This document shows positions 1 through 64,000 of a DNA stretch of 64,000 bases, one piece after another. This stretch comes from Asticcacaulis sp. AND118 (GTDB taxonomy: Bacteria > Pseudomonadota > Alphaproteobacteria > Caulobacterales > Caulobacteraceae). Where the stretch lies: NCBI RefSeq assembly GCF_020535245.1, contig NZ_CP084910.1:534501-598500 (forward strand), given 5' to 3'. The translations under genes and the position numbers were made by a program. Every line of letters starts with the position of its first letter. Within the stretch, counting starts at the first letter, position 1. The notes beneath the pieces were generated by a model that saw nothing but the letters and a program-made list of their open reading frames with translations, was not told the DNA's origin and did not search any database.

Positions 1-552
1 GTCGGTTACGACGACGAAGGCGTCAAGACGAAGAAGTGGGACATCATCCGTGACGGCAAGCTGGTCGATTACCAGACCATCCGCGATCAGGCCCATATTC
101 TGGGCAAGACGGAATCGGACGGCTGCTGCTACGCCGACTCGTGGTCGTCGGTGCAGTTCCAGCGCATGGCCAATATCTCGCTGGAGCCCGGCAAAAAGAA
201 GCTCAGCGTCGCCGACATGATCAAGGGCGTCGAAAACGGCATCTATATCGTCGGCGACGGCTCCTTCTCGATCGACCAGCAGCGCTACAACGCCCAGTTC
301 GGCGGCCAGCTCTTCTACGAGATCAAGAACGGCAAGATCACCCAGATGATCGAGGACGTGGCCTATCAGATCCGCACGCCGGAATTCTGGAACGCCTGCG
401 CTGCCATCTGCGACGAAAGCGATTACCGCATGGGCGGCTCCTTCTTCGACGGCAAGGGTCAGCCGGGTCAGGTATCGGCCGTGTCGCACGGTTCCTCCAC
501 CACCCGCTTCAACGGCGTCAATGTCATCAACACCGCGCGGTCGCTCGGTTAA
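1..552 (+). CDS. tldD: TldD-type metalloprotease, C-terminal part (5' end outside window)
   Basis: The reading frame is open from the first base and stops at 550-552, so only about the last 183 residues are present. They match the C-terminal region of TldD, the partner of PmbA/TldE in a cytoplasmic peptidase complex known for peptide maturation and antitoxin turnover. Visible landmarks are a YQTIRDQAHILG stretch, a glycine/serine-rich region near the end (GSSTTRFNGVNVIN) and the family's mixed beta pattern. The zinc site lies upstream of the window and cannot be checked. The next gene, 24 bases downstream, is a second TldD/PmbA-family member, which is the usual pairing. Confidence 0.85.
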   Translation, partial: VGYDDEGVKTKKWDIIRDGKLVDYQTIRDQAHILGKTESDGCCYADSWSSVQFQRMANISLEPGKKKLSVADMIKGVENGIYIVGDGSFSIDQQRYNAQFGGQLFYEIKNGKITQMIEDVAYQIRTPEFWNACAAICDESDYRMGGSFFDGKGQPGQVSAVSHGSSTTRFNGVNVINTARSLG

Positions 553-576
553 CCGGCTGATTGGGAGATTACTGAA

Positions 577-1911
577 ATGGGCATCCTTACCGAAGCCGAA
601 GCCAAGGCCATTCTCGACAAGGTCATCAAGCTGTCGAAGGCCGACGAATGCACCGCCACCCTGTCGGGCGCCATCAACGGCAATATCCGTTTCGCGCTGA
701 ACAACGTCTCGACCAGCGGCATCGTCACCAATACCGAACTGGGGGTCCAGGTGGCCTTCGGCAAGCGCGTGGGCATCGCCACGATCAACGCCTTCGACGA
801 CGCCTCGCTGGAGCGCGTGGTGCGCCGCGCCGAGGATCTGGCCAGGCTGGCCCCGGAAAATCCGGAATTCATGCCGGCGGTGGGCAAGCAGACCTACACC
901 CCGACCAAAACCTTCACCGAGGCGACCGCCGCCGTGACGCCGGAACAGCGCGCCGAGGTGGCGGCCAAGTCGATCGCCCCGTGCAAGCAGGCCAAGCTGA
1001 TCGCCGCCGGCTTCCTGTCGGACGGGCAGGGCTTCTCGGCCTTCGCCAATTCCAATGGCAATTTCGGCTATCAGAAGTCGACCTCGATGGACTATACCTG
1101 CACGGTGCGCACCGAGGACGGGCGCGGTTCGGGCTGGGTGGCGCGCAACCTTCAGGACGTGACGGCCTTTAAGCCGGACACCGAAATCCAAATCGCCATG
1201 AAGAAGGCCGCCGAATCCGCCGATGCCAAAGCTTTGGAGCCCGGCAAGTACACGGTGATCATGGAGCCGGCCGCCACGGCGGGCCTGATCTCCTTCATGA
1301 TGAACTATTTCGACGCCCGCTCGGCCGACGAAGGCCGCAGCTTCCTGTCGAAAAAAGGCGGCGGCAACAAGCTGGGCGAACAGGTCTACGACCCGCGCGT
1401 CACGCTTTACGCCGACCCGTCGCATCCGGAAGCCGCCGTTCTGCCGTGGGACGGCGAAGGCCTGCCGCGCAAACGCCTGCTGATCATCGAAAAAGGCAAG
1501 GTGGTCAATCTGCAATATTCGCGCTTCTGGGCGCAGAAGCAGGGCAAGACCGCCGACGCCTCGCCGGGCAATCTGATCATGGAAGGCGGCACCAAGTCGA
1601 CCATGGACCTCGTCCGTTCGACGCAGAAGGGTATTCTGGTCACGCGCACCTGGTACATCCGCATGGTCGATCCGCAGACCGTGCTTTTGACCGGCCTGAC
1701 GCGCGACGGCACCTTCTATGTCGAAAACGGCCAGATCAAGCACCCGGTGAAGAACTTCCGCTTCAACGAGTCGCCGGTCATCATGCTCAACAATATCGAA
1801 GAGCTGGGTAAGCCGGTGCGCGTCGGCGACGATGAATCGCCGTTCGTGATGATGATTCCGGCGATGAAGCTGCGTGACTTCACGTTCACGTCGTTGTCGG
1901 ATGCGGTGTAG
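577..1911 (+). CDS. pmbA: TldD/PmbA (TldE) family protein
   Basis: 444 residues, the usual length for the family. The C-terminal half carries typical family text (TRTWYIRMVDPQTVLLTGLTRDG, split here as TRTWYIRMVDPQ and LLTGLTRDG) and ends in PVIMLNNIEELG. I see no HExxxH zinc motif, so it is more likely the non-catalytic TldE/PmbA partner than the protease itself. It starts at an ATG preceded by GGGAGATTACTGAA and follows the tldD end by 24 bases, so the two are probably cotranscribed. The known role is a heterodimeric cytoplasmic metallopeptidase that trims peptides and degrades unfolded peptides. Confidence 0.85.
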   Translation: MGILTEAEAKAILDKVIKLSKADECTATLSGAINGNIRFALNNVSTSGIVTNTELGVQVAFGKRVGIATINAFDDASLERVVRRAEDLARLAPENPEFMPAVGKQTYTPTKTFTEATAAVTPEQRAEVAAKSIAPCKQAKLIAAGFLSDGQGFSAFANSNGNFGYQKSTSMDYTCTVRTEDGRGSGWVARNLQDVTAFKPDTEIQIAMKKAAESADAKALEPGKYTVIMEPAATAGLISFMMNYFDARSADEGRSFLSKKGGGNKLGEQVYDPRVTLYADPSHPEAAVLPWDGEGLPRKRLLIIEKGKVVNLQYSRFWAQKQGKTADASPGNLIMEGGTKSTMDLVRSTQKGILVTRTWYIRMVDPQTVLLTGLTRDGTFYVENGQIKHPVKNFRFNESPVIMLNNIEELGKPVRVGDDESPFVMMIPAMKLRDFTFTSLSDAV

Positions 1912-1914
1912 TTG

Positions 1915-2040
1915 CAAACCTCCCCTCTCCCTTGAGGGAGAGGGTGGCGCAACGCGCCGGGTGAGGGGGAGGTCAAAAGACTCGGTATGCAGTCTGTGAC
2001 TCCCCCTTCACCCCAGCCCTTTCCCTTAAGGGAGAGGGAG
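1915..2040. repeat. Two tandem CCTCTCCCTT-AAGGGAGAGG palindromes
   Basis: Two hairpins with the core CCCTCTCCCTTGAGGGAGAGGG and variants lie at about 1923-1945 and 2017-2040, joined by inverted GGGTGAGGGGGAG / CTCCCCCTTCACCC arms. The pair fills the space after pmbA and runs into the annotated start of the DUF4159 gene. GACTC and GAATC (GANTC) sites occur at the edges. The same family recurs at 28.99-29.12 kb. Intergenic palindromes associated with GANTC sites are known in Caulobacter. Confidence 0.8.
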
Positions 2041-2730
2041 CTGAATCGTGCCGCGTTTCTGTCGTTTCTGGCCGGTGGTCTGGCCGCCGCATTTGCGCGT
2101 CCGGCCGGTGCGGCGACCTACGACTTCTGGTTCACGCGCCTGAAATACGCTTCCGGCGACTGGGATGTCGATCAGCGCATGCCGGCCAATATCATCACCT
2201 CGCTGATCGACTACACCACCCTGCGCGTCGATCCGAAAGAGCATGTGATCGACCTTTCCGATCCGAAGATGCTGACCGCGCCCTTCTGCTATCTTTCGGG
2301 GCACAAGCTGGTCGATTTCAGCCCGGCGGAGCGGCGCAATTTCGAGACCTATGTGAAGAATGGCGGCTTCGTCTTCGTCGACGACTGCAACCACGATATA
2401 GACGGCCTGTTCGCCAAATCGTTCGAGCGGCAGATGGCCTCGATCTTCGGGCCCGCCGCCCTGAAAAAGCTGTCCAACAGCCACGCCGTCTATAAGAGCT
2501 TTTTCACATTCGACGGCCCGCCCAACACCGCGTTCGAGTTGAACGGCTGGGGCGACGATCTGGTGCACGACTATCTGAAAGGCATCGAGATCGATGGCCG
2601 TCTGGGCGTGCTCTATTCCAACAAGGACTATGGCTGCGAGTGGGACTACGACTGGCGCAACAAACGCTTTCTGGCCGAAGACAACACGAAATTCGCCGTC
2701 AATATCGTTATCTACGCTTTATCGAGTTGA
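1987..2730 (+). CDS. DUF4159 domain protein, exported
   Basis: 247 residues. After a hydrophobic stretch (AAFLSFLAGGLAAAFA) and a likely signal cleavage near GAA, the mature part has the DUF4159 pattern: FTRLKYASGDWDVD near its start, a FVFVDDCNHD segment, and LGVLYSNKDYGCEWDY near the end. DUF4159 proteins have a flavodoxin/amidotransferase-like fold of unknown activity and are usually encoded with MoxR and DUF58 genes, as here. The ATG at 1987 lies inside a repeat palindrome, so the first 18 residues are repeat-encoded. Initiation at CTG 2041, directly behind GGGAGAGGGAG, is a real alternative that would leave a compact signal peptide. Confidence 0.75.
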   Translation: MQSVTPPSPQPFPLRERELNRAAFLSFLAGGLAAAFARPAGAATYDFWFTRLKYASGDWDVDQRMPANIITSLIDYTTLRVDPKEHVIDLSDPKMLTAPFCYLSGHKLVDFSPAERRNFETYVKNGGFVFVDDCNHDIDGLFAKSFERQMASIFGPAALKKLSNSHAVYKSFFTFDGPPNTAFELNGWGDDLVHDYLKGIEIDGRLGVLYSNKDYGCEWDYDWRNKRFLAEDNTKFAVNIVIYALSS

Positions 2731-2732
2731 TC

Positions 2733-2795
2733 GCCTCATCTGTTCCGAAAAGTGCTGCGGCCCAGGGTCTGAGCGGGCACTTTTCGGGATGAGGC
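2733..2795. repeat. Palindromic repeat, CCGAAAAGTGC family
   Basis: Inverted repeat with outer arms GCCTCATC (2733-2740) and GATGAGGC (2788-2795) and inner arms CCGAAAAGTGC (2745-2755) and GCACTTTTCGG (2777-2787). It sits between the DUF4159 and MoxR genes. It belongs to the dispersed family also found at 4.1, 13.3, 25.9, 45.7, 48.3, 57.9 and 62.1 kb; related elements are common in alphaproteobacterial genomes. Confidence 0.85.
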
Positions 2796-2810
2796 TCACA
2801 TTTGGGGATT

Positions 2811-3806
2811 ATGGACATCATGTCGATCAGTGAAACCGAGATCAGGGAAAGGCTGGCCCGCCTCGGCCACCTGCGTCAGGCCATCGCCCAGGCCATTGTC
2901 GGTCAGGCCGACGTGGTCGAGCAACTGCTGATCGGGCTGCTGGCCGGCGGGCACTGCCTGCTCGAAGGCGTGCCGGGATTGGGCAAGACCCTGCTGGTGC
3001 GCTCGCTGGGTCAGGCTTTGGAGCTACAGTTCCGCCGCGTGCAGTTCACCCCCGACCTGATGCCCAGCGATATTCTGGGGACCGAACTGCTGGAAGAAGA
3101 CCACGGCACGGGCCATCGTCATTTCCGCTTTCAGCCGGGCCCGGTCTTCACCAATCTGCTGCTGGCCGACGAACTGAACCGCACGCCGCCCAAGACTCAG
3201 GCCGCCCTGCTCGAAGCCATGCAGGAACGCACCGTCTCCTATGCCGGGGTGACGCACACCCTGCCGTCGCCCTTCTTCGTGCTGGCGACGCAGAACCCGC
3301 TGGAGCAGGCCGGGACCTATCCGTTGCCCGAAGCGCAGTTGGACCGCTTCCTGCTGCACATCCGCGTCGATTACCCGACCGAGGCCGAGGAACAGGACAT
3401 CCTGCGTCAGACGACCGGTGCAGGTGGCGGGGCCGTGCCCAAGGTCATGGCGGCGGACGATGTGCTGGTGCTGCAAAAGCTGGTACGCGACGTGCATGTG
3501 GGCGAAGACCTGCTGACCTGGATCACGCGGCTGGTGCGCGCCACGCGGCCCGCGCCGGGCGCACCCGAAGCCGTCAACACCTACGTCAAATGGGGCGCCG
3601 GTCCGCGCGCCGGGCAATCGCTGGTGCTGGCGGCCAAGGCCCGCGCCCTGTTGCAGGGGCGGCTGGCGGCGACGCGCGAAGACGTGGTGGCGCTGGCCGC
3701 GCCGGTCATGCGCCACCGCCTGCTGATGTCGTTCGCCGCCGAAGCCGAGGGCGTCGCGCCCGACACGGTGGTCGCCGCCCTCCTGAGCGCCGTGAAGCTT
3801 CGATAA
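2811..3806 (+). CDS. MoxR-family AAA+ ATPase
   Basis: 331 residues. Walker A is GVPGLGKT, the Walker B region is LLLADELNR, and LATQNPLEQAGTYPLPEAQLDRF is the classic MoxR sensor/arginine-finger stretch (seen as ATQNPLEQ and LPEAQLDRF). MoxR ATPases act as chaperones that mature or activate partner complexes, commonly with a DUF58/VWA protein, which is the next gene. I prefer the ATG at 2811, four bases after GGGG. The ATG at 2820 and the TTG at 2802 are in frame and cannot be excluded. Confidence 0.92.
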   Translation: MDIMSISETEIRERLARLGHLRQAIAQAIVGQADVVEQLLIGLLAGGHCLLEGVPGLGKTLLVRSLGQALELQFRRVQFTPDLMPSDILGTELLEEDHGTGHRHFRFQPGPVFTNLLLADELNRTPPKTQAALLEAMQERTVSYAGVTHTLPSPFFVLATQNPLEQAGTYPLPEAQLDRFLLHIRVDYPTEAEEQDILRQTTGAGGGAVPKVMAADDVLVLQKLVRDVHVGEDLLTWITRLVRATRPAPGAPEAVNTYVKWGAGPRAGQSLVLAAKARALLQGRLAATREDVVALAAPVMRHRLLMSFAAEAEGVAPDTVVAALLSAVKLR

Positions 3807-3821
3807 CCAAGCTCTGATTTG

Positions 3822-4778
3822 ATGACTTACGACCCGATCCCGTCCGATGTGCGCCACAGGCTGAAAGGCCTGCGCCTGTTTGCGCGTCGGGCGTCGGGGG
3901 CTTCGGGGATCGGTCTGCATGCCTCGCGTTCGCGCGGGGCGGGGCTGGAATTCGCGCAATACCGCGCCTATGAACCCGGCGACGAACTGCGTCAGATCGA
4001 CTGGAAGCTCTATGCGCGCTCGGACAAGTTCTTCGTGCGTGAGGCCGAGCGCGAAAGCCCGCTCAGGCTATGGATGGTGCTCGACCTGTCGGCGTCGATG
4101 GGGCAGGGGGACGGAGCATTTCCAGAAAAAGTGGGTACCGGTTTTTCGCCCGGAAATGCGACCCCTAAAAAAGCCGCGCGAGCCGATTGGTCACGCCTCG
4201 ATGCGGCCAGGGCTATGGCGGCCTGCGTCGGCGAACTGGCGCTGCGGCAGGGCGACGGTTTCGGCCTGATCGCGCTCAGCGACCGCGGCGTGGCGGTGGT
4301 CGATGCGGGCGTGGGGTTGAAGGCGCGCGACCGGCTGCGACTGGAACTGTTCAAGCTCAAGGCCGGAGGCGGATTTCCGTCCGCGGCGCAGTTGTCCCCG
4401 GTATGGGGCCGCATTCGCGCGCAGGACATGGTCGTCGTCTTCAGCGACGGTTTCGACGAAGGCTGCACCGAACTGATGACGCGGCTGTCGGCGGCCGGGC
4501 GCGAAGTGCTGATGGTCCAGACCCTGACGGCTGAGGAACGCGACTTTCCGTTTCAGGGCGGCTATCGCTTCGACGATCCGGAAGGCGGGGCCGAAGTGCT
4601 GGGCGACGGCAAGGCCTTGCGCGCCGACTTCCTCAAACGCTTCGCCGCTGCACGTCAGACCTTCGAGGCGCGGCTGTTCGCGGCGGGGGTGCGGCATACG
4701 CATTACTGGCTGGATGAGCCGGTCGATGCGCCGTTGTGGCGGCTTTTCGGTCCAAAAACCTCAGGAAAGGAGACGTGA
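3822..4778 (+). CDS. DUF58 / VWA-like protein with an in-frame repeat insertion
   Basis: 318 residues. The DUF58 signature is clear: FAQYRAYEPGDELRQIDWKLYARSDKFFVREAE (read as YEPGDELRQIDWKLYARSDK) followed by the MIDAS-like DLSASMG. DUF58 proteins are MoxR partners. Between DLSASMG and the next conserved helix (WSRLDAARAM), about 25 residues (roughly 96-120) are encoded by a CCGAAAAGTG-type palindrome at 4116-4159 and its flank. They carry no recognisable DUF58 sequence and are rich in G, P, K and A, so they probably form a surface loop. The start is ATG 3822; TTG 3819 is possible. The stop overlaps the next ATG by one base (TGATG). Confidence 0.88.
   Translation: MTYDPIPSDVRHRLKGLRLFARRASGASGIGLHASRSRGAGLEFAQYRAYEPGDELRQIDWKLYARSDKFFVREAERESPLRLWMVLDLSASMGQGDGAFPEKVGTGFSPGNATPKKAARADWSRLDAARAMAACVGELALRQGDGFGLIALSDRGVAVVDAGVGLKARDRLRLELFKLKAGGGFPSAAQLSPVWGRIRAQDMVVVFSDGFDEGCTELMTRLSAAGREVLMVQTLTAEERDFPFQGGYRFDDPEGGAEVLGDGKALRADFLKRFAAARQTFEARLFAAGVRHTHYWLDEPVDAPLWRLFGPKTSGKET
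4116..4159. repeat. Palindromic repeat inserted in frame within the DUF58 gene
   Basis: The arms GCATTTCC (4116-4123) and GGAAATGC (4152-4159) flank AGAAAAAGTGGGTACC and GGTTTTTCGCCC, which match the intergenic palindromes of this window. The frame stays open through the element, so the gene appears intact but lengthened. Confidence 0.85.
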
Positions 4779-5911
4779 TGCCCGCGCTCCTGTTCCCGCT
4801 GGGGCTGGCGGCCTTGCTGGCCGTGGTCGTGCCGCTGGTCATCCACCTGATGCGGCGCGACGAACTGCGTCCCGTGGCCTTTGCCGCCCTGCGCTGGCTC
4901 GATCCGCGCCCCAAGCCGCGTCAGCGGATTCGCTTCAGCGAATGGCCGCTGTTGATCGTGCGCCTGCTGCTGATCGCCGTGCTGGCGGTGGTGCTGGCGC
5001 GACCGGTACTGACCGCGCCGATGAGCGCAAAGCCGTTTGTCGCCGTGGCGCCGGGGGTAGACTTGGCGGCGGTGCGCGAGGGCGATGATGAGGTGCAACG
5101 GCACTGGCTGGCACCCGGTTTCCCGTCCACTGACCGGCCTGCGCCCCAAACAACGGCTTCGGTCAGCAGCCTGCTGCGCGAACTGGATGCGCAACTGCCG
5201 CAAGGGGTAAAACTGACCGTCGTGGTGCCGCAAACCCTGCAAGGTGTGGATGCCGAACGCCCGGTCCTGAGCCGCCCGGTCGATTGGCGCATCGTCGCCG
5301 GGGCCATGCCCGCACCGCAGGCGATGACGACGAAGCGTCCGGTTCTGAGCGTGCGTCATACGCCGGAACGCGCCGCCGATGTGCGCTGGTTCCGCGCGGT
5401 TTCGGCGGCCTGGCTGACGCCGTTCGAGGCCGCCGCGACCGATGCCGCCCTGCCGCCGAAGGACCGCGTAGTGGTGTGGTTGGGCGCAGGCGACGCGCCG
5501 CAGAGCGTGCGCGACTGGGCCCGATCCGGCGGCACGGTGCTGTTCGGTTCGCAGATGGTTTGGCCTCAGTCCCCGAACCGCCGCATAGCCTGGCGAGATG
5601 AAACCGGTGCGCCGCTGATGGAAGCGCAAAGCGAGGGCAAGGGCCGGATGCTGCGCCTGACTCGGGCTTTGAACGCGGCGGCTTTTCCGATATTGATCGA
5701 GTCTGAATTTCCGGAAAAATTGAATAATATCCTGTCCGATCAGGTTACCCCGGCGCGGGTGGCGTCGCGCGATCTGATCCCCGTCACCGGGCGTTCGGTC
5801 TTTACCCGCCCGGCGGAAGACCTGACCCCGTGGCTGGCCCTGCTGGCCGCAGCCCTGTTCCTGATCGAGCGTATTCTGGCTACCGCCTCCCGCCGGAGGG
5901 CCGCGCCATGA
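4778..5911 (+). CDS. BatA-like membrane protein (aerotolerance regulator N-terminal domain)
   Basis: 377 residues. The N-terminus has the BatA/YeaD2 pattern: a first membrane helix (LGLAALLAVVVPLVIHLM), a basic RRDELRPV stretch, FAALRWLDPRPKPRQRIR, then a second helix (LLIVRLLLIAVLAVVLARPVL). A third helix lies near the C-terminus (LALLAAALFLIERILA). The middle part is extracytoplasmic and resembles a GATase-like fold (VVVWLGAGDAPQSV, SGGTVLFGSQMVW). It shares its start with the DUF58 stop and its end overlaps the next start (ATGA), so translation is probably coupled. Its function with MoxR/DUF58 in these operons is unknown. Confidence 0.8.
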   Translation: MPALLFPLGLAALLAVVVPLVIHLMRRDELRPVAFAALRWLDPRPKPRQRIRFSEWPLLIVRLLLIAVLAVVLARPVLTAPMSAKPFVAVAPGVDLAAVREGDDEVQRHWLAPGFPSTDRPAPQTTASVSSLLRELDAQLPQGVKLTVVVPQTLQGVDAERPVLSRPVDWRIVAGAMPAPQAMTTKRPVLSVRHTPERAADVRWFRAVSAAWLTPFEAAATDAALPPKDRVVVWLGAGDAPQSVRDWARSGGTVLFGSQMVWPQSPNRRIAWRDETGAPLMEAQSEGKGRMLRLTRALNAAAFPILIESEFPEKLNNILSDQVTPARVASRDLIPVTGRSVFTRPAEDLTPWLALLAAALFLIERILATASRRRAAP

Positions 5912-7995
5912 GGTATCAAAAATTCACCGGCCCGGCCCGGTTGCGCAGCCTGTTAAACGACGGGCTTGTCGGACTGCCGTTCGTCTTGGTGCCTCTCCTT
6001 TTCGCAGAGCGCTTGCTGCATGTATCCGGTTGGCTTGGCGTTGTGGTCGTTCTGGCAATCACGGCGATTGTCGCGTGCTGGCGCTTACGTCGCTTCGATA
6101 GAGCCTGGGTGATCCACGAACTCAATCTCAGACCGGAGATGGAAGACAGTGCCGATCTGTTGTTTGCGCCGGATGGGGGCATCAATGGCCTTCAGTCGCT
6201 TCAACGCGACCGTCTGAAAGCCCGGCTTTCCACAAATCCACCCGTGCTGCGCCCGGATTGGGATTTCAACTGGCCTTTAATGAGTCTTGGGCTTGTGTGC
6301 GTTATTTCTGCCCTGTCGGCCTTCATCTACGTGGAGTCGGCAGGCCGTGATCATAGAGTGTCGTCGCAAGCTTCGGCCCCCGCCGGTCCCGTGCGTCTGA
6401 TTTCTGCAGAGGTCGCCGTTACTCCGCCCGCCTACACGCGTCAGGCGGCGCATCGCGAAACGACGCTCGATCTGAAAGTGCCGCAGAATACGAAACTGAT
6501 CTGGCGGTTGCGTTTTGCGCCCGATGCCGAAAACGTCCGGCTGGTCTTCCACGACGGTCAGAGCGTGGCCCTGCGCCGCGACGGAGATATATGGACCGCC
6601 ACCCTGAGCGCCGAGCGGTCGCGGCTCTATCGCATCGCCGCCGATGGCCTGCCGCAACAGCCGCTGCACCGGCTTGAGGTCACGCCGGACGCGCCGCCGA
6701 AGGTCGAGGCGGTCCTGCCCGACCGTGCCCTGACCCTCGTCACGCCGGGTCAGACCCAGTGGCCGCTGGTCTTTGCCGCCCGCGACGATTACGGCGTCGC
6801 ACCCACCGCTGAATTGCGCGTGATTCAGGCGCAGGGGCAGGGCGAAAACATCACCTTCCGCGAGCGGACGATGACGCTGAGCGGCCATGGCGGCGCGACG
6901 GAGACACGCTTTTCGACGCGACTCGATCTCAAGGCGCTGGGCTTCGCCACGGGGGACGACCTGATCGTGCAACTGACGGTGCGCGACAATCGCGCGCCGT
7001 CGCCGCAGGCCGTGCGTTCGCCCAGCCTGATCCTGCGCTGGCCGTCCGATCTGGGGGCCGAAAGCACGGGGCTGGAGGGGCTGGCGCGTCAGACCCTGCC
7101 GGCCTATTTCCGCAGCCAGCGGCAGATCATCATCGATATCGAAGCCCTGCTGAAGGAAAAGCCGCGCTTGAAACCCGACACCTTCCTCAGCCGCTCGGAC
7201 TCCATCGGCGTCGATCAGCGCCTGCTGCGGATGCGCTACGGGCAGTTCCTCGGCGAGAAGGCCGAAGGCGAGCCTGAAGCCCCGGCGGGACATGCAGGGT
7301 CTTTGGGAGAGGGCCACAGCGCCGATGACGGGCATGATCACGGTAGTGCGTCGCCCGCTTTCGGTGACGGCGGCAATGTGCTGGCCGAATACGGCCATAC
7401 CCACGATGAGACCGAGGCGGCGACCCTGCTCGATCCCGAAACGCGGGCCACGCTGAAAAAGGCGCTGGACGAGATGTGGCAGTCGGAACTGCACCTGCGG
7501 CAGGGCAACCCGCAGACCGCCCTGCCGCACGCCTATAAGGCGCTGGGCTATATCAAGGCGGTGCAGCAGGCGACGCGCATCTTCCTGTCGCGCGTCGGGC
7601 CGGAATTGCCGCCGATCGACGACAACCGCCGCATGACGGGCAAGCGTGAAGGCATTGCCTCGGCCACGTTGGGCGTCACTGCGGCGCCGTCGCCCGATGC
7701 GCCGGTGGTGGCTTTGTGGAACGCGCTGGCCGAGCGTCCGGGGGCGAAGGGCGAACTGCCGCTGGGGGCGCTCGATAGCTGGCTGCGCGCCAATGAGAGT
7801 AGGGTGCGCGATCCATTGTCGCTGCTGGCAGCGGTCGAAGCCGTGCGCGCCGATCCGGACTGCGCCAAATGCCGTCAGGACCTGCGTGCGCGGTTGTGGG
7901 GCGTGCTGACCCGTCCGCCCGCTGGTGTCGCGCACCGTCCGGCACCCACGGCGGCGGGAGACCGTTACCTTGATGCGCTGGAGCGGCAACCATGA
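5908..7995 (+). CDS. DUF4175-like membrane protein
   Basis: 695 residues from the ATG that overlaps the previous stop. Two membrane segments lie near residues 20-60 and a third near 120-140, followed by a long periplasmic region with a VTPPAYTRQ stretch typical of alphaproteobacterial DUF4175 proteins. A histidine/glycine-rich loop (GEGHSADDGHDHG, EYGHTHDE; about residues 465-515) could bind metal, but this is only suggested by composition. It overlaps the next gene by ATGA. The family is seen in MoxR/DUF58/BatA operons; no biochemical activity is known to me. Confidence 0.65.
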   Translation: MRYQKFTGPARLRSLLNDGLVGLPFVLVPLLFAERLLHVSGWLGVVVVLAITAIVACWRLRRFDRAWVIHELNLRPEMEDSADLLFAPDGGINGLQSLQRDRLKARLSTNPPVLRPDWDFNWPLMSLGLVCVISALSAFIYVESAGRDHRVSSQASAPAGPVRLISAEVAVTPPAYTRQAAHRETTLDLKVPQNTKLIWRLRFAPDAENVRLVFHDGQSVALRRDGDIWTATLSAERSRLYRIAADGLPQQPLHRLEVTPDAPPKVEAVLPDRALTLVTPGQTQWPLVFAARDDYGVAPTAELRVIQAQGQGENITFRERTMTLSGHGGATETRFSTRLDLKALGFATGDDLIVQLTVRDNRAPSPQAVRSPSLILRWPSDLGAESTGLEGLARQTLPAYFRSQRQIIIDIEALLKEKPRLKPDTFLSRSDSIGVDQRLLRMRYGQFLGEKAEGEPEAPAGHAGSLGEGHSADDGHDHGSASPAFGDGGNVLAEYGHTHDETEAATLLDPETRATLKKALDEMWQSELHLRQGNPQTALPHAYKALGYIKAVQQATRIFLSRVGPELPPIDDNRRMTGKREGIASATLGVTAAPSPDAPVVALWNALAERPGAKGELPLGALDSWLRANESRVRDPLSLLAAVEAVRADPDCAKCRQDLRARLWGVLTRPPAGVAHRPAPTAAGDRYLDALERQP

Positions 7996-9734
7996 GTCTG
8001 TCGTTGATTGTTGCCCTGCTGCTTGTGGCGGCTGTTGCCGCGTCCACGCTACGGTTGGTTCTGTGGTGGCAAAAGTCCGGAACGGAGCGGTCGCTGCCGC
8101 GTCTGGCGGCGCTGCTGGCCCTGACGCCGCTGTCGGCGGTGCTGCTTTATCTCACCCTGTTTCCGCCGCCGCTGGCCACCGCGCCGGGTACGTTGATCGT
8201 CGCTACGCGCGGCGCAAAGGCTGTCGATGCGCAGGCCGGTGATCGCGTCGTCGCCCTGCCCGAAGCGTCTGTCGCCGGAGCGGAAGGTGTGCCCGACCTG
8301 GCCACCGCGCTACGTCTCTATCCCGATGCGGCGCGCCTGACCGTGGTGGGCGAAGGCCTGACCGCGCGCGATCTGCCGTCTGCGCAGGGCCGGGCGCTGC
8401 GCTTTGCGCCGTCGCCCTTGCCGCGCGGTATCGTGCGGCTGGATCTGCCGAAGCGCGTCGCGCCGGGCGGGGCGTTCCGCGTCGGGGTGACGGTCAACGG
8501 CGTTAAGAGCGCTACGGTCGAACTGCTCGATCCGGCGGGCGTGGTGGTCGATACGCAGACGCTGGACGCCGCCGGTGCGGCGGTGCTCAGCGGTGCGGCC
8601 AGGGCCGCCGGTCCGGTGAGTTTCTCGGTGCGCGTGCGCGATGCGGCAAAGTCGGTGGTCGAAACCGCCGAAGCCCCGATCTGGGTCGATGAGGGACGGG
8701 CGGCGCGGGTGCGCGTCATCGCTGGTGCGCCGGGACCGGAGATCAAATATCTGCGCCGCTGGGCCGCCGATGCCGGCATCGACATGCAGGCGCAGTTCGC
8801 GCTGGGCGGCGGCATAGCGGCGGGCGATCCGCCGCAACCGGTGACCGCCGCGACGCTGTCAGAAACCGACCTGCTGGTCATCGATGAGCGCGGCTGGGAG
8901 GGTTTGGGCGATAGCGGACGCGCCGCGGTGGCGTCGGCGGTGCGCAGCGGCATGGGGCTTTTGCTGCGCCCGACCGCCGCGCCGTCGGACGCCACGCGCG
9001 GGCAATGGGCGGCGCTGGGCCTGCGCGTCAGCGGCACGGGTGAACCCGTCGCCGCCGCCCTGCCCATGCCGCCTGACAGCAAAGACAAGCCGCCGTCCGT
9101 CACGCGGCTGAGCCTGCGCCTGGACAGTGCCGACGGCGTGCCGCTGGCGCTCGACGGCACGCACCAGCCGCTGGGCCTGTGGCGCGCCGAAGGGCGCGGC
9201 CGCGTCGGTTTGTGGGCCGTGACCGACAGTTTCGGCCTGACGCTGAGCGGCGAAGCTGTTCGCCATCAGGACCTGTGGAGCGGCATCTTTTCGACGCTGG
9301 CGCGCCGTCCGCAAACCGCCGCGCCGACCGTCACCCCGGCGCGCGTCCATCAGCGCGTCAGCCTGTGCGGCCTGAACGGCGAGGCCGAGGTGCTCGATCC
9401 GCACGGCGGGATGTTGCGTCCGCTCGTCGATCCGGCGACGGCCGAGGCGCGCTGCGCCGCCGTCTGGCCCGCGCAGACCGGCTGGCACCTGCTGCGTGTG
9501 ACTTCAAGCGATACGGTGCAGGCCGTCCCCTTTCCCGTGCTGGCCGCCGATGCCCTGCCGGGGGTGCGGGCGCTGGAGGCGCGCGAAGCCACCTATGCGC
9601 AGGTTTCGGACGCCGCCACGCCCGTGACCGGTGCCGCAGAAGGCCGTCGCGGGGCGGCCTGGCCGTGGTTTCTGGGCGGGTTGCTGGTCAGCGGGGCGTT
9701 GTGGACGCTGGAGCGGGCGCGGCGTAAAGGCTGA
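7992..9734 (+). CDS. Large membrane-anchored protein of the MoxR/DUF58 operon
   Basis: 580 residues with two N-terminal membrane helices (SLIVALLLVAAVAAS, LLALTPLSAVLLYLTLF) and one at the C-terminus (WPWFLGGLLVSGALWTL), separated by a long alanine/valine-rich periplasmic region. The arrangement resembles BatA/GATase-like membrane proteins: the middle has LLVIDERGWEGLGDSG followed by SGMGLLLRPT, as in GATase-like domains used for complex assembly. It starts in an ATGA overlap with the previous gene and is the last gene of the operon. I cannot assign a specific function. Confidence 0.65.
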   Translation: MSLSLIVALLLVAAVAASTLRLVLWWQKSGTERSLPRLAALLALTPLSAVLLYLTLFPPPLATAPGTLIVATRGAKAVDAQAGDRVVALPEASVAGAEGVPDLATALRLYPDAARLTVVGEGLTARDLPSAQGRALRFAPSPLPRGIVRLDLPKRVAPGGAFRVGVTVNGVKSATVELLDPAGVVVDTQTLDAAGAAVLSGAARAAGPVSFSVRVRDAAKSVVETAEAPIWVDEGRAARVRVIAGAPGPEIKYLRRWAADAGIDMQAQFALGGGIAAGDPPQPVTAATLSETDLLVIDERGWEGLGDSGRAAVASAVRSGMGLLLRPTAAPSDATRGQWAALGLRVSGTGEPVAAALPMPPDSKDKPPSVTRLSLRLDSADGVPLALDGTHQPLGLWRAEGRGRVGLWAVTDSFGLTLSGEAVRHQDLWSGIFSTLARRPQTAAPTVTPARVHQRVSLCGLNGEAEVLDPHGGMLRPLVDPATAEARCAAVWPAQTGWHLLRVTSSDTVQAVPFPVLAADALPGVRALEAREATYAQVSDAATPVTGAAEGRRGAAWPWFLGGLLVSGALWTLERARRKG

Positions 9735-10046
9735 GTTTTACGGCGCTTTTAACCGGCGCGCGTCGGGGCCTCTGTCATTTTTATACCGTCCGGCCCAGCC
9801 TCCTGGAGTAAGGGAGGCCGACATGTTCAACTCATCGTGCTGGCGCTGGATGCGCCGACGCTCGGCTTAAACGAAGGCTTCAGCGCCGGGCAGATGATCC
9901 GCGCGCTGGAAGGCCATGTGCGGGCCCGTGCGGAGGCAACGGGCCGCTACACCCCGCGACGGGCGGCGGGGGGAGTCTGATCCGGGGTAGCGAGTCGTAT
10001 TTCATCCTTATCTCTGCGTCTTCAAAAAGGGAGGCAGAAAGTACAG
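9735..10046. other. Gene-free interval with possible gene remnant
   Basis: 312 bases between the membrane-protein operon and the LOV kinase. A frame at about 9831-9980 reads LIVLALDAPTLGLNEGFSAG and continues to GQMIRALEGHVRARAEATGRY before a TGA. It has plausible codon use but no convincing start, so it may be the tail of a decayed gene. No clear terminator was seen. The last 20 bases hold GGGAGGCAGAAAG, which serves as the ribosome site of the next gene. Confidence 0.4.
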
Positions 10047-11897
<1,851 letters not shown>

Positions 11898-11905
11898 ACG
11901 GCGGC

Positions 11906-12427
11906 TTATTCGACCGCAATGCCCTTGCGTTCGTAAAGCTCGGCCAGCGTCATGCCCTTGCCGTCCTCGCGCGCCTTAAGCACGCTGTTGTCGTCGATCA
12001 TTTCGCCGCAGGCTTCGCACTTGAGCGTGGTGATAAAACGGTCGGTGCAGTCGTCGTGGACCAGTTCGAAAAAGGGGCCGTCCTCATCGTCATAGATGTG
12101 TTCCCGGCCCCAGCCGTACAGCGCGACCAGCACGCCCTTCAGGCTGCGGCCCTTGTCCGTCAGGACGTATTCGTGGCGCAACGGGCGTTCGGAATAGGGG
12201 ACGGCCTCCATCAGACCCAGCGCCACCAGACGCTTCAGGCGCGCGGCCAGAACATTGCGCGCCACACCCAGACTTTTCTGCCATTGCTCGAAGCGTTTGT
12301 ACCCCAGAAAGGCATTTCTCACGATGAGAAGGGTCCAGGGTTCACCTACGATGTCCACCGCCGCGGCAATGGCGCACCTTTCGCTGGAATAGTCAGCCGA
12401 ACGTCCCATAAATTCGTTTCTTTTCAT
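11906..12427 (-). CDS. HxlR-family winged-helix regulator
   Basis: About 173 residues. The body matches HxlR/MarR-like regulators: CAIAAAVDIVGEPWTLLIVRNAFLG, then RFEQWQKSLGVARNVLAARLKRLVALGLM (the wHTH recognition region) and HEYVLTDKGRSL (each quoted in part). A C-terminal extension holds CEACGEMIDD, a possible metal-binding CxxC. The gene is tail-to-tail with the LOV kinase with only 8 bases between the stops. The start could be 12427 or 12409; neither has a strong ribosome site, although AAAAGAAACGAA precedes 12409. The target genes are unknown. Confidence 0.85.
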   Translation of the reverse strand: MKRNEFMGRSADYSSERCAIAAAVDIVGEPWTLLIVRNAFLGYKRFEQWQKSLGVARNVLAARLKRLVALGLMEAVPYSERPLRHEYVLTDKGRSLKGVLVALYGWGREHIYDDEDGPFFELVHDDCTDRFITTLKCEACGEMIDDNSVLKAREDGKGMTLAELYERKGIAVE

Positions 12428-12596
12428 CTGCGCGACGCCGCAATTGCGTCGCAACACCCCATGCCCAAGGCTTAAGGACAGGGGGTTGATGAAAACCTAA
12501 AATTTAAAGCTAATAAGGCCGTAGACTGCCTTTAATTCCAAAAAACAGGAATATCTCAAGCGTCTGGGTAAGTATTCACCACAGCGTTGCTTTACC

Positions 12597-13088
12597 TTAC
12601 GGATTAAAGGCAAACAGGGTGGCCACCGCACGGCTCAGGCGTACTTCGTCGCTGCGCACGAAGTCCTGATCGAAGGCTTCGCCGTTCCAGTGCACCAGCA
12701 CCGTGACGCCTTCGTCCAGCGACAGGATCAGGCCGTCGGTCTGCGTCCGGATGTCGCCGCCGCAGTGATCGGCGAAGCTGCCGCAATCGACCTGATAGGT
12801 GGCGGCCGGGGCGCGCTGCACCTGCGCGGCCAGACGGGCATCGAGGCTGATGACCTTGACCTCTTCACCGCCGCCCAGACGCATGTAGACGGCCTGACGG
12901 TCGCCGTCCTCGGCGCTGAACACCACGTCGTCCAGACGGCCGTCGCCGTCGAAATCGCCCTTGAGCGAGGCCGACAGACCGGTGAAGGGAGCCTTGGACA
13001 CATCGGCGCGCAGATCGGCCGCAGACGCCGGGACGAGGCCCGAAGCCGCTAACATAATACCCACAACCGCCGAAATCAGCGCCCGCAT
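12597..13088 (-). CDS. Exported protein with FG-GAP/VCBS-like calcium motif
   Basis: 163 residues with a signal peptide (MRALISAVVGIMLAASGLVPASA, cleavage after ASA). The mature part contains GDFDGDGRLDDVVF, the Dx[DN]xDG loop of integrin-type FG-GAP/VCBS repeats, present once. Two cysteines (VDCGSFADHCGG) could form a disulfide. It is probably periplasmic or secreted; I cannot name the function. Confidence 0.7.
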   Translation of the reverse strand: MRALISAVVGIMLAASGLVPASAADLRADVSKAPFTGLSASLKGDFDGDGRLDDVVFSAEDGDRQAVYMRLGGGEEVKVISLDARLAAQVQRAPAATYQVDCGSFADHCGGDIRTQTDGLILSLDEGVTVLVHWNGEAFDQDFVRSDEVRLSRAVATLFAFNP

Positions 13089-13394
13089 CCGTTCGTCTCC
13101 CTTATCCCTGCGGCCCTGTTATCCCGTATGAGCACAGGATGCGCCGCTTCTTCCTGTCTATAAGCAGGATCAGTGCCAACCACTGCCACAAAGGTTAACG
13201 GCGGTAAAGCGCTTTCGTTAACCAATCACGCGATTGAGAGGATTGGGATTTTCGGAGATTTTGAATAACGCGGTTAACGCTGGTTGTTCCGAACCGGGAC
13301 CGGTTCAAGCGCATTCCGAAAAGTGGAACGCACTTTTCGGATACAAATGCGCGTCAAACAGAATCGTAAACAGGGCTTCGATTAGAAGCGCTGT
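13089..13394. other. Intergenic region with promoter space and repeats
   Basis: 306 bases upstream of the exported VCBS-like gene and downstream of the next minus-strand gene. It contains several GTTAAC motifs (about 13194, 13217, 13271), the palindromic repeat at 13309-13352 and a hairpin (CGTAAACAG...CTGTTTACG, about 13364-13399) that overlaps the end of the neighbouring gene and may end its transcript. I see no further gene. Confidence 0.6.
13309..13352. repeat. Palindromic repeat, CCGAAAAGTGC family
   Basis: A near-perfect copy: GCGCATTCCGAAAAGTG on the left and CACTTTTCGG...ATGCGC on the right, with GAACG in the middle. It is followed by GTCAAACAGAATC, comparable to the GGCAAAACAA tail of the copy at 57.9 kb. 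Confidence 0.9.
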
Positions 13395-14657
13395 TTACGG
13401 TTTCAGTTTGATCTCGCCGATCACCACGGGGGCGGGGGTGTCGCGTTTGATATTGCCCTTGTCGTCGAATTCCGACCACTGGCTGCGCGCCACGAAGACG
13501 AAGCGGTCACCGATCACCTGACCGCCGGTCGGCTCCTCCAGTTCGGGCTGACCGCGCAGCAGGACCTCGGTGGTTTCCACCGCACTCCAGTCGGCATTCA
13601 TTTTCAGGCGCAGGATGCGGTTGGGCTTGAAGCCGTTCTGCACCGCGATCAGGTCGTTGCCGTATCGATAAAGTCCGTCGAGGCCGAGCAACACCGTATC
13701 CGCCGGGGCCTTCAGCCGCGCCAGCGTGCCGGTGGTCAGGTCGATGCGATAGAGCCCCGAGGCATAGTCGGCGACGATCAGCACGGTGGCGTCGGCGTTT
13801 TCGCTCAGCCCCTGCGGCGAGCCGAGATAGCCTTCGGGGATAAGCACCTGTAACGGGCCCTGATAGCCGGTGAGGCGTAAAACTTCGCCTGTATTGCCGT
13901 CGGAGACGTAGAGGTCTTCCTTACCCGCGTGCAGGTCCGACAGGCGGCGATCGGGCCGCTTGTCCTCGAATTGCGCCCGTATCTTGCCAGTGGCCGGATC
14001 GACCTTGATGATCTTCGAAACGACTTTGGCGTCCGGCGCATAGCCCACGGTCTGACGCGAGGCGGCGGTCGAGGCCCACAGCGCGCCGTCTTTCAGTGCG
14101 ATGGCATTGGCCGCCACCCCGGCGCGCAGGGACAGGCGTTGGTCGATGCCGGCGGCGCTGACCGGGCCGACCGCGCCGTTACGCAGGCTGGTCCCCAACA
14201 GCGTGCCGTCGTCCATGGCAGCGACGCCCTCGATCAGGTTCAGGCCTTCGACGCGATGCAAAACGCTCAGGCTGCCGATGCGGCGGGTATTCTCCGCCTG
14301 CAGCGACTCCAGATCGGCGTCCCAGAGGGTATTGAATTCCGGATAGCGCCCCAGATCGAGGACCAGGCCGCGCGTGAGGTAGTCGATCAGCGCGGCGCGC
14401 GCGACCGGCCTGCGCTTCAGTTCCAGCGCCGCCTGCGCCCGCAACAGCAGGACGGAGGGCGAATCCGGGATGATCTCGCCGGCCTGCGTCAACCGGTCCA
14501 GCGCCGTCTGACGGTCGTTCTTCTGCAACGCCGCCATGCCCTCGGCGCGCAGGGCGTGGAAGCGGCCGAGGTCCGAGGCCGGATCGACCTTCTGCGCCGC
14601 CACAGGGGTAGCCACTACCGCCGCCAGCAGCGCCAGCGTGATCAGGGAAGTCTTCAT
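13395..14657 (-). CDS. Exported protein with TPR-like start and beta-propeller-like body
   Basis: 420 residues with a signal peptide (MKTSLITLALLAAVVATPVAAQ). Residues of about 25-110 look like TPR helices (FHALRAEGMAALQKNDRQTA, LLLRAQAALELKR). The rest has repeated short blades with aromatic/glycine patterns (LYVSDGNTGEVLRL, VLIVADYASGLYRIDL, LLGLDGLYRYGNDLIAVQNG, quoted in part) as in SMP-30/gluconolactonase-type propellers. It is probably periplasmic. No enzyme residues can be named with confidence. Its gene end lies inside a hairpin that may act as a terminator. Confidence 0.65.
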   Translation of the reverse strand: MKTSLITLALLAAVVATPVAAQKVDPASDLGRFHALRAEGMAALQKNDRQTALDRLTQAGEIIPDSPSVLLLRAQAALELKRRPVARAALIDYLTRGLVLDLGRYPEFNTLWDADLESLQAENTRRIGSLSVLHRVEGLNLIEGVAAMDDGTLLGTSLRNGAVGPVSAAGIDQRLSLRAGVAANAIALKDGALWASTAASRQTVGYAPDAKVVSKIIKVDPATGKIRAQFEDKRPDRRLSDLHAGKEDLYVSDGNTGEVLRLTGYQGPLQVLIPEGYLGSPQGLSENADATVLIVADYASGLYRIDLTTGTLARLKAPADTVLLGLDGLYRYGNDLIAVQNGFKPNRILRLKMNADWSAVETTEVLLRGQPELEEPTGGQVIGDRFVFVARSQWSEFDDKGNIKRDTPAPVVIGEIKLKP

Positions 14658-14695
14658 CCGGTCTTGTCTCTCTATCTGCGCCCCGCGCAGAACCT

Positions 14696-14740
14696 AGAGC
14701 GAATTTCTCTCAGATTGAATCGAAATTTCGCTCTGGATTT
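14696..14740. repeat. AGAGCGAATTTC hairpin with a GAATC site
   Basis: The arms AGAGCGAATTTC (about 14697-14708) and GAAATTTCGCTCT (about 14724-14736) flank TCTCAGATTGAATC. The sequence resembles the second palindrome of the composite repeats at 25.9 and 45.7 kb. It lies between the Lrp gene and the exported propeller gene, in the promoter space of the latter. Confidence 0.6.
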
Positions 14741-14777
14741 CGGGTTTTACCGCATTCGGCCTCAGCGGGTCGACGGC

Positions 14778-15269
14778 TTAGCCATCCGCCCCCGGCACGA
14801 CAAGCTTCAACGGCAGGGCTGTGGTCGTTTTCACCGAGCGGATGACGATGCGGCTCTCGATCGCCGAAACGAGGTCCGAGGCCAGCAGTTTGTCGCGCAT
14901 GAAGTCGTCATAGGCGTGCATGTCGCGGGTGACGATGCGCAGCATATAGTCTTCGCGGCCCGTCACCGTGGCGCAGGAGACGATCTCCGGCCATTCGGCC
15001 AGCCGCGCCTCGAAGGCTTCCAGATTCTCGCGCGAAGGCAGGGACAGCTTGACCGCCGCATAGACCTCGAAGCCGAGGCCCAGTTGGTCGGGCTCCAGCA
15101 GGGTCACACGTTTGCGGATGACGCCGATGTCTTCGAGTCGTTTCAGCCGCCGCCAGCACGGCGAGGGGGAGAGATTGACCTTTTCGGCGATCTCGGCCAC
15201 CGACAGGTTGGCGTCCTCCTGCACGAGGGTCAGAATACGCGCGTCCAATTCGTCGATATCTGCGGACAC
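14778..15269 (-). CDS. Lrp/AsnC-family transcriptional regulator
   Basis: About 163 residues, the usual length. The N-terminal HTH is clear (DELDARILTLVQEDANLSVAEIAEKVNLSPSPCWRRLKRLE, quoted here only to mark AEIAEKVNLSPSPCWRR), followed by the RAM ligand domain with VTGREDYMLRIVTRDMHAYD (VTGREDYML). I chose the GTG at 15269 because GGCAGGGGGCAAAG precedes it and the protein then begins just before the conserved DELDxxIL. An ATG at 15320 would add 17 residues. Lrp regulators respond to amino acids, and the divergent neighbour is a glycosyltransferase. The specific regulon is unknown. Confidence 0.9.
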   Translation of the reverse strand: MSADIDELDARILTLVQEDANLSVAEIAEKVNLSPSPCWRRLKRLEDIGVIRKRVTLLEPDQLGLGFEVYAAVKLSLPSRENLEAFEARLAEWPEIVSCATVTGREDYMLRIVTRDMHAYDDFMRDKLLASDLVSAIESRIVIRSVKTTTALPLKLVVPGADG

Positions 15270-15461
15270 CTTTGCCCCCTGCCTGCCTTTTTGTGGAAAG
15301 TCATTTCTATAAGAGCGCATCCTGTAAAAAAATCCACCCTTAATCCGTCGGCTGATCGTTAAGGCGCTGAGAAAATCCTCCCTTTGACGCCCAAGGCGTT
15401 TTTCGGGGCTTTTCGCTGCGGGTGGCTGAGGGTAAACCGGTAGATCAGGACGGGAGGCCCG

Positions 15462-16490
15462 ATGCGTATTCTCAATCTGATGCTGGCCAGGGGACGCGGC
15501 GGGCTGGAAGGCATGGCGCGACGCTATCATGAGGCGCTGACGGCCGAAGGCTTCGAGGTGCTGAGCGTCGGCCACGCCAAGGGGCTGCTGGCCGAGACAG
15601 TCAGGCCGGCGCAGTTCGCCCCGCTCAACAGCGGTTTTACCGGCGACCCTCTGGCGGCGCTGACGCTGAAAGGGCTGGCCAAACGCTTCAAAGCCGATCT
15701 GATCCTCGCCCATGGCAACCGCGCCATCGCTCTGGCCGGGCATCCCTTCGCGGGTTCAGGCGCGAAAACGCTCGGGGTGGTGCACAATTTCCGCTTCAAG
15801 CCGACCTTGACCAGAGTCCGCGCCGCCATCGCTGTCTCACCCGCCGTGCATGAAGCCATCCGCGCGCGCTATCCGCGCCTGGAAACGCACCTGCTGGAGA
15901 ATTTCACGCCGCTGGTCATGCACCCGGTCAAGACCTTCCCGCTCGATGCGCCGCGCATCGGCTCGCTGGGGCGGCTGCACGTCAACAAGGGGTTCGACGT
16001 GCTGATCCGCGCGGCGTCTGTCTTGCGCGACCGGGGCACGGACGTGTCGCTGGTCATCGCCGGGGACGGGCCGGAAAAAGAGGCGCTGAACACACTGATC
16101 GCCGACCTCAGGCTTGAGGACCGCGTGGCGTTATTGGGGTGGATCGAGCCGCCGGACGGGTTTCTGGCCTCGCTCGACCTGTTCGTCCTGTCGTCGCGCG
16201 TCGAGCCGTTCGGGCTGGTGGTGGCCGAAGCCATGGCCGCCGGCGCGCCGATCGTCTCCACGCGCATCGACGGCCCGCGCCATATCCTGCGCGATGGCGA
16301 GTTGGCCGGCATGGTCCCGCCCGAAGACCCGCAGGCGCTGGCCGACGCGATTGAAGCGGTGGCGAAGGACTGGCTGCCCGTGCTCGACCGCGCCTGTCAT
16401 GCGCAGGCCCATGCGCTGGAAACCTACGGCCTGATCGCGGGTCATGCGCGGCTCAAAAGCCTTATCAACCGGTTTCAGCCCGAAAACTGA
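15462..16490 (+). CDS. GT4-family glycosyltransferase
   Basis: 342 residues with a two-lobe GT-B organisation. The N-lobe starts MRILNLMLARGRGGLEGMA, the donor-side lobe starts IGSLGRLHVNKGFDVLIRA, then LVIAGDGPEKEAL, and the sugar-nucleotide motif is SRVEPFGLVVAEAMAAGAPIV (E..FGLVVAEAMA), all standard GT4 landmarks. It should act at the cytoplasmic face on a lipid or polysaccharide acceptor. The ribosome site GGGAGG lies 6 bases before the ATG. It is divergent from the Lrp gene, with 190 bases of shared promoter space. The acceptor cannot be predicted. Confidence 0.9.
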   Translation: MRILNLMLARGRGGLEGMARRYHEALTAEGFEVLSVGHAKGLLAETVRPAQFAPLNSGFTGDPLAALTLKGLAKRFKADLILAHGNRAIALAGHPFAGSGAKTLGVVHNFRFKPTLTRVRAAIAVSPAVHEAIRARYPRLETHLLENFTPLVMHPVKTFPLDAPRIGSLGRLHVNKGFDVLIRAASVLRDRGTDVSLVIAGDGPEKEALNTLIADLRLEDRVALLGWIEPPDGFLASLDLFVLSSRVEPFGLVVAEAMAAGAPIVSTRIDGPRHILRDGELAGMVPPEDPQALADAIEAVAKDWLPVLDRACHAQAHALETYGLIAGHARLKSLINRFQPEN

Positions 16491-16578
16491 AAAAGCGGAC
16501 TTGAACCCCCGCATCAATTTGGATATAGCGGGCGCCTTCGCAAGACGTGGACCTCCGTCCGCCGGCGAAGATGCGGCT

Positions 16579-16655
16579 GGTTGGGTAGCTCAGATGGTTA
16601 GAGCGGTGGATTCATAACCCACAGGTCGGCGGTTCGATCCCGCCTCCAACCACCA
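16579..16655 (+). tRNA. tRNA-Met (CAT), elongator type
   Basis: A 77-base cloverleaf. The acceptor strand GGTTGGG pairs with TCCAACC (last pair G-T), the D arm is GCTCAGATGGTTAGAGC, the anticodon CAT is at 16613-16615 in GATTCATAACCC, the T arm is CGGCGGTTCGATCCCGCC, and the discriminator A is followed by an encoded CCA. The paired first base argues against initiator tRNA. A CAT anticodon could also be the lysidine-modified tRNA-Ile, but the body looks like Met. It is convergent with mnmA, 12 bases from that gene's stop. Confidence 0.93.
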
Positions 16656-16667
16656 CCTTCTCTCTCA

Positions 16668-17903
16668 TTATGCTTTGTAGTCGACGGCGCGGGTGCGTTC
16701 GATAAAGCCGCCGCCCAGAACGCGGTCTTCGTCCGCCGGGTCGTACAGCACGCAGGCCTGACCGGGCGCGACGCCTTCTTCCGACGTGTCGAACACGACC
16801 TCGACCTGACCGTCATGGAGGCTCAGGCGGGCCGGGACCGGCGGGCGGGTCGAGCGGACGCGCGCCAGCACCGGCAGGCCCGCTTCGGCGGCGGCTTCGA
16901 GCGTCTCATGATCGCCCAGCCAGTTGGTTTCCTTCATCACCAGGGCGGCGGTGTTCAGGGCTTCACGCGGGCCGACGATGACGCGGCGCGCCTCGGCGTC
17001 GAGCTTGATGACGAACAGGGGCTCGCCCACGGCGATATTGAGGCCGCGGCGCTGACCGATGGTGTAGCCGGTGATGCCCTCATGCCGGCCCAGCACGCGC
17101 CCGTCCAGATGCACGATGTCGCCGGCCTCGCGGCCTTGCGGGCGCAGGCGGTCGATCAGGGTGGTGTACTTGCCTTCCGGCACGAAACAGATGTCCTGCG
17201 AGTCCGGCTTGGCGGCGACGTTCAGCCCCATCTGGCGCGCGATGTCGCGCACCTGCGGCTTGGGGATGTCGGCCAGCGGAAAGCGCAGGAAGTCGAGCTG
17301 ATCGCGGGTGGTGGCGAACAGGAAGTAGGACTGATCACGGTTGCGGTCGACGGCGCGGCGCAGCTCGGCGCGGTTTGCCCCGGAAGATTTGGAAACTACG
17401 GCGCGCTCGACATAGTGACCGGTGGCCATAGCCTCGGCCCCCAGATCACGGGCGACGTCGAGCAGGTCGCGGAACTTGACCGTCTGGTTGCAGCGGATGC
17501 ACGGCACAGGGGTTTCGCCGCGCAGATAGGAGTCGGCGAATTCCTCGATCACCGAGTCCTTGAAGCGGCTCTCGTAGTCGAGGACGTAGTGGGCGATGCC
17601 GATCTTTTCGGCGGCGATGCGCGCGTCGTGAATGTCCTGACCGGCGCAGCAGGCCCCGGTCTTTTTCAACGCCTGACCGTGATCGTAGAGCTGAAGCGTG
17701 ACGCCGATGACCTCATAACCCGCCGCGTGCAGAAGGGCGGCGGCGACCGAAGAGTCCACTCCGCCCGACATGGCGGCGACCACGCGTGCGCCTTGCGGCA
17801 GGCCGACGCTCTTGCGCACGCTTTCGATCGCCTCGCCAAGGTCGGCGGCGTCGAAAACGGGTACGGGGCAGGCGGCGGCAGAGGGACTAACAGGGGCGTT
17901 CAT
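16668..17903 (-). CDS. mnmA: tRNA-specific 2-thiouridylase MnmA
   Basis: 411 residues. The PP-loop is [16 protein letters not shown]. The catalytic cysteines lie in [13 protein letters not shown] and [13 protein letters not shown], with GHYVERA between them and TIGQRRGL in the second half, as in MnmA. It places sulfur on U34 of tRNAs for Lys, Glu and Gln in the cytoplasm, taking it from a relay. The N-terminal extension of about 30 residues before the PP-loop is common in alphaproteobacteria. It stands alone, convergent with the tRNA-Met gene. Confidence 0.96.
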
Positions 17904-17963
17904 GGGGCGCTAGATAAGGCTTTTGGCGACAAAAGAGTAGGGGGCGTGCGGAAGTATTTATTT

Positions 17964-18226
17964 TATACCTCCCCGACTTGTCGGGGTATAGCGCCAGCGA
18001 AAGTATAGCTTTCGCCAGCGATGGGACCATTTGCGAAGCGAATGGTGGTGGGGTGAGCAGGCGGACGGTCCGGGGGAGCGTTCGGTATGCGCAAGGCGCC
18101 GTAGGCATAGTTCAGCACGCTCGGTTTAAGAAAGAACCCCCACCACCACATCCGCATCGGCGGTCCGATCACCTGCTTTCAGCAGGCTCGTGCGGTCCCC
18201 CTCCCCAGTGAACTGGGGAGGTATAA
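17964..18226. repeat. Inverted-repeat element, TATACCTCCCC/GGGGAGGTATA ends
   Basis: The ends are TATACCTCCCCGAC and CTGGGGAGGTATA. Inside is a second inverted pair (GGTGGTGGGGT near 18045 and ACCCCCACCACCACA near 18138) and a block CACCTGCTTTCAGCAGGCTCGTGCGGTCCCC. The latter block is repeated almost exactly in the element at 40759-40939. No transposase gene is seen; it looks like a non-autonomous, MITE-like element. Confidence 0.75.
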
Positions 18227-18245
18227 GAAATGCGTCCCAAAACAG

Positions 18246-18275
18246 AAGGCCCCGTCCGCAGACGGGGCCTTTTTG
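18246..18275. terminator. Rho-independent terminator
   Basis: Stem AAGGCCCCGTC / GACGGGGCCTT with loop CGCA and TTTTTG behind it on the plus strand. On the minus strand the stem is followed by CTGTTTT, so it can also end the flgK-flgL transcript. Confidence 0.85.
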
Positions 18276-18506
18276 CTTTCATCCCGAATGGGCTGTTCAG
18301 GTGACGGTACGGACGTTTTGGGGCGACGATCCGGCGGGAGGGCATCCCGGGTTTTCATCTCAAAACGTTCATTCCGCCGACGTGAGCGGCGCTGCATTCC
18401 GATGGCCCCACGCGGGGTCTTTCCTGTGGTTTAACCACGTCGTTACAATACACCCGCGCGCCTTGTGGATAAATTCACAAAGCGGTGAGCGGTATGAGGA
18501 TAATGT

Positions 18507-19424
18507 TTAACGCAGCAGGTCGAGCAGCGACACCGACTTGAGATTGGCCACCACCTGCGCCGCCGCCTGAACGGTCAGATCCGCCTGCTCCAGCTTGGTG
18601 TAGGCTTCGGCCATATTGACCTCGGTCTTGGTGTTGATGAGGTTGGTCAGGCTGTTGCCCTGACCTTCCAGCGAGTTCAGCGTGTTCTCGACGCGGGTCT
18701 GCAGCGTGCCGTTCAGCGAGGTCTGGTCGACCATCTTGGTGTAGGCCGTGCCGAGGCGGTTGGCGAGGGCCTGAAGCTCGGTCTGCTGGGCCTCGGTCAT
18801 CTGGCCCTGCATGGGCGCGTTGGCGTCGATAAAGGCCTTGATGTCGCGGAAGACGGCCACGCCTTCGGCCCCGATATCGCTGGCCAGCATACCGGTCTGC
18901 AGGGTGGTGGTGCCGTCGATCTTCGACGCCTTCTTCACCGTGCCGTTGTTGAAGGTGTCGGCGGCCGGCGTGGTGGCCAGGTCCGTCAGGTTGTTGGCCG
19001 CCAGCGGCGAGTCGGTCTCGTTGCCGCCGCCGAACAGATAGGTGCCCTGATGCTTGTAGTTCAGGCCGTCGGCAAAGGCCATGTAGCTGGATTGCAGCAC
19101 GGTGGTCAGGCCGTCGAGCGTCTGGCTGGCTATGGCGTCCATCAGGCCGTCCTTGCCGGTCGCCAGACCTTCGCCGGCGCGTTCGAGGGCGACGTTCTGG
19201 CTATCGAGGCGGTCGGAGACGCTCTGCGCCACCTGGGTGTAGCCGTTGACGCGTTCCAGCGACGACTGATAGGCGGCGATGACTTCCGCGCCGCGGCCGT
19301 AGCCGCCGAAATCGGTGGCGACCTTGCGCGTCGAGACCTGATTATTGGCCTCGTCCTTGCGGATCTGGGCCTGCATGAGGTTCGAGAGGGCGTTGCCCCA
19401 CATCTGACCGGTTGAGATACGCAT
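18507..19424 (-). CDS. flgL: Flagellar hook-filament junction protein FlgL
   Basis: 305 residues. The N-terminus MRISTGQMWGNALSNLMQAQ and the C-terminal coiled segment (TEVNMAEAYTKLEQADLTVQ, then AAAQVVANLKSVSLLDLLR) are the flagellin-like ends that FlgL uses to join the hook to the filament. The middle is a variable domain with LNYKHQGTYLFGG. It is exported by the flagellar type III apparatus without a cleaved signal. It lies 12 bases after flgK on the same strand, so they form an operon read from the 21.6 kb control region. Confidence 0.94.
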   Translation of the reverse strand: MRISTGQMWGNALSNLMQAQIRKDEANNQVSTRKVATDFGGYGRGAEVIAAYQSSLERVNGYTQVAQSVSDRLDSQNVALERAGEGLATGKDGLMDAIASQTLDGLTTVLQSSYMAFADGLNYKHQGTYLFGGGNETDSPLAANNLTDLATTPAADTFNNGTVKKASKIDGTTTLQTGMLASDIGAEGVAVFRDIKAFIDANAPMQGQMTEAQQTELQALANRLGTAYTKMVDQTSLNGTLQTRVENTLNSLEGQGNSLTNLINTKTEVNMAEAYTKLEQADLTVQAAAQVVANLKSVSLLDLLR

Positions 19425-19436
19425 CTTTTTCTAGCC

Positions 19437-21554
19437 TCAGAACATGTTGAGCAGGACGTCGTACATCTCGTTCGCGGCCTGGATGAGGCGCGAGGATGCC
19501 GAATAGGCCTGCTGATAGGTGGTGAGGTTGATCAGTTCCTCGTCGAGATTGACGCCTTCGGCGGCGCTGCGGCGCGATGACGCCTCGCTCGACAGGGCCG
19601 CCGCGCCGTCCATGCGCGATTTGGCCGTCGAGGCGATGGTGCCGACCTGACCGGCCAGATCGGAGCCGTAGCGCGACAGGGTCGAGACGCCGCCGTTATT
19701 ATAGCCCGCCGATTTGAAGGTGACGTTCCTGGTGGCGATGGCCGCCAGACGCTGACCGCCGCTGCCGTCGCCGGCCACCAGCGCCGGGGCGCCCGCCGCG
19801 GCGTTTAGATTCACCGTGGCGAGAGACAGGCGGTCCAGATTGTTGAGGACGGTCGGGTCGATCGTCAGATTGCCGGTGCGTTCCGCCGCCGCGCCGCCTA
19901 TGCCGAACATTTCGCTGAACGACGCGCCGGCACCGAGGCGGGCTGTGCTGTCGTCGGCGATGCCGAGGCTGTTGGCCGGGTTGCCGAAGCCCTTGAAGGT
20001 CAGTTCGCCCGTCGTGCTCAGCGAGAAGGTGCCGAAGCGGCCCAGTCCCGTCGAGGAGTCGTTCAGCGTGTTGACCAGGTCGGTCATGGTGCCGCCGGCG
20101 GGGAAGGCGATCTCCGTCGTCTGTATGCGCGAGCCTGAGCCGTTCAGGATATCGAACTTGACCGTGCCGCTGTTGAAGCCGTGCGCCGAGGTCGCCGTCA
20201 GCCCGGTGGCGTAGTCGATCGGCGTGTCGGAACGTATCAGGTCGTTCATGCCGAAGAAGTGCGAGAACCCTTTGCCGTTCTTGGCCGAGGGCGAGGTGGC
20301 GTCGTCGGCGATGGCCACGCCGTAGCTGCCCGTACCCTGCAGGCTCAGCTTGCCATTGGTGAAGTCGATCGAACCGTAACCGGTGAGGGCCGTGTCGACG
20401 CTACTTTCGAAGGTGGCGGCGGTGAAAGCGGTGGGCGCGCCGCCGTCGATCGACATCTGCATGGTGGAAAAGTCCAGTTCGACTTCGCGCGCGATCGAGC
20501 CGTCGGCATTGAACGCGACCAGGCTGGTCTTGCCGGTAAAGCCGTTCAGCGCTTCGGCCAGCGTCTGGTTCATCGCCTTGCCAGTCAGGGAGGAGGGGGC
20601 CGGAACCGAGGAAGACGCATTGTGCGCGGCGTTGAGCTGATCGGCATAGACCGACATATATTCGGACAACTGGGCGCTGACGGCGGCGGAGTCCTTGTCG
20701 CGCAGGTCCAGAAGACCGCGCAATTCGCCCGTCTTGATGTGGTCGGAAAAGTCGCGCTTTTCGCCGTTGGGGCCGGTGACGATGATCGAGTTGAAGGTCG
20801 AGGAGGCCGTGACCGGATTGGTCGGCTGATAGCTGAGGGTCGCCTGCTGGTCGCCGGCCAGCACCATGCCTGACGAGGTGCGCACCGTCACGCCGCCATT
20901 GGTGTTGGTGGTGATCTCGACATCGATCAGCTTCGACAGTTCGTCAATATAGCCGGCCTGCTTGATCTGCGCGCCGGTGGCGTCGTTGCCGCTGATGCTG
21001 GCCTGAGAGATGGTCGGGTTGAGGTCGGAAATATTCTTGATCAGGTCGTTGATCGACTTGACGGTGGTGGCGATGCGGCCGTCGGCATTGGCGCGGGCGC
21101 TCTGGATCTCGCCGGAAATACGTTTGCCTTCGTCGAAGAAGCTTTCCAGCGCCGACAGCACTTCCTGGCGCGCGGCGCTCGATGTGGGGCTTTCCGACGC
21201 CGAAGCGGCGGCCGACAGGGCCTTGTCGCCGAGGTTGAACAGGCCGTTGGCGTCGGTCAGGTCGCCGAACTGCGCCTGAATCTGATCGAACAGGTCGTGG
21301 AACACCTCGGCCTGCGACGCCGACGACGTGGCGCGCAAGGCGGCCTGCTGCAGGTACTTGTCGGCGGCGAGGCGCACCTGACCGGACATGACGCCCGCGC
21401 CCTGACCGCCCAGCACGGCGGCCTGCTGGGTGCCGATCTTGCGGATATAGCCCGGCGTGCTGACGTTCGAGATGTTGTCCGAAACGACCTTGAGCTGGCT
21501 TTGCGCCGTCATCAGGCCGGACGCGCCGATATTGAGGATGGAGTTGAGCGACAT
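19437..21554 (-). CDS. flgK: Flagellar hook-associated protein FlgK (HAP1)
   Basis: 705 residues, long for the family. The N-terminal rod/hook signature is ILNIGASGLMTAQSQLKVVSDNISNVSTPGYIRK (its core SDNISNVSTPGY), and the C-terminus has the partner helix VNLDEELINLTTYQQAYSAS followed by RLIQAANEMYDVLLNMF. The central part is an enlarged variable region rich in S, T, G and D. GGAGGG lies upstream of the ATG. It is the first gene of flgK-flgL and is divergent from fliK. Confidence 0.95.
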   Translation of the reverse strand: MSLNSILNIGASGLMTAQSQLKVVSDNISNVSTPGYIRKIGTQQAAVLGGQGAGVMSGQVRLAADKYLQQAALRATSSASQAEVFHDLFDQIQAQFGDLTDANGLFNLGDKALSAAASASESPTSSAARQEVLSALESFFDEGKRISGEIQSARANADGRIATTVKSINDLIKNISDLNPTISQASISGNDATGAQIKQAGYIDELSKLIDVEITTNTNGGVTVRTSSGMVLAGDQQATLSYQPTNPVTASSTFNSIIVTGPNGEKRDFSDHIKTGELRGLLDLRDKDSAAVSAQLSEYMSVYADQLNAAHNASSSVPAPSSLTGKAMNQTLAEALNGFTGKTSLVAFNADGSIAREVELDFSTMQMSIDGGAPTAFTAATFESSVDTALTGYGSIDFTNGKLSLQGTGSYGVAIADDATSPSAKNGKGFSHFFGMNDLIRSDTPIDYATGLTATSAHGFNSGTVKFDILNGSGSRIQTTEIAFPAGGTMTDLVNTLNDSSTGLGRFGTFSLSTTGELTFKGFGNPANSLGIADDSTARLGAGASFSEMFGIGGAAAERTGNLTIDPTVLNNLDRLSLATVNLNAAAGAPALVAGDGSGGQRLAAIATRNVTFKSAGYNNGGVSTLSRYGSDLAGQVGTIASTAKSRMDGAAALSSEASSRRSAAEGVNLDEELINLTTYQQAYSASSRLIQAANEMYDVLLNMF

Positions 21555-21581
21555 GATCAGGCCCTCCGCCCGTGCGATTCA

Positions 21582-21809
21582 GGCAAGCCTTGCCCGACCG
21601 GCGGCAAGATTTGCCGATCCGGATGCGAGGGTTTGAAAAATTTATTCATATTTTTCATTGGCTTGATATTTTCCGCGCGCGGCGTGACGAATGAACTGAA
21701 GAGAGGGTTTCAATTCTGATGCCAAGTGCGGGTGGCGGTTGCAAAAGGGGCGGTCCCCGGCAAGTTTGTTCCGGCACCGGTGCGTTTCTTCCCGGCAAAA
21801 TACGCCGGG
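21582..21809. promoter_or_regulatory. Cluster of FlbD-type (ftr-like) palindromes
   Basis: GGCAAG-C-CTTGCC (21582-21594), CGGCAA-GAT-TTGCCG (21602-21616), CCCCGGCAAGTTTGTTCCGG (about 21754-21773) and CCCGGCAAAATACGCCGGG (21791-21809). Caulobacter FlbD binds related CGGCAA-containing elements near sigma-54 promoters. Binding here is inferred. Confidence 0.6.
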
Positions 21810-21848
21810 CATTAATTATAAGCCCAATAAAATCAAATATATATAGTT

Positions 21849-21863
21849 TGGCACGGCCCTTGC
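21849..21863 (+). promoter_or_regulatory. Sigma-54 promoter of fliK-flgD-flgE
   Basis: TGGCAC-GGCCC-TTGC matches the sigma-54 consensus TGGCAC-N5-TTGC at every position. The transcript should begin near 21875, upstream of fliK. FlbD, encoded at 30.1 kb, is the expected activator. Confidence 0.9.
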
Positions 21864-21960
21864 GATCAGCTAGCGACGATTTCCGGACGCAAAAGGCGTT
21901 CGTCTGAAACGCATCCGTCCTGCCGAAGCGCGACGGGCCACAGCCAAGATTGCCCGCACC

Positions 21961-23211
21961 GTGCCCGCAGACCTGCTGCCTGTACCTTTCATGACGCCCG
22001 CCCAAGGTGCGACCGAAGCCGCGACGCCCGTTTCGGCCGTCGACGCGGCGGAGACGGCTGGCCGTTTCGGTCAGGCGCTGGCGTCGGTGCAGAAGGACGA
22101 CAGGGCCGCGCTCGACGAGACGGTGGGGACGGACGGCGATAGGCAAGAGGACGCGACGGCGAAGGCATCCGGCGAACTGAGCGCGGAGCTTCTGGCCGTT
22201 CTGCTGGGTCAGCAGACGCCACAACCGGTCACGCCGCCCGCTTCGGCGGAAACGCAGGCCGTCGAGGCTCAGGCTCTGGCGCAGGGGCAGGCCTCGCCCG
22301 CAACCGTATCAGAGGCGGCCAATCCCGCCGCCATCGCTCCGGAACTGTCGGCCGCTCTGCGCGCGGAACTGAACGGCGAGGGCGAAGAGGCGTCGGCGCA
22401 AGACCCCTTTGCCGAAGCGCTCGACACCTTCACCGGCGATGTCCGGGAGACGGCCGAAGCGAAGGCGGAGGGGCGCGCGGAGACGCGGCAGACCTCGATC
22501 GAAGACGCGCTGCAAAGCCTGTCGGGCGCGATGAAGACGGTGGACGACGCGAGCGCGACATCGCAAAACACTACTCAGGCTGCAAACCTGACGGCCACTC
22601 AGGCGACGTCCCAATCGCTGGCTCAGATGCAGGCGCAGGTCGCGCCGCCAAACGACAGCGGTCTGCGCTTCACGCCGACCCCGCCCACGGCGCAGGAGAC
22701 GGTTCACACCTATTCCCTGTCGCCGCACACGGCGGAAAACATCGCCGCCCTCAGCGCCCAGATATCGCGGCGGCTGGGCAGCAAGTCGACCAGCTTCGAC
22801 ATGGAACTGCGTCCGACCGACATGGGCAAGGTCGATGTGAAGCTGGAGATCGGCCATGACGGCAAGCTGACGGCGCATCTGCGCTTCGACAGCCCCGTGG
22901 CCGAAAGTGAATTCAAGGGCCGTCAGGACGATCTGCGCCGTCAGCTCGAACAGGCCGGCTTCCAGATGGACGACGCCTCCCTGAACTTCGCCTCATCCGA
23001 TCAAGGGCGCGGCCGTCAGTTCGCCGAAGCCGAGCCGGGCGATTTCGGAGCGCCCGTCACCGAGCCCGAAGCCGTTGCGGCCACCGACGCCCACACCCTC
23101 ATCGACGCCCAGTTGATGGCCGCGGCGTCCGCCGATCCCACCCTCTATGCCCAGATGTCCGCCGGCGGCTACGGCCAGACGCGGACCCTGTCGCTCAGCG
23201 TTCTTGTGTAA
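21961..23211 (+). CDS. fliK: Flagellar hook-length control protein FliK
   Basis: 416 residues with a long, alanine- and glutamine-rich variable N-terminal part. The Flg_hook domain at about 245-345 includes LGSKSTSFDMELRPTDMGKVDVKLEI (core ELRPTDMGKVDV) and LRRQLEQAGFQMDDASLNF. FliK measures hook length and switches export specificity. The start is uncertain: GTG 21961 has no clear ribosome site, ATG 21991 is in frame, and the frame is open from 21874, so CTG 21904 (after AAAGGCG) is possible. It is followed after 9 bases by flgD. Confidence 0.88.
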   Translation: MPADLLPVPFMTPAQGATEAATPVSAVDAAETAGRFGQALASVQKDDRAALDETVGTDGDRQEDATAKASGELSAELLAVLLGQQTPQPVTPPASAETQAVEAQALAQGQASPATVSEAANPAAIAPELSAALRAELNGEGEEASAQDPFAEALDTFTGDVRETAEAKAEGRAETRQTSIEDALQSLSGAMKTVDDASATSQNTTQAANLTATQATSQSLAQMQAQVAPPNDSGLRFTPTPPTAQETVHTYSLSPHTAENIAALSAQISRRLGSKSTSFDMELRPTDMGKVDVKLEIGHDGKLTAHLRFDSPVAESEFKGRQDDLRRQLEQAGFQMDDASLNFASSDQGRGRQFAEAEPGDFGAPVTEPEAVAATDAHTLIDAQLMAAASADPTLYAQMSAGGYGQTRTLSLSVLV

Positions 23212-23220
23212 GGAGCCGTC

Positions 23221-23898
23221 ATGGTTACGTCCACCCAGAGCACGACCAGCACGACGTCCACGACCAATACGTCGTCCTCATCGACCACCAGCGGTCTGGC
23301 CAGCACCTACGAAACGTTTCTGGGCCTGCTGACCGCCCAGATCAAAAATCAGGACCCGCTGTCGCCGATGGATTCGGCGGAATGGACCAATCAGCTCGTG
23401 CAGTATTCCAGCGTCGAGCAGCAGTTGAAGTCTAACGAATACCTTCAGGCGCTTGTCGGTCTGAGCGCCGGCAACATGGCCGGTTCGGTCAATATGATCG
23501 GCAAGACGGCCATCGCCGACATCGACACCCAGACCTTCAAGGACAAGGACCTGACCTGGCATTACGAACTGGCCGGCACCGCGTCCAAGGTCGATGTCGA
23601 GGTGCTCGATTCCGACGGCAAGACCGTCTGGAAAGGCACGTCCGACCAACTGACCAAGGGCGACAACAGCTTCACCTGGGACGGCAAGGATTCGTCCGGC
23701 AACACGGTGAAGGAGGGCAACTATACCCTCAAGGTCACCGCCACCTCGGCCAATGGCGCCACGATCGCCAACGCCGTTTCGGTTCAGCAGCGCGTCGACG
23801 GCACCGAGCTGATCGACGGCGAGATCATCCTGCGCATGGGCTATTCGCTGATTCCCATGTCCTACGTCACCGGCGTCCGGGAAACCGCCAATGCCTGA
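23221..23898 (+). CDS. flgD: Flagellar hook assembly scaffold FlgD
   Basis: 225 residues. After a serine/threonine-rich start comes the FlgD signature YETFLGLLTAQIKNQDPLSPMDSAEWTNQLVQYSSVEQQL (core AQIKNQDPLSPMDSAEW), then an Ig-like FlgD domain (WDGKDSSGNTVKEGNYTLKV, in part). FlgD caps the growing hook and is needed for FlgE polymerisation. Ribosome site AAGGAG lies 6 bases before the ATG. It lies between fliK and flgE in one operon. Confidence 0.96.
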   Translation: MVTSTQSTTSTTSTTNTSSSSTTSGLASTYETFLGLLTAQIKNQDPLSPMDSAEWTNQLVQYSSVEQQLKSNEYLQALVGLSAGNMAGSVNMIGKTAIADIDTQTFKDKDLTWHYELAGTASKVDVEVLDSDGKTVWKGTSDQLTKGDNSFTWDGKDSSGNTVKEGNYTLKVTATSANGATIANAVSVQQRVDGTELIDGEIILRMGYSLIPMSYVTGVRETANA

Positions 23899-23955
23899 AT
23901 CCTTGCCTGATCAATCCTTCCTCACATTAGTTTCGCGTTTCATGGAGCCTGAATC

Positions 23956-25374
23956 ATGGGTCTGAGTGCAGCCATGCAGGCCGGCGTGTCCGGTCTTGCC
24001 GCCAATTCCACCGCCTTGTCGGCCATCTCCAACAATATCGCCAACGTCAACACCACCGCCTATAAGCGCGTGCGCACCGACTTTCAGGCGATCGTGACGG
24101 CCTCGTCCACGCCCACCGGCTATAATGCCGGCGGCGTCACCTCGACGACGCGCCACATGATCTCAACGCTCGGTACGCTGCAAAAGGCGTCGAGCGAACT
24201 GGACCTCGGCATCGACGGGCAGGGCTTCTTCGTCACCACCCAGACCGCCGAACCGGGGGCCGAGGACGCGCGCCTGTTCACCCGCGACGGCTCCTTCTAT
24301 GCCGACGAAGACGGTTATCTGCGCAACGCCTCGAACCTGTACCTTCAGGGCTGGCCCATCGTCGCCGGCGGCGGCCCGACCCTGTCGGCGGCCGACCTCA
24401 GCCAGTTGCGCACCATCAATGTCGAAAACATTGCCGCGCAGATCGAGCCGACCTCCTATGCCCAGATCGTCGGCAACCTCAATTCCAATCAGACGGTGTC
24501 GGACCGTGCGGACGACTATGCCGCCAGCCCGACGACCCTGCCCATGGCCGCCTACGACGCCTCCGCGCCGGATACGACGACCTCGACCCGTCCGGATTAC
24601 GACATCACTATCCCCGTCTCGGACAGTCAGGGCGGCGAACGCAAGCTGACCGTCTCGCTGATCAAGCTGGAAGCCGACGCGACGGCGACCCCGCCGATCG
24701 GGGCCAATACCTGGGCCTACGAAGTCTGGTCGCCCGACGTGGTCGATCCGACCGTCACCCCCGCCACCGAAGCCTCGACCCACGGCATCGTCTCGCGCGG
24801 CCGCCTCGTCTACGGCACCGACGGCAAGCTCAGCGACGTGCAGGACCCGACGGGCGCCAGCACCGGGGCGACGCAACTCAACCTCAGCTTCAACTGGCGG
24901 ACTTCGATCGGCGTCGCGCCGCAAACCGTCGCGGTCGATTTCAACGGCGATCAGGGCGGCCTGACCCAGCTCACCTCGGCCAGCACCAGCCGCGTCGACG
25001 CCGACGGCACGCCCTTCTCAGGATTGGACAAGGTGCAGGTGTCGAAGTCCGGCCTGGTCACGGCCGTGTTCATGAACGGTTCAACCCGTGACATCGCGCA
25101 ACTGGCGCTGGCCACCTTCGTCAATGCCGACGGCCTGACGCCGGTGTCGGGCAATGCCTACACTGTCTCCAACGAGTCCGGTCCCCTGACGCTGAAGGTG
25201 CCGGGCGTGTCCGGGGCGGGTCTGCTGGGCGTCGGTACGCTGGAAGCCTCGGACGTGGACCTCTCGGAAGAGTTCACCAACCTGATCGTCACCCAGCGCG
25301 CCTACTCGGCCAATTCGCGCACCATCACAACATCGGATGAGATGTTGCAGGAGCTTCTGAATATCAAGCGCTAA
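23956..25374 (+). CDS. flgE: Flagellar hook protein FlgE
   Basis: 472 residues. The N-terminal rod/hook motif is AISNNIANVNTTAYKRVRTDF, the central domains carry LDLGIDGQGFFVT and DGSFYADEDGYLRNASNLYLQGWP (in part), and the C-terminal motif is VDLSEEFTNLIVTQRAYSAN. This is the hook subunit. It starts at ATG 23956 behind GGAG; the five bases before the ATG are GAATC, a GANTC methylation site. It closes the fliK-flgD-flgE operon. Confidence 0.96.
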   Translation: MGLSAAMQAGVSGLAANSTALSAISNNIANVNTTAYKRVRTDFQAIVTASSTPTGYNAGGVTSTTRHMISTLGTLQKASSELDLGIDGQGFFVTTQTAEPGAEDARLFTRDGSFYADEDGYLRNASNLYLQGWPIVAGGGPTLSAADLSQLRTINVENIAAQIEPTSYAQIVGNLNSNQTVSDRADDYAASPTTLPMAAYDASAPDTTTSTRPDYDITIPVSDSQGGERKLTVSLIKLEADATATPPIGANTWAYEVWSPDVVDPTVTPATEASTHGIVSRGRLVYGTDGKLSDVQDPTGASTGATQLNLSFNWRTSIGVAPQTVAVDFNGDQGGLTQLTSASTSRVDADGTPFSGLDKVQVSKSGLVTAVFMNGSTRDIAQLALATFVNADGLTPVSGNAYTVSNESGPLTLKVPGVSGAGLLGVGTLEASDVDLSEEFTNLIVTQRAYSANSRTITTSDEMLQELLNIKR

Positions 25375-25544
25375 GTATAGGGTTTGATTAACTTACAATA
25401 ACTCGCGGTTAGGCAGGGTGAATGGAAGGTTAATATCCCGAATTAACGTTATTAGTAATCTGTTTACTAAGGCAATTAAGCGGATATTAGATTCCATGCG
25501 TTATCTTCCCATCCATGGTGATGGTAAGAAAGGCGTGAAGAATC
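25375..25544 (+). promoter_or_regulatory. sciP upstream region with TTAA motifs and GANTC sites
   Basis: 170 AT-rich bases. TTAA occurs at 25388, 25430, 25443 and 25476; the best CtrA-like pair is TTAA-CTTACAA-TAAC at 25388-25402 (second half imperfect). GATTC is at 25490-25494 and GAATC at 25540-25544, touching the sciP ATG. In Caulobacter sciP is itself CtrA-controlled. Confidence 0.5.
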
Positions 25545-25826
25545 ATGCTGCAAGAACAACGCCGCGATAGCAAAGGCGAAAAATACGTGATTGGACCAAC
25601 GGGTGCCAAGTTAACCCTGAATGACCTTCCGCCTGCGGGTACGGAACGCTGGGTCATTCGCCGCAAGGCTGAAGTGGTCGCCGCCGTGCGCGGGGGGCTC
25701 CTCAGCTTTGAGGATGCCTGCGAACGCTATGGCATCACGTCCGAGGAATTCCTCGGCTGGCAGAAGTCGATCGACAGCCACGGTATGGCCGGTCTGCGCA
25801 CCACGCGCATCCAGCAGTATCGGTAG
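25545..25826 (+). CDS. sciP: SciP, small CtrA inhibitory protein (DUF1153)
   Basis: 93 residues. The whole protein matches the SciP/DUF1153 family: KYVIGPTGAKLTLNDLPP, then RWVIRRKAEVVAAVRGGLLS, EDACERYGITSEEFLGWQ and the end GLRTTRIQQYR. SciP is a helix-turn-helix protein that binds CtrA and blocks CtrA-driven transcription in swarmer cells. Its position between flgE and fliF is the same as in Caulobacter, which supports the assignment. A strong terminator follows the gene. Confidence 0.95.
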   Translation: MLQEQRRDSKGEKYVIGPTGAKLTLNDLPPAGTERWVIRRKAEVVAAVRGGLLSFEDACERYGITSEEFLGWQKSIDSHGMAGLRTTRIQQYR

Positions 25827-25870
25827 CCCTCACAGCGTTTCGTGACCGAAACGCTGTAGATTGAATAGGG

Positions 25871-25917
25871 CCAAATCCAGGCTAGGGGCGGCCCTTCGCC
25901 TGGATTTGGCTTTTTTT
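25871..25917 (+). terminator. Rho-independent terminator of sciP
   Basis: A 12-base perfect stem, CCAAATCCAGGC (25871-25882) and GCCTGGATTTGG (25898-25909), with a 15-base loop and CTTTTTTT behind it. Confidence 0.93.
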
Positions 25918-25920
25918 ACC

Positions 25921-26019
25921 AGAGCGCAATCCGATAAAGCGGGCACCACTTTTTGGAAAAATTGCGCGACCACTCAAAAACTGAGAGCGAGATGATGTTT
26001 CCACTTTAAATCATCTCGC
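25921..26019. repeat. Composite double-palindrome repeat (plus orientation)
   Basis: It begins AGAGCGCAATCCGATAAAGC, continues through CACCACTTTTTGGAAAAATTGCGCG, then GACCACTCAAAAACTGA, then a second hairpin GAGCGAGATGATG...AATCATCTCGC. The copy at 45704-45825 is its reverse complement with few changes plus about 20 extra bases. Confidence 0.9.
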
Positions 26020-26075
26020 ACCAGCGCTTCGCCGGGGCGAAGCGCCATTAAGAATTTACCCATTAACCCGATCCC

Positions 26076-26090
26076 TTAACGGCTCGTTTA
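26076..26090 (+). promoter_or_regulatory. Candidate CtrA box upstream of fliF
   Basis: TTAA-CGGCTCG-TTTA has the N7 spacing of the Caulobacter CtrA consensus with one changed base in the second half. It lies 58 bases before the fliF start. Early (class II) flagellar operons are CtrA-dependent in Caulobacter. Confidence 0.5.
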
Positions 26091-26147
26091 CGCTTCACTG
26101 GGAAATTACTGCCTAGTGACCCGAAAACGGGTCTTCAGTCGTATCTG

Positions 26148-27839
26148 GTGACAGGGTCGGTCGTGAATTTCCTCAAGCAGTTTGGTCTGAGTCGTCTGGC
26201 GGTCATCATTGGCGTATCGATCGGTCTGGCCGCTGTGCTGGCCGCCGTTGCGCTGAACATGACGGGCAAGCCGCAGGCGCTGCTCTATTCCAACCTCGAC
26301 CTCAAGGAAGCGTCGGAAATCACCGCCGCTCTGGATCAGGCCAACATCAAGTATCAGGCCAAGGGCGACGGCTCGACCCTGATGGTCGATCGCGACACGG
26401 TCGGCGAAACGCGCCTGATGCTGGCCTCGCGCGGCCTGCCGACCGCCGGCTCGGTCGGTTACGAGCTGTTCGACAAGGCTCCGGCGCTGGGCCAGACCGA
26501 ATTCGTGCAGAACCTCAACAACCAGCGCGCCTTGGAAGGCGAACTGGCGCGCACCATCGCCTCGCTGAAGGGCATCAATTCGGCGCGGGTTCATCTTGTC
26601 ATGCCCAAGCGCGAGCTGTTTCAGGAAGAGGCCGCCGCCCCGACCGCCTCGGTCGTGGTCGGTCTGAGCAACAGCGAGCTGAGCGGGGATCAGGTGCGCG
26701 CCATCCGCAATCTGGTGGCCGGTGCCGTGCCGAACCTGAAGGCCAATGCCGTGACGCTGGTCGACGACAAGAACCGCCTGCTGGCCGCGGGCGGTGAAGA
26801 CGATGCGCTTCTGGGCGCGGGCGGGGCCGAGCGCAAGAGCGAGATCGAGGAATCCTTACGCAAGCGCGTCAAGGAAATCGTCGAAGGCGTGGTCGGGCCG
26901 GGCGCGGCGCGCGTCACGGTGACGGCGGATCTGGACCTCAACTCGCTGACGCGCGAGCAGATCCAGTACGATCCGGACGGTCAGGTCGTGGTCTCGACCA
27001 AGACCAGTTCTTCGACCGACAATTCGAACGAAGGCACCGCCGACGGCACGGTCACCGCGCAGCAGAACATCCCTGGCGCTGCCCCCGATGCCGGCGCGGG
27101 CGCGACGGGCTCCAATTCCGAGACGACGGACGAACTGATCAACTATCAGAACTCCAACACCAAGACGACCGAAGTGGTCGCGCCCGGCGCCATCAAGAAG
27201 CTGGCCGTGGCGGTGGTGGTCGACGGCACCTGGACGCCCTCCGCCGACGGCAAGGCCCCCCCGGCCTATGCGCCGCGTTCGGCCGAGGACATGCAGCAGA
27301 TCGAGGAACTGGTCCGCGCCGCCATCGGCTACACGGATGTGACGGCGACCGACCCCAACGGCCGCAAGGACGAGCTGAAGGTGACCAATATCCGTTTCGC
27401 GCGCGACGCGGCGGGTCTGGGCGGCACGGCGGCGACGGCGGGCATGTTCGACTTCACCAAGGACGATATCGTGTCGGCGGTGCAGTGGCTGATCCTGCTG
27501 GTGGTGGCGCTGCTGGTGCTGTTCTTCGTCGCCCGCCCGCTGCTGAAATTCGTCAATAACGGCGCGTCCGGCGGTGCGAGCGGTATGCCGGCTCTGGCGG
27601 GTGCCAGCGGGGGCATGATCGCGGGGCCCGACGGCATGCCGGTTCCCGCAGGCGCCATGGGCGCGCTCGATTATCAGGGCGGCACCGGACTGGCGGTCGC
27701 GCCGGTCGACAGCCGCATCGACATCGCCAAGATCGAAGGCCAGGTGAAGGCGTCTTCGGTCAAGCGCGTATCGGAATTCGTGGAACGCCACCCCGATGAA
27801 TCGATTTCGATTCTGCGGTCGTGGCTGCATGACAGTTAA
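26148..27839 (+). CDS. fliF: Flagellar MS-ring protein FliF
   Basis: 563 residues. A membrane helix follows the start ([20 protein letters not shown]), then the secretin-like ring-building motifs ([48 protein letters not shown] in part), a disordered S/T/D-rich loop, a second helix ([18 protein letters not shown]) and a cytoplasmic tail with [22 protein letters not shown], which docks FliG. The GTG at 26148 or 26163 could be the start; neither has a strong ribosome site. First gene of fliF-fliG-fliH-fliN-flbD. Confidence 0.96.
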
Positions 27840-27850
27840 GGCGTAATCGT

Positions 27851-28870
27851 ATGGCGAAGAATATCATCGACGATCCCAAACGACTGAGCGGCGTGGAAAA
27901 GGCCGCAGTCGTCATGCTGGCCCTCGGCGAGGACCACACCGAGTTGTGGCGTCAGCTCGACGAGGAAGAGATCAAGGAAATCTCGCAGGCCATGTCGTCG
28001 CTCGGCTCGGTCTCGTCCGGCGTGGTCGAGGAACTGCTGGTCGAATTCGTCTCCGGCCTGTCGAACTCCGGCACCATCATGGGGTCGTTCGAACAGACCC
28101 AGCGCCTGCTGCAATCCTTCCTGCCGACCGACAAGGTCGACGCCCTGATGGAAGAAATCCGCGGCCCGGCGGGGCGGACCATGTGGGACAAGCTCGGCAA
28201 TGTCAACGAGGCGGTGCTGGCCAACTACCTGAAGAACGAATACCCGCAGACCGTCGCCGTCGTCCTGTCGAAGATCAAGTCCGACCACGCCGCGCGCGTC
28301 CTGTCGGCCCTGCCCGAAGACTTCGCGCTGGAATGCGTGCAGCGCATGTTGAGAATGGAGCCGGTGCAGCGTGAAATCCTCGACAAGATCGAGCAGACCC
28401 TGCGCGTCGAGTTCATGTCGAACCTGGCGCGCACGTCGAAGCGCGACAGTCACGAACTGATGGCCGAAATCTTCAACAATTTCGACCGTCAGACCGAGAG
28501 CCGCTTCGTCGCCGCGCTGGAAGAACGCAACCGCGAATCCGCCGAGCGCATCCGGGCGCTGATGTTCGTCTTCGAAGACCTGTCGAAGCTCGATCCGGGC
28601 GGCGTGCAGACGCTTCTGCGCGCGGTGGAAAAGGATCAGTTGGGCCTGGCGCTCAAGGGGGCGTCGGACAGCTTGCGCAACCTATTCTTCTCCAACATGT
28701 CCGAGCGCGCGGCCAAGATCATGCGCGACGATATGAACTCGATGGGGCCGGTGCGCCTCAAGGACGTCGATTCCGCGCAGATGGCCATGGTGCAGGTCGC
28801 CAAGGACCTCGCCGCCAAGGGCGAGATCATGCTGGCCGGTCAGGGAGGCGATGATGAGCTTATTTATTAA
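27851..28870 (+). CDS. fliG: Flagellar motor switch protein FliG
   Basis: 339 residues, normal length. The N-terminal part has [19 protein letters not shown], the middle [27 protein letters not shown] (core ILNEYPQ-type motif NEYPQTVAV), and the C-terminal torque region [20 protein letters not shown] followed by [22 protein letters not shown]. It joins the MS ring to the C ring and meets the stator. The last codons and stop lie in a 27-base segment (28849-28875) that is repeated 108 bases downstream. Confidence 0.96.
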
Positions 28871-28983
28871 GATCAGCGGCGCCGACAGGGCGCAGGCGTG
28901 CCCCGGCGATGTTTCGCCGCCCTCGCGGAGGCCCTTGGCCGTGAGCGGGAAAATGTCGATGATGAGCTTATTTATTAAGATCA
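28849..28983. repeat. 27-base direct repeats at the fliG 3' end
   Basis: CGATGATGAGCTTATTTATTAAGATCA (quoted as CGATGATGAGCTTA and TTTATTAAGATCA) occurs at 28849-28875, covering the fliG end, and again at 28957-28983. The 81 bases between them are GC-rich and hold CGCC/GGCG hairpins. The pattern fits an insertion with a long target duplication or a tandem duplication later filled in. Confidence 0.9.
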
Positions 28984-28984
28984 A

Positions 28985-29121
28985 TTCCTTCCCCCTCTCC
29001 CTTGAGGGAGAGGGCCGGGGTGAGGGGGGAGCCCAAAGCTTCAACCCTCTCCCCCTCACCCGTCACGAAGCCTATCGTCTTCGTGCCACCCTCTCCCTCA
29101 AGGGAGAAGGGGAGATTCCCG
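28985..29121. repeat. Long inverted repeat of the CCTCTCCCTT family before fliH
   Basis: The left arm CCCCCTCTCCCTTGAGGGAG...GGTGAGGGGG and right arm CCCTCTCCCCCTCACC...CCCTCTCCCTCAAGGGAG can form a large cruciform made of smaller hairpins. It fills the gap between fliG and fliH. The last arm ends at the fliH ribosome site. Confidence 0.85.
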
Positions 29122-29122
29122 C

Positions 29123-29785
29123 ATGACCCACGAACAGCCCAAATATAAGAAATTCGATTTCGGCACCGTCTATGGCGACGGCGGGCGCGTGGTCGCTTCG
29201 ACGCCCAAGGAAAAGAAGTTTTTCACGCCCGAAGAGGTCGAAGCCATCCGTCAGCAGGCCCACACCCAGGGCGAACTGTCGGCCATGGCGCGCGCCCAGA
29301 TGGCACAGGCTCAGGCCGTTCAGGCTCTGGCCGAAGCCGCCGGGCAGGGCCTCGAAGCGCTCAATGCCGTGCTGATGCAACACAAGGACGAATGCGTCGA
29401 ACTGGCCCTGATCTGCGCGCAGAAGATCGCCGCTCAGGCGCTGGAGCTGTTCCCCGACGCGCCGGTCAAGGCCGCGCTGGAGGCGCTGGGCGAGGAGATT
29501 TCCGGCGCGCCGCGTCTGGTCATCACCGCCTCATCGCCCGACGCCAATTTGCAGAAGTCGGTACGCGAAGCCGCCGGCCTGACCGGGTTTCAGGGCGCGA
29601 TTCAGTTCCGGGAAGCGCCGGGCCGCCACGTCGGGGCATTCGAGATCCAGTGGCCCGAAGGCCGCGCCGCCTACGATCCGGAGCGCATTCACGAAGCGCT
29701 GCGCACCGCGCTGAAAGAAGTTTTGATGGCCGAGATGGCCCACAGTCAAAAGCCGGCCCACGCGCCGTTAGCTAGAGAGGCATAG
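29123..29785 (+). CDS. fliH: Flagellar assembly protein FliH (FlbE in Caulobacter)
   Basis: 220 residues. It starts KYKKFDFGTVYGDGG, has a TPEEVEAIRQQAHTQGE entry to a coiled coil rich in A and Q (AMARAQMAQAQAVQALAEAA), and an ATP-synthase-delta-like C-terminal part (LVITASSPDAN, IQWPEGRAAYDPERI). FliH holds and regulates the FliI ATPase at the export gate. The start ATG sits right after a repeat hairpin with GGGAGAAGGGGAG, which supplies the ribosome site. fliN follows after 2 bases. Confidence 0.9.
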   Translation: MTHEQPKYKKFDFGTVYGDGGRVVASTPKEKKFFTPEEVEAIRQQAHTQGELSAMARAQMAQAQAVQALAEAAGQGLEALNAVLMQHKDECVELALICAQKIAAQALELFPDAPVKAALEALGEEISGAPRLVITASSPDANLQKSVREAAGLTGFQGAIQFREAPGRHVGAFEIQWPEGRAAYDPERIHEALRTALKEVLMAEMAHSQKPAHAPLAREA

Positions 29786-29787
29786 TC

Positions 29788-30120
29788 ATGGCTGAGAATT
29801 TCGAGCTTGAAGAGTTCGGCGAAAGCCAGGCCCTCGTGCCCGGCGACGACGACGAAGGCACCAAGGCCGCGGCCGATCTCGCCCCCGTTTTCGATGTGCC
29901 GGTCAATATCTCGGCCGTGCTGGGCAAGGCCTACATGTCGGTGTCGCAGCTTCTGAAACTGGGGCAGGGCAGCGTGCTGGAACTGGATCGCAAGGTCGGT
30001 GAAGCCATCGATATCTACGTGAACAACCGCCTTGTCGCGCGCGGCGAAGTGGTGGTGGTCGATGAACGTCTGGGCGTGACCATGACGGAAATCATCAAGT
30101 CTGAAGATTCGGCCGGGTAA
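29788..30120 (+). CDS. fliN: Flagellar motor switch protein FliN
   Basis: 110 residues. The SpoA domain is complete: VFDVPVNISAVLGKAYMSVSQLLKLGQGSVLELDR (core LLKLGQGSVLELD), DIYVNNRLVARGEVVVVDERLGV and MTEIIK. FliN forms the base of the C ring and binds CheY-P and FliH. The first 30 residues are acidic. It is packed between fliH and flbD. Confidence 0.95.
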   Translation: MAENFELEEFGESQALVPGDDDEGTKAAADLAPVFDVPVNISAVLGKAYMSVSQLLKLGQGSVLELDRKVGEAIDIYVNNRLVARGEVVVVDERLGVTMTEIIKSEDSAG

Positions 30121-30131
30121 GGAGTAGGGAT

Positions 30132-31502
30132 ATGAGACTGCTGGTTGTTGGACGCCTGAGCGGGCAACTCTCCGCCGCCGTGAAGATGGCTATGGATGCC
30201 GGGGCCAAGGTGGCGCACGTCGAAACCGTCACCCAGGCCACCGACGCCCTGCGCAAAGGGCAGGGTGCGGACCTTCTGATGGTCGATTACGAGCTGGATA
30301 TCGGCGCGCTGATCGAAGCCAATGAGCGCGAGCGCATCCACGTTTCGGTGGTCGCCTGCGGCGTCAATCCCGATCCGCGCAAGGCCGCTCAGGCCATCAC
30401 CGCCGGTGCAAAAGAATTCATCCCCCTGCCGCCCGATGCCGAGCTGATCGCCGCCGTGCTGTCCGCCGTCGCCGACGATTCCCGCCCGATGATCTCGCAC
30501 GATCCGGCCATGCAGTCGGTGATCCGGCTGGCCGATCAGGTCTCGGCGTCGGACGCCTCGATCATGATCACCGGCGAAAGCGGCGTCGGTAAGGAGGTCA
30601 TGGCGCGCTACGTTCACGAGAAATCGAAGCGCGCGCAAAAGCCCTTCATCTCGGTCAACTGCGCCGCCATTCCGGATAACCTGCTGGAATCCGAGCTGTT
30701 TGGCCACGAAAAGGGCGCGTTTACGGGGGCGATGGCCCGCCGCATCGGCAAGTTCGAAGAGGCCGACGGCGGCACCCTGCTGCTCGACGAAATCTCGGAA
30801 ATGGACGCCCGCCTGCAGGCCAAGCTGCTGCGCGCGCTTCAGGAGCGCGTCATCGACCGCGTCGGCGGGGCCAAGCCCGTGCCGGTCAATATCCGCGTGC
30901 TGGCGACCTCCAACCGCAATCTGGTGCAGGCGGTCAAGGACGGCGTCTTCCGCGAAGACCTGCTCTATCGCCTCAACGTCATCAATCTGGCCATCCCGCC
31001 GCTGCGCGAACGCCCGGCCGACATCCTCGTCCTGTCGGAATTTTTCGTGAAGAAGTATTCCGAGGCCAATGGCATCCCGCTGAAGCCCATCGGCCTGGAA
31101 GCCAAGCGCCGCCTTCAGGCCCACGGCTGGCCCGGCAATGTGCGCGAACTGGAAAACGCCATGCACCGCGCCGTATTGCTGTCCGCCGGTTCGGAAATCG
31201 ACGCCGAAGCCATCCGCCTGCCGGACGGCCAGCCGCTCAATCCGGTGGCCCCGATCGGCATGGACTATATCAACCGCGCGGCTCAGGCCGCCGAAACCGC
31301 CGCGCGCACCTTTGTCGGCTCCACCGTAGCCGAGGTCGAGCAGAAGCTGATCCTCGACACGCTGAGCCACTGCCTCGGCAACCGCACCCACGCGGCCAAT
31401 ATCCTCGGCATCTCGATCCGGACGCTCCGCAACAAGCTCAACGAGTACGCGTCGCAGGGTCTGAGCATCCCGGCCCCGCAATCGGGCGCTTCGGCGGCTT
31501 AA
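30132..31502 (+). CDS. flbD: FlbD, sigma-54-dependent flagellar activator
   Basis: 456 residues, matching Caulobacter FlbD in length and place. The N-terminal receiver-like domain lacks the usual acidic pocket ([11 protein letters not shown] in place of DxxxP). The AAA+ domain has Walker [13 protein letters not shown], the sigma-54 contact loop GAFTGA, Walker [11 protein letters not shown] and [10 protein letters not shown]; the C-terminal Fis-type HTH is [18 protein letters not shown]. It activates late sigma-54 flagellar operons such as fliK-flgD-flgE at 21.8 kb. The gene ends the fliF operon. Confidence 0.95.
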
Positions 31503-31531
31503 TTTGAGGTGGAAAGACGTGTCTGAAGATT

Positions 31532-31598
31532 CCGGGGCCAGTTGGCCCCGGACCCCGTAACCGGGCGCAGGCTGTAGGGTCTGTGCCCGTTTTCATTT
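31532..31598 (+). terminator. Probable terminator after flbD
   Basis: A nine-pair hairpin is followed by a second, slightly imperfect stem GGGCGCAG/CTGTGCCC and GTTTTCATTT. The T-run is broken, so the call is moderate. Confidence 0.5.
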
Positions 31599-31850
31599 GT
31601 CGAGCGTGCGGGGCGTCGCGCAAGGGATTGAACCACGGAAAGCACGGAAAGGGAGTCGGCGTCATCGTCGGCGCGAAGCGCCAGACATCTATACCTGCCG
31701 CACAATGGGAAAGGCCCTTCGGGCAAGGCTGATTCAACAGCTTTTCCGTGGTTATAATCCTTTGCGAGATATACTCAAAAAGACGCCAGCTAACTACCGG
31801 GTGCAGGGGCCGTGCCCCTGCCCGCCGGAGGCGTTTGATGCCTCTGTTTC

Positions 31851-31864
31851 TTAACCGGTCTTAA
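31851..31864 (+). promoter_or_regulatory. TTAA-N6-TTAA pair upstream of flhA
   Basis: TTAA-CCGGTC-TTAA(C). The spacing is one base shorter than the Caulobacter CtrA consensus. Similar N6 pairs lie upstream of fliI and ctrA. Confidence 0.45.
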
Positions 31865-31900
31865 CGCTTTGTTCACCACGGCATAGGTAATTTTTGCCTA

Positions 31901-31926
31901 ACCCGCAATCCGTGCGGATTGCGGGT
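31901..31926. repeat. Perfect hairpin upstream of flhA
   Basis: ACCCGCAATCCG-TG-CGGATTGCGGGT, 12 pairs with a two-base loop, 66 bases before the flhA start. No T-run follows, so it is more likely an operator, cruciform or RNA leader structure than a terminator. Confidence 0.75.
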
Positions 31927-31992
31927 CAGATATGTGGAGGTCGCAGTGCGTCTGCGGGCCGACGGTGTATGGTTTCGTATCGGGGATACTGA

Positions 31993-34098
31993 GTGGCGGA
32001 CGCGGCTTCAGCGAATACGGGGGTTCAGCCCTTCAGGCTGTCCGAAGTGGCGGGCTGGCTGAAGCGCGGTGAAGTCGTGATGGCCGTCGGCGTCATGACG
32101 ATCATTGTCTTCCTGATCATCCCGATCCCGGCCATTCTGCTCGACCTGCTGCTGTCCATTTCGATCGCGTCGTCGGTGCTGATCCTGATGACGGCCATCC
32201 TGATCAAGAAGCCGCTGGAATTCAGCGCCTTTCCGACGGTGCTGCTGATCACCACCCTGTTCCGTCTGGCGCTGAACGTCGCCTCGACGCGCCTGATCCT
32301 CAGCCACGGCCACGAAGGTCACGCCGCCGCCGGCGCGACCATTCAGGCCTTCGGCAACCTGATCATGCAGGGCAATTTCATCATCGGGCTGATCGTCTTC
32401 GCGATCTTCATCCTGATCAACTTCATCGTCATCACCAAGGGTTCGGGCCGTATCGCCGAAGTGGCGGCGCGCTTCACCCTCGACTCCATGCCCGGCAAGC
32501 AGATGGCCATCGACGCCGACCTGTCGGCGGGCATCATCGACATGGACGAGGCCAAGCGGAAGCGTAAAGAAGTCGAGATGGAATCGAGCTTCTTCGGCGC
32601 CATGGACGGTGCGTCGAAGTTCGTGCGCGGCGACGCCATCGCCGGCCTGATCATCACCGGCATCAATATTGTCGGCGGTATCCTGATCGGTATACTTTCG
32701 CACGGCATGCCGGCGGGCGAGGCGGCCTCGACCTATATCCAGCTCACCGTCGGCGACGGTCTGGTGACGCAGATCCCGGCCCTGATCATCTCGATGGGCG
32801 CGGGCTTCCTCGTCTCGAAGGCGGGCGTCGACGGCTCGGCGGACAAGGCGCTGACCGAGCAACTGGCCACCAATCCGGTCGTGCTGGGCATGGTGTCGGC
32901 GACTTCGGGCGTGCTGGGCCTGGTCCCCGGTATGCCGATCATCCCTTTTGCCGCCATGGCCATCGGGGCGGGCTATCTGGCGTGGAAGCTGGGGCGAAAG
33001 CCCAGGGAAGACCCGGCGGCTGCCGCGGCGGCGGCGCTTGAGGCTGCGCCCTCTGCGCCGGCCGAAGAGACCATGGCCGAGACCCTGGCCATCGACGACG
33101 TCAAGGTCGAGCTGGGGCTGGGGCTTCTGGGGCTGATCAACGACAATGACGGGCGCAAGCTGACCGATCAGATCAAGGCGCTGCGCCGCACGCTGGCGCA
33201 GGAATACGGCTTCGTCATGCCCTTCGTGCGACTGATGGACAATATGCGCCTGCCGACACAGGGCTACGCCATCCGCCTCAAGGAGATGGAGGCCGGGGCC
33301 GGCGAGGTGCGTCTGGGGCAACTGATGGTGATGGACCCGTCCGGGCGTCAGGTCGAACTGCCGGGCGAGCATATGAAGGAGCCGGCCTTCGGTATCCCGG
33401 CGACGTGGATCGACAATGCCCTGCGCGAAGAAGCGACCTTCATGGGCTATACCATCGTCGATCCGGCGACGGTTCTTACCACGCACCTGACCGAAATCCT
33501 CAAGGACAATATGTCGGAGCTTCTGTCCTATTCCGAGGTGGCCAAGCTGCTGAAGGACGCGCCGGAGGACCAGAAGAAGCTGATCGACGATTTGATCCCG
33601 TCTGTCGTAACCGTGGCGACCTTGCAGCGCGTCTTGCAGGCCCTGCTCAAGGAGCGGGTGTCGATCCGCGACCTGCCGGCCATTCTCGAAGCGCTGGGCG
33701 AGGTGGCCCCGCATACGAAATCCGTGACCCAGATGGTCGAGCACGTGCGTTCGCGGCTGGGGCGGCAACTGTGCTGGCAGAACCGCGCCGAAGACAGCGC
33801 CCTTCCCATCGTCACCCTGTCGAACGACTGGGAAAACGCCTTTGCCGGGGCGCTGATCGGGGTGGGGGAGGAGCGCCAGTTGTCGATGGCCCCGTCGCAG
33901 CTTCAGGACTTCATCCGCGCGGTGCGCGACACGTTCGAGCGCGTATCGATGTCGGGCGAGGTGGCGGTGCTGCTGACCAGCCCCGGCATCCGCCCCTATG
34001 TGCGCTCGATCGTCGAGCGCTTCCGCGGCAACACCACCGTCATGAGCCAGAACGAAATCCATCCGAAGGTCCGCCTGCGGACGGTGGGGCAGGTTTAA
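31993..34098 (+). CDS. flhA: Flagellar export gate protein FlhA
   Basis: 701 residues. The N-terminal membrane half has about eight helices and the FHIPEP signature (FSAFPTVLLITTLFRLALNV, then ASTRLIL). The cytoplasmic half holds the linker and the platform domain (EYGFVMPFVRLMDNMRL, LREEATFMGYTIVDPATV in part). FlhA forms the nonameric ring of the export gate. It begins at GTG 31993 behind GGGGA. It is separated from the fliF operon by 490 bases and probably has its own promoter. Confidence 0.95.
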   Translation: MADAASANTGVQPFRLSEVAGWLKRGEVVMAVGVMTIIVFLIIPIPAILLDLLLSISIASSVLILMTAILIKKPLEFSAFPTVLLITTLFRLALNVASTRLILSHGHEGHAAAGATIQAFGNLIMQGNFIIGLIVFAIFILINFIVITKGSGRIAEVAARFTLDSMPGKQMAIDADLSAGIIDMDEAKRKRKEVEMESSFFGAMDGASKFVRGDAIAGLIITGINIVGGILIGILSHGMPAGEAASTYIQLTVGDGLVTQIPALIISMGAGFLVSKAGVDGSADKALTEQLATNPVVLGMVSATSGVLGLVPGMPIIPFAAMAIGAGYLAWKLGRKPREDPAAAAAAALEAAPSAPAEETMAETLAIDDVKVELGLGLLGLINDNDGRKLTDQIKALRRTLAQEYGFVMPFVRLMDNMRLPTQGYAIRLKEMEAGAGEVRLGQLMVMDPSGRQVELPGEHMKEPAFGIPATWIDNALREEATFMGYTIVDPATVLTTHLTEILKDNMSELLSYSEVAKLLKDAPEDQKKLIDDLIPSVVTVATLQRVLQALLKERVSIRDLPAILEALGEVAPHTKSVTQMVEHVRSRLGRQLCWQNRAEDSALPIVTLSNDWENAFAGALIGVGEERQLSMAPSQLQDFIRAVRDTFERVSMSGEVAVLLTSPGIRPYVRSIVERFRGNTTVMSQNEIHPKVRLRTVGQV

Positions 34099-34211
34099 GC
34101 CCCTTATGCCGCCCGCGATTCTGCGTTATGAATTCGGGCTATGACTTGACAACGGCCCGGATCGTGAGGTCTTAGCCAGTTCAGTACACGGCGTTACACA
34201 CAGGAAATCCA

Positions 34212-34682
34212 ATGGGCGTGATCAAGAAAGCCTTCGGCAGCACCCGGCCGAAAGACATCGTCGTCGATCTGATGACCTTCGACCGCCTGCTGACCAAGCC
34301 GGTCATTCACCTCATCTACTGGGCCGGTCTGGCGCTGATCGCGCTGGGCCTGTTCGCCGTGCTCGGCGGCACGGTCGGCATCGCCATGCGCGAGGAAATG
34401 CCGTGGGGCATCTTTCTGGCTATCCCGTTCCTGATCGGTGGATTGCTGTTCCTCGTGGCGGCGATGCTGCTGTGGCGCTCGTTCTGCGAGTTTTATGTGG
34501 CCATCTTCCGCATTGCCGACGACCTGCGGGCCTTGCGCGCCGTCAGTGAAGGGGCGTTGCCGGTCGCGGAGCCTGCCGCCAGCCCGGTCTTCACCGCGCC
34601 GACCGAAACCCCGGCGGCCGAAACGGTCGACAGCAACGATATTCTGGAAAATCCGTTCTTCGTACCGAACAAGGCGGACTAA
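34212..34682 (+). CDS. DUF4282-like two-helix membrane protein
   Basis: 156 residues. Two membrane helices (IYWAGLALIALGLFAVLGG and LAIPFLIGGLLFLVAAMLLW) lie between LMTFDRLLTKPVI and the conserved LLWRSFCEFYVAIFRIADDL, the pattern of DUF4282. The C-terminal 50 residues are acidic/proline-rich and probably cytoplasmic. It follows flhA by 113 bases on the same strand. No function is known for the family. Confidence 0.75.
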   Translation: MGVIKKAFGSTRPKDIVVDLMTFDRLLTKPVIHLIYWAGLALIALGLFAVLGGTVGIAMREEMPWGIFLAIPFLIGGLLFLVAAMLLWRSFCEFYVAIFRIADDLRALRAVSEGALPVAEPAASPVFTAPTETPAAETVDSNDILENPFFVPNKAD

Positions 34683-34683
34683 T

Positions 34684-34866
34684 TCTCCTCCCTGCGCGAA
34701 GCGTGGGGAGGTGGCGGCGAAGCCGACGGAGGGGGATGACTCTTTCGGTTGGGTCGGCGCTAATCTTTAAGGATAGAGCGCGTTTTAGGCATCTGCGCTA
34801 TCCCCCTCCGTCATCTTCGCGTTCGCTCAGATGCCACCTCCCCATTGCTGCGCAACAGGGAGGAGA
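34684..34866. repeat. Inverted-repeat element, CTCCTCCCTGCGC family
   Basis: The left arm CTCCTCCCTGCGCGAAGCGTGGGGAGGTGGC and the right arm GCCACCTCCCCATTGCTGCGCAACAGGGAGGAG (both quoted for position only, about 34684-34714 and 34832-34865) flank CGGAGGGGGAT / ATCCCCCTCCG. It lies between converging genes (DUF4282-like and xylanase). It is related in style to the TATACCTCCCC elements. Confidence 0.75.
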
Positions 34867-34867
34867 G

Positions 34868-35932
34868 TTATCCCAGCGCTTTCACGAACGCCTGACCCAG
34901 CGGTTTCAACGCGCCCTTGTCGTCGAACAGCAGCGGTTCGTCCGGCCGCACGCCCCTGTTTTCGCGATTATACCACGAGTCCTTGTCCCGCAGGCCCCAG
35001 ATGGTCAGGCCGAACCGCTGCCCTGACGGCAGGGCCGCATAGGCCTCGGCGGCCTCTTCGATCAGGGCGCGCTGGGCGTCGCGGTAATTGCGGAAATCGA
35101 GCGCGTTCTTCGCCGCCTCTTTCAGGCTGATGTCGAGTTCCGACAGATGAATCTTCAGCCCCGTCGCCGCCAGTTCGCGGATAGTCTGGGTGATCGCGCC
35201 CCTGGGCAGATCGGCGGCGATGTGGGTCTGCGTCCCCAGAACGTGCAGCGGCGTGCCGCGCGTCATCATTCCCTCGACCAGTTGCAGGAAGCGTTTCCGC
35301 TTGGCCGGGTAATATTCGAGATTGTAGTCGTTGAGCACCAGCGGGCAGGCCGGATCGGCCTCATGCGCCGCACGGTAGGCGATGTCGATATAGGCGTCGC
35401 CCAGGACCTCGCGCCACAGGCAGTCGCGCAGGTCCGAACCGTCGTCCCTGATCGGTTCATTGACCACGTCCCAGCCGTCGACATGGCCCTTATAGTGGTT
35501 CATCACGCCGCTGATATAGGCGCGATAGGCGATCTCGAATTCGGCGCGGTCGCCTTTGAGCTTCTGAAAATGTTCGCCGTCCTGAGCGTACCAGATCAGG
35601 GTGTGGCCGAAGACGGTCTGACGGTTGAGCCTGGCCTGCCGCACGATGCGGTCGGGCGCGTCGAAGCGCAGCGAGCCGTCGGGCTGAAGGATGTATTCCA
35701 TCTTCATTTCCCATTCCGGCGTGATGCGGTCGAAATGGGTGGCGACCATCGACTTCCACTGCGGATCGTCCATCTGCGCGGTCATGGCGCAGATGCCGAG
35801 CGGGAAGTCGATGTGGGATTTGAGCGGCGCAATATTGCTGGTGGCGGCTTCGCCCGTCGTGCAGGCGTTTAACATGGTAGCACCTATGCCAGCCAAGGCA
35901 GCGCGGCGGGGGAATTTGGTCTGCTCGGTCAA
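34868..35932 (-). CDS. GH10 endo-1,4-beta-xylanase, Tat/lipoprotein type
   Basis: 354 residues. The signal region has twin arginines (FPRRAALAGIGATMLNAC) ending in a lipobox-like LNAC, so export by Tat with lipid anchoring is likely. The GH10 barrel is complete: ITPEWEMKMEYI, FGHTLIWY, the acid/base Glu in WDVVNEPI, GTQTHIAADLP, the nucleophile Glu in HLSELDIS, and LTIWGLRDKDSWY. It cleaves xylan. TTG 35932 is the best start, with GGGGGG five bases upstream. It precedes fliJ-fliI in the reverse direction but is probably an unrelated gene. Confidence 0.93.
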   Translation of the reverse strand: MTEQTKFPRRAALAGIGATMLNACTTGEAATSNIAPLKSHIDFPLGICAMTAQMDDPQWKSMVATHFDRITPEWEMKMEYILQPDGSLRFDAPDRIVRQARLNRQTVFGHTLIWYAQDGEHFQKLKGDRAEFEIAYRAYISGVMNHYKGHVDGWDVVNEPIRDDGSDLRDCLWREVLGDAYIDIAYRAAHEADPACPLVLNDYNLEYYPAKRKRFLQLVEGMMTRGTPLHVLGTQTHIAADLPRGAITQTIRELAATGLKIHLSELDISLKEAAKNALDFRNYRDAQRALIEEAAEAYAALPSGQRFGLTIWGLRDKDSWYNRENRGVRPDEPLLFDDKGALKPLGQAFVKALG

Positions 35933-35954
35933 ATGTCCCCCCGCTCGATCCGTA

Positions 35955-36368
35955 TTAACCGGCGAAACGCAGGCGCAGGGCGGCTTCGTCCATGGCGGCG
36001 TTTTCGCGCTTCAGTTCGGCGGCTATCTTCGACAGGCGAGTCGTTTCGGCGACGTGCTCGAACTTCTTCAGTTCTTCGTAGGCGCCGTTGAGGGCATCGC
36101 GGATGCCGGCCTCTTCGTGCGCGATCAGTTCCAGTTCCGACACGCACTGTTCGCGGCGGCGCGCCCAGCCCGTCTTGTAGGCGGTGAGATCGAAGCTGAG
36201 GGCGGCCTCCTGAGCGGCGCGGGCGATTTCGAGCGCCAGCTCGGCATCCAGAGTCGAAATCTTCATCTCGACATGCGTACGGCGGGTGGCCACCTCGGCC
36301 AGACGCTTCTGAAGGGTTTCGACCTCGAAGGTCGAAATACGGATCAGAGACTTTACCCATTTAGCCAT
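35955..36368 (-). CDS. fliJ: Flagellar export chaperone FliJ
   Basis: 137 residues, nearly all coiled coil with heptads (FEVETLQKRLAEVATRR, IARAAQEAALSFDLTAYKTG). FliJ is the central stalk of the FliI hexamer and helps substrate transfer. The gene lies 12 bases after fliI on the same strand; the gap carries GACTC. Sequence is poorly conserved in FliJ, so the call rests on coiled coil, size and position. Confidence 0.85.
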   Translation of the reverse strand: MAKWVKSLIRISTFEVETLQKRLAEVATRRTHVEMKISTLDAELALEIARAAQEAALSFDLTAYKTGWARRREQCVSELELIAHEEAGIRDALNGAYEELKKFEHVAETTRLSKIAAELKRENAAMDEAALRLRFAG

Positions 36369-36380
36369 GACGCGACTCCC

Positions 36381-37712
36381 TTATTCAGAGCTGAGAATCT
36401 GAGCCAAAAGGGTAAAGGAGTCGTCAAGACTCGTCGCTTCGTCGGGACTTTGTGAGAGAAAGTGTTCGATGCTCGGATTGAGCTGAATCGCCCGGTCGAC
36501 AAGGGGATCGGCCCCTGTGCGATAGGCCCCGATGCGGATCAGTTCTTCCATATTGCTATAGGCCGACATGACCGCGCGGGCGTTGCGCACGACCTCGCGT
36601 TCGGGGACGGTCTGACACCCCGGCATGGTCCGGCTGATGCTTTTCAGCACGTCGATGGCCGGGAAACGCCCGCGTTCGGCGATGTTGCGGCTCATGACGA
36701 TGTGCCCGTCCAGAATACCGCGCACGGCGTCGGCGATCGGTTCGTTGTGATCGTCGCCATCGACCAGCACGGTGAACAGGCCGGTGATGGGGCCGGTCTG
36801 CGTGCCGTCGGGCAGCAGGGGGCCGGGGCCGGCGCGCTCCAGCAGCTTGGGCAACTCGGCGAAACAGGTGGGGGTATAGCCCTTGGTCGTCGGCGGTTCG
36901 CCGGTGGCCAGACCGATCTCGCGCTGGGCCATGGCGAAGCGGGTCACCGAGTCCATCAGGCACAGGACTTCAAGCCCCTGATCGCGCAGATATTCCGACA
37001 GGGCCAGCGTCATATAGGCCGCCTGACGGCGTTTCAGCGCCGGTTCGTCCGAGGTGGCGACGACGACGATGGCGCGGGAAATGCCCGCTTCGCCAAGGGT
37101 TTCCTCAACAAATTCGCGCACTTCGCGGCCGCGTTCACCGATCAGGCCGACCACGACGGCGTCACAGGTGGCTTCGCGCGCCAGCATGGACAGCAGCACC
37201 GACTTGCCCACGCCGGAACCGGCAAACACCCCCAGACGCTGCCCGCGGCAGCAGGTGGTGAAGACGTTCATCGCGCGCACGCCCAAGTCTAACCGCTCAC
37301 CCACGCGGGCGCGCGAATGGGCCGGCGGTGGTGCGGCCTTGAGCGGATAACCGACCCCGCCCTTGGGTAACGGCCCCAGTCCATCGATGGGATCGCCGAA
37401 CGAGTCGATGATGCGCCCCAGCCAGGCGGTCGAGGGATAGACCTTGGCCCCTTCGTTGGAGATGCGGATTTCGGCGCCGGGCGCCACGCCTTCGACAGGA
37501 CCGAAGGGCATCATCAAAGCTCTGTCTTCACGGAAGCCGACGACCTCGACGGGGAGGGGGGCTTCGTGGCGGCGCATGATCTCGCAGCGCGAGCCGACCT
37601 CCATAAAGGACATGCCGCCCTTGGCCTCGATGAGCAGTCCATTCACCACGGCCACGCGGCCATAGACCTGCATGGGATCGATATTGCGGGCGGTGTGGAG
37701 AAGGTCCTGCAT
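36381..37712 (-). CDS. fliI: Flagellum-specific export ATPase FliI
   Basis: 443 residues. Walker A is [18 protein letters not shown], followed by [18 protein letters not shown] and [21 protein letters not shown] (Walker B LCLMDS), then the [21 protein letters not shown] type III ATPase segment ([16 protein letters not shown]). It energises the flagellar export apparatus with FliH and FliJ. A TTAA-N6-TTAA pair lies 26 bases upstream of the start, as expected for an early flagellar promoter. Confidence 0.96.
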
Positions 37713-37737
37713 GGCGGGGAGTATGGTGAATGACGGC

Positions 37738-37751
37738 TTAAGAAAGGTTAA
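37738..37751 (-). promoter_or_regulatory. TTAA-N6-TTAA pair upstream of fliI
   Basis: On the minus strand the site reads GTTAA-CCTTTC-TTAA. Spacing is one base shorter than the Caulobacter consensus. fliI-fliJ is an early, CtrA-controlled operon in Caulobacter. Confidence 0.45.
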
Positions 37752-37828
37752 CGATGGGGGCCTGTTATTGTCGTCTTGTGTTTTGCTCGCTTCCTTTTAA
37801 GTTGTGAAATCAAAAGGGGGAAATCGAT

Positions 37829-38422
37829 ATGGGCATGGTTCTTGTTTTAAAGCGGGCATCCGATCCGGATCAGGCACGCCTTCACGCGTGCCCGAAGGCC
37901 ATTCATCGATTTGTCAGCTACGGCGAAGACGAAGAGGACTTTGATGAAGAGAGCACAGGCGGTTGGCTGACGCGTTTATTGCGACCGTTCCAAAAGCCCG
38001 GCCCCAAGGTCAGTGATGTGGTTTTCGATTCCTATGCTTTCGACGATGAGTTCGATGCCGACAAGGCATGGCACGGCCTCTATTTTCTCTTGACCGGAAC
38101 GGCAGATGAAGGCGCAGCGCCGGTACGTTATCTGCTTAATGCGCCGTCTATCGGCAAAGAAGATGTGGGTTATGGCCCGGCCATGGCGATTGTGGCCTCC
38201 CGAACGGCTGAACTGAGCGCGCATTTGAACGCGCTGGATCGCGCGGCCGTGTTGGGGCGGTTCGATGCGAAGCGTATGATCGCGCTCGATATCTATCCGA
38301 ATATTTGGGACGACGATGAAGGCGAACTGAAAGCATATCTGGGCGATGCCTTTGATGCGTTAAAAGCCTACTGCCAGAAATGCGCCGACCATGGTCTGGG
38401 CATGGTCAGCTATATTACGTAA
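37829..38422 (+). CDS. DUF1877 (YfbM-like) protein
   Basis: 197 residues. The DUF1877 core is DADKAWHGLYFLLTGTADEG and YGPAMAIVASRTAELSAHL, with a C-terminal LDIYPNIWDDDEGELKAYLG. Family members are small cytoplasmic alpha/beta proteins of unknown function. Base composition is more A/T-rich and less codon-biased than the flagellar genes. Its TAA overlaps the next ATG by one base (TAATG), so it is coupled to the DUF2075 helicase. GGGGGAAA precedes the ATG. Confidence 0.8.
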   Translation: MGMVLVLKRASDPDQARLHACPKAIHRFVSYGEDEEDFDEESTGGWLTRLLRPFQKPGPKVSDVVFDSYAFDDEFDADKAWHGLYFLLTGTADEGAAPVRYLLNAPSIGKEDVGYGPAMAIVASRTAELSAHLNALDRAAVLGRFDAKRMIALDIYPNIWDDDEGELKAYLGDAFDALKAYCQKCADHGLGMVSYIT

Positions 38423-40380
38423 TGCGCGCCTATTATACCGCCGATCGGGCGAAATTCTTCAGCGACTCCGACGATCAGATTCTCGGTGAGCTGGCGCGGG
38501 CCAATACCTTCGCGCTCGATCTCGAACAGAAGGGCGCGTGGCTCCAGCAGATACGCATCCTGCGCAACGCCCTGACAGCCATCGACGCCTTCACCCTCTA
38601 TTTCGAGTTCACCATACCCCGCATGGGCAAGCGCGCGGATGCGGTGTTGGTCATCGGCGACTGTATCTTCATCATCGAGTTCAAGGTGGGCAGCGAGACC
38701 TTCGACCGCGCGGCCATCGAGCAGGTCGAGGACTATGCGCTCGATCTGAAGAACTTCCACGCGGGTAGTCACCACCTGTCGATCGTGCCGATATTGGTGG
38801 CGACGCGGGCAAAGGCGTCGCCGATGTCTCAGCCGGAACTGGCGCTCGATCAGGTCTCGAAGCCGCTATTGTCCAGCGTCATCGATCTGGGCGACATCAT
38901 AGGGCACGCGGCGGCTCAGCATCGTCACCGGCAACTGGACGTAGGGACGTGGGCCTCAAGTGGCTATCGCCCGACCCCGACCATTATCGAGGCCGCGCGG
39001 GCGCTGTATGCCAGGCACGATGTCCGCGATATTGCGCGTTCCGATGCGGACGCCATCAATCTCAGCCGCACGCAGGATTTTATCTCCGCGGTGATTGAGG
39101 ACGCCAAGTTGCACCACCGCAAAACGGTCTGTTTTGTGACCGGCGTACCGGGGGCGGGTAAGACCTTGGCAGGCCTCAATATCGCCACCCAGCGCAGCGA
39201 ATCTCATGCCGACGAACACGCGACGTTTCTGTCGGGGAACGGGCCGTTGGTTGATGTGTTGCGTGAGGCGCTGGCGCGCGATCAGAGTGCGCGGACGGGA
39301 CGGTCCAAATCCCATGTGGCCCGCGATGTGCGTGCCTTCATCCAGAACATCCATCATTTCCGCGACGACTATGCGGGCAGCCCCACCATACCCAGCGAGC
39401 ATGTGGTGGTCTTCGACGAGGCTCAGCGCGCCTGGACGAAGGCGCAGGCGTCGAAGTTCATGCAGGCCAAGCGCGGCATCGCCGATTTCGACATGTCCGA
39501 GCCGGAGTTTCTGCTCAGTGTCATGGACCGGCATCCCGACTGGTGCACGGTGGTGTGCCTGATCGGCGGCGGTCAGGAGATCAATACGGGCGAAGCCGGG
39601 TTGTCCGAATGGATGGCCGCGATCCGCGCACGTTTCCCGCACTGGCAGGTCCATGCCTCGGCGCAGATTGTGCAGCCGGACTACGATCTGAACCGCGACG
39701 CGCAGGCCTTTATCCGGCAGGAGCAGGTGACGCTGAGCGACGACCTGCATCTGGGCGTTTCGATGCGCTCTTTCCGCGCCGAAACCCTGTCGGACTTCGT
39801 TTCGCATCTGCTGAACGGCGATGCAGAGGCGGCCCGCGCGGCCTATGCGCGTTTGACGGCATACCCCATCGCCATCACCCGCGACCTCGATACGGCGCGG
39901 CACTGGCTTAGGGAAAAGGCGCGCGGCACCGAGCGTTACGGTCTGGTCGCCTCGTCCGGCGCGCATCGGCTGAAGCCTGAAGGGTTGCACGTGAAGGCCG
40001 GGATCGATCCGGCCAACTGGTTCCTCAACGACCGCGACGATGTGCGTTCGTCTTGGTATCTGGAGGACGTGGCGACCGAGTTCGATGTGCAGGGATTGGA
40101 ACTGGACTGGGTCGGCGTTTGCTGGGATGCCGATTATCGCTACGTCGATGGCTGGCAGCACCGCAAGTTCGCCGGCACGAAATGGCGCAATGTGAACGAT
40201 GACTTTTCGCAACTCTATCTGAAGAACGCTTATCGCGTCATCCTGACCCGCGCGCGGCAGGGCATGGTCATTTTCGTTCCGCCCGGCGATGCCGACGATC
40301 CGACCCGGCCGCCGGAATTTTATGACGGCATCTGGCGGTTCCTCAAGGACTGCGGCTTATCTGAACCCTCGCCCGGTTGA
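38422..40380 (+). CDS. PD-(D/E)XK nuclease-like domain fused to DUF2075 helicase
   Basis: 652 residues. The N-terminal domain has GKRADAVLVIGDCIFIIEFK with Asp73, Glu86 and Lys88 in the D...ExK order of restriction-type nucleases, then a helix IEQVEDYALDL. The helicase part has Walker A FVTGVPGAGKT (about 236-246), Walker B HVVVFDEAQRAW, motif III-like VCLIGGGQEINTGE and a C-terminal motif YLKNAYRVILTRARQGMVIF, as in superfamily 1 DUF2075 proteins. It probably acts on DNA or RNA using ATP. The coupled upstream DUF1877 gene and the damaged neighbourhood suggest an accessory, possibly defensive, pair; that role is inferred. Confidence 0.85.
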   Translation: MRAYYTADRAKFFSDSDDQILGELARANTFALDLEQKGAWLQQIRILRNALTAIDAFTLYFEFTIPRMGKRADAVLVIGDCIFIIEFKVGSETFDRAAIEQVEDYALDLKNFHAGSHHLSIVPILVATRAKASPMSQPELALDQVSKPLLSSVIDLGDIIGHAAAQHRHRQLDVGTWASSGYRPTPTIIEAARALYARHDVRDIARSDADAINLSRTQDFISAVIEDAKLHHRKTVCFVTGVPGAGKTLAGLNIATQRSESHADEHATFLSGNGPLVDVLREALARDQSARTGRSKSHVARDVRAFIQNIHHFRDDYAGSPTIPSEHVVVFDEAQRAWTKAQASKFMQAKRGIADFDMSEPEFLLSVMDRHPDWCTVVCLIGGGQEINTGEAGLSEWMAAIRARFPHWQVHASAQIVQPDYDLNRDAQAFIRQEQVTLSDDLHLGVSMRSFRAETLSDFVSHLLNGDAEAARAAYARLTAYPIAITRDLDTARHWLREKARGTERYGLVASSGAHRLKPEGLHVKAGIDPANWFLNDRDDVRSSWYLEDVATEFDVQGLELDWVGVCWDADYRYVDGWQHRKFAGTKWRNVNDDFSQLYLKNAYRVILTRARQGMVIFVPPGDADDPTRPPEFYDGIWRFLKDCGLSEPSPG

Positions 40381-40393
40381 CAGCGTAATGATT

Positions 40394-40431
40394 CCGTTTT
40401 TTATACTGTATGCAGTATATCAAAAAAGGCA
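40394..40431. repeat. TATACTG-CAGTATA inverted repeat
   Basis: CGTTTTTTATACTG on the left and CAGTATATCAAAAAAGG on the right with TATG between. It lies 14 bases after the helicase stop. It could be an operator, a weak bidirectional terminator or the edge of the accessory patch. Confidence 0.6.
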
Positions 40432-40478
40432 ATCCCTGTTCAAACTGACATCCTGTCTCGCGCTGGCGTTTCGGCCAG

Positions 40479-40751
40479 ATGGAGATGAACAACCCGAACA
40501 CGGCGCTGGATCTGGGGAATGCGATGCGCACCAATCCCAATCTCAAGGTGTTGTCGATGTACGGCTATTACGACGCCGCGACGCCGTTCTTCTCGACGGA
40601 GTACGACCTGCACCATATCGGGCTGGAGCCGGCGCAGATAAAGAACATCTCGCACACCTATTATCCGGCGGGGCACATGTTCTATGTCGATGAAGGCTCG
40701 CACGCCAAGATGAAGGTCGATCTGGATGTGTTTTATGAGAGTGCGAAGTAA
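40479..40751 (+). pseudogene. S10 serine carboxypeptidase, C-terminal remnant
   Basis: About 90 residues remain. They hold the end of the S10 catalytic core: VLSMYGYYDAATPFFSTEY (catalytic Asp in GYYDAATP) and YYPAGHMFYVDEG (catalytic His in AGHMF). Full S10 peptidases have more than 400 residues, and the serine region is absent upstream, so the gene was cut by a deletion or by arrival of the neighbouring genes. The upstream frame is open for a short way but has no family sequence. Confidence 0.75.
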
Positions 40752-40758
40752 CGCCTAT

Positions 40759-40939
40759 TATACCTCCCCAGTTTACTGGGGAGGGGGACCGCGCCCATAG
40801 GGCGGGGTGGTGGGGTGTCTTTTCTGAAGGTCCGCAAGCTATGTTGCTGGATGGATTGCAAGAACCCCCACCACCACATCTCACCTGCTTTCAGCAGGCT
40901 CGTGCGGTCCCCCTCCCCGGCATAGCCAGGGAGGTATAA
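40759..40939. repeat. Inverted-repeat element, TATACCTCCCC ends (second copy)
   Basis: The ends TATACCTCCCCAGTTTACTG and CCAGGGAGGTATA, with inner GGTGGTGGGGTG and ACCCCCACCACCACATC, and the block CACCTGCTTTCAGCAGGCTC shared with 17964-18226. This copy is about 80 bases shorter. It starts 8 bases after the stop of the S10 remnant. Confidence 0.8.
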
Positions 40940-40950
40940 GACAGCGATTG

Positions 40951-40995
40951 AAAAGCCCGGCTCCGCTCACTACAGATCACCATCGGGCTTTTTTG
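40951..40995 (+). terminator. Terminator-like hairpin before the GH28 gene
   Basis: AAAAGCCCG (40951-40959) pairs with CGGGCTTTT (40984-40992), followed by more T. The loop is 24 bases. It would stop read-through from the accessory patch into the GH28 gene. Confidence 0.6.
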
Positions 40996-41014
40996 CGCAA
41001 ATGAGGAGCGTGCC

Positions 41015-42412
41015 GTGACGGTTTGGGATGTGTCGGCTGGCGAGAACACCGTTTGCACCACCGTCATTCAGGCGGCCATCGACGCCGCGGCGGTCAGCGG
41101 CGGCACGGTGCGTTTCCCCGCCGGGCGCTACCTCAGCTTCTCGCTCAATCTCAAATCCGGCGTCACCCTGCATCTGGAAAAGGGCGCGGTTCTGGTCGCC
41201 GCCGATCCGGCAAAACACGGCGGGCAGTACGACCTGCCCGAAGACAATCCGTCCGACCTCTATCAGGACTTCGGCCATTCGCACTGGCGCAACAGCCTGA
41301 TCTGGGCCGAGGACGCCGCGCACATTGCCATCACCGGTGAGGGGATGATCGACGGCGAGGGCCTGACGCGCGAAGGGCCGGGCTCGCAATGGAAGACGCA
41401 GGCCGGTGAGTTCCCGCTGTCCATGCGCGGCCTGCCGGCCGAGGTCATGGCCGAACTGGCCCCCGAAGTATCGGCCATGCAGGGGCTGGGCAACAAGGCC
41501 ATCGCGCTGAAGAACTGCCGCCAGGTGACGCTGAAGGATTTCACGATCAGGAATGGCGGGCATTTCGCGCTTCTGGCCACCGGCGTCGACGACATGACGA
41601 TCAAAGGGCTGACCGTCGACACCAATCGTGACGGGCTGGATATCGATGCCTGCCGCCGCGTGACCATCCGTAATTGCCGCGTCAATACGCCGAATGACGA
41701 CGCCATCGTGCTCAAATCGAGCTTCGCTCTGGGCGAGGCGCGGGCTTGTGAGGACATCAGCGTCGAAGGCTGCACTGTGTCGGGGTATGATCTTGGCACC
41801 CTGCTCGACGGTACCTTCGGCCGCACGCAGGAACGTTCGCCCGATCAGGACCGCGTGACCGGCCGCATCAAGATCGGCACGGAGTCGAATGGCGGCTTCA
41901 AACGCATCCGCATTCGCGACTGCCGGTTCGAGCGCTCGCGCGGGCTGGCGCTGGAGACGGTCGACGGCGGCTGGATCGAGGACGTGCTGTGCGAGAACCT
42001 GACGCTCACCGAGATTACGACGGCGCCGATCTTCCTGCGCGTCGGCGCGCGGCTGCGCGGGCCGGAAGGGACAGTCGTTGGCGGCATCCGCAACGTGACC
42101 ATCCGCAACCTGACGGCCACCGATATCCTGCCCGACTACTGCGCGCTGATCATGGGGCTGCCCGAAAGCCCCATCCATAATGTGACGCTGGAAAACGTCT
42201 CGCTGACCTATCGCGGCGGGATGTCGCCAGAGGATGTCGCGCCGTTTGTCGATGACCTGCCGACCGCCTATCCGGAGCCGTCCATGTTCGGTATCACGCC
42301 GGCCTGGGGCCTGTGGGCGCGCCATGTGCAGGGGCTGAGGATCGAAGGCCTGACTCTGAAAACCGAGGCCGCCGATACGCGCGATGAGCGCCTTTTCTTC
42401 GCCGTCGGGTAA
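41015..42412 (+). CDS. GH28 family glycoside hydrolase (polygalacturonase-like)
   Basis: 465 residues forming a right-handed beta-helix. The pectate-lyase-like entry is VIQAAIDAAAVSGGTVRFPAGRY (core GGTVRFPAGRY), then ITGEGMIDGEG, and the GH28 catalytic segment DTNRDGLDIDACRRVTIRNC and NTPNDDAIVLKS with the expected paired aspartates; IKIGTESNGGFKRIRI is the RIK-type substrate site. It probably hydrolyses pectin-type chains. GTG 41015 follows GAGGAG. No signal peptide is visible, which is unusual for the family; an intracellular oligomer-degrading role or a lost N-terminus are both possible. Confidence 0.88.
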   Translation: MTVWDVSAGENTVCTTVIQAAIDAAAVSGGTVRFPAGRYLSFSLNLKSGVTLHLEKGAVLVAADPAKHGGQYDLPEDNPSDLYQDFGHSHWRNSLIWAEDAAHIAITGEGMIDGEGLTREGPGSQWKTQAGEFPLSMRGLPAEVMAELAPEVSAMQGLGNKAIALKNCRQVTLKDFTIRNGGHFALLATGVDDMTIKGLTVDTNRDGLDIDACRRVTIRNCRVNTPNDDAIVLKSSFALGEARACEDISVEGCTVSGYDLGTLLDGTFGRTQERSPDQDRVTGRIKIGTESNGGFKRIRIRDCRFERSRGLALETVDGGWIEDVLCENLTLTEITTAPIFLRVGARLRGPEGTVVGGIRNVTIRNLTATDILPDYCALIMGLPESPIHNVTLENVSLTYRGGMSPEDVAPFVDDLPTAYPEPSMFGITPAWGLWARHVQGLRIEGLTLKTEAADTRDERLFFAVG

Positions 42413-42859
42413 TCTTTATTAAAAAAAGTTGGACACCGGGTTTTCCCTTATCGAAAGACTATCGTGTTTGTTTTTCCCTTGTGGGTTGACACGGTCGGCA
42501 AATCACGCTGTTGCGCCCGTTGAGCTATCGCGCCATGTTCCGGTCACGTGAGCGCCCGAAAACCGGCTGTTTTTTCGGAGAAATTTGCCGATACACTGAC
42601 TCGGACAGGGTTCCTGTGAACCGTCCACAGGTGTGTGCGAAATATGACTCACCCTTAAAAAAGGCTTAAAAAAAGACTGGGGAAAAGCGCAGAGCTTGAC
42701 TCGCGACTCTTGTCAGCGATTCGCAAATCAGCGTACCCCTTTTTGAGAATTGGTTAGGCTTAACTAATCTTAAGGGATTTGCGGTCTAGCCTCAAATCCT
42801 CACCACGGAAGGCGTCCGCGTCTTCGTTTTTTGTGTTTGCCATAGCCGGGAGGGGCTAC
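42413..42859 (+). promoter_or_regulatory. ctrA control region
   Basis: 447 bases. It holds five GANTC sites (42598-42602, 42646-42650, 42698-42702, 42705-42709, 42718-42722), a perfect TTAA-N7-TTAA CtrA box (42655-42669) and a TTAA-N6-TTAA pair (42760-42773). A TTGACA-like hexamer is at about 42486. In Caulobacter ctrA transcription depends on CcrM methylation state and on CtrA itself, and the layout here fits that. Confidence 0.75.
42655..42669. promoter_or_regulatory. CtrA box (perfect TTAA-N7-TTAA)
   Basis: TTAA-AAAAGGC-TTAA. It lies between two GANTC sites and about 190 bases upstream of the ctrA ATG, so autoregulation is likely. Confidence 0.7.
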
Positions 42860-43561
42860 ATGCGCGTACTGCTGATTGAAGACGACAGCGCGACCGCTCA
42901 GAGCATCGAACTGATGCTGAAGTCGGAAGGGTTCAACGTCTACACGACCGATCTCGGTGAAGAAGGCGTCGATCTGGGTAAGATCTACGACTACGACCTG
43001 ATCCTGCTCGACCTGTCTCTGCCCGACATGTCCGGCCTGGAAGTGCTGCGCCAGTTGCGCGTCGGCAAGGTCAACACGCCGGTCATGATCCTGTCGGGCA
43101 CCTCGGAAATCGAAACCAAGGTCAAGACGCTCGGCGGCGGTGCCGACGACTATATGACCAAGCCCTTCCACAAGGACGAGCTGATCGCCCGCATCCATGC
43201 GGTTGTGCGTCGCTCGAAGGGCCACGCCCAGTCGGTCATCAAGACCGGCGACATCATTGTCAATCTCGACGCCAAGACGGTCGAAGTCGCGGGCAACCGC
43301 GTGCACCTGACCGGCAAGGAGTACGAGATGCTGGAGCTGCTGTCCCTGCGCAAGGGCACGACGCTCACCAAGGAAATGTTCCTCAACCACCTGTACGGTG
43401 GTATGGACGAGCCGGAACTGAAGATCATCGACGTCTTCATCTGCAAGCTGCGAAAGAAGCTGGCCGTGGCCAACGACGGCAACTCCTACATCGAAACCGT
43501 TTGGGGCCGCGGCTACGTGCTGCGCGACCCGCAGGAGCAGGGCGGCATCGTCGCGGCCTGA
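42860..43561 (+). CDS. ctrA: Cell-cycle master regulator CtrA
   Basis: 233 residues. The receiver starts [20 protein letters not shown] and has the phospho-Asp in [15 protein letters not shown] (about residue 51) and the conserved Lys in [11 protein letters not shown]. The OmpR-type DNA-binding domain reads [40 protein letters not shown] and [12 protein letters not shown], nearly diagnostic for CtrA. The protein ends in Ala-Ala, the ClpXP degron in Caulobacter. CtrA is phosphorylated through CckA-ChpT and drives early flagellar and division genes. ATG 42860 has GGGAGGGGC upstream; an upstream in-frame ATG at 42779 is not used. Confidence 0.97.
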
Positions 43562-43581
43562 ACCTCACGGTCTGAGATTAC

Positions 43582-43620
43582 AAAAAACGCCTGCCGTCCT
43601 CTCACGGCAGGCGTTTTTTG
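43582..43620. terminator. Bidirectional terminator between ctrA and the MliC-like gene
   Basis: AAAAAACGCCTGCCGT and ACGGCAGGCGTTTTTT form a perfect 16-base stem with a CCTCTC loop. T-runs on both strands allow it to end both converging transcripts. Confidence 0.95.
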
Positions 43621-43638
43621 TTGTTCGATAGCTGAGGT

Positions 43639-43998
43639 TTAATCCGTCACGCACTGGGTCGGGACCTTCTTGCCGACGGTCCAGGTGGCGTCGCGGCCCT
43701 TGCCGCGGAAGTCGTGGCGACCCGACGAATACCAGATGCCCGACGCGGCCACCTGTTGCGGCAGGTGCAGTTTGGTGCCGTCGTTGAGCGTCACGGTCGC
43801 GGCGTTCTCGCTGAAGGCGATGCGGAAGGCCGTGCCGTCCTGACAGGTATAGAGCGCGCCCGTGGGCGCTTCGGCGGCCAGAGGCGGCGGCGGAGGGGGA
43901 GGCGGCGGGGCCATGCCGCCGTCAGTCGAGGTCGTGGCGCAGGCCGCGAGAGTCAGGGCCAGAACGGAAGCGGCGACGATGGGCAGGCTGCGGCGCAT
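43639..43998 (-). CDS. MliC-like lipoprotein (lysozyme inhibitor family)
   Basis: 119 residues. The lipoprotein signal is MRRSLPIVAASVLALTLAAC with lipid-attachment Cys20. A spacer with nine consecutive prolines follows, then the MliC domain: LYTCQDGTAFRIAFSENAAT (in part), VTLNDGTKLHLPQQVAASG, and YSSGRHDFRGKGRDATWTV. MliC proteins are outer-membrane lipoproteins that inhibit C-type lysozymes. The ATG at 43998 follows GGAGGATCCC; a longer frame upstream is not supported. It converges on ctrA. Confidence 0.85.
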   Translation of the reverse strand: MRRSLPIVAASVLALTLAACATTSTDGGMAPPPPPPPPPLAAEAPTGALYTCQDGTAFRIAFSENAATVTLNDGTKLHLPQQVAASGIWYSSGRHDFRGKGRDATWTVGKKVPTQCVTD

Positions 43999-44208
43999 GG
44001 GATCCTCCAGAGACATGGGGCGAACATAGCCCGTTTCCGGGCGATGAGAAATAAGCTCACGATAAGGTTTACCCGCATTTTTTGTCAGTATTGTCTTAAC
44101 CGTGTCTGTAAACCGCAAACTCATCAACACCTGATAACGTGGTTTTGGGAAGGCGTATTCTTCCCGCCTGCAGACGGCCGCCGGGGTGTGGGGCCGCGGA
44201 GACTACCC

Positions 44209-44721
44209 ATGTATCAACGTCCCATCCACGTGCTGTTCCTGGCCGAGCGTAACTCGTCGCGTTCCATCCTGGCCGAAGCCCTGCTCAACCGTCTGGGCGC
44301 CGGCCGTTTCGAGGCCTGGTCCGCAGGGGTGAGCCCCGCCGTGGCCGTCAGCCCCTACGCCATCGCGCTCCTGCATCGCATCAACTACAATATGCAGATG
44401 CTGGTCCCGAAGTCGGTCGAAGCCTTTGGTGCGGAGGATGCGCCTGAGATCGACTTCGTCTTCCGTCTGTCGCACCACCTGCCGCAGGGCCGCCTGCCGG
44501 AATTCAAGGGTAATCCGCGCATCGTCGACTGGTTCCTGCCCGATCCCGAAGACGTCATGGGTTCCCCGGCCATGATCGCCACCGCCTATGCCGACCTGTT
44601 CGGCGCGCTGTGCTCGCGCATCGAAACCCTGACCCAGATGAGCCCGGCCTTCCTCGCCGGCGACGCCGCCGAGGCGCGTCTTGAGCGCATGGGCGAGGCC
44701 TATATCCGCCTGGCGGCGTGA
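44209..44721 (+). CDS. LMW-phosphatase/arsenate-reductase-like protein lacking the catalytic Cys
   Basis: 170 residues. The fold is that of low-molecular-weight phosphatases and thioredoxin-linked ArsC: IHVLFLAERNSSRSILAEAL, then LLNRLGAGRFEAWSAGVSPA. In active members the P-loop is CxxNSxRS; here it is A12-E-R-N-S-S-R18, so the nucleophilic Cys is replaced by Ala while the Arg is kept. The C-terminal DPE motif (WFLPDPEDVMG) is kept. It may be a phosphate- or arsenate-binding pseudo-enzyme. It is followed by an arsR and an arsC gene. ATG 44209 is chosen because family similarity starts there. Confidence 0.8.
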   Translation: MYQRPIHVLFLAERNSSRSILAEALLNRLGAGRFEAWSAGVSPAVAVSPYAIALLHRINYNMQMLVPKSVEAFGAEDAPEIDFVFRLSHHLPQGRLPEFKGNPRIVDWFLPDPEDVMGSPAMIATAYADLFGALCSRIETLTQMSPAFLAGDAAEARLERMGEAYIRLAA

Positions 44722-44895
44722 TATCCGGCGGCCCGATACCGTTTCCTGTCTCTTCCCCCCAACTTCCCCGGCTATGGGAGGGCGGTGGCTTCGGCCGCCG
44801 CCCTTTCTTTATGTCCCGCTTACATTCAGGCCTTAGAAACCCAGCGATTTCGTGTCCCAATTCCCGCGTTGGGGGTTTTTAGGCGGGGCGGTTTC

Positions 44896-45252
44896 ATGTA
44901 TGGTTTTACTATGGATATCGATGATGCCGTAGTCGCCTTGTTCGCCCTCGCCCATCCGGGCCGGTTGGAAGCGTTCCGCACCATCGTGCGGGCCGGACCT
45001 TCCGGTATGCCCGCCGGGGAGATCGCCCGCGCCATCAAGGCCCCCGCCAACACCACCTCGACCCACCTCAGCATTCTGACGGGGGCGGGGCTTCTCAAGG
45101 CCTATCGCAGCGGCCGCTCGATCATTTACAGCGCCGAACTGGCCCATTTGTCGGGTCTGGCCGATTATCTGCTGAACGATTGCGCGCAGGGCCAGGCGGA
45201 GGCGTGGAGTCAGTTGACAATGCCGGAGCCGGGGAACAAGAAGACCGCCTGA
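44896..45252 (+). CDS. ArsR-family winged-helix regulator
   Basis: 118 residues. The wHTH is typical: ALFALAHPGRLEAFRTIVRA, GEIARAIKAPANTTSTHLSILTGAGLLKAYRSGRSIIY (core NTTSTHLSILTGAGLL). The ELCVCDL metal site of ArsR repressors is absent, so it may sense another signal or use the single C-terminal Cys. GGCGGGGCGG precedes ATG 44896; ATG 44911 is an alternative. arsC follows after 24 bases and is a likely operon partner. Confidence 0.88.
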   Translation: MYGFTMDIDDAVVALFALAHPGRLEAFRTIVRAGPSGMPAGEIARAIKAPANTTSTHLSILTGAGLLKAYRSGRSIIYSAELAHLSGLADYLLNDCAQGQAEAWSQLTMPEPGNKKTA

Positions 45253-45276
45253 TTTGCGCGTAATCTTAGAGTTTCC

Positions 45277-45654
45277 ATGTCCGACTTTTCGCCCGACTTC
45301 CCGGTTGTCATCTACCACAATCCCCGTTGCTCCACCTCGCGCGCCGCCTTGGCGCTGCTGACCGATAACGGCTACGCGCCGCAGGTGGTCGAATATCTGA
45401 AAACCGGCTGGGACAAGGACACCCTGAAAGCGCTGGCCAAAGAGGCGGGCGGGCTGAAGGCCCTGCTGCGCGCCAAGGAGCCGCTGGCCGTGGAACTGGG
45501 GTTGAAGAGCGCGACCGACGCCGTTCTGCTCAAGGCGATGATCGCGCATCCAATCCTTGTCGAGCGCCCCATCGTCTCGACCCCGAAGGGCGCGGTCGTG
45601 GCGCGACCGATGACGCAGATCAACGCGGTGCTGGACAGAGTGATCGCCGAATAA
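45277..45654 (+). CDS. arsC: Glutaredoxin-linked arsenate reductase ArsC
   Basis: 125 residues. The active-site Cys is in YHNPRCSTSRAALALL; the Arg residues of the arsenate site are in HPILVERPIV and VVARPMTQINAVL. It reduces arsenate to arsenite with glutathione/glutaredoxin; some members act on other substrates. No arsenite efflux gene is adjacent. A strong terminator overlaps its stop. Confidence 0.93.
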   Translation: MSDFSPDFPVVIYHNPRCSTSRAALALLTDNGYAPQVVEYLKTGWDKDTLKALAKEAGGLKALLRAKEPLAVELGLKSATDAVLLKAMIAHPILVERPIVSTPKGAVVARPMTQINAVLDRVIAE

Positions 45655-45655
45655 A

Positions 45656-45687
45656 AAAAGCCCTCCGGACGGAGGGCTTTTTCTTTG
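45656..45687 (+). terminator. Rho-independent terminator of arsC
   Basis: AAAGCCCTCCG and CGGAGGGCTTT around GA, with TTTCTTTG behind. An A-run ahead makes it usable from both sides. Confidence 0.93.
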
Positions 45688-45703
45688 ATTTTCGTGGCGC
45701 TTG

Positions 45704-45825
45704 GAGCGAGATGATTTAACGTGGACACATCATCTCGCTCTCAGTTTTTGAGTGGTCGCGCCATTTTTCCGAAACGAAGTTCGGCGAAGCCAAAAGGGGT
45801 GCCCACCTTATCGGATTGCGCTCTA
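45704..45825. repeat. Composite double-palindrome repeat (minus orientation)
   Basis: Reverse complement of 25921-26019: GAGCGAGATGATTTAACG...CATCATCTCGCTC, CAGTTTTTGAGTGGTCGCGC, then TTTTTCCGAAACGAAG...GGTGCCCACCTTATCGGATTGCGCTCT. A segment of about 20 bases (GAAACGAAGTTCGGCGAAGC) is extra in this copy. It reaches the cheR stop codon. Confidence 0.9.
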
Positions 45826-46662
45826 GCCGAACTTGCGCGCCGGTTGGGTGGCGCTGATCTGGTTCTTGACATAGAGGCCGCGCATCCCCGCCATCGGCTT
45901 GAACACGTCGGTGATGCCGAGCACGGTTTCCGCTGCGCCCAGGAAGAGGTAGCCGTCGTCGGCCAGCAGCCCGGCCATCTGTTCCAGCACGCGCTTCTTG
46001 GTTTCGAGGTCGAAATAGATCAGCACGTTGCGGCAGTAGATGACGTCCTGACGGCCCATGCTGCGCAGATCGTCGAGCAGGTTCATCTTGCGGAAGCGCA
46101 CGGCCTGACGGATTTTCGGCGAAATGCGCCACATCTCGTCGATCTTCTCGAAGTGCTTGACCATCATCTGGATGGGCAGGCCGCGTTGGACCTCGAACTG
46201 CGTATAGAGGCCGGCCTGCGCCTTTTCGAGGCAGCGCTCGGAAATGTCGGTGGCCAGGATGTCGAGATTGACACGCGGGAACTGCGCGCGGGCGTCTTCC
46301 ATCATCATGGCCAGCGAGTAGGGCTCCTGACCGGTCGAGGCGGCGGCGCACCAGATCTTGATGTCGCTGGTGCGGGCCTTGGCCAGCGCCGGCAGGACGT
46401 CCGAACGGAACTGGTCGAAGGGCGTCTTGTCGCGGAAGAAGAAGGTCTCGTTGGTCGTCATCGCGTCGGTGACGGTGTAGATCAGCTTCTCGTCGCGCTT
46501 GGTGCGCAGCGCCGTCAGCAGCGCGCCGACATTGGCGAAGCCTTCGCGGCGCGCCACGGGGGCCAGGCGGCTTTCGATGAGATAGGTCTTGTCCGAGCCG
46601 AGGATCAGGCCGGAACGTTGCTTGAGCATGGCCGCAAGGTGTTCGGTATCTTCCGGGGTCAT
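45823..46662 (-). CDS. cheR: Chemotaxis protein methyltransferase CheR
   Basis: 279 residues. The N-terminal helical domain has LIESRLAPVARREGF, and the SAM-binding domain has IWCAAASTGQEPYSLAMMM, DILATDISERCLEKA and DVIYCRNVLIYFD, all CheR signatures. It methylates glutamates of chemoreceptors. It overlaps cheB by four bases (ATGA) and is the last gene of the che operon. The stop codon lies in a repeat. Confidence 0.96.
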   Translation of the reverse strand: MTPEDTEHLAAMLKQRSGLILGSDKTYLIESRLAPVARREGFANVGALLTALRTKRDEKLIYTVTDAMTTNETFFFRDKTPFDQFRSDVLPALAKARTSDIKIWCAAASTGQEPYSLAMMMEDARAQFPRVNLDILATDISERCLEKAQAGLYTQFEVQRGLPIQMMVKHFEKIDEMWRISPKIRQAVRFRKMNLLDDLRSMGRQDVIYCRNVLIYFDLETKKRVLEQMAGLLADDGYLFLGAAETVLGITDVFKPMAGMRGLYVKNQISATQPARKFG

Positions 46663-47870
46663 ATGATTTTCTCACCTTTTGCGATGGCTCTGCAGGCCTG
46701 GGCCAGCCCGTCTATGGGTTTTATGAATTCGGCGAGGCCGGCTTCGGCGACCGCGCCGGGCATGCCCCAGACGACCGAAGATTTTTCGTCCTGCACCATG
46801 ACGGTGGCGTTGAGGTCGACCAGCGCCTTCGCGCCGTCACGGCCGTCGTGGCCCATGCCGGTCAGCACCACGGCGACCACGCCCTTGCCGTACAGTTCGG
46901 CGCCGGACTTGAAGAGGGGATCGACCGCCGGGCGGCACCAGTTGACGGGCGCGGTCTGATCGAGGCGGATCGACGGCTGGCCGGGCGTGCCTTTCAGCGT
47001 CATGTGGAAGTCGCCGGGGGCGATGTAGATGTGGCTGCCCTTCAGCGCCATACCGTCCTGCGCCTCGACCACCTTCTGCGGCAGGGCCTTGTCGAGGTGT
47101 TCGGCGAGGATGGTGGTGAAGGTGGCGGGCATGTGCTGAACGATCAGCACGGGGATGCGCCAGTCGGGACCGAGGCCGGCGAGGAAGTTGCGCAGCGCCG
47201 GCGGGCCGCCGGTCGACGCGCCGACCAGCAGGATGTCGCAGCGGCGCGGACCGGCCAGCGGGCGCACGCGCGGCGTGGCGGCGACGTGGCCGAGATTTTG
47301 AACGGGAGAAGGGGTCGGAGCGCGTTCGACGGCGCGGATCGGTGTGACGATGCCGGAGGTCGGCGAGGCCGGGGTGATCGTCGCGCTGGGGGCCGACGAG
47401 CCGGTGGCGGCCGCGGCGGCATTGGGCCAGGCGCGGGTGCGGCCGCACAGGGCGCGCACCTTGGTCAGAAGCTCGTTACGGAAGCCGTCGGCGCCGCCGA
47501 TGCGGGCGGAGTCGGGCTTGGGCACATAGTCCGCCGCACCCAGTTCCAGTGCGCGGATGGTGACCGAGGCGCCGCGCGTCGTCAGGGTCGAGGCCATCAG
47601 AATCTTCAGGCCCGGCTTGGCCGCCAGCATTTTCGGCAGGGCTTCGAGGCCGTTCATGTTCGGCATCTCGATGTCGAGGATCAGCACGTCGGGCTGAAGT
47701 TCCTTGAGCTTGTCGATGCCCTTCTGGCCGTCGGTGGCGGAACCCACCAGCATCATGTCGCTTTCCGCCTCGATCCAGCGGGTGACGAGCCCGCGCACCA
47801 CCGCCGAGTCGTCGACGATCATCACCCGCAGGGGGCGAAGCGATACGGAAGGGTTGGGATTGAGCGACAT
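46659..47870 (-). CDS. cheB: Chemotaxis methylesterase CheB
   Basis: 403 residues. The receiver has LRVMIVDDSAVVRGLVTRWI and VLILDIEMPNMNGLEALPKM; an alanine/proline-rich linker of about 60 residues follows; the esterase triad residues lie in VGASTGGPPAL (Ser), IVQHMPATFT (His) and LTGMGHDGRDG (Asp). It removes methyl groups from receptors when phosphorylated by CheA. The linker is longer than average. Confidence 0.96.
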   Translation of the reverse strand: MSLNPNPSVSLRPLRVMIVDDSAVVRGLVTRWIEAESDMMLVGSATDGQKGIDKLKELQPDVLILDIEMPNMNGLEALPKMLAAKPGLKILMASTLTTRGASVTIRALELGAADYVPKPDSARIGGADGFRNELLTKVRALCGRTRAWPNAAAAATGSSAPSATITPASPTSGIVTPIRAVERAPTPSPVQNLGHVAATPRVRPLAGPRRCDILLVGASTGGPPALRNFLAGLGPDWRIPVLIVQHMPATFTTILAEHLDKALPQKVVEAQDGMALKGSHIYIAPGDFHMTLKGTPGQPSIRLDQTAPVNWCRPAVDPLFKSGAELYGKGVVAVVLTGMGHDGRDGAKALVDLNATVMVQDEKSSVVWGMPGAVAEAGLAEFIKPIDGLAQACRAIAKGEKII

Positions 47871-47885
47871 ACGCGTTACTTGCCT

Positions 47886-48251
47886 TTAAAGGAGGCCGAC
47901 TTCCGAGAACTTGGCTTCCAGAATTTCACCGTCGAACGGTTTCATGATGTATTCGGAAGCGCCCTCGGTCAGGGCCTCGGTGATGTGGGCGAGATCGTTT
48001 TCGGTGGTGCAGAACACCACGACCGGGGCCGTGCCGCCTTCTTCCTTGCGCAGGTTGCGCAGGAAGGTGATGCCGTCCATGACGGGCATGTTCCAGTCGA
48101 GCAGGATGGCGGCGGGCATGGAGGATTTGCAGTAGTTCAGGGCTTCGAGGCCGTCATTGGCTTCGGCCACTTCGAACTGCAGGTTTTCCAGAATGCGGCG
48201 GGCGACCTTGCGGATAACGCGGCTGTCGTCGACGACGAGGCAGGTTTTCAT
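47886..48251 (-). CDS. cheY: CheY-type single-domain response regulator
   Basis: 121 residues. The acidic pocket is CLVVDDSRVIRK, the phospho-Asp is in AILLDWNMPVMDGITFLRN, Thr in VVFCTTENDL and Lys in YIMKPFDGEIL. No output domain. It carries the CheA signal to the motor switch (FliN and FliG). The ATG at 48251 fits the family N-terminus. It sits between cheW and cheB. Confidence 0.94.
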   Translation of the reverse strand: MKTCLVVDDSRVIRKVARRILENLQFEVAEANDGLEALNYCKSSMPAAILLDWNMPVMDGITFLRNLRKEEGGTAPVVVFCTTENDLAHITEALTEGASEYIMKPFDGEILEAKFSEVGLL

Positions 48252-48276
48252 GGCGATTTTTTTTCCTGAGCCCGTA

Positions 48277-48321
48277 AGCGCAATCCGAAAAGTGGGCACC
48301 GGTTTTCGGATTCAATGGCGC
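48277..48321. repeat. Palindromic repeat between cheY and cheW
   Basis: AGCGCAATCCGAAAAGTGGG and CGGTTTTCGGATTCAATGGCGC around CAC. It carries a GATTC site. The element interrupts the otherwise compact che operon and lies 9 bases from the cheW stop. Confidence 0.88.
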
Positions 48322-48329
48322 GCCAAACT

Positions 48330-48773
48330 TTAAGCCGCTTTGAGGTGGGCGGCGTCCAGAAGGGTGTGCGGGTCCAGAACTATCAGAAGTTCCTTTTCCA
48401 ATTGATAAACGCCGACGATAATTTCGGCCCAGCGCGGCGGCAGATTGCCCGGCGGCGCATGGAATTTCTCGTCGTCCAGCTTCAGCACCTCATCGACCGA
48501 GTCGATGACGAGGCCGTAAGAGTCGCCGTGCACTTCGAGGCCGATGGCCAGCGGCTCCGGCGCGTCGGCCGGACGCGGGCCGAGGCCGAGGCGGCGGCGG
48601 GCGCAGACGGCGGTGACGATACGGCCGCGCAGGTTCAGCACGCCGGCGATTTCGGTGCGCGACAGCGGCACGGGGGTCAGGCCGCGCGGATGGAAGACAT
48701 CGTGGACGCGGGCGGCGTCGACGCCGAACAACTGGCCGCCGACACGCAGGGTCACATAGTCACGGATACTCAT
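48330..48773 (-). CDS. cheW: Chemotaxis coupling protein CheW
   Basis: 147 residues, a single CheW fold: YVTLRVGGQLFGVDAARVHD, LTPVPLSRTEIAGVLNLRGR (the classic GVLNLRG), and SYGLVIDSVDEVLKL. It links receptors to CheA. It follows cheA by 9 bases. The C-terminus is LDPHTLLDAAHLKAA. Confidence 0.95.
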   Translation of the reverse strand: MSIRDYVTLRVGGQLFGVDAARVHDVFHPRGLTPVPLSRTEIAGVLNLRGRIVTAVCARRRLGLGPRPADAPEPLAIGLEVHGDSYGLVIDSVDEVLKLDDEKFHAPPGNLPPRWAEIIVGVYQLEKELLIVLDPHTLLDAAHLKAA

Positions 48774-48782
48774 TTATGAACC

Positions 48783-51173
48783 TCAGGCAGCTTCGATGGC
48801 GATTTCGTGAGCGGAATGGTTCTGGCGGCGGGCGTGTTCGGCCAGACCGCGCAGGAGATAGTGGTCGACGTCGAGGATTTCGCAGGCGCGACCGGTGATG
48901 ACGGCGGTGCCGCGCACACCCGGACGATCCGGCGACAGCTCGATTTGCAGGAAGTCCTCGACCACGTCGACGATCTCATCGACCGCCAGACCCATGGCGT
49001 AGCCTTCGCCGGTGAAGACCAGCAGCGGCTGGATATCCTGTTCCTTGAGGCCGTAGGCGTCGGAGACGTTGAGGATCGGCATGAGCTTGCCGCGGTATTG
49101 CAGCGCCGCACGGCCGTCCATGCGCTCGATCTTGTCCGACTCGACATGTTCGAGGCGGGTGATGTGTTCCAGTTCGACCGCCTTCGGCGCGCCGCTGCCG
49201 GCACGGAACATCAGCATGGCCACCTTCTGACCCTGGGCGCTTTCGGCGATGGCGTCTTCGGCGCCTTCATCGGCCTTTTCTTCCAGCATATTCCCGGCAC
49301 GCTCGGACAGGGCGTTCGGGTCGAGGATCAGCACCACCGAACCGTCGCCCAGAATGGTCGCGCCGGAGAAGATGTTGACGTCGCGCAGGATGGAGGCCAG
49401 CGGCTTGACCACGATTTCCTCGGTGTCGAGGACGTCGTTGACGACGAGCCCGTAGCGGCGCTCACCGACCTGAATGACCATGACGAAGGTCGGGTTTTCT
49501 TCGGTGGCGGCTTCCAGTTGCAGCGTCGGCCCAAGCTGGACCAGCGGCAGCAGCTTTTCGCGCAGGCGCAGGACGAGGGCGTCGTTGATCTTTTCGATCT
49601 TGTGCTCGGCGTTCGCGCCCGTGCGGACCAGTTCCATGACGGCGGTCTGCGGCACGGCGAACTTCTGGCCGCCGGCGCCGACGATCAGGGCCGAGACGAT
49701 GGCGAGGGTCAGCGGGATCTTGATGGTGAAGGTCGTGCCCTGACCGGCGATCGAGACCAGGTCGATCTGGCCGCCGATCTGCTCGATATTGGTGCGCACC
49801 ACGTCCATGCCGACGCCGCGGCCGGACAGGTTGGTCACCTTGGCCGCTGTGGAGAAGCCCGGCGCGAATATGTAGCGGTGGATCTGCTGGTCGTTCATGC
49901 CGTCGACTTCGGCGCGGGTCGCCAGCGCCTTTTCGACGATCTTTTCACGGATGCGGCCCGTGTTCAGGCCGCGACCGTTGTCCGAGATGCGGATGACGAT
50001 GTAGCCGCCTTCGTGGAAGGCCGCCAGCTTGACCTGACCGTTGGCCGGCTTGCCGAGCTGGATGCGTTCCTCGGTCGATTCCAGACCGTGGTCGGCGGAG
50101 TTGCGGACCATGTGGGTCAGCGGATCGCGGATCAGTTCCAGAACCTGTCTGTCAAGTTCCGTGCCTTCGCCCTCCATGACCAGGTCGATCTTCTTGCCCA
50201 GTTCGTGCGACAGGTCGCGCACCAGACGGGGCAGCTTCTTCCACGCCGCGCCGATGGGCTGCATGCGGGTCTTCATCACGCTGTCCTGCAGTTCGCCGGT
50301 CAGGGTCGACAGGCGTTGCAACGGGGTGGCGAAGGCCGAGTCTTCGCGGTTGCGCGAAATCTGAAGGAGCTGATTGCGGGTCAGAACCATTTCCGACACC
50401 AGCGTCATCAGGCCTTCCAGCACGTCGACCGACACGCGGATCGACTGGGTGGTGGCGATGCCGCCGTTTTCGTCCCCCAAGGCGGCGGCCAGTGCCCCGG
50501 ACACCGGGGCCTCGGCGGGCTCGGCCTTCGGCGCGGCCGCGACGGGCGCTTCAATCCTTGGGGTTTCTTTCGGGGTTTCCTTGACCTCGGCTACCGCTTC
50601 CGGCTCCGGATCGCTCATCCAGTCGGGGGCTTCGGCGGCGAGGAAGGCGGCTTCCAGTTCGTCGAGCGAAACCTCGCCCGGACGCAGGGTGCGTTCCACT
50701 TCGGGCTTGACGTCGGCAATGACGACTTCGGGGATGTCGGCATTGATCGGACGGTCGGGAACCTGAACCGCCTGGACGGTGTCGATGGCCACTTCACGGC
50801 CTTCGGCCATGGCTTCCAGTTGCGAGATGAGGTCCTGATCGTCGCCGTCAGGCTCGTTGCCGGTCTGCTCAAGGCCGTTAAGGATGACCTTGATGCGGTC
50901 GATCGAGTGCAGAACCAGGGTCACGGCGATCGGCGTGACTTCCAGCTTGCCGTCACGGAAGCGGCCCAGCAGGGTCTCACCCGCATGGGCGACGGCTTCG
51001 AGGCGCGACAGCCCCAGGAAGCCGCAGGTGCCCTTAACCGTGTGAACGAGGCGGAAAATATTGTCGAGCGTCTTCCGTTCCGTCGGATTGGCTTCGAACT
51101 TAACCAGCTCGCTATCGACCACCTCAAGGCTTTCGGCCGTTTCGGTCAGGAATTCGGCAATAAGATCGTCCAC
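48783..51173 (-). CDS. cheA: Chemotaxis histidine kinase CheA with two CheW-like domains
   Basis: 796 residues from GTG 51173 (preceded by GACGGGG). The HPt domain has phospho-His44 in RLVHTVKGTCGFLGL. An acidic P2-like linker spans about 130-260, then the dimerisation segment, the kinase domain (HMVRNSADHGLE, ISDNGRGLNTGRI, GRGVGMDVVRTNIEQIGG) and two tandem CheW-like domains: one from FAVPQTAVMELV to SVVLILDP, the second from KVAMLMFRAGSG to ILDVDHYLLRG. It phosphorylates CheY and CheB. Most CheA proteins have one such domain. An in-frame ATG at 51257 would add 28 residues without family similarity. Confidence 0.95.
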   Translation of the reverse strand: MDDLIAEFLTETAESLEVVDSELVKFEANPTERKTLDNIFRLVHTVKGTCGFLGLSRLEAVAHAGETLLGRFRDGKLEVTPIAVTLVLHSIDRIKVILNGLEQTGNEPDGDDQDLISQLEAMAEGREVAIDTVQAVQVPDRPINADIPEVVIADVKPEVERTLRPGEVSLDELEAAFLAAEAPDWMSDPEPEAVAEVKETPKETPRIEAPVAAAPKAEPAEAPVSGALAAALGDENGGIATTQSIRVSVDVLEGLMTLVSEMVLTRNQLLQISRNREDSAFATPLQRLSTLTGELQDSVMKTRMQPIGAAWKKLPRLVRDLSHELGKKIDLVMEGEGTELDRQVLELIRDPLTHMVRNSADHGLESTEERIQLGKPANGQVKLAAFHEGGYIVIRISDNGRGLNTGRIREKIVEKALATRAEVDGMNDQQIHRYIFAPGFSTAAKVTNLSGRGVGMDVVRTNIEQIGGQIDLVSIAGQGTTFTIKIPLTLAIVSALIVGAGGQKFAVPQTAVMELVRTGANAEHKIEKINDALVLRLREKLLPLVQLGPTLQLEAATEENPTFVMVIQVGERRYGLVVNDVLDTEEIVVKPLASILRDVNIFSGATILGDGSVVLILDPNALSERAGNMLEEKADEGAEDAIAESAQGQKVAMLMFRAGSGAPKAVELEHITRLEHVESDKIERMDGRAALQYRGKLMPILNVSDAYGLKEQDIQPLLVFTGEGYAMGLAVDEIVDVVEDFLQIELSPDRPGVRGTAVITGRACEILDVDHYLLRGLAEHARRQNHSAHEIAIEAA

Positions 51174-51311
51174 TTTATACCCCGTCAGAACACACGTCAG
51201 AACACTGGCGGCCGACCCGGAATGAGGGTCTGGGTCGGGCCTTTGACCTCCCATCATCAGATGGTTTGGTTAAAGGAGTGTTTTCACACGGGGTTTGTGA
51301 GAGGAACTTTG

Positions 51312-52010
51312 TTATTTTTTTGGAAGAACGATTTTAAAGCTCAGCGAATCCGTTTCGCTGACGATATCCAGCGTGCCGCCGGCCTCGTTGACCACACTAT
51401 AGAGCCAGAAGGGCTGAATCCACTGCCCGCTCAGGCCGTCCGACAGCGGCTGGCCGCTGAGGCCTTCGATGGCTTCGGGCTTGAGGCGTGCGCGCGGGCC
51501 CTTTGATTCGGAGGTCAGGACGATGGCGTCTTCGGTCTCTTCGCGGCGCAGTGTCGCCGTCCCGCCGGTCGGCAGGGCGTTGCCGGCGATGTAGCCGAGG
51601 TTCATCAGGGCGCGGGCGGCGGGCTTTTCGAAGACGACAGTGTCATCGATGTCGAATTCGAGATTGGCGCGCATGGTGGAAAAAACGTCCGACAGCGATT
51701 TGTTGAGTTCCCTGGCCGAGAAGGCTTCCGCCGAAGTCGCCGCGCCGAAGGCCACGCGGGCGAAGTGGACAAGGGTGACCAGCTTGGTCGCCGAGGTCTG
51801 GATCAGGTTCACGGCGTCGTCGCGCATATCCTGCGCCGACGGATCGCTGAGCAGGTCAAGGCCGGAAATGATGGCCCCGGTCGGCGAAATGAAGTCGTGG
51901 CACAGCTTGGCCACCAGTTGCGTCGCCAGTTCGTGCGGATTGGGCAGGGCCTTGGCCTCGGCGGCGGTGTCGGAACCCTGTTCGGGCGTCGCAAGCGTGA
52001 GGTCGTCCAT
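51312..52010 (-). CDS. chpT: Histidine phosphotransferase ChpT
   Basis: 232 residues. The phospho-His is in VAKLCHDFISPTGAIISGLD. The C-terminal half has a degenerate HATPase-like shape (FWLYSVVNEAGGTLDIVSET) with no usable ATP motif, as in ChpT. ChpT passes phosphate from CckA to CtrA and CpdR. It lies directly upstream of cheA on the same strand, with 138 bases between them. The divergent neighbour is cysK. Confidence 0.93.
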   Translation of the reverse strand: MDDLTLATPEQGSDTAAEAKALPNPHELATQLVAKLCHDFISPTGAIISGLDLLSDPSAQDMRDDAVNLIQTSATKLVTLVHFARVAFGAATSAEAFSARELNKSLSDVFSTMRANLEFDIDDTVVFEKPAARALMNLGYIAGNALPTGGTATLRREETEDAIVLTSESKGPRARLKPEAIEGLSGQPLSDGLSGQWIQPFWLYSVVNEAGGTLDIVSETDSLSFKIVLPKK

Positions 52011-52330
52011 GGTCTTTTCAGGTCTCTGCGGTTAAGGGGCGCCATCCTGTGGCTGAGGCTGGCAGTTTAGTTCTTATCGAGCCATGTGTGAGGTGATTTG
52101 CCTTATCAGGGAACACCCTTGGGGCTATAATCGGCAAAATTCGCATTTCCGCGAAGCGAGACTGTTTTTAATGCCGGTGATGGCTAAGGCCATAAGACCG
52201 CTGACCCTAAGGCCTATGGTCAGTGCCGGACATCTTTAGTAAGCAGTGTCCCACAGCTTGCCGGTCAGCCCGCACGGGACGCCGCCATTATAGATCACAT
52301 TCCCAGAAAAGCCTATTACGGAGGTTTTCC
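52011..52330. promoter_or_regulatory. Divergent chpT / cysK control region
   Basis: 320 bases. I see the hairpin CTGACC-CTAAGGCCTAT-GGTCAG (about 52200-52222) with a partial copy of TAAGGCC just upstream, and GGAGGTTTTCC as the cysK ribosome site. No GANTC cluster, CtrA box or known cysteine-related riboswitch was recognised. Confidence 0.55.
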
Positions 52331-53317
52331 ATGCCCGACACACAATCGCAAACGACCCAGTCCCGCTATGCCCGCAAGGGCCGCGGCAAGGTGTTCGAAT
52401 CGATCCTCGACACTATCGGCGATACCCCGCTGGTGAAGCTGCCGCGCCTGTCGGCCGAATACGGCGCGAAGGCCACGGTTCTGGCCAAGCTGGAATTTTT
52501 CAACCCGCTGGCCTCGGTCAAGGACCGTATCGGCGTGGCCATGATCGAGGCGCTGGAGCTTTCGGGTCAACTGAAGCCCGGCGGGGTCATCATCGAGCCG
52601 ACCTCGGGCAATACAGGCATTGCGCTGGCCTTCGTCGCCGCCCAGAAGGGTTACGAACTGATTCTGGTCATGCCGGAATCGATGTCGCTGGAACGCCGCA
52701 AGATGCTGGCGCTTCTCGGCGCGCGTCTTGAACTGACCCCGGCGGAAAAGGGTATGCGCGGCGCGGTGAACCGTGCGCAGGAACTGGTCGCCGCTACGCC
52801 GGGCGCGGTCATGCCGCAGCAGTTCGAAAACGCCGCCAACCCGGAAATCCACCGCATCTCGACCGCCGAGGAAATCTGGAACGACACGGACGGCGCGGTC
52901 GACGTGCTGGTCTCCGGCGTCGGCACCGGCGGCTCGATCACCGGCATCGGTCAGGTGCTGAAAGAGAAGAAGGCCTCGGTCGAGATCGTCGCGGTCGAGC
53001 CCGAAGCGTCGCCGGTTCTGTCGGGCGGCGAGCCCGGCCCGCACAAGATTCAGGGCATCGGCGCGGGCTTCGTGCCGGGTATTCTGGATAAGGGCGTGAT
53101 CGACAAGGTCGAAAAGGTGTCGAACGACGACGCCTTCGCCACCGCGCGTCAGGCGGCGCAACTGGAAGGTCTGCCGGTCGGCATTTCGTCCGGCGCGGCG
53201 CTGAAGGCGGCCTTCCGTCTGGCGGCGCAGGACGCCTATGCGGGCAAGACCATCGTGGCGATCATTCCGTCGTTTGCGGAGCGTTACCTGTCGACCGCTC
53301 TGTTCGACGGCCTTTAA
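52331..53317 (+). CDS. cysK: Cysteine synthase A (O-acetylserine sulfhydrylase)
   Basis: 328 residues. The PLP lysine is in FFNPLASVKDRIGVAMIE; the substrate loop is IIEPTSGNTGIALAF, the phosphate loop VSGVGTGGSITG and the C-terminal segment LPVGISSGAALKAA. It makes cysteine from O-acetylserine and sulfide in the cytoplasm. The first 25 residues are an unconserved Q/T-rich extension. ATG 52331 follows GGAGG. It is monocistronic as far as can be seen. Confidence 0.96.
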   Translation: MPDTQSQTTQSRYARKGRGKVFESILDTIGDTPLVKLPRLSAEYGAKATVLAKLEFFNPLASVKDRIGVAMIEALELSGQLKPGGVIIEPTSGNTGIALAFVAAQKGYELILVMPESMSLERRKMLALLGARLELTPAEKGMRGAVNRAQELVAATPGAVMPQQFENAANPEIHRISTAEEIWNDTDGAVDVLVSGVGTGGSITGIGQVLKEKKASVEIVAVEPEASPVLSGGEPGPHKIQGIGAGFVPGILDKGVIDKVEKVSNDDAFATARQAAQLEGLPVGISSGAALKAAFRLAAQDAYAGKTIVAIIPSFAERYLSTALFDGL

Positions 53318-53340
53318 AATCGTGGTCTTTGGGTAATCAG

Positions 53341-53384
53341 TGCGTCGCCGTCGCCTGGCTGTATTTATATACAGCCGGCACCGG
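53341..53384. repeat. GGCTGTAT-ATACAGCC repeat (copy 1)
   Basis: GCGTCGCCGTCGC, then TGGCTGTATTTATATACAGC with the arms GGCTGTAT (53357-53364) and ATACAGCC (53369-53376), then GGC. The copy at 63077-63117 differs at only a few positions. It lies after cysK. Confidence 0.85.
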
Positions 53385-53422
53385 CCGCCCGGTCAAATCT
53401 CACGATTTTAACCTGAGCCTCT

Positions 53423-53475
53423 AAAGTCCCTCCCCTGAACGCCGTCCGGCGCAGCCAAATGAGGGGAGGGACTTT
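53423..53475. repeat. AAAGTCCCTCCCCT inverted repeat
   Basis: AAAGTCCCTCCCCT (53423-53436) and AGGGGAGGGACTTT (53462-53475) form a perfect 14-base stem with a 25-base loop that itself contains CCGTCCGG. It lies upstream of the DUF2336 gene. No T-run follows the full stem. Confidence 0.8.
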
Positions 53476-53527
53476 CCGCCAACTCCCTTTTAACCTCTTT
53501 TAATATCTCGCTAGGCATAGTGCGCGC

Positions 53528-54802
53528 ATGAGCACGCCTACCGACTCGCCAGCCATCGGCCCCGAAGACGAACTGTCCGCTGACGGCAGCCTCGTGGCCG
53601 GCGAAGGCGTGGCCGAAACCGAGCCGGAACAGGTCTTCCCCGCGCGCCAGACCCTGCTGAAACGCCTTGCCGACGTGGTTTGCCTGCCGGAAACCCGCGT
53701 CAACGCCTTCGAGCGCGCGGTCACCGCCGACCTGCTGGTCGAGATGCTGCGCGAGGCCCAGAAGGGCGAGCGCCTGCGCGTCGCCCGCCGCCTGTGCAAG
53801 CTGAGCGAAGTGCCGCACACGCTGGTGCGCCTGCTGATCACCGACGAGCCGGAGATTGCCCGCTTCCTGATCGAGGACTGCGAATCTCTGGCCGAAACCG
53901 ACCTGCTTTTTTGCATCCGCCGCGCGACGCCGGCCCATCTGCGCCTGATGGCCGCCCGCAAACATATCGGGCCTGTGGTGGCGGAGGCCCTGACCGATAC
54001 GGGTGATATCGACGCTATCGAGTGCCTGCTGAAGAACCGCACGGCGACCCTGTCGCAGGGCGCGATCGAAACCGCCGTTTCGATGAGTCAGGACGCGCCG
54101 CGCCTCGTGCCGCTGCTGATCCGTCGCCTCGAACTGCGCCCCAGTTCGGCCTATGTCATGTTCTGGTGGGCCGACGCCGAGGTGCGCAAGGTCATTCTGG
54201 GCCGCTTCGCCGTCAACCGCGAGGTCATGCAGGATTCGGCCGGCGACGTGTTCGCCATGGCGGCCAAGGAGGGGTGGGGCGACCCTTTGTCGCGCAAGGC
54301 CCTGCAATTCATCGAGCGCCGTCAGCGCAATCGCGAAGCCCTGAAGAAAAGCCCGTTCGAGAGCCTCGAAGCGGCCATCATCGAAGCCGCGCGCAACGGC
54401 ATGACGCGCCACACCGCCGAGGAAATCTCCTACCTGTCGGGGCTCAAGCCCTCGACCGGGGCCAAGATCATGCGCGACCGCGGCGGCGAAGGGCTGGCCG
54501 TGCTGTGCAAGGCGACGGGCCTGAAAAAGACCGACCTGCGCAATCTGTGGCGGGCCCTGCGCCGGCCGGGGCAGAAGGACGGCGAGGTGCACCCCGATCT
54601 TGAGCGCGTGCTGATCGTCTACGACACCCTGGCGGTCGATCGCGCCCAGACGGTGCTGCGTTACTGGAACTGGTCGCTGTCCTCGGCCCTGACGCCGATG
54701 ATGATCCGCGCCATATCGCAAGGCGAGGCCATGGAAACAGACGCCTTGTCCGTGCCGCAACGTGCGGCTATGCTGGCTTTTGCCCAGGACCTCAAGCGTT
54801 AG
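53528..54802 (+). CDS. DUF2336 domain protein
   Basis: 424 residues, nearly all alpha-helical. Family marks are RQTLLKRLADVVCLPETRV, LLVEMLREAQKGERLRVARRL (in part) and helical repeats resembling HEAT units up to about residue 330. The C-terminal part has SSALTPMMIRAISQGEAMET. DUF2336 proteins are found in alphaproteobacteria and their role is not established. It is cytoplasmic, with no signal or membrane helix. It is followed after 113 bases by mucR. Confidence 0.82.
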   Translation: MSTPTDSPAIGPEDELSADGSLVAGEGVAETEPEQVFPARQTLLKRLADVVCLPETRVNAFERAVTADLLVEMLREAQKGERLRVARRLCKLSEVPHTLVRLLITDEPEIARFLIEDCESLAETDLLFCIRRATPAHLRLMAARKHIGPVVAEALTDTGDIDAIECLLKNRTATLSQGAIETAVSMSQDAPRLVPLLIRRLELRPSSAYVMFWWADAEVRKVILGRFAVNREVMQDSAGDVFAMAAKEGWGDPLSRKALQFIERRQRNREALKKSPFESLEAAIIEAARNGMTRHTAEEISYLSGLKPSTGAKIMRDRGGEGLAVLCKATGLKKTDLRNLWRALRRPGQKDGEVHPDLERVLIVYDTLAVDRAQTVLRYWNWSLSSALTPMMIRAISQGEAMETDALSVPQRAAMLAFAQDLKR

Positions 54803-54915
54803 GGCCATATTCGCGTTATTTCGCCAAGTTCCGCATCTCTTTTTAACAGCCGACATTTCATAGGCTGTGTGGAACCTTGTTTATTTATTCGATTAAGACT
54901 TTTTCAGGTGAGACA

Positions 54916-55338
54916 ATGACTATCAAACCCAGCGCCACGGATATGGCCGTGGAAATCGTGTCGGCCTATGTCGGCCACAACTCGCTCCCGTCCGCCGAGC
55001 TGCCCGCGCTGATCCAGAGCGTGCACGGCGCGCTGATCACCCTGTCTCGCGGCGGGGCTCCGGTCGAGGCCGCGCGCGAACCCGCCGTGCCGGTGCGCAA
55101 GTCGGTGACCAGCGAATACCTCATCTGCCTTGAGGACGGCCGCAAGTTCAAGTCGCTCAAGCGCCACCTGCGCGCCAAGTTCAATATGAGCCCCGAGGAA
55201 TACCGCGCCAAATGGAACCTGCCGCAGGACTATCCGATGGTGGCGCCGGGCTACGCCAAGGCTCGCTCGGAACTGGCCAAGCAGATGGGGCTGGGGCAAT
55301 CGAGCCGTCCGGCGGCGACGGCCCGCGCCAAACCTTGA
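54916..55338 (+). CDS. mucR: MucR/Ros-family zinc-finger regulator
   Basis: 140 residues. The family core is complete: VEIVSAYVGHNSLPSAELPA, LIQSVHGAL, then the Ros finger YLICLEDGRKFKSLKRHLRA with CxxD and His ligands, and YRAKWNLPQDYPMVAPGYAK. MucR proteins are H-NS-like regulators of AT-rich promoters. In Caulobacter MucR1/2 act with SciP and CtrA on cell-cycle genes, which fits this window. ATG 54916 follows AGGTGAG. A strong terminator lies downstream. Confidence 0.94.
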   Translation: MTIKPSATDMAVEIVSAYVGHNSLPSAELPALIQSVHGALITLSRGGAPVEAAREPAVPVRKSVTSEYLICLEDGRKFKSLKRHLRAKFNMSPEEYRAKWNLPQDYPMVAPGYAKARSELAKQMGLGQSSRPAATARAKP

Positions 55339-55681
55339 TCCGCGTTGCTAATAAAGAGTCGCATTAACTATAGAATCGCCTCGCGCGACCCGCTTAATAA
55401 GACTCGCCAAAGTACAAGGCGTTTCGAATCGCCGGATTCGGAACGCCTTTTTGTTTTTCACAGAGGTAATAATACCGGTTTTTTACAAAAAATGGCTGTT
55501 TATGAGAACAAAAGGAGTCTGAATCCTGTCGGGGTTAGCCGTGTGCGCACATCTGTGGATAGGTTGTGGCGTTATTAAGGTTTAAATCTCTCATTAACCC
55601 TTTTTTGCTTGCCAAGGAATCGCCGATTAAGAGAAGGTGAAAATCAGTGATTCGTATACGGGGCGTGGTTTCAGGGTAGTT
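55339..55681. promoter_or_regulatory. GANTC-rich interval between mucR and the PAS gene
   Basis: 343 bases with seven GANTC sites (55356-55360, 55373-55377, 55401-55405, 55426-55430, 55435-55439, 55515-55519, 55521-55525), the mucR terminator (55416-55455), a DnaA-box-like TGTGGATAG (55554-55562) and TTAA motifs near 55575, 55582 and 55594. No gene is seen. GTG 55637 could extend the PAS gene. Confidence 0.75.
55416..55455 (+). terminator. Terminator of mucR with GANTC sites in its stem
   Basis: AAGGCGTTTCGAATC and GGATTCGGAACGCCTT pair with one mismatch around GCC, followed by TTTGTTTTT. The stem includes GAATC on one arm and GATTC on the other. Confidence 0.88.
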
Positions 55682-56188
55682 ATGACGGGCATGGCGGCGG
55701 AAATGCTGAGCGCTTTGCGCATGCACGAGGAGGTCTTCCGGTACTGGAAGAGCCTGCGCCGTCCCGGACGCCTGCCGTCCCGCGCCGACATCGATCCCGT
55801 CAGCGTGCGCAAGCTGTTGCCGACCATCTCCCTCATCGACGTCCTGTCCGACGATCCGTCGAACGTGCCGGACCTGTTTCGTCAGCGCCTGGCCGGGACC
55901 GACCTCTACGCCGCCTACGGCATGGAGATCACCGGCAAGCATTTCAACGAAATCTACGGGCCGAACGAGGCGCAGTACTGGGCCGAGGAACTGACCTTCG
56001 TCGTGCGGACGCGCAAGCCCAGCGTCGGCCTGCACTCTATGGCCTGGCGCGGGTCAAAGTCCCTGGCCCTGTTCTGGTTGCGCCTGCCGCTCGCCTCCGA
56101 CGGCGTCAAGGTCGATATGATTCTGGGTCACGATGCCCTGATCGGACAGCCGGATCTGGCCGGCCCCAGCGGCATTCGCGCCGCCTGA
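55682..56188 (+). CDS. PAS_5-type single-domain protein
   Basis: 168 residues. The pattern is that of alphaproteobacterial PAS_5 proteins: FRYWKSLRRPGRLPSRADID, RKLLPTISLIDVL, RQRLAGTDLYAAYGMEITGK and AEELTFVVRTRKPSVG. There is no kinase or output domain. A ligand or partner cannot be named. I chose ATG 55682 behind CAGGGTAGTT; GTG 55637 would add 15 residues. It is downstream of a GANTC-rich region, so its transcription may be replication-linked. Confidence 0.75.
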   Translation: MTGMAAEMLSALRMHEEVFRYWKSLRRPGRLPSRADIDPVSVRKLLPTISLIDVLSDDPSNVPDLFRQRLAGTDLYAAYGMEITGKHFNEIYGPNEAQYWAEELTFVVRTRKPSVGLHSMAWRGSKSLALFWLRLPLASDGVKVDMILGHDALIGQPDLAGPSGIRAA

Positions 56189-56315
56189 TCCTTTTTCCCT
56201 GAGATGATTCCTGCCGGTTTTCGCGCGCCTGAAAGGGTACGAAAGCGCCCGCACGCCAGGGTTTTGCTGTGCGGCGGAAGCCATCCATCCCCCTATCTGG
56301 GCGCGAAAATAGGCT

Positions 56316-56393
56316 TAATTGCCCAATTTGTGAGTTGAAATAGGAAAACTATCCTCTCACTATCGCCCTCGTTTAACATGAGAACAAATTGGC
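56316..56393. promoter_or_regulatory. Inverted CCAATTTGT / ACAAATTGG pair
   Basis: CCAATTTGT at about 56320-56328 and ACAAATTGG at about 56384-56392 lie in the 235-base gap upstream of the DnaA-like gene. A second overlapping palindrome (ACAAAT...ATTTGT) follows. It may be an operator. Confidence 0.45.
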
Positions 56394-56423
56394 AACATTT
56401 GTATCTCGCAAAGGGGGATAGTG

Positions 56424-56789
56424 ATGAAACGGGCAATGGAGACGCAGGCGGATCCCCAGATCGATAAGTCGCAGGTGGCCTATGTCATGGGGCTGGTGTC
56501 GGTGGTGACGGGGGTGCCGCTGTCCGACATCAGCGCCACGGACCGCAAGGACGCGCGCACGGCGCGGGCGCGGCAACTGGCCATGTATCTGATCTCGGTG
56601 GCGTGGCAGTGGCCGCTCTACCGCATCGGGGCGGCCTTCGGACGCGACCGCACCACGGTGGGCCATGCCTGCCGCCGTATCGAGGATCTGCGCGACGATC
56701 GGCTGTGGGACGAACAGATCGAGCGGCTGGAGGCCTGCCTGCAGGACCTGCCGTCGGGACTGGCCCTGCCGCGCCGGCGGGTGGCCTGA
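56424..56789 (+). CDS. Stand-alone DnaA domain IV-like DNA-binding protein
   Basis: 121 residues. The middle matches the C-terminal DNA-binding domain of DnaA: DISATDRKDARTARARQLAM, then LYRIGAAFGRDRTTVGHACR and RIE. The DnaA signature GRDxTTVxHAC is kept, so binding to a DnaA-box-like site is plausible. There is no AAA+ ATPase domain. ATG 56424 follows AAAGGGGG. The stop overlaps the next ATG (TGATG), so it is translated together with the DUF6456 gene. Its role in replication or transcription is unknown. Confidence 0.85.
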   Translation: MKRAMETQADPQIDKSQVAYVMGLVSVVTGVPLSDISATDRKDARTARARQLAMYLISVAWQWPLYRIGAAFGRDRTTVGHACRRIEDLRDDRLWDEQIERLEACLQDLPSGLALPRRRVA

Positions 56790-57373
56790 TGCGCGGCACA
56801 CCGGAAGGCGTGCGCGAGAAGCTGGGGCAGGCGGGGGCGCATCTGAAGCCGGTGGCGGGCGGCTACGAACTGCGCCTCAGCGCCGATGGCCGCCGCCGGG
56901 CCGTGGACCGGCTGAAAGAGGCCGACCTTCAGGCCGTGCAGGCTCTGGGGCCCCTGACGCGCCATGCCGATGGCCGTCTGAGCCTGAAGATCGCCCCGAC
57001 GGCGGTCGATCTGGCCGACCTGATTCGCGAGGGCTATTTCGACCGTTGCCAGCTCCTGGCGCTCGATCAGTGGCGGCGCGACCATGAGGCGGGATTCGCG
57101 GCGGAGGCCCTGACCCAGAACTGGGCGCGGTTTGGCGGCGGGGGCCGTACGACGACGGCGGGGGATGCCTCGCTCTATCGCATCCACGCGCGCCGGCGGG
57201 TCGAAGAGGCGGAGCGGGCCCTGAGCGGGGCAGGGGGCGACATGGCGCGTGCGGTGCGGCGGGTGTCCATCGAGGGCTGGCGGCTGGCTGCGGCGGGTTT
57301 CGCTGAAAATGCTGCGGCGCAACTTTCGCAAGCGTTTGATCGCCTTGCGGTTTATTATCGGATCGGCGCTTAA
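56789..57373 (+). CDS. DUF6456 domain protein
   Basis: 194 residues. The C-terminal part resembles DUF6456: LIREGYFDRCQLLALDQWRR, LTQNWARFGGGGRTTTAGDA, RRVSIEGWRLAAAGFAENAA. It is basic and helical, without signal or membrane segment. In other alphaproteobacteria this domain can be found with HTH domains, and here it is coupled to a DnaA-domain-IV protein. I infer that the two form one functional unit split over two genes. Confidence 0.7.
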   Translation: MRGTPEGVREKLGQAGAHLKPVAGGYELRLSADGRRRAVDRLKEADLQAVQALGPLTRHADGRLSLKIAPTAVDLADLIREGYFDRCQLLALDQWRRDHEAGFAAEALTQNWARFGGGGRTTTAGDASLYRIHARRRVEEAERALSGAGGDMARAVRRVSIEGWRLAAAGFAENAAAQLSQAFDRLAVYYRIGA

Positions 57374-57514
57374 CCTTGTGCTGTGCCGCAATGAAACGAA
57401 AACACCCGGAACTATAGCGCGCCGATGACAGTGTTACAGAAAGCGGGTCGTGCCGGTTGACCTCAGCCGTTCGCAGGGTGAGGATAGGTGCAGAGTTCGG
57501 AAAAAGGACGCCTC

Positions 57515-57886
57515 ATGTCTGAAGACAAACTTTCGGCCGGTACAGTGACCAGCCTCAAAAATCCGCTGCGTGGCACGCTGGACAAGCCGCTGCGTCATGT
57601 GGTGTCGAACGAGGAACTGGACGCCCTGTGCGAAACGCGGCGCGAGCATGTCACTGAGTATGTCTGGGCGGCGATCGGTGTGGCGGTCGGCACCCTGCCG
57701 GGGACGGTGGCCCTGCTTAACGGCTATATCACGCAGGGCATCGCCTACGGCTTCCGTCCGGAAGGGCTGATCCAGTTCGGCCTGTTCTGCGCCGCGCTTT
57801 CGGTCATGGGCAGCATGGGCATGATCGCCCGCCGTCGCGCCCGTCGCCTGCGCGAGATCGAAGCCGATATCCGGATGAGAGCGTGA
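57515..57886 (+). CDS. Small protein with two membrane helices
   Basis: 123 residues. Helices are at about residues 48-68 (VWAAIGVAVGTLPGTVALL) and 80-100 (GLIQFGLFCAALSVMGSMG), followed by a basic RRRARRLREIE stretch. The N-terminal 45 residues are hydrophilic (LRHVVSNEELDALCETRREH). ATG 57515 follows AAAGGAC. I do not recognise a family. Confidence 0.65.
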   Translation: MSEDKLSAGTVTSLKNPLRGTLDKPLRHVVSNEELDALCETRREHVTEYVWAAIGVAVGTLPGTVALLNGYITQGIAYGFRPEGLIQFGLFCAALSVMGSMGMIARRRARRLREIEADIRMRA

Positions 57887-57891
57887 TTAGA

Positions 57892-57990
57892 GCGCATTCC
57901 AAAAAGTGTGCAGCGGTTTTTGGAATCACATGCGCGGCAAAACAAAAAACTTAGAGCGGTTATACGACCTCGTCGGATTGACGCTCTAAG
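57892..57990. repeat. Palindromic repeat plus second hairpin before sufE end
   Basis: GCGCATTCCAAAAAGTG and GGTTTTTGGAATCACATGCGC (57892-57935), then GGCAAAACAAAAAAC, then a second hairpin CTTAGAGCG...CGCTCTAAG (57950-57990) that includes the sufE stop codon. It lies between converging genes and may serve as a terminator. Confidence 0.88.
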
Positions 57991-58399
57991 CTGCGGCCTG
58001 TTTCAGGCGCTCGACCATCGAGATCAGGCCGTTGGTGCGCTGCGACGACAGGGCCTCGTCCAGCCCCAGCCGGGTCAGGGTGTCGCGGATGGAGAAGTCG
58101 CGCACCTCGGACAGCGGCAGGTCGTTCAGAAGCCGCACCAGAATGGCGATCAGCCCCTTGACGATATGGGCGTCGGAATCGCCGCGGAAGCGCAATATCC
58201 CGTCATCGCCGCCATCCATCATCAGCCACACCTGAGAGGCGCAGCCGCGCACGCGCGTCACCTCGTTGCGCTCGGCGTCGGTTAGCGGTGCCAGCGTCTT
58301 GCCCAGGTCGATAATGTAGCGGTAGCGGTCTTCCCAGTCGTCGAAGAGGGCGAATTCTTCGAGCAGATCGCTCAGGCGGGCGTCGAATGTGTCGGTCAT
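57986..58399 (-). CDS. sufE: SufE-family sulfur acceptor
   Basis: 137 residues. Family marks are LLEEFALFDDWEDRYRYIID, LGKTLAPL, and VRGCASQVWLMMDG with the sulfur-carrying Cys. SufE accepts sulfur from SufS for Fe-S assembly. The start is ATG 58399. No suf genes are adjacent. The stop is in a hairpin shared with the neighbouring repeat. Confidence 0.93.
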   Translation of the reverse strand: MTDTFDARLSDLLEEFALFDDWEDRYRYIIDLGKTLAPLTDAERNEVTRVRGCASQVWLMMDGGDDGILRFRGDSDAHIVKGLIAILVRLLNDLPLSEVRDFSIRDTLTRLGLDEALSSQRTNGLISMVERLKQAAA

Positions 58400-58440
58400 G
58401 CCGTCGCTATAGCGCGACAGCGCGTCATGACACAATCTTT

Positions 58441-59256
58441 CTATCGCCGCTTCAACCTCACCACGGCCTTCAGCCCGTTGCGGGGGTCCGACTGCACGGC
58501 GAAGGCCCCGCCCATGGCCACGCTGGCCAGCCTGACGATGGGCCAGCCCAGCCCCGCGCCTTCGCGGGTGCGGTTATAGTCGCTGGCGCCCTGTTCGAAC
58601 GGACGCATCAGGCGCGGAATATCCGCCGGATCGGGGGCCTTGCCGGGATTGTAGACGGCGATATCGACCCAGTCCCCGTCCGGGCGCGCGGTGATTTCCA
58701 CGTCGCGGCCTTCGGGGGTGAAGTCGATGGCGTTGGCGATCAGGTGATCAAGACACAGGCTTAAGGCTCGCGGATCGAAACAGGCACTTAGCTCTGCGTC
58801 GGCCAGTCCGGGCAGGACGTGGACACCGCGCGCCTGCGCTTCCGGGGCGTGGCGGCGCACCGCGTCGTGGATGTGCGGCAGCAGGACGTCGACCTCCGGG
58901 CGCAGCAGGCCGGGCTCGCTTTCCAGTCGCACCAGTTCCAGCACATCGTTAAACAGGCTCAATAATTTCTTGCCGCTGTCGCGGATGATGCCGGCATATT
59001 CGCTGTATTGCGGCGCGCCGAGGGGGCCGTAAAGCTCGTGCGTCAGCACTTCGGCAAAACCGATGATCGAGTTGAGCGGGGTGCGCAGTTCGTGGCTGAC
59101 CATGCGCATGAAGGCGCGCTTGCCGATATCGGAATCCGACGTCGGGCTGGCCATCGGGGGAAGGGCCGCCGGTTGTTTGTCCATCAAGGGTGCGCCGGAA
59201 GGAGGAAACTCAGACGCGGAGATTACAGTTAACGTCTTAAGCAGAGGTTTCCACAT
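58441..59256 (-). CDS. Soluble histidine kinase-like protein with a degenerate ATP site
   Basis: 271 residues. HisKA is clear: RMVSHELRTPLNSIIGFAEV, LYGPLGAPQYSEYAGIIRDS, closely related to the DivJ-like kinase next door. The HATPase part keeps the N box (LIANAIDFTPEG) and the G2 box (GAGLGWPIVR), but the G1 box, normally DxGxG, reads YNPGKAPD, so ATP binding may be weakened. No sensor or membrane part. The start is uncertain: 59256, 59184 and 59154 are possible and none has a good ribosome site. Confidence 0.8.
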   Translation of the reverse strand: MWKPLLKTLTVISASEFPPSGAPLMDKQPAALPPMASPTSDSDIGKRAFMRMVSHELRTPLNSIIGFAEVLTHELYGPLGAPQYSEYAGIIRDSGKKLLSLFNDVLELVRLESEPGLLRPEVDVLLPHIHDAVRRHAPEAQARGVHVLPGLADAELSACFDPRALSLCLDHLIANAIDFTPEGRDVEITARPDGDWVDIAVYNPGKAPDPADIPRLMRPFEQGASDYNRTREGAGLGWPIVRLASVAMGGAFAVQSDPRNGLKAVVRLKRR

Positions 59257-59366
59257 AACCGCGCGTTCACAAGAGGTTTTTTCGGACCTTTCTCGCTTGC
59301 GGGGCGAGAGTCTTTCTCTTTTGGCGGCGATTGGCTAGGATAGACTGTTGTTTCAAGAGTAAAGAC

Positions 59367-61166
59367 GTGCCGCTGAAATCCTATCTGCAGGAACTGAGAT
59401 CACCCACCGGGGCCATGATGGCGACGCCGCGCGGTCGCGTGCGGCTGGGCGTCATCGCCTGGCACCTCGGCTGGTCGGCGGTCAGTCTGGCCTCGATGAT
59501 CTATCTCATCTTCCTGCCGGCCTCGGTCAATGTGCTGGCGGCGCTGGCGGCGGCGGCGCTGCCCGGCGTGTGCAGCGTCTTTTTGCTGACCAAGGACGAT
59601 TTCCGCACGCGTCAGATGCTGGTGTGGATCTGGGCGGGCGCGTGTCTTGTGGCGCTGGGCCTGTCCGGCGGCGTGCTGGGGCCACTGGCGCCGTGGGTGG
59701 CCGCGCCGATGGCCGCCGCCGTGGCGCTCAATCAGCGTCGGCTGATTCTTCTGGGCGCGGCGCTGTCGGTGGCGGTGACCCTGTTCGCCATCCTTTTCTC
59801 GCTGATGCGCCTGTTTCCGCTGCCCGACATCGTCGAAAGCTTCTGGCTGGCCTCGGTGGCGGTGGTGACGCTGGTCGCCGGCCTGGGTTTGTCGCTCCTG
59901 CCGGCGCTGCGCGTGCGCACCGAAGCCGTGCGCGGCGTCGAAAGCGACCGGGCGCGCTTCTTGACGCTTCTCAGCGAGCAGCCGCAACTGATCCTCTCCG
60001 TCGATAGCGAAGGCCGCCTGCTGTCGGCCTATGGCGAGACGCCGCCAGGGCTGGATATGGGTATGCTGATGAAGCACGGCCTGATCACCTGCGCCCACGT
60101 TCCGCACCGTCTGGGCCTGATGCAGGCGCTGGAGACGGCGCAGCAAAGCGGCCGTGCCGAGGTAGGCTTCATGCCGCACGCCGCGCTGGACCATTTCGTG
60201 CGCCTCAGCCTGCGCCGCGGGGCGGACGGCAAGCTGTACGGCGTGCTGGCCGACGCCTCGCTGCAACACGCGCGTGAGGACGAACTGGAAACCGCCAAGC
60301 AGGAAGCCCAGACGCTCAATGAGGGCAAGTCGCGCTTTCTGGCGGGCATGAGCCACGAACTGCGCACCCCGCTCAATGCCGTCATCGGCTTTTCCGACAT
60401 CATGCGTCAGCAGATGTTCGGCCCCATGACGGACAAGTACGCCGAATATTCGCAACTGATCTGGGAGTCGGGCCAGCACGTGCTCGATCTGGTCAACGAT
60501 GTGCTCGACATGTCGAAGATCGAGGCCAGCCGGTACGAGCTGTCGCTGGAGCGTTTCGACGCGCGCGAACCGGTGTCGGCGGCGCTGCGCCTGATCCTCG
60601 CCACCGCGCACGAAAAGGGCGTGACGGTGAAGTCGATCCTGCCGCCCGCGCCGCTGGAGGTCACCGCCGACAAGCGCGCGGTTAAGCAGATGTGCCTGAA
60701 CCTCCTATCCAATGCGGTGAAGTTCACGCCGCAGGGCGGGACCGTGACCTTGATGCTGAGCGATACGGGCACGGACAGCATCGACATCCAGATTACCGAC
60801 ACCGGCGTCGGTATCGCGCCCGAAGATTTGAAACGTCTGGGCAAGCCTTACGAGCAGTCGGGACCGATGGAGCAGCGCGTGCTGGGCACCGGGCTCGGCC
60901 TGTCGCTGGTGCAGGCGCTGGCCGGGCTGCATCGCGGGCGCATGACGATCGAGAGCGAGCTGGGCGTGGGCACGAGCGTCAGCCTGCTGCTGCCTATCGC
61001 CTTCAATCCGGATCAACCGGAACTGCCGCTCAGCCCGCCGGGCGCACCGGAAAGCGAAACTCTGGTGGCGCTGTCGTCGGAAACGCCCAAGCCGCTGGAA
61101 GACCGCCTCTATACGCCGCCCGACCTGACCGGCAGCGATTTCGTCATCCGTCCGCCGAAGTCCTGA
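59367..61166 (+). CDS. divJ: DivJ-like membrane sensor histidine kinase
   Basis: 599 residues. Six or more membrane helices fill residues of about 30-185. A PAS-like segment follows (LLSEQPQLILSVDSEGRLLS), then HisKA with FLAGMSHELRTPLNAVIGFSD and IMRQQMFGPM, and a full HATPase domain (LLSNAVKFTPQGG, DTGVGIAPED, GTGLGLSLVQAL). Size, helix-rich N-terminus and HisKA sequence fit Caulobacter DivJ, the stalked-pole kinase of DivK and PleD; PleC-type kinases are the main alternative. GTG 59367 is chosen; TTG 59331 and ATG 59415 are in frame. Confidence 0.75.
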   Translation: MPLKSYLQELRSPTGAMMATPRGRVRLGVIAWHLGWSAVSLASMIYLIFLPASVNVLAALAAAALPGVCSVFLLTKDDFRTRQMLVWIWAGACLVALGLSGGVLGPLAPWVAAPMAAAVALNQRRLILLGAALSVAVTLFAILFSLMRLFPLPDIVESFWLASVAVVTLVAGLGLSLLPALRVRTEAVRGVESDRARFLTLLSEQPQLILSVDSEGRLLSAYGETPPGLDMGMLMKHGLITCAHVPHRLGLMQALETAQQSGRAEVGFMPHAALDHFVRLSLRRGADGKLYGVLADASLQHAREDELETAKQEAQTLNEGKSRFLAGMSHELRTPLNAVIGFSDIMRQQMFGPMTDKYAEYSQLIWESGQHVLDLVNDVLDMSKIEASRYELSLERFDAREPVSAALRLILATAHEKGVTVKSILPPAPLEVTADKRAVKQMCLNLLSNAVKFTPQGGTVTLMLSDTGTDSIDIQITDTGVGIAPEDLKRLGKPYEQSGPMEQRVLGTGLGLSLVQALAGLHRGRMTIESELGVGTSVSLLLPIAFNPDQPELPLSPPGAPESETLVALSSETPKPLEDRLYTPPDLTGSDFVIRPPKS

Positions 61167-62207
61167 TTACTGTCCATACGGCGAGGGCAGGGTCGCGAAG
61201 ACCAGCCCCGGCACGAAGTCACCGGCTTCGAAGCGCGCATATTGCGTGCCGTTGTTGAACTCGAACGCCACCACGACATCCTCGCGCGGGTCCAGCTTGC
61301 CGATGGCCACCGTGGCGTTCATCGGGAAGTCGAAGCGCAGGGTGTCGCGCTTTTCGGCGTGGCCGGCGAATTTTCCATCGACCGTGAACCCGGCCAGATT
61401 GACGCGCGGTGTGTTCTTCAGCGCGATTTGCGTTTCGCGGCGGTTCGAGGCGGCGAAGCTCAGATCGTAGCGGCTGAGGCCCTTCGGCATCTGCGCCGAT
61501 ACGGCCAGAGCTTCGCGATTGATGAAGCCGGTGGCGCGGGTCTTGGGGTCGCGCACGATCAGGCGCGCCGCATAGGGCTGCTCGCCGTTGAACTGCGCCA
61601 TAACGCTCAGATTCTGACCTTTCAGTGTACCGTAGAGGCCGAAGGCCATCGAGACATTGCCGGTCTGCTGGTACTGCACCAGACGCCATTTCGACAGGTT
61701 CTGTTCCGTGCGGTCGGCCAGCCATTCACTGCGCAGACCGGGCAGGCTCAGACGGTTCTGCGCCACGAAGCCGCGATAGGCGCCGCGCATCGTCTCGACT
61801 TCCTTGACCAGCGCGGGATTGTTGCATTCGGCGCGCCAGGCGGCGGTGCGGGCGCGGTCGAGCGCGCCATAGACGGTTGCAGGGGCGACGCCGTGATTGA
61901 GCGCGGCATTGCGGTTCTGCAGCAGGCCGGCCTTCAGCGCAAGCGTCGTCGGGCCGTCGAACCACTGACAGCGGGCATTGGCCGTGCTGATGAACTGGCG
62001 CTTGGTCAGCGTGTCGAGAGACACGGTTTCAGCGGCGGCACCGGTGGCGGTCAGCATCAGCGCGAGAGCGGTACCCAGCACACATCCCAATCTTTTCAGA
62101 TTGGAATGCTTTTCTGGGGTTTTGTCTGGTCGCGCATTTGAGTCCGAAAAGTGCGTCCCACTTTTCGGCATGCGCTTGGAAATTTTAAAGCGATACACGT
62201 TCGACAT
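61167..62207 (-). CDS. Exported protein of unknown function with repeat-encoded N-terminus
   Basis: 346 residues as drawn. A signal peptide lies at about residues 38-60 (LKRLGCVLGTALALMLTATG, cleavage near AAA-E), unusually far from the start. Residues of about 12-27 are encoded by a palindromic repeat (62132-62175), so initiation may really be further downstream at a non-ATG codon. The mature part has paired cysteines (ANARCQWFDG, WRAECNNPAL) and a C-terminal beta-rich half (VDGKFAGHAEKRDTLRFDFP). No family recognised. It converges on the DivJ-like gene with no gap. Confidence 0.65.
   Translation of the reverse strand: MSNVYRFKISKRMPKSGTHFSDSNARPDKTPEKHSNLKRLGCVLGTALALMLTATGAAAETVSLDTLTKRQFISTANARCQWFDGPTTLALKAGLLQNRNAALNHGVAPATVYGALDRARTAAWRAECNNPALVKEVETMRGAYRGFVAQNRLSLPGLRSEWLADRTEQNLSKWRLVQYQQTGNVSMAFGLYGTLKGQNLSVMAQFNGEQPYAARLIVRDPKTRATGFINREALAVSAQMPKGLSRYDLSFAASNRRETQIALKNTPRVNLAGFTVDGKFAGHAEKRDTLRFDFPMNATVAIGKLDPREDVVVAFEFNNGTQYARFEAGDFVPGLVFATLPSPYGQ
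62132..62175. repeat. Palindromic repeat at the 5' end of an exported-protein gene
   Basis: GCGCATTTGAGTCCGAAAAGTGCG and CCACTTTTCGGCATGCGC around TC (quoted in short arms: CCGAAAAGTG / CACTTTTCGG). It carries a GAGTC site. Confidence 0.88.
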
Positions 62208-62270
62208 CCCTTGATAGGGCGACTATAGACGAACGGGTTTAAGTCCCTGTGAGCAAACAGAGTAAACCGG

Positions 62271-62600
62271 ATGTTACTGTCGACCGATCTCTGGGTATCG
62301 GCCCTCATCCGCCGCGCCGAACAGGGCGGGGCCTTTGCCTATGTGCTGAAAAAGGGCGATGCGCGGGCCGGTGCCGTGATCCTGAAAATCACCCATTTGC
62401 GCGAGCGCGAGACCTATATATTGCGTCAGGTGACCGCCGGCGACGAGGTAAAATGGATGAAGCCCATCGCTTCGCACGACCCGGAAGCCATCGAAACCTA
62501 TATCGAGCGCGAGCGCCGCTTCGACTCCGACCTGTGGGTGGTGGAGATCGAAGACACCGAAGGACGGCATTTCCTCACTGAATCCATTCAGCTTTTGTAA
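62271..62600 (+). CDS. DUF1491 family protein
   Basis: 109 residues. Family marks are LWVSALIRRAEQGGAFAYVL, KKGDARAGAVILKI, and WMKPIASHDPEAIETYIERE. Widespread in alphaproteobacteria and of unknown function. It is divergent from the exported-protein gene with 63 bases of promoter space. Cytoplasmic. Confidence 0.85.
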   Translation: MLLSTDLWVSALIRRAEQGGAFAYVLKKGDARAGAVILKITHLRERETYILRQVTAGDEVKWMKPIASHDPEAIETYIERERRFDSDLWVVEIEDTEGRHFLTESIQLL

Positions 62601-62664
62601 ACCCTGTTCCTAAACCGGATTTCAAACCCTCTGTGTCAGGATGATCCCTCAGTAAGCACAGAAG

Positions 62665-63054
62665 GTGACCGCTTTGCACTTCCTCCTCAACGATGTTGTC
62701 TTCGATCTCGACCCCTCGCGCATGATGCATCCGCTCGATGCCCAGCGCTTCGAGGCGTTGTCGCTCGACTACATCGCCCAACTGGGCAAGGAGATGTTCG
62801 CCGAGAATCCGCAGGCGCACCGCTTCAATCCGGAGCGCGCCCGCCGTCTGTGCTACCTGCTGCATCTCAAGATGCCGCGCGTCAACGCCGCCCAGTTCAT
62901 GGACACCGGCGGTCGCGGTCAGCCGAACGACGTCGCCGCCGATTTCAAGGCGCTCAACGAAATGGCTCTGGGCATGATGTATCAGCAACAGGCCGCCGGT
63001 CAGCTCGACGCAGCCAAGGTGGATGGGGCCGTCTGGCACCGCAACGCGGCTTAA
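62665..63054 (+). CDS. Small hypothetical protein
   Basis: 129 residues. Acidic start (LLNDVVFDLDPSRMMHPLDA), then a helical body (LSLDYIAQLGKEMFAENPQA, ARRLCYLLHLKMPRVNAAQF). No signal or membrane segment. GTG 62665 is given as start, but TTG 62674 with AAGGTG six bases upstream is equally possible. I do not recognise a family. Codon use is normal for the window, so it is likely a real gene. Confidence 0.65.
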   Translation: MTALHFLLNDVVFDLDPSRMMHPLDAQRFEALSLDYIAQLGKEMFAENPQAHRFNPERARRLCYLLHLKMPRVNAAQFMDTGGRGQPNDVAADFKALNEMALGMMYQQQAAGQLDAAKVDGAVWHRNAA

Positions 63055-63076
63055 AAGCCTGCCTTTTGGCGATCTG

Positions 63077-63117
63077 CGGCGTCGCCGTCGCTTGGCTGTA
63101 TTCATATACAGCCGGCG
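63077..63117. repeat. GGCTGTAT-ATACAGCC repeat (copy 2)
   Basis: GGCGTCGCCGTCGC, then TTGGCTGTATTCATATACAG and CCGGC, nearly identical to 53341-53384. It lies between a small gene and the convergent MFS gene. Confidence 0.85.
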
Positions 63118-63144
63118 CTAGGCTTCTGGCATCTCATCCAAAAT

Positions 63145-64000
63145 TCAGGCTTTTAGGTCCGGAGTAGGTGATGCCGAGGCCATCCGTTCGCCTGTCAGGT
63201 AAATCGCTAAACCGGTCAGCGGGGCCAGCGTGCCGGCAATCGCAATGGCCGTCCAGCCGCCCACGCCATAGAGCGGGCTGGCCAGAGCCGAGCCGATCGC
63301 CCCGCCCACGAAGATCGACGCCATATAGAGCCCGTTCAGACGCCCCCGGCTGTGCGGGTCGAGGCTGTAGATGGCGCGTTGCCCCTGGATCATCGTCAAC
63401 TGCACGCAGGCATCGAGCACGATCCCGGCGATCATCAGCGACGCGATGCTGACCAGCGCCGGAACCGCGCCGCTGACCATGGCCACTGCCCCGCCGATCA
63501 GACCTGCCAGAGTCACCGTCGCGCCGTGCCCGGCATCGCCCAGCCGCCCGCTCAACGGCGCGGCCAGAGCGCCGGCGGCTCCGGCCAGAGCGAACAGGGC
63601 GATCTGCGACTGACTGAGGTGAAAGGCACGGAACAGCTCCAGCGGCACGGCGGTCCAGAAGAGGCTGAACGTGCCGAACATGGTCGCCTGCAGCAGCGAA
63701 CGCCGCCGCAGCACCGGTTGGGTCAGCCACAGCGAGGCCATCGACCCCAGCAGCGTGCTGTAACGCGCCTTATGCGACGGGCTGTGCTTCGGCAGGGTCA
63801 GGGCCAGCACAAGACCGATGACGATCATCAATCCGGCGGCGATGAAGAACACGGCGCGCCAGCCCAGATGATCGGCGACGAAGCTCGACAAAGGCCGCGA
63901 CAACAATATGCCGGTCAGCAGGCCGCCCATGATATTGCCGACCGTCCGCCCGCGCGTCTCTTCGGGGCTGAGGTGCGCCGCCAGCGGAATCAGCATCTGC
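63145..64000 (-). CDS. MFS transporter, C-terminal part (5' end outside window)
   Basis: About 285 residues of a membrane protein running off the right edge. Alternating helices fit the last eight or nine of a 12-helix MFS carrier; LSPEETRGRTVGNIMGGLLT and the loop SLDPHSRGRLNGLYMASIFV resemble the loops of drug/sugar efflux MFS proteins (AraJ/YdhP-like). Substrate unknown. The frame is open to the window end. Confidence 0.85.
   Translation of the reverse strand, partial: QMLIPLAAHLSPEETRGRTVGNIMGGLLTGILLSRPLSSFVADHLGWRAVFFIAAGLMIVIGLVLALTLPKHSPSHKARYSTLLGSMASLWLTQPVLRRRSLLQATMFGTFSLFWTAVPLELFRAFHLSQSQIALFALAGAAGALAAPLSGRLGDAGHGATVTLAGLIGGAVAMVSGAVPALVSIASLMIAGIVLDACVQLTMIQGQRAIYSLDPHSRGRLNGLYMASIFVGGAIGSALASPLYGVGGWTAIAIAGTLAPLTGLAIYLTGERMASASPTPDLKA

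Follow-up and report, generated by a model that had tools for sequence, protein, structure and literature searches.

A dispersed palindromic element, very probably captured in frame, within a DUF58 gene of Asticcacaulis

In the 64,000-nucleotide stretch of the Asticcacaulis sp. AND118 genome analyzed here (the window), the coding sequence of a DUF58 protein contains a palindrome across which the reading frame stays open, and we asked how such a segment came to lie within a gene. A sequence-only reading had proposed that a dispersed palindromic repeat was captured in frame at this place, between the DLSASMG motif of the protein and its next helix. The filled and empty sites found among close relatives bear out such a capture, and we consider it very likely that the segment is a non-autonomous mobile palindrome of a family dispersed in Asticcacaulis, captured in frame here and repeatedly within the genus.

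The DUF58 gene and its inserted segment

The source genome of the window (G000) comprises 4.05 Mb in four contigs. Its DUF58 gene product matched PF01882 with an E-value of 3e-29, the match being split over two stretches, and is 91% identical to the DUF58 protein of Asticcacaulis currens. The palindrome noted earlier within this open reading frame (ORF) was confirmed from the sequence, with the frame open (Table 1). When the protein was aligned with 44 of 80 homologous loci, giving 45 rows of which 39 came from outside the genus, the insertion was present in two proteins, that of the window and that of A. currens, and each of the remaining 43 rows had letters in 2 of the 20 insertion columns, which represents boundary ambiguity. 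The gap at the segment that the sequence-only reading had anticipated from insertion is thereby found, and a search for repeat-free orthologues with the same segment gave none among these 43 rows (0/43); the gain amounts to 20 residues (98–117), not to the about 25 (96–120) first estimated.

At the level of genomes, a DUF58 match of E 1e-40 or better was found in 8 of 25 from the genus. The insertion was present in three of these eight (G000, G004 and G007) and the site was empty in five (G006, G015, G018, G013 and G001); the codon alignment by which the inserted stretch was delimited included these five empty-site genomes together with the further filled G004 and G007. The inserted hairpin has a folding energy of −19.2 kcal/mol and is moderately unusual as RNA, with a z-score of −2.4 and equal folding in 2 of 200 shuffled sequences.

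Table 1. Coordinates of the DUF58 locus and of the palindrome family copies within the window
Feature	Position	Strand	Basis
MoxR-type AAA+ ATPase gene, upstream of DUF58 gene	2802..3806	+	PF07726, E 9e-63
DUF58 / von Willebrand A-like protein gene, 318 aa	3822..4778	+	ORF list; PF01882; vWA-type Foldseek matches
Insertion, 60 bp = 20 codons (GAFPEKVGTGFSPGNATPKK), palindrome and tail	4113..4172	+	Codon alignment with orthologues; ends uncertain by a few bases
Palindrome in DUF58 gene	4116..4159	+	8-base outer arms GCATTTCC / GGAAATGC, inner stem
Family copy, longer middle, no convincing gene across	2730..2797	-	Family model; ORF check
Family copy, no convincing gene across	13306..13356	+	Family model; ORF check
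Family copy, no convincing gene across	25921..25971	+	Family model; ORF check
Family copy, longer middle, no convincing gene across	45754..45824	-	Family model; ORF check
Family copy, no convincing gene across	48275..48325	+	Family model; ORF check
Family copy, no convincing gene across	57889..57939	+	Family model; ORF check
Family copy, no convincing gene across	62128..62178	-	Family model; ORF check

The proposed position within the protein agreed with both the alignment and the predicted structure, in which the segment sits between the strand leading into DLSASMG and a helix at residues 125–143. We take DLSASMG to be a MIDAS-type motif, and Foldseek searches with the model retrieved vWA domains at modest TM-scores (CLCA1, 0.38 by query). 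In the AlphaFold2 model residues 100–118 have pLDDT values below 50, as compared with block means of 90–96 over residues 121–240, and the inserted loop is thus probably disordered; since residues 25–78 are also mostly below 50 (with the blocks of 241–270 at 63–83), a low score is by itself no proof of disorder.

The palindrome family and its captured copies

The sequence CCGAAAAGTG, allowing at most one mismatch, occurred 12 times in the window as compared with 4.1 expected, a count reached in none of 100 shuffles, and the DUF58 site is not among these 12 matches. It had been suggested that the DUF58 palindrome shares its arms with the intergenic CCGAAAAGTG palindromes; this held for the core, which is common to both, but not for the outer arms, the DUF58 copy being of a subtype, CCAGAAAAAGTGG...CCGGTTTTTCGCCCGG, having the family core with other outer arms. 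A second copy elsewhere in G000 resembles the DUF58 element (45 bases, 91% identity, E 1e-11), and the 32-base subtype was also found in G001 and G013, by our reading apparently just 5′ of a start codon. The core pattern (at most two mismatches) was found at 62 places in G000. A covariance model of the family gave eight places in the window below E 1e-4, with a convincing gene only at the DUF58 one, where the match covers 4113–4163 with E 2.6e-9, this copy being one of the 50 training rows; the same-subtype copies in G001 and G013, both outside the training set, scored 46–47 bits (E 1–3e-9).

With this model at E 0.01, and up to 150 candidates scored per genome, the family was found in all 25 genomes of the genus, at 27 to at least 147 copies each, G000 having at least 147 matches at E ≤ 0.01. 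In the 50 G000 copies used for covariation analysis 97.3% of the stem cells were paired, and both sides had changed in 9 of the 14 stem pairs (69 cells), values reached in none of 500 shuffles; these 50 were taken from 58 hairpin copies, and the omission of the other eight, being four repeats from tandem arrays together with four loci with odd or longer arms (L105, L150 in its minus copy, L152 and L156), favours the stem. Two captured copies, those of DUF58 and of the AHSA1 protein described below, were among the training rows. Captured copies on which the model was not trained were also recovered, at E 2e-12 or better for the unnamed ORF, hydrolase site 2, AddA, HisF and UbiD, at 1e-6 for hydrolase site 1 and at 8e-4 for the halogenase. 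Membership of an Rfam family was dropped as a possibility, with no match above gathering score in 11 loci. The motif GANTC is present in 19 of the 50 family copies, as compared with about 5 of 50 random stretches of the window. We also observed five head-to-tail copies with a 55-bp period, included in the core places above and apparently between genes (L144, 5270–5560; G000:C1:2254360–2254600), and several copies of a longer, apparently two-armed palindrome of ~100 bp, AGATGATTT...CCGAAAAGTGGTGCCCACTTTATCGG (L004, L006 and L007; G000:C1, e.g. at 252226).

Nine capture sites in eight genes, i.e. the DUF58 site and eight sites in seven further genes, could be verified by shorter orthologues within the genus, with insertions of 54–60 bp at eight of the nine and of 75 bp at one. 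Two of these further genes are in G000 itself: a tryptophan halogenase-like protein (PF04820) with 18 additional residues in frame as compared with a 73% identical orthologue, and a two-domain AHSA1/SRPBCC (AHSA1/Polyketide_cyc2) protein with 20 additional residues in frame in its linker. In the survey of G007 and G004, 53 and 48 core sites, respectively, were examined, of which 50 and 45 had a hairpin. HisF carries 18 additional residues in G007, G004, G015 and G006, the site being empty in G018 and G013. A 3-hydroxyisobutyryl-CoA hydrolase holds two elements in one protein, of 18 and 19 residues (L302; G007:C1, ~1562500–1562760), the first filled in G007, G015 and the outgroup G013 and empty in G018, G006 and G000, the second filled in G007, G015 and G018 and empty in G006, G013 and G000. 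UbiD is longer by 20 residues in G004 alone of six aligned genomes, with the other five empty, and both AddA (18 residues) and an unnamed 589-residue ORF (L324; 25 residues) are filled in G007 and G015 and empty in five genomes. The latter ORF had no Pfam or NCBIfam match and was kept in the count because seven homologues align with it.

From five other genomes of the genus we drew 40 more loci holding 46 copies, not at random but from among the best scores; these gave the case of PanE (L446), in which the element is visible by comparison with a PDB homologue, this being the sole comparison for it. Further internal in-frame candidates with Pfam domains, outside the nine, were seen in a phytase-like protein (PF13449) and an FAD amine-oxidase-like protein (PF01593) of G017 and G001 (L435 and L448). 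Elements were also seen at the predicted N-termini of four proteins (L098, L288, L441 and L459), where they are either read or lie 5′ of the true start codon; these were left out of the count because the start codon may follow the element. Nine same-strand ORFs without Pfam match were likewise left out as probably not being genes, as was L368, which looks like a real membrane protein, having a marginal element (E 0.005).

The longer proteins are presumably made and functional. Carrier HisF scored 317 against an NCBIfam cut-off of 295 and the carrier hydrolase 378 against 274; UbiD, which is cut off by the end of its locus, passed the cut-off of TIGR00148 and fell short of the NF008175 one, while AddA entered as a fragment. 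Alignments of HisF, UbiD and PanE with PDB chains are interrupted at the insertion, with 37, 28 and 34 residues facing 15, 3 and none of the PDB chain, respectively. The mean hydropathy of the captured peptide is negative in eight of nine cases. Three forward frames are used, encoding PKSxxRFS at five sites, a SEKWEPVFG-like peptide at two and PEKVxxGFSPG at two.

Related palindromes were also found outside the genus, in 222 plasmid records, mostly of Rhizobiaceae, and in two weak phage records of 50,697. We inspected 11 plasmid copies (10 from Rhizobiaceae and one from Sulfitobacter), picked where an annotated gene underlies the match, among the matches listed for 60 of 222 and 40 of 170 records; nine had E-values below 1e-5 with the family model and two of ~9e-5. 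They share stem and core with the Asticcacaulis family but differ from it in that none of the 11, among those matches listed, lay mid-gene in a named protein; with that share of the records listed, internal captures may nevertheless exist on such plasmids. In seven of the 11 a gene runs with its 3′ end 2 to about 24 bases into the element, in two (L262 and L267) a predicted start lies inside it, in one (L270) the element is in a small hypothetical ORF, and in one (L268) it is wholly inside a thioesterase gene, within the last codons. On five rhizobial plasmids (L260, L261, L263, L264 and L266) the element starts, as TAGAGC, right at the stop codon of the preceding gene, and it seems that the rhizobial repeat supplies or abuts that stop. 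A strict 25-base core was matched in 4 of 385 genomes of the class, one being G000, and this is no measure of range because it missed the rhizobial subtype.

Origin, history and reading direction of the captured copies

The capture that we favour would have involved one hairpin of ~51 bp with a short tail, inserted after the DLSASMG motif and ahead of the helix that follows. Because its length is divisible by three and its frame is free of stops, the DUF58 protein gained a 20-residue loop and stayed intact. Selection presumably purges insertions that break genes and leaves in-frame ones where the protein tolerates them, for instance in a loop or linker, and the element may be mobilised by a transposase supplied in trans. 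A mobiliser of the RAYT/IS200 type was sought in the three carrier genomes and discarded, with no Y1 transposase (PF01797) found in G000, G004 or G007; such transposases are present in 4 of 25 genomes of the genus. No consistent target-site duplication was seen, as by our reading UbiD fits one of 2–3 bp and DUF58, HisF, AddA and the hydrolase have none that is clean.

Could the segment instead be a DUF58 loop that expanded in the ordinary way and is palindromic by chance? Orthologues do vary in sequence right after the DxSxS motif, but the segment is made of the same DNA as a dispersed family, with its second genomic copy, its empty sites and the recurrence of its 32-base subtype in G001 and G013, and an almost identical peptide, PEKVxxGFSPG, occurs in the unrelated halogenase, all of which makes such a coincidence highly improbable. 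An error of sequencing or assembly that placed a repeat in the gene, in favour of which we found nothing, is hardly credible at all, considering that the assemblies of three genomes share the insertion with an intact frame and that the two positions at which their elements differ over 51 bp are both synonymous. With family copies, empty sites and the agreement of three genomes, we rejected both explanations. The short forms could also be losses, an old insertion of the genus having been precisely excised several times. In a tree of three genes (MoxR, DUF58 and the next gene) the carriers G000, G007 and G004 surround the non-carriers G015, G006 and G018, and hydrolase site 1 is filled in the outgroup while being empty in three ingroup genomes, as this would have it. 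However, the most distant orthologues within the genus (G013 and G001) and all 39 rows from outside it lack the DUF58 insertion, the pairing of G004 with G015 has a support of 62% only, UbiD is filled in a single genome, and the hisF of G018 has its nearest relative elsewhere than in the sister genome G006, a pattern favouring recombination of alleles; we thus regard repeated excision as unlikely. As the presence pattern of the DUF58 insertion does not simply follow the gene tree, some recombination, loss or repeated arrival has to be assumed. Where the G013 and G007 elements of hydrolase site 1 differ, the changes are paired across the two arms, as either a repeated arrival or compensation would produce.

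Within capture in frame as the preferred reading, the captured elements might be more than tolerated, i.e. coding-competent, read with a strand bias, kept as hairpins by selection or conversion, and providing a running supply of loops. All nine verified sites as well as PanE are read from the strand showing AAAAGTG...CGGTTTT. For 153 hairpin copies of three genomes, 290 of 459 forward frames and 314 of 459 reverse frames were open over 60 bp; reverse frames being equally open, stops do not account for the reading of one strand. Nine of nine on one strand would under that ratio have a chance of ~0.001, by our own arithmetic and with a test chosen post hoc, and the apparent bias was itself noticed only afterwards. 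Among reverse-strand ORFs, 6 of 31 had a Pfam match, in all six wholly past the element; the 32 rows of this set stand for 31 different ORFs, each extending 35 residues or more beyond the element in both directions, and G006 was covered by 10 of its 16 places. The DUF58 element furthermore changes more slowly than the rest of its gene, with 1 of 51 bases differing between G000 and G004 as compared with 135 of 915 (Fisher p 0.006), and six sites pooled, with one genome pair per site chosen by us, gave 9 of 309 as compared with 510 of 7692 (p 0.006). Without DUF58, however, the pooled difference was not significant (8/258 versus 375/6777, p 0.09), the AddA element is no more conserved than its gene (2/48 versus 73/1953), and in G006 the HisF element shows drift at 5 of 51 bases, with four changed codons synonymous. 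The paired arm changes at hydrolase site 1 would fit a maintained hairpin. We put forward only tentatively, as a doubtful though possible extension, that a type of alphaproteobacterial palindrome thought to be purely intergenic may be a coding-competent mobile element in free-living bacteria, read from one strand, entering conserved enzymes, in some cases twice per protein and, in species far apart, at an identical codon, with its hairpin kept by selection or conversion and acting as a continuing source of loops.

Comparison with known palindromic repeats

The best-known palindromes that encode protein come from Rickettsia and Wolbachia, two genera in which cultivation and manipulation are both difficult. 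Asticcacaulis is free-living and grows in culture, its carrier and non-carrier species are close, and targets such as HisF and UbiD have assayable functions, so that whether captured segments are neutral baggage or useful loops becomes a directly testable question.

Rickettsia palindromic elements (RPE) were reportedly described by Ogata in 2000 and 2002. They are given as about 105–150 bp long, lying between genes and in frame within unrelated conserved proteins, in two reviews (PMC2229807 and PMC10969869). The Asticcacaulis element is, like them, a dispersed palindromic repeat with intergenic copies as well as copies read in frame in conserved proteins unrelated to each other, but its 54–60 bp (75 bp once) contrast with the greater length of RPE, its hosts are free-living whereas Rickettsia is obligately intracellular, and it is read in three frames; it is set apart from RPE by the description of the latter.

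CcrM-associated intergenic repeats (CIR) are said to have been described by Chen and Shapiro in 2003. The same reviews report CIR from Caulobacter and other alphaproteobacteria as ~110 bp long, made of two stem-loops and a linker between them (PMC10969869 and PMC2229807), as 'strictly intergenic' (the 2024 review, PMC10969869), as tabled without an open reading frame (PMC2229807) and as associated with the methylation site GANTC. The likeness lies in being an alphaproteobacterial repeat, 19 of 50 family copies holding GANTC and the DUF58 copy not being one of them; the apparently two-armed ~100-bp copies of G000 are also reminiscent of the two-stem layout. The DUF58 copy, in contrast, has one stem-loop, and nine sites of its family lie in genes, so that by description it is set apart from CIR.

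Intragenic REPs of the GTAG and CGTC superfamilies (Di Nocera 2013) are described as palindromes wholly inside ORFs of various bacteria, with dimers or groups encoding 20–30 residues, with genes of the recBCD type among their targets and, for GTAG repeats, often with RAYT genes nearby (PMC3733652). Short palindromes within ORFs and recBCD-type targets, here AddA, are shared with the Asticcacaulis element; the frequent vicinity of GTAG repeats to RAYT genes differs from the three Asticcacaulis carriers, being without Y1 transposase. E. litoralis and S. alaskensis belong to the Sphingomonadales. Both are named among species with intragenic REPs in that paper, and in-frame capture, which the sequence-only reading had rightly cited for Rickettsia, is hence not confined to that genus (PMC3733652). 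As to other prokaryotes, the 2024 review goes no further than calling this route of protein evolution 'conceivable' (PMC10969869), even though an earlier paper already lists intragenic REPs (PMC3733652). In open-access literature we found no report of such a capture for Asticcacaulis, Caulobacter or Caulobacterales, in line with the earlier statement that no description was known from the order. With RPE and intragenic REPs as precedents the kind of event is thus known, and it is the element, the host group and the reading behaviour that are new.
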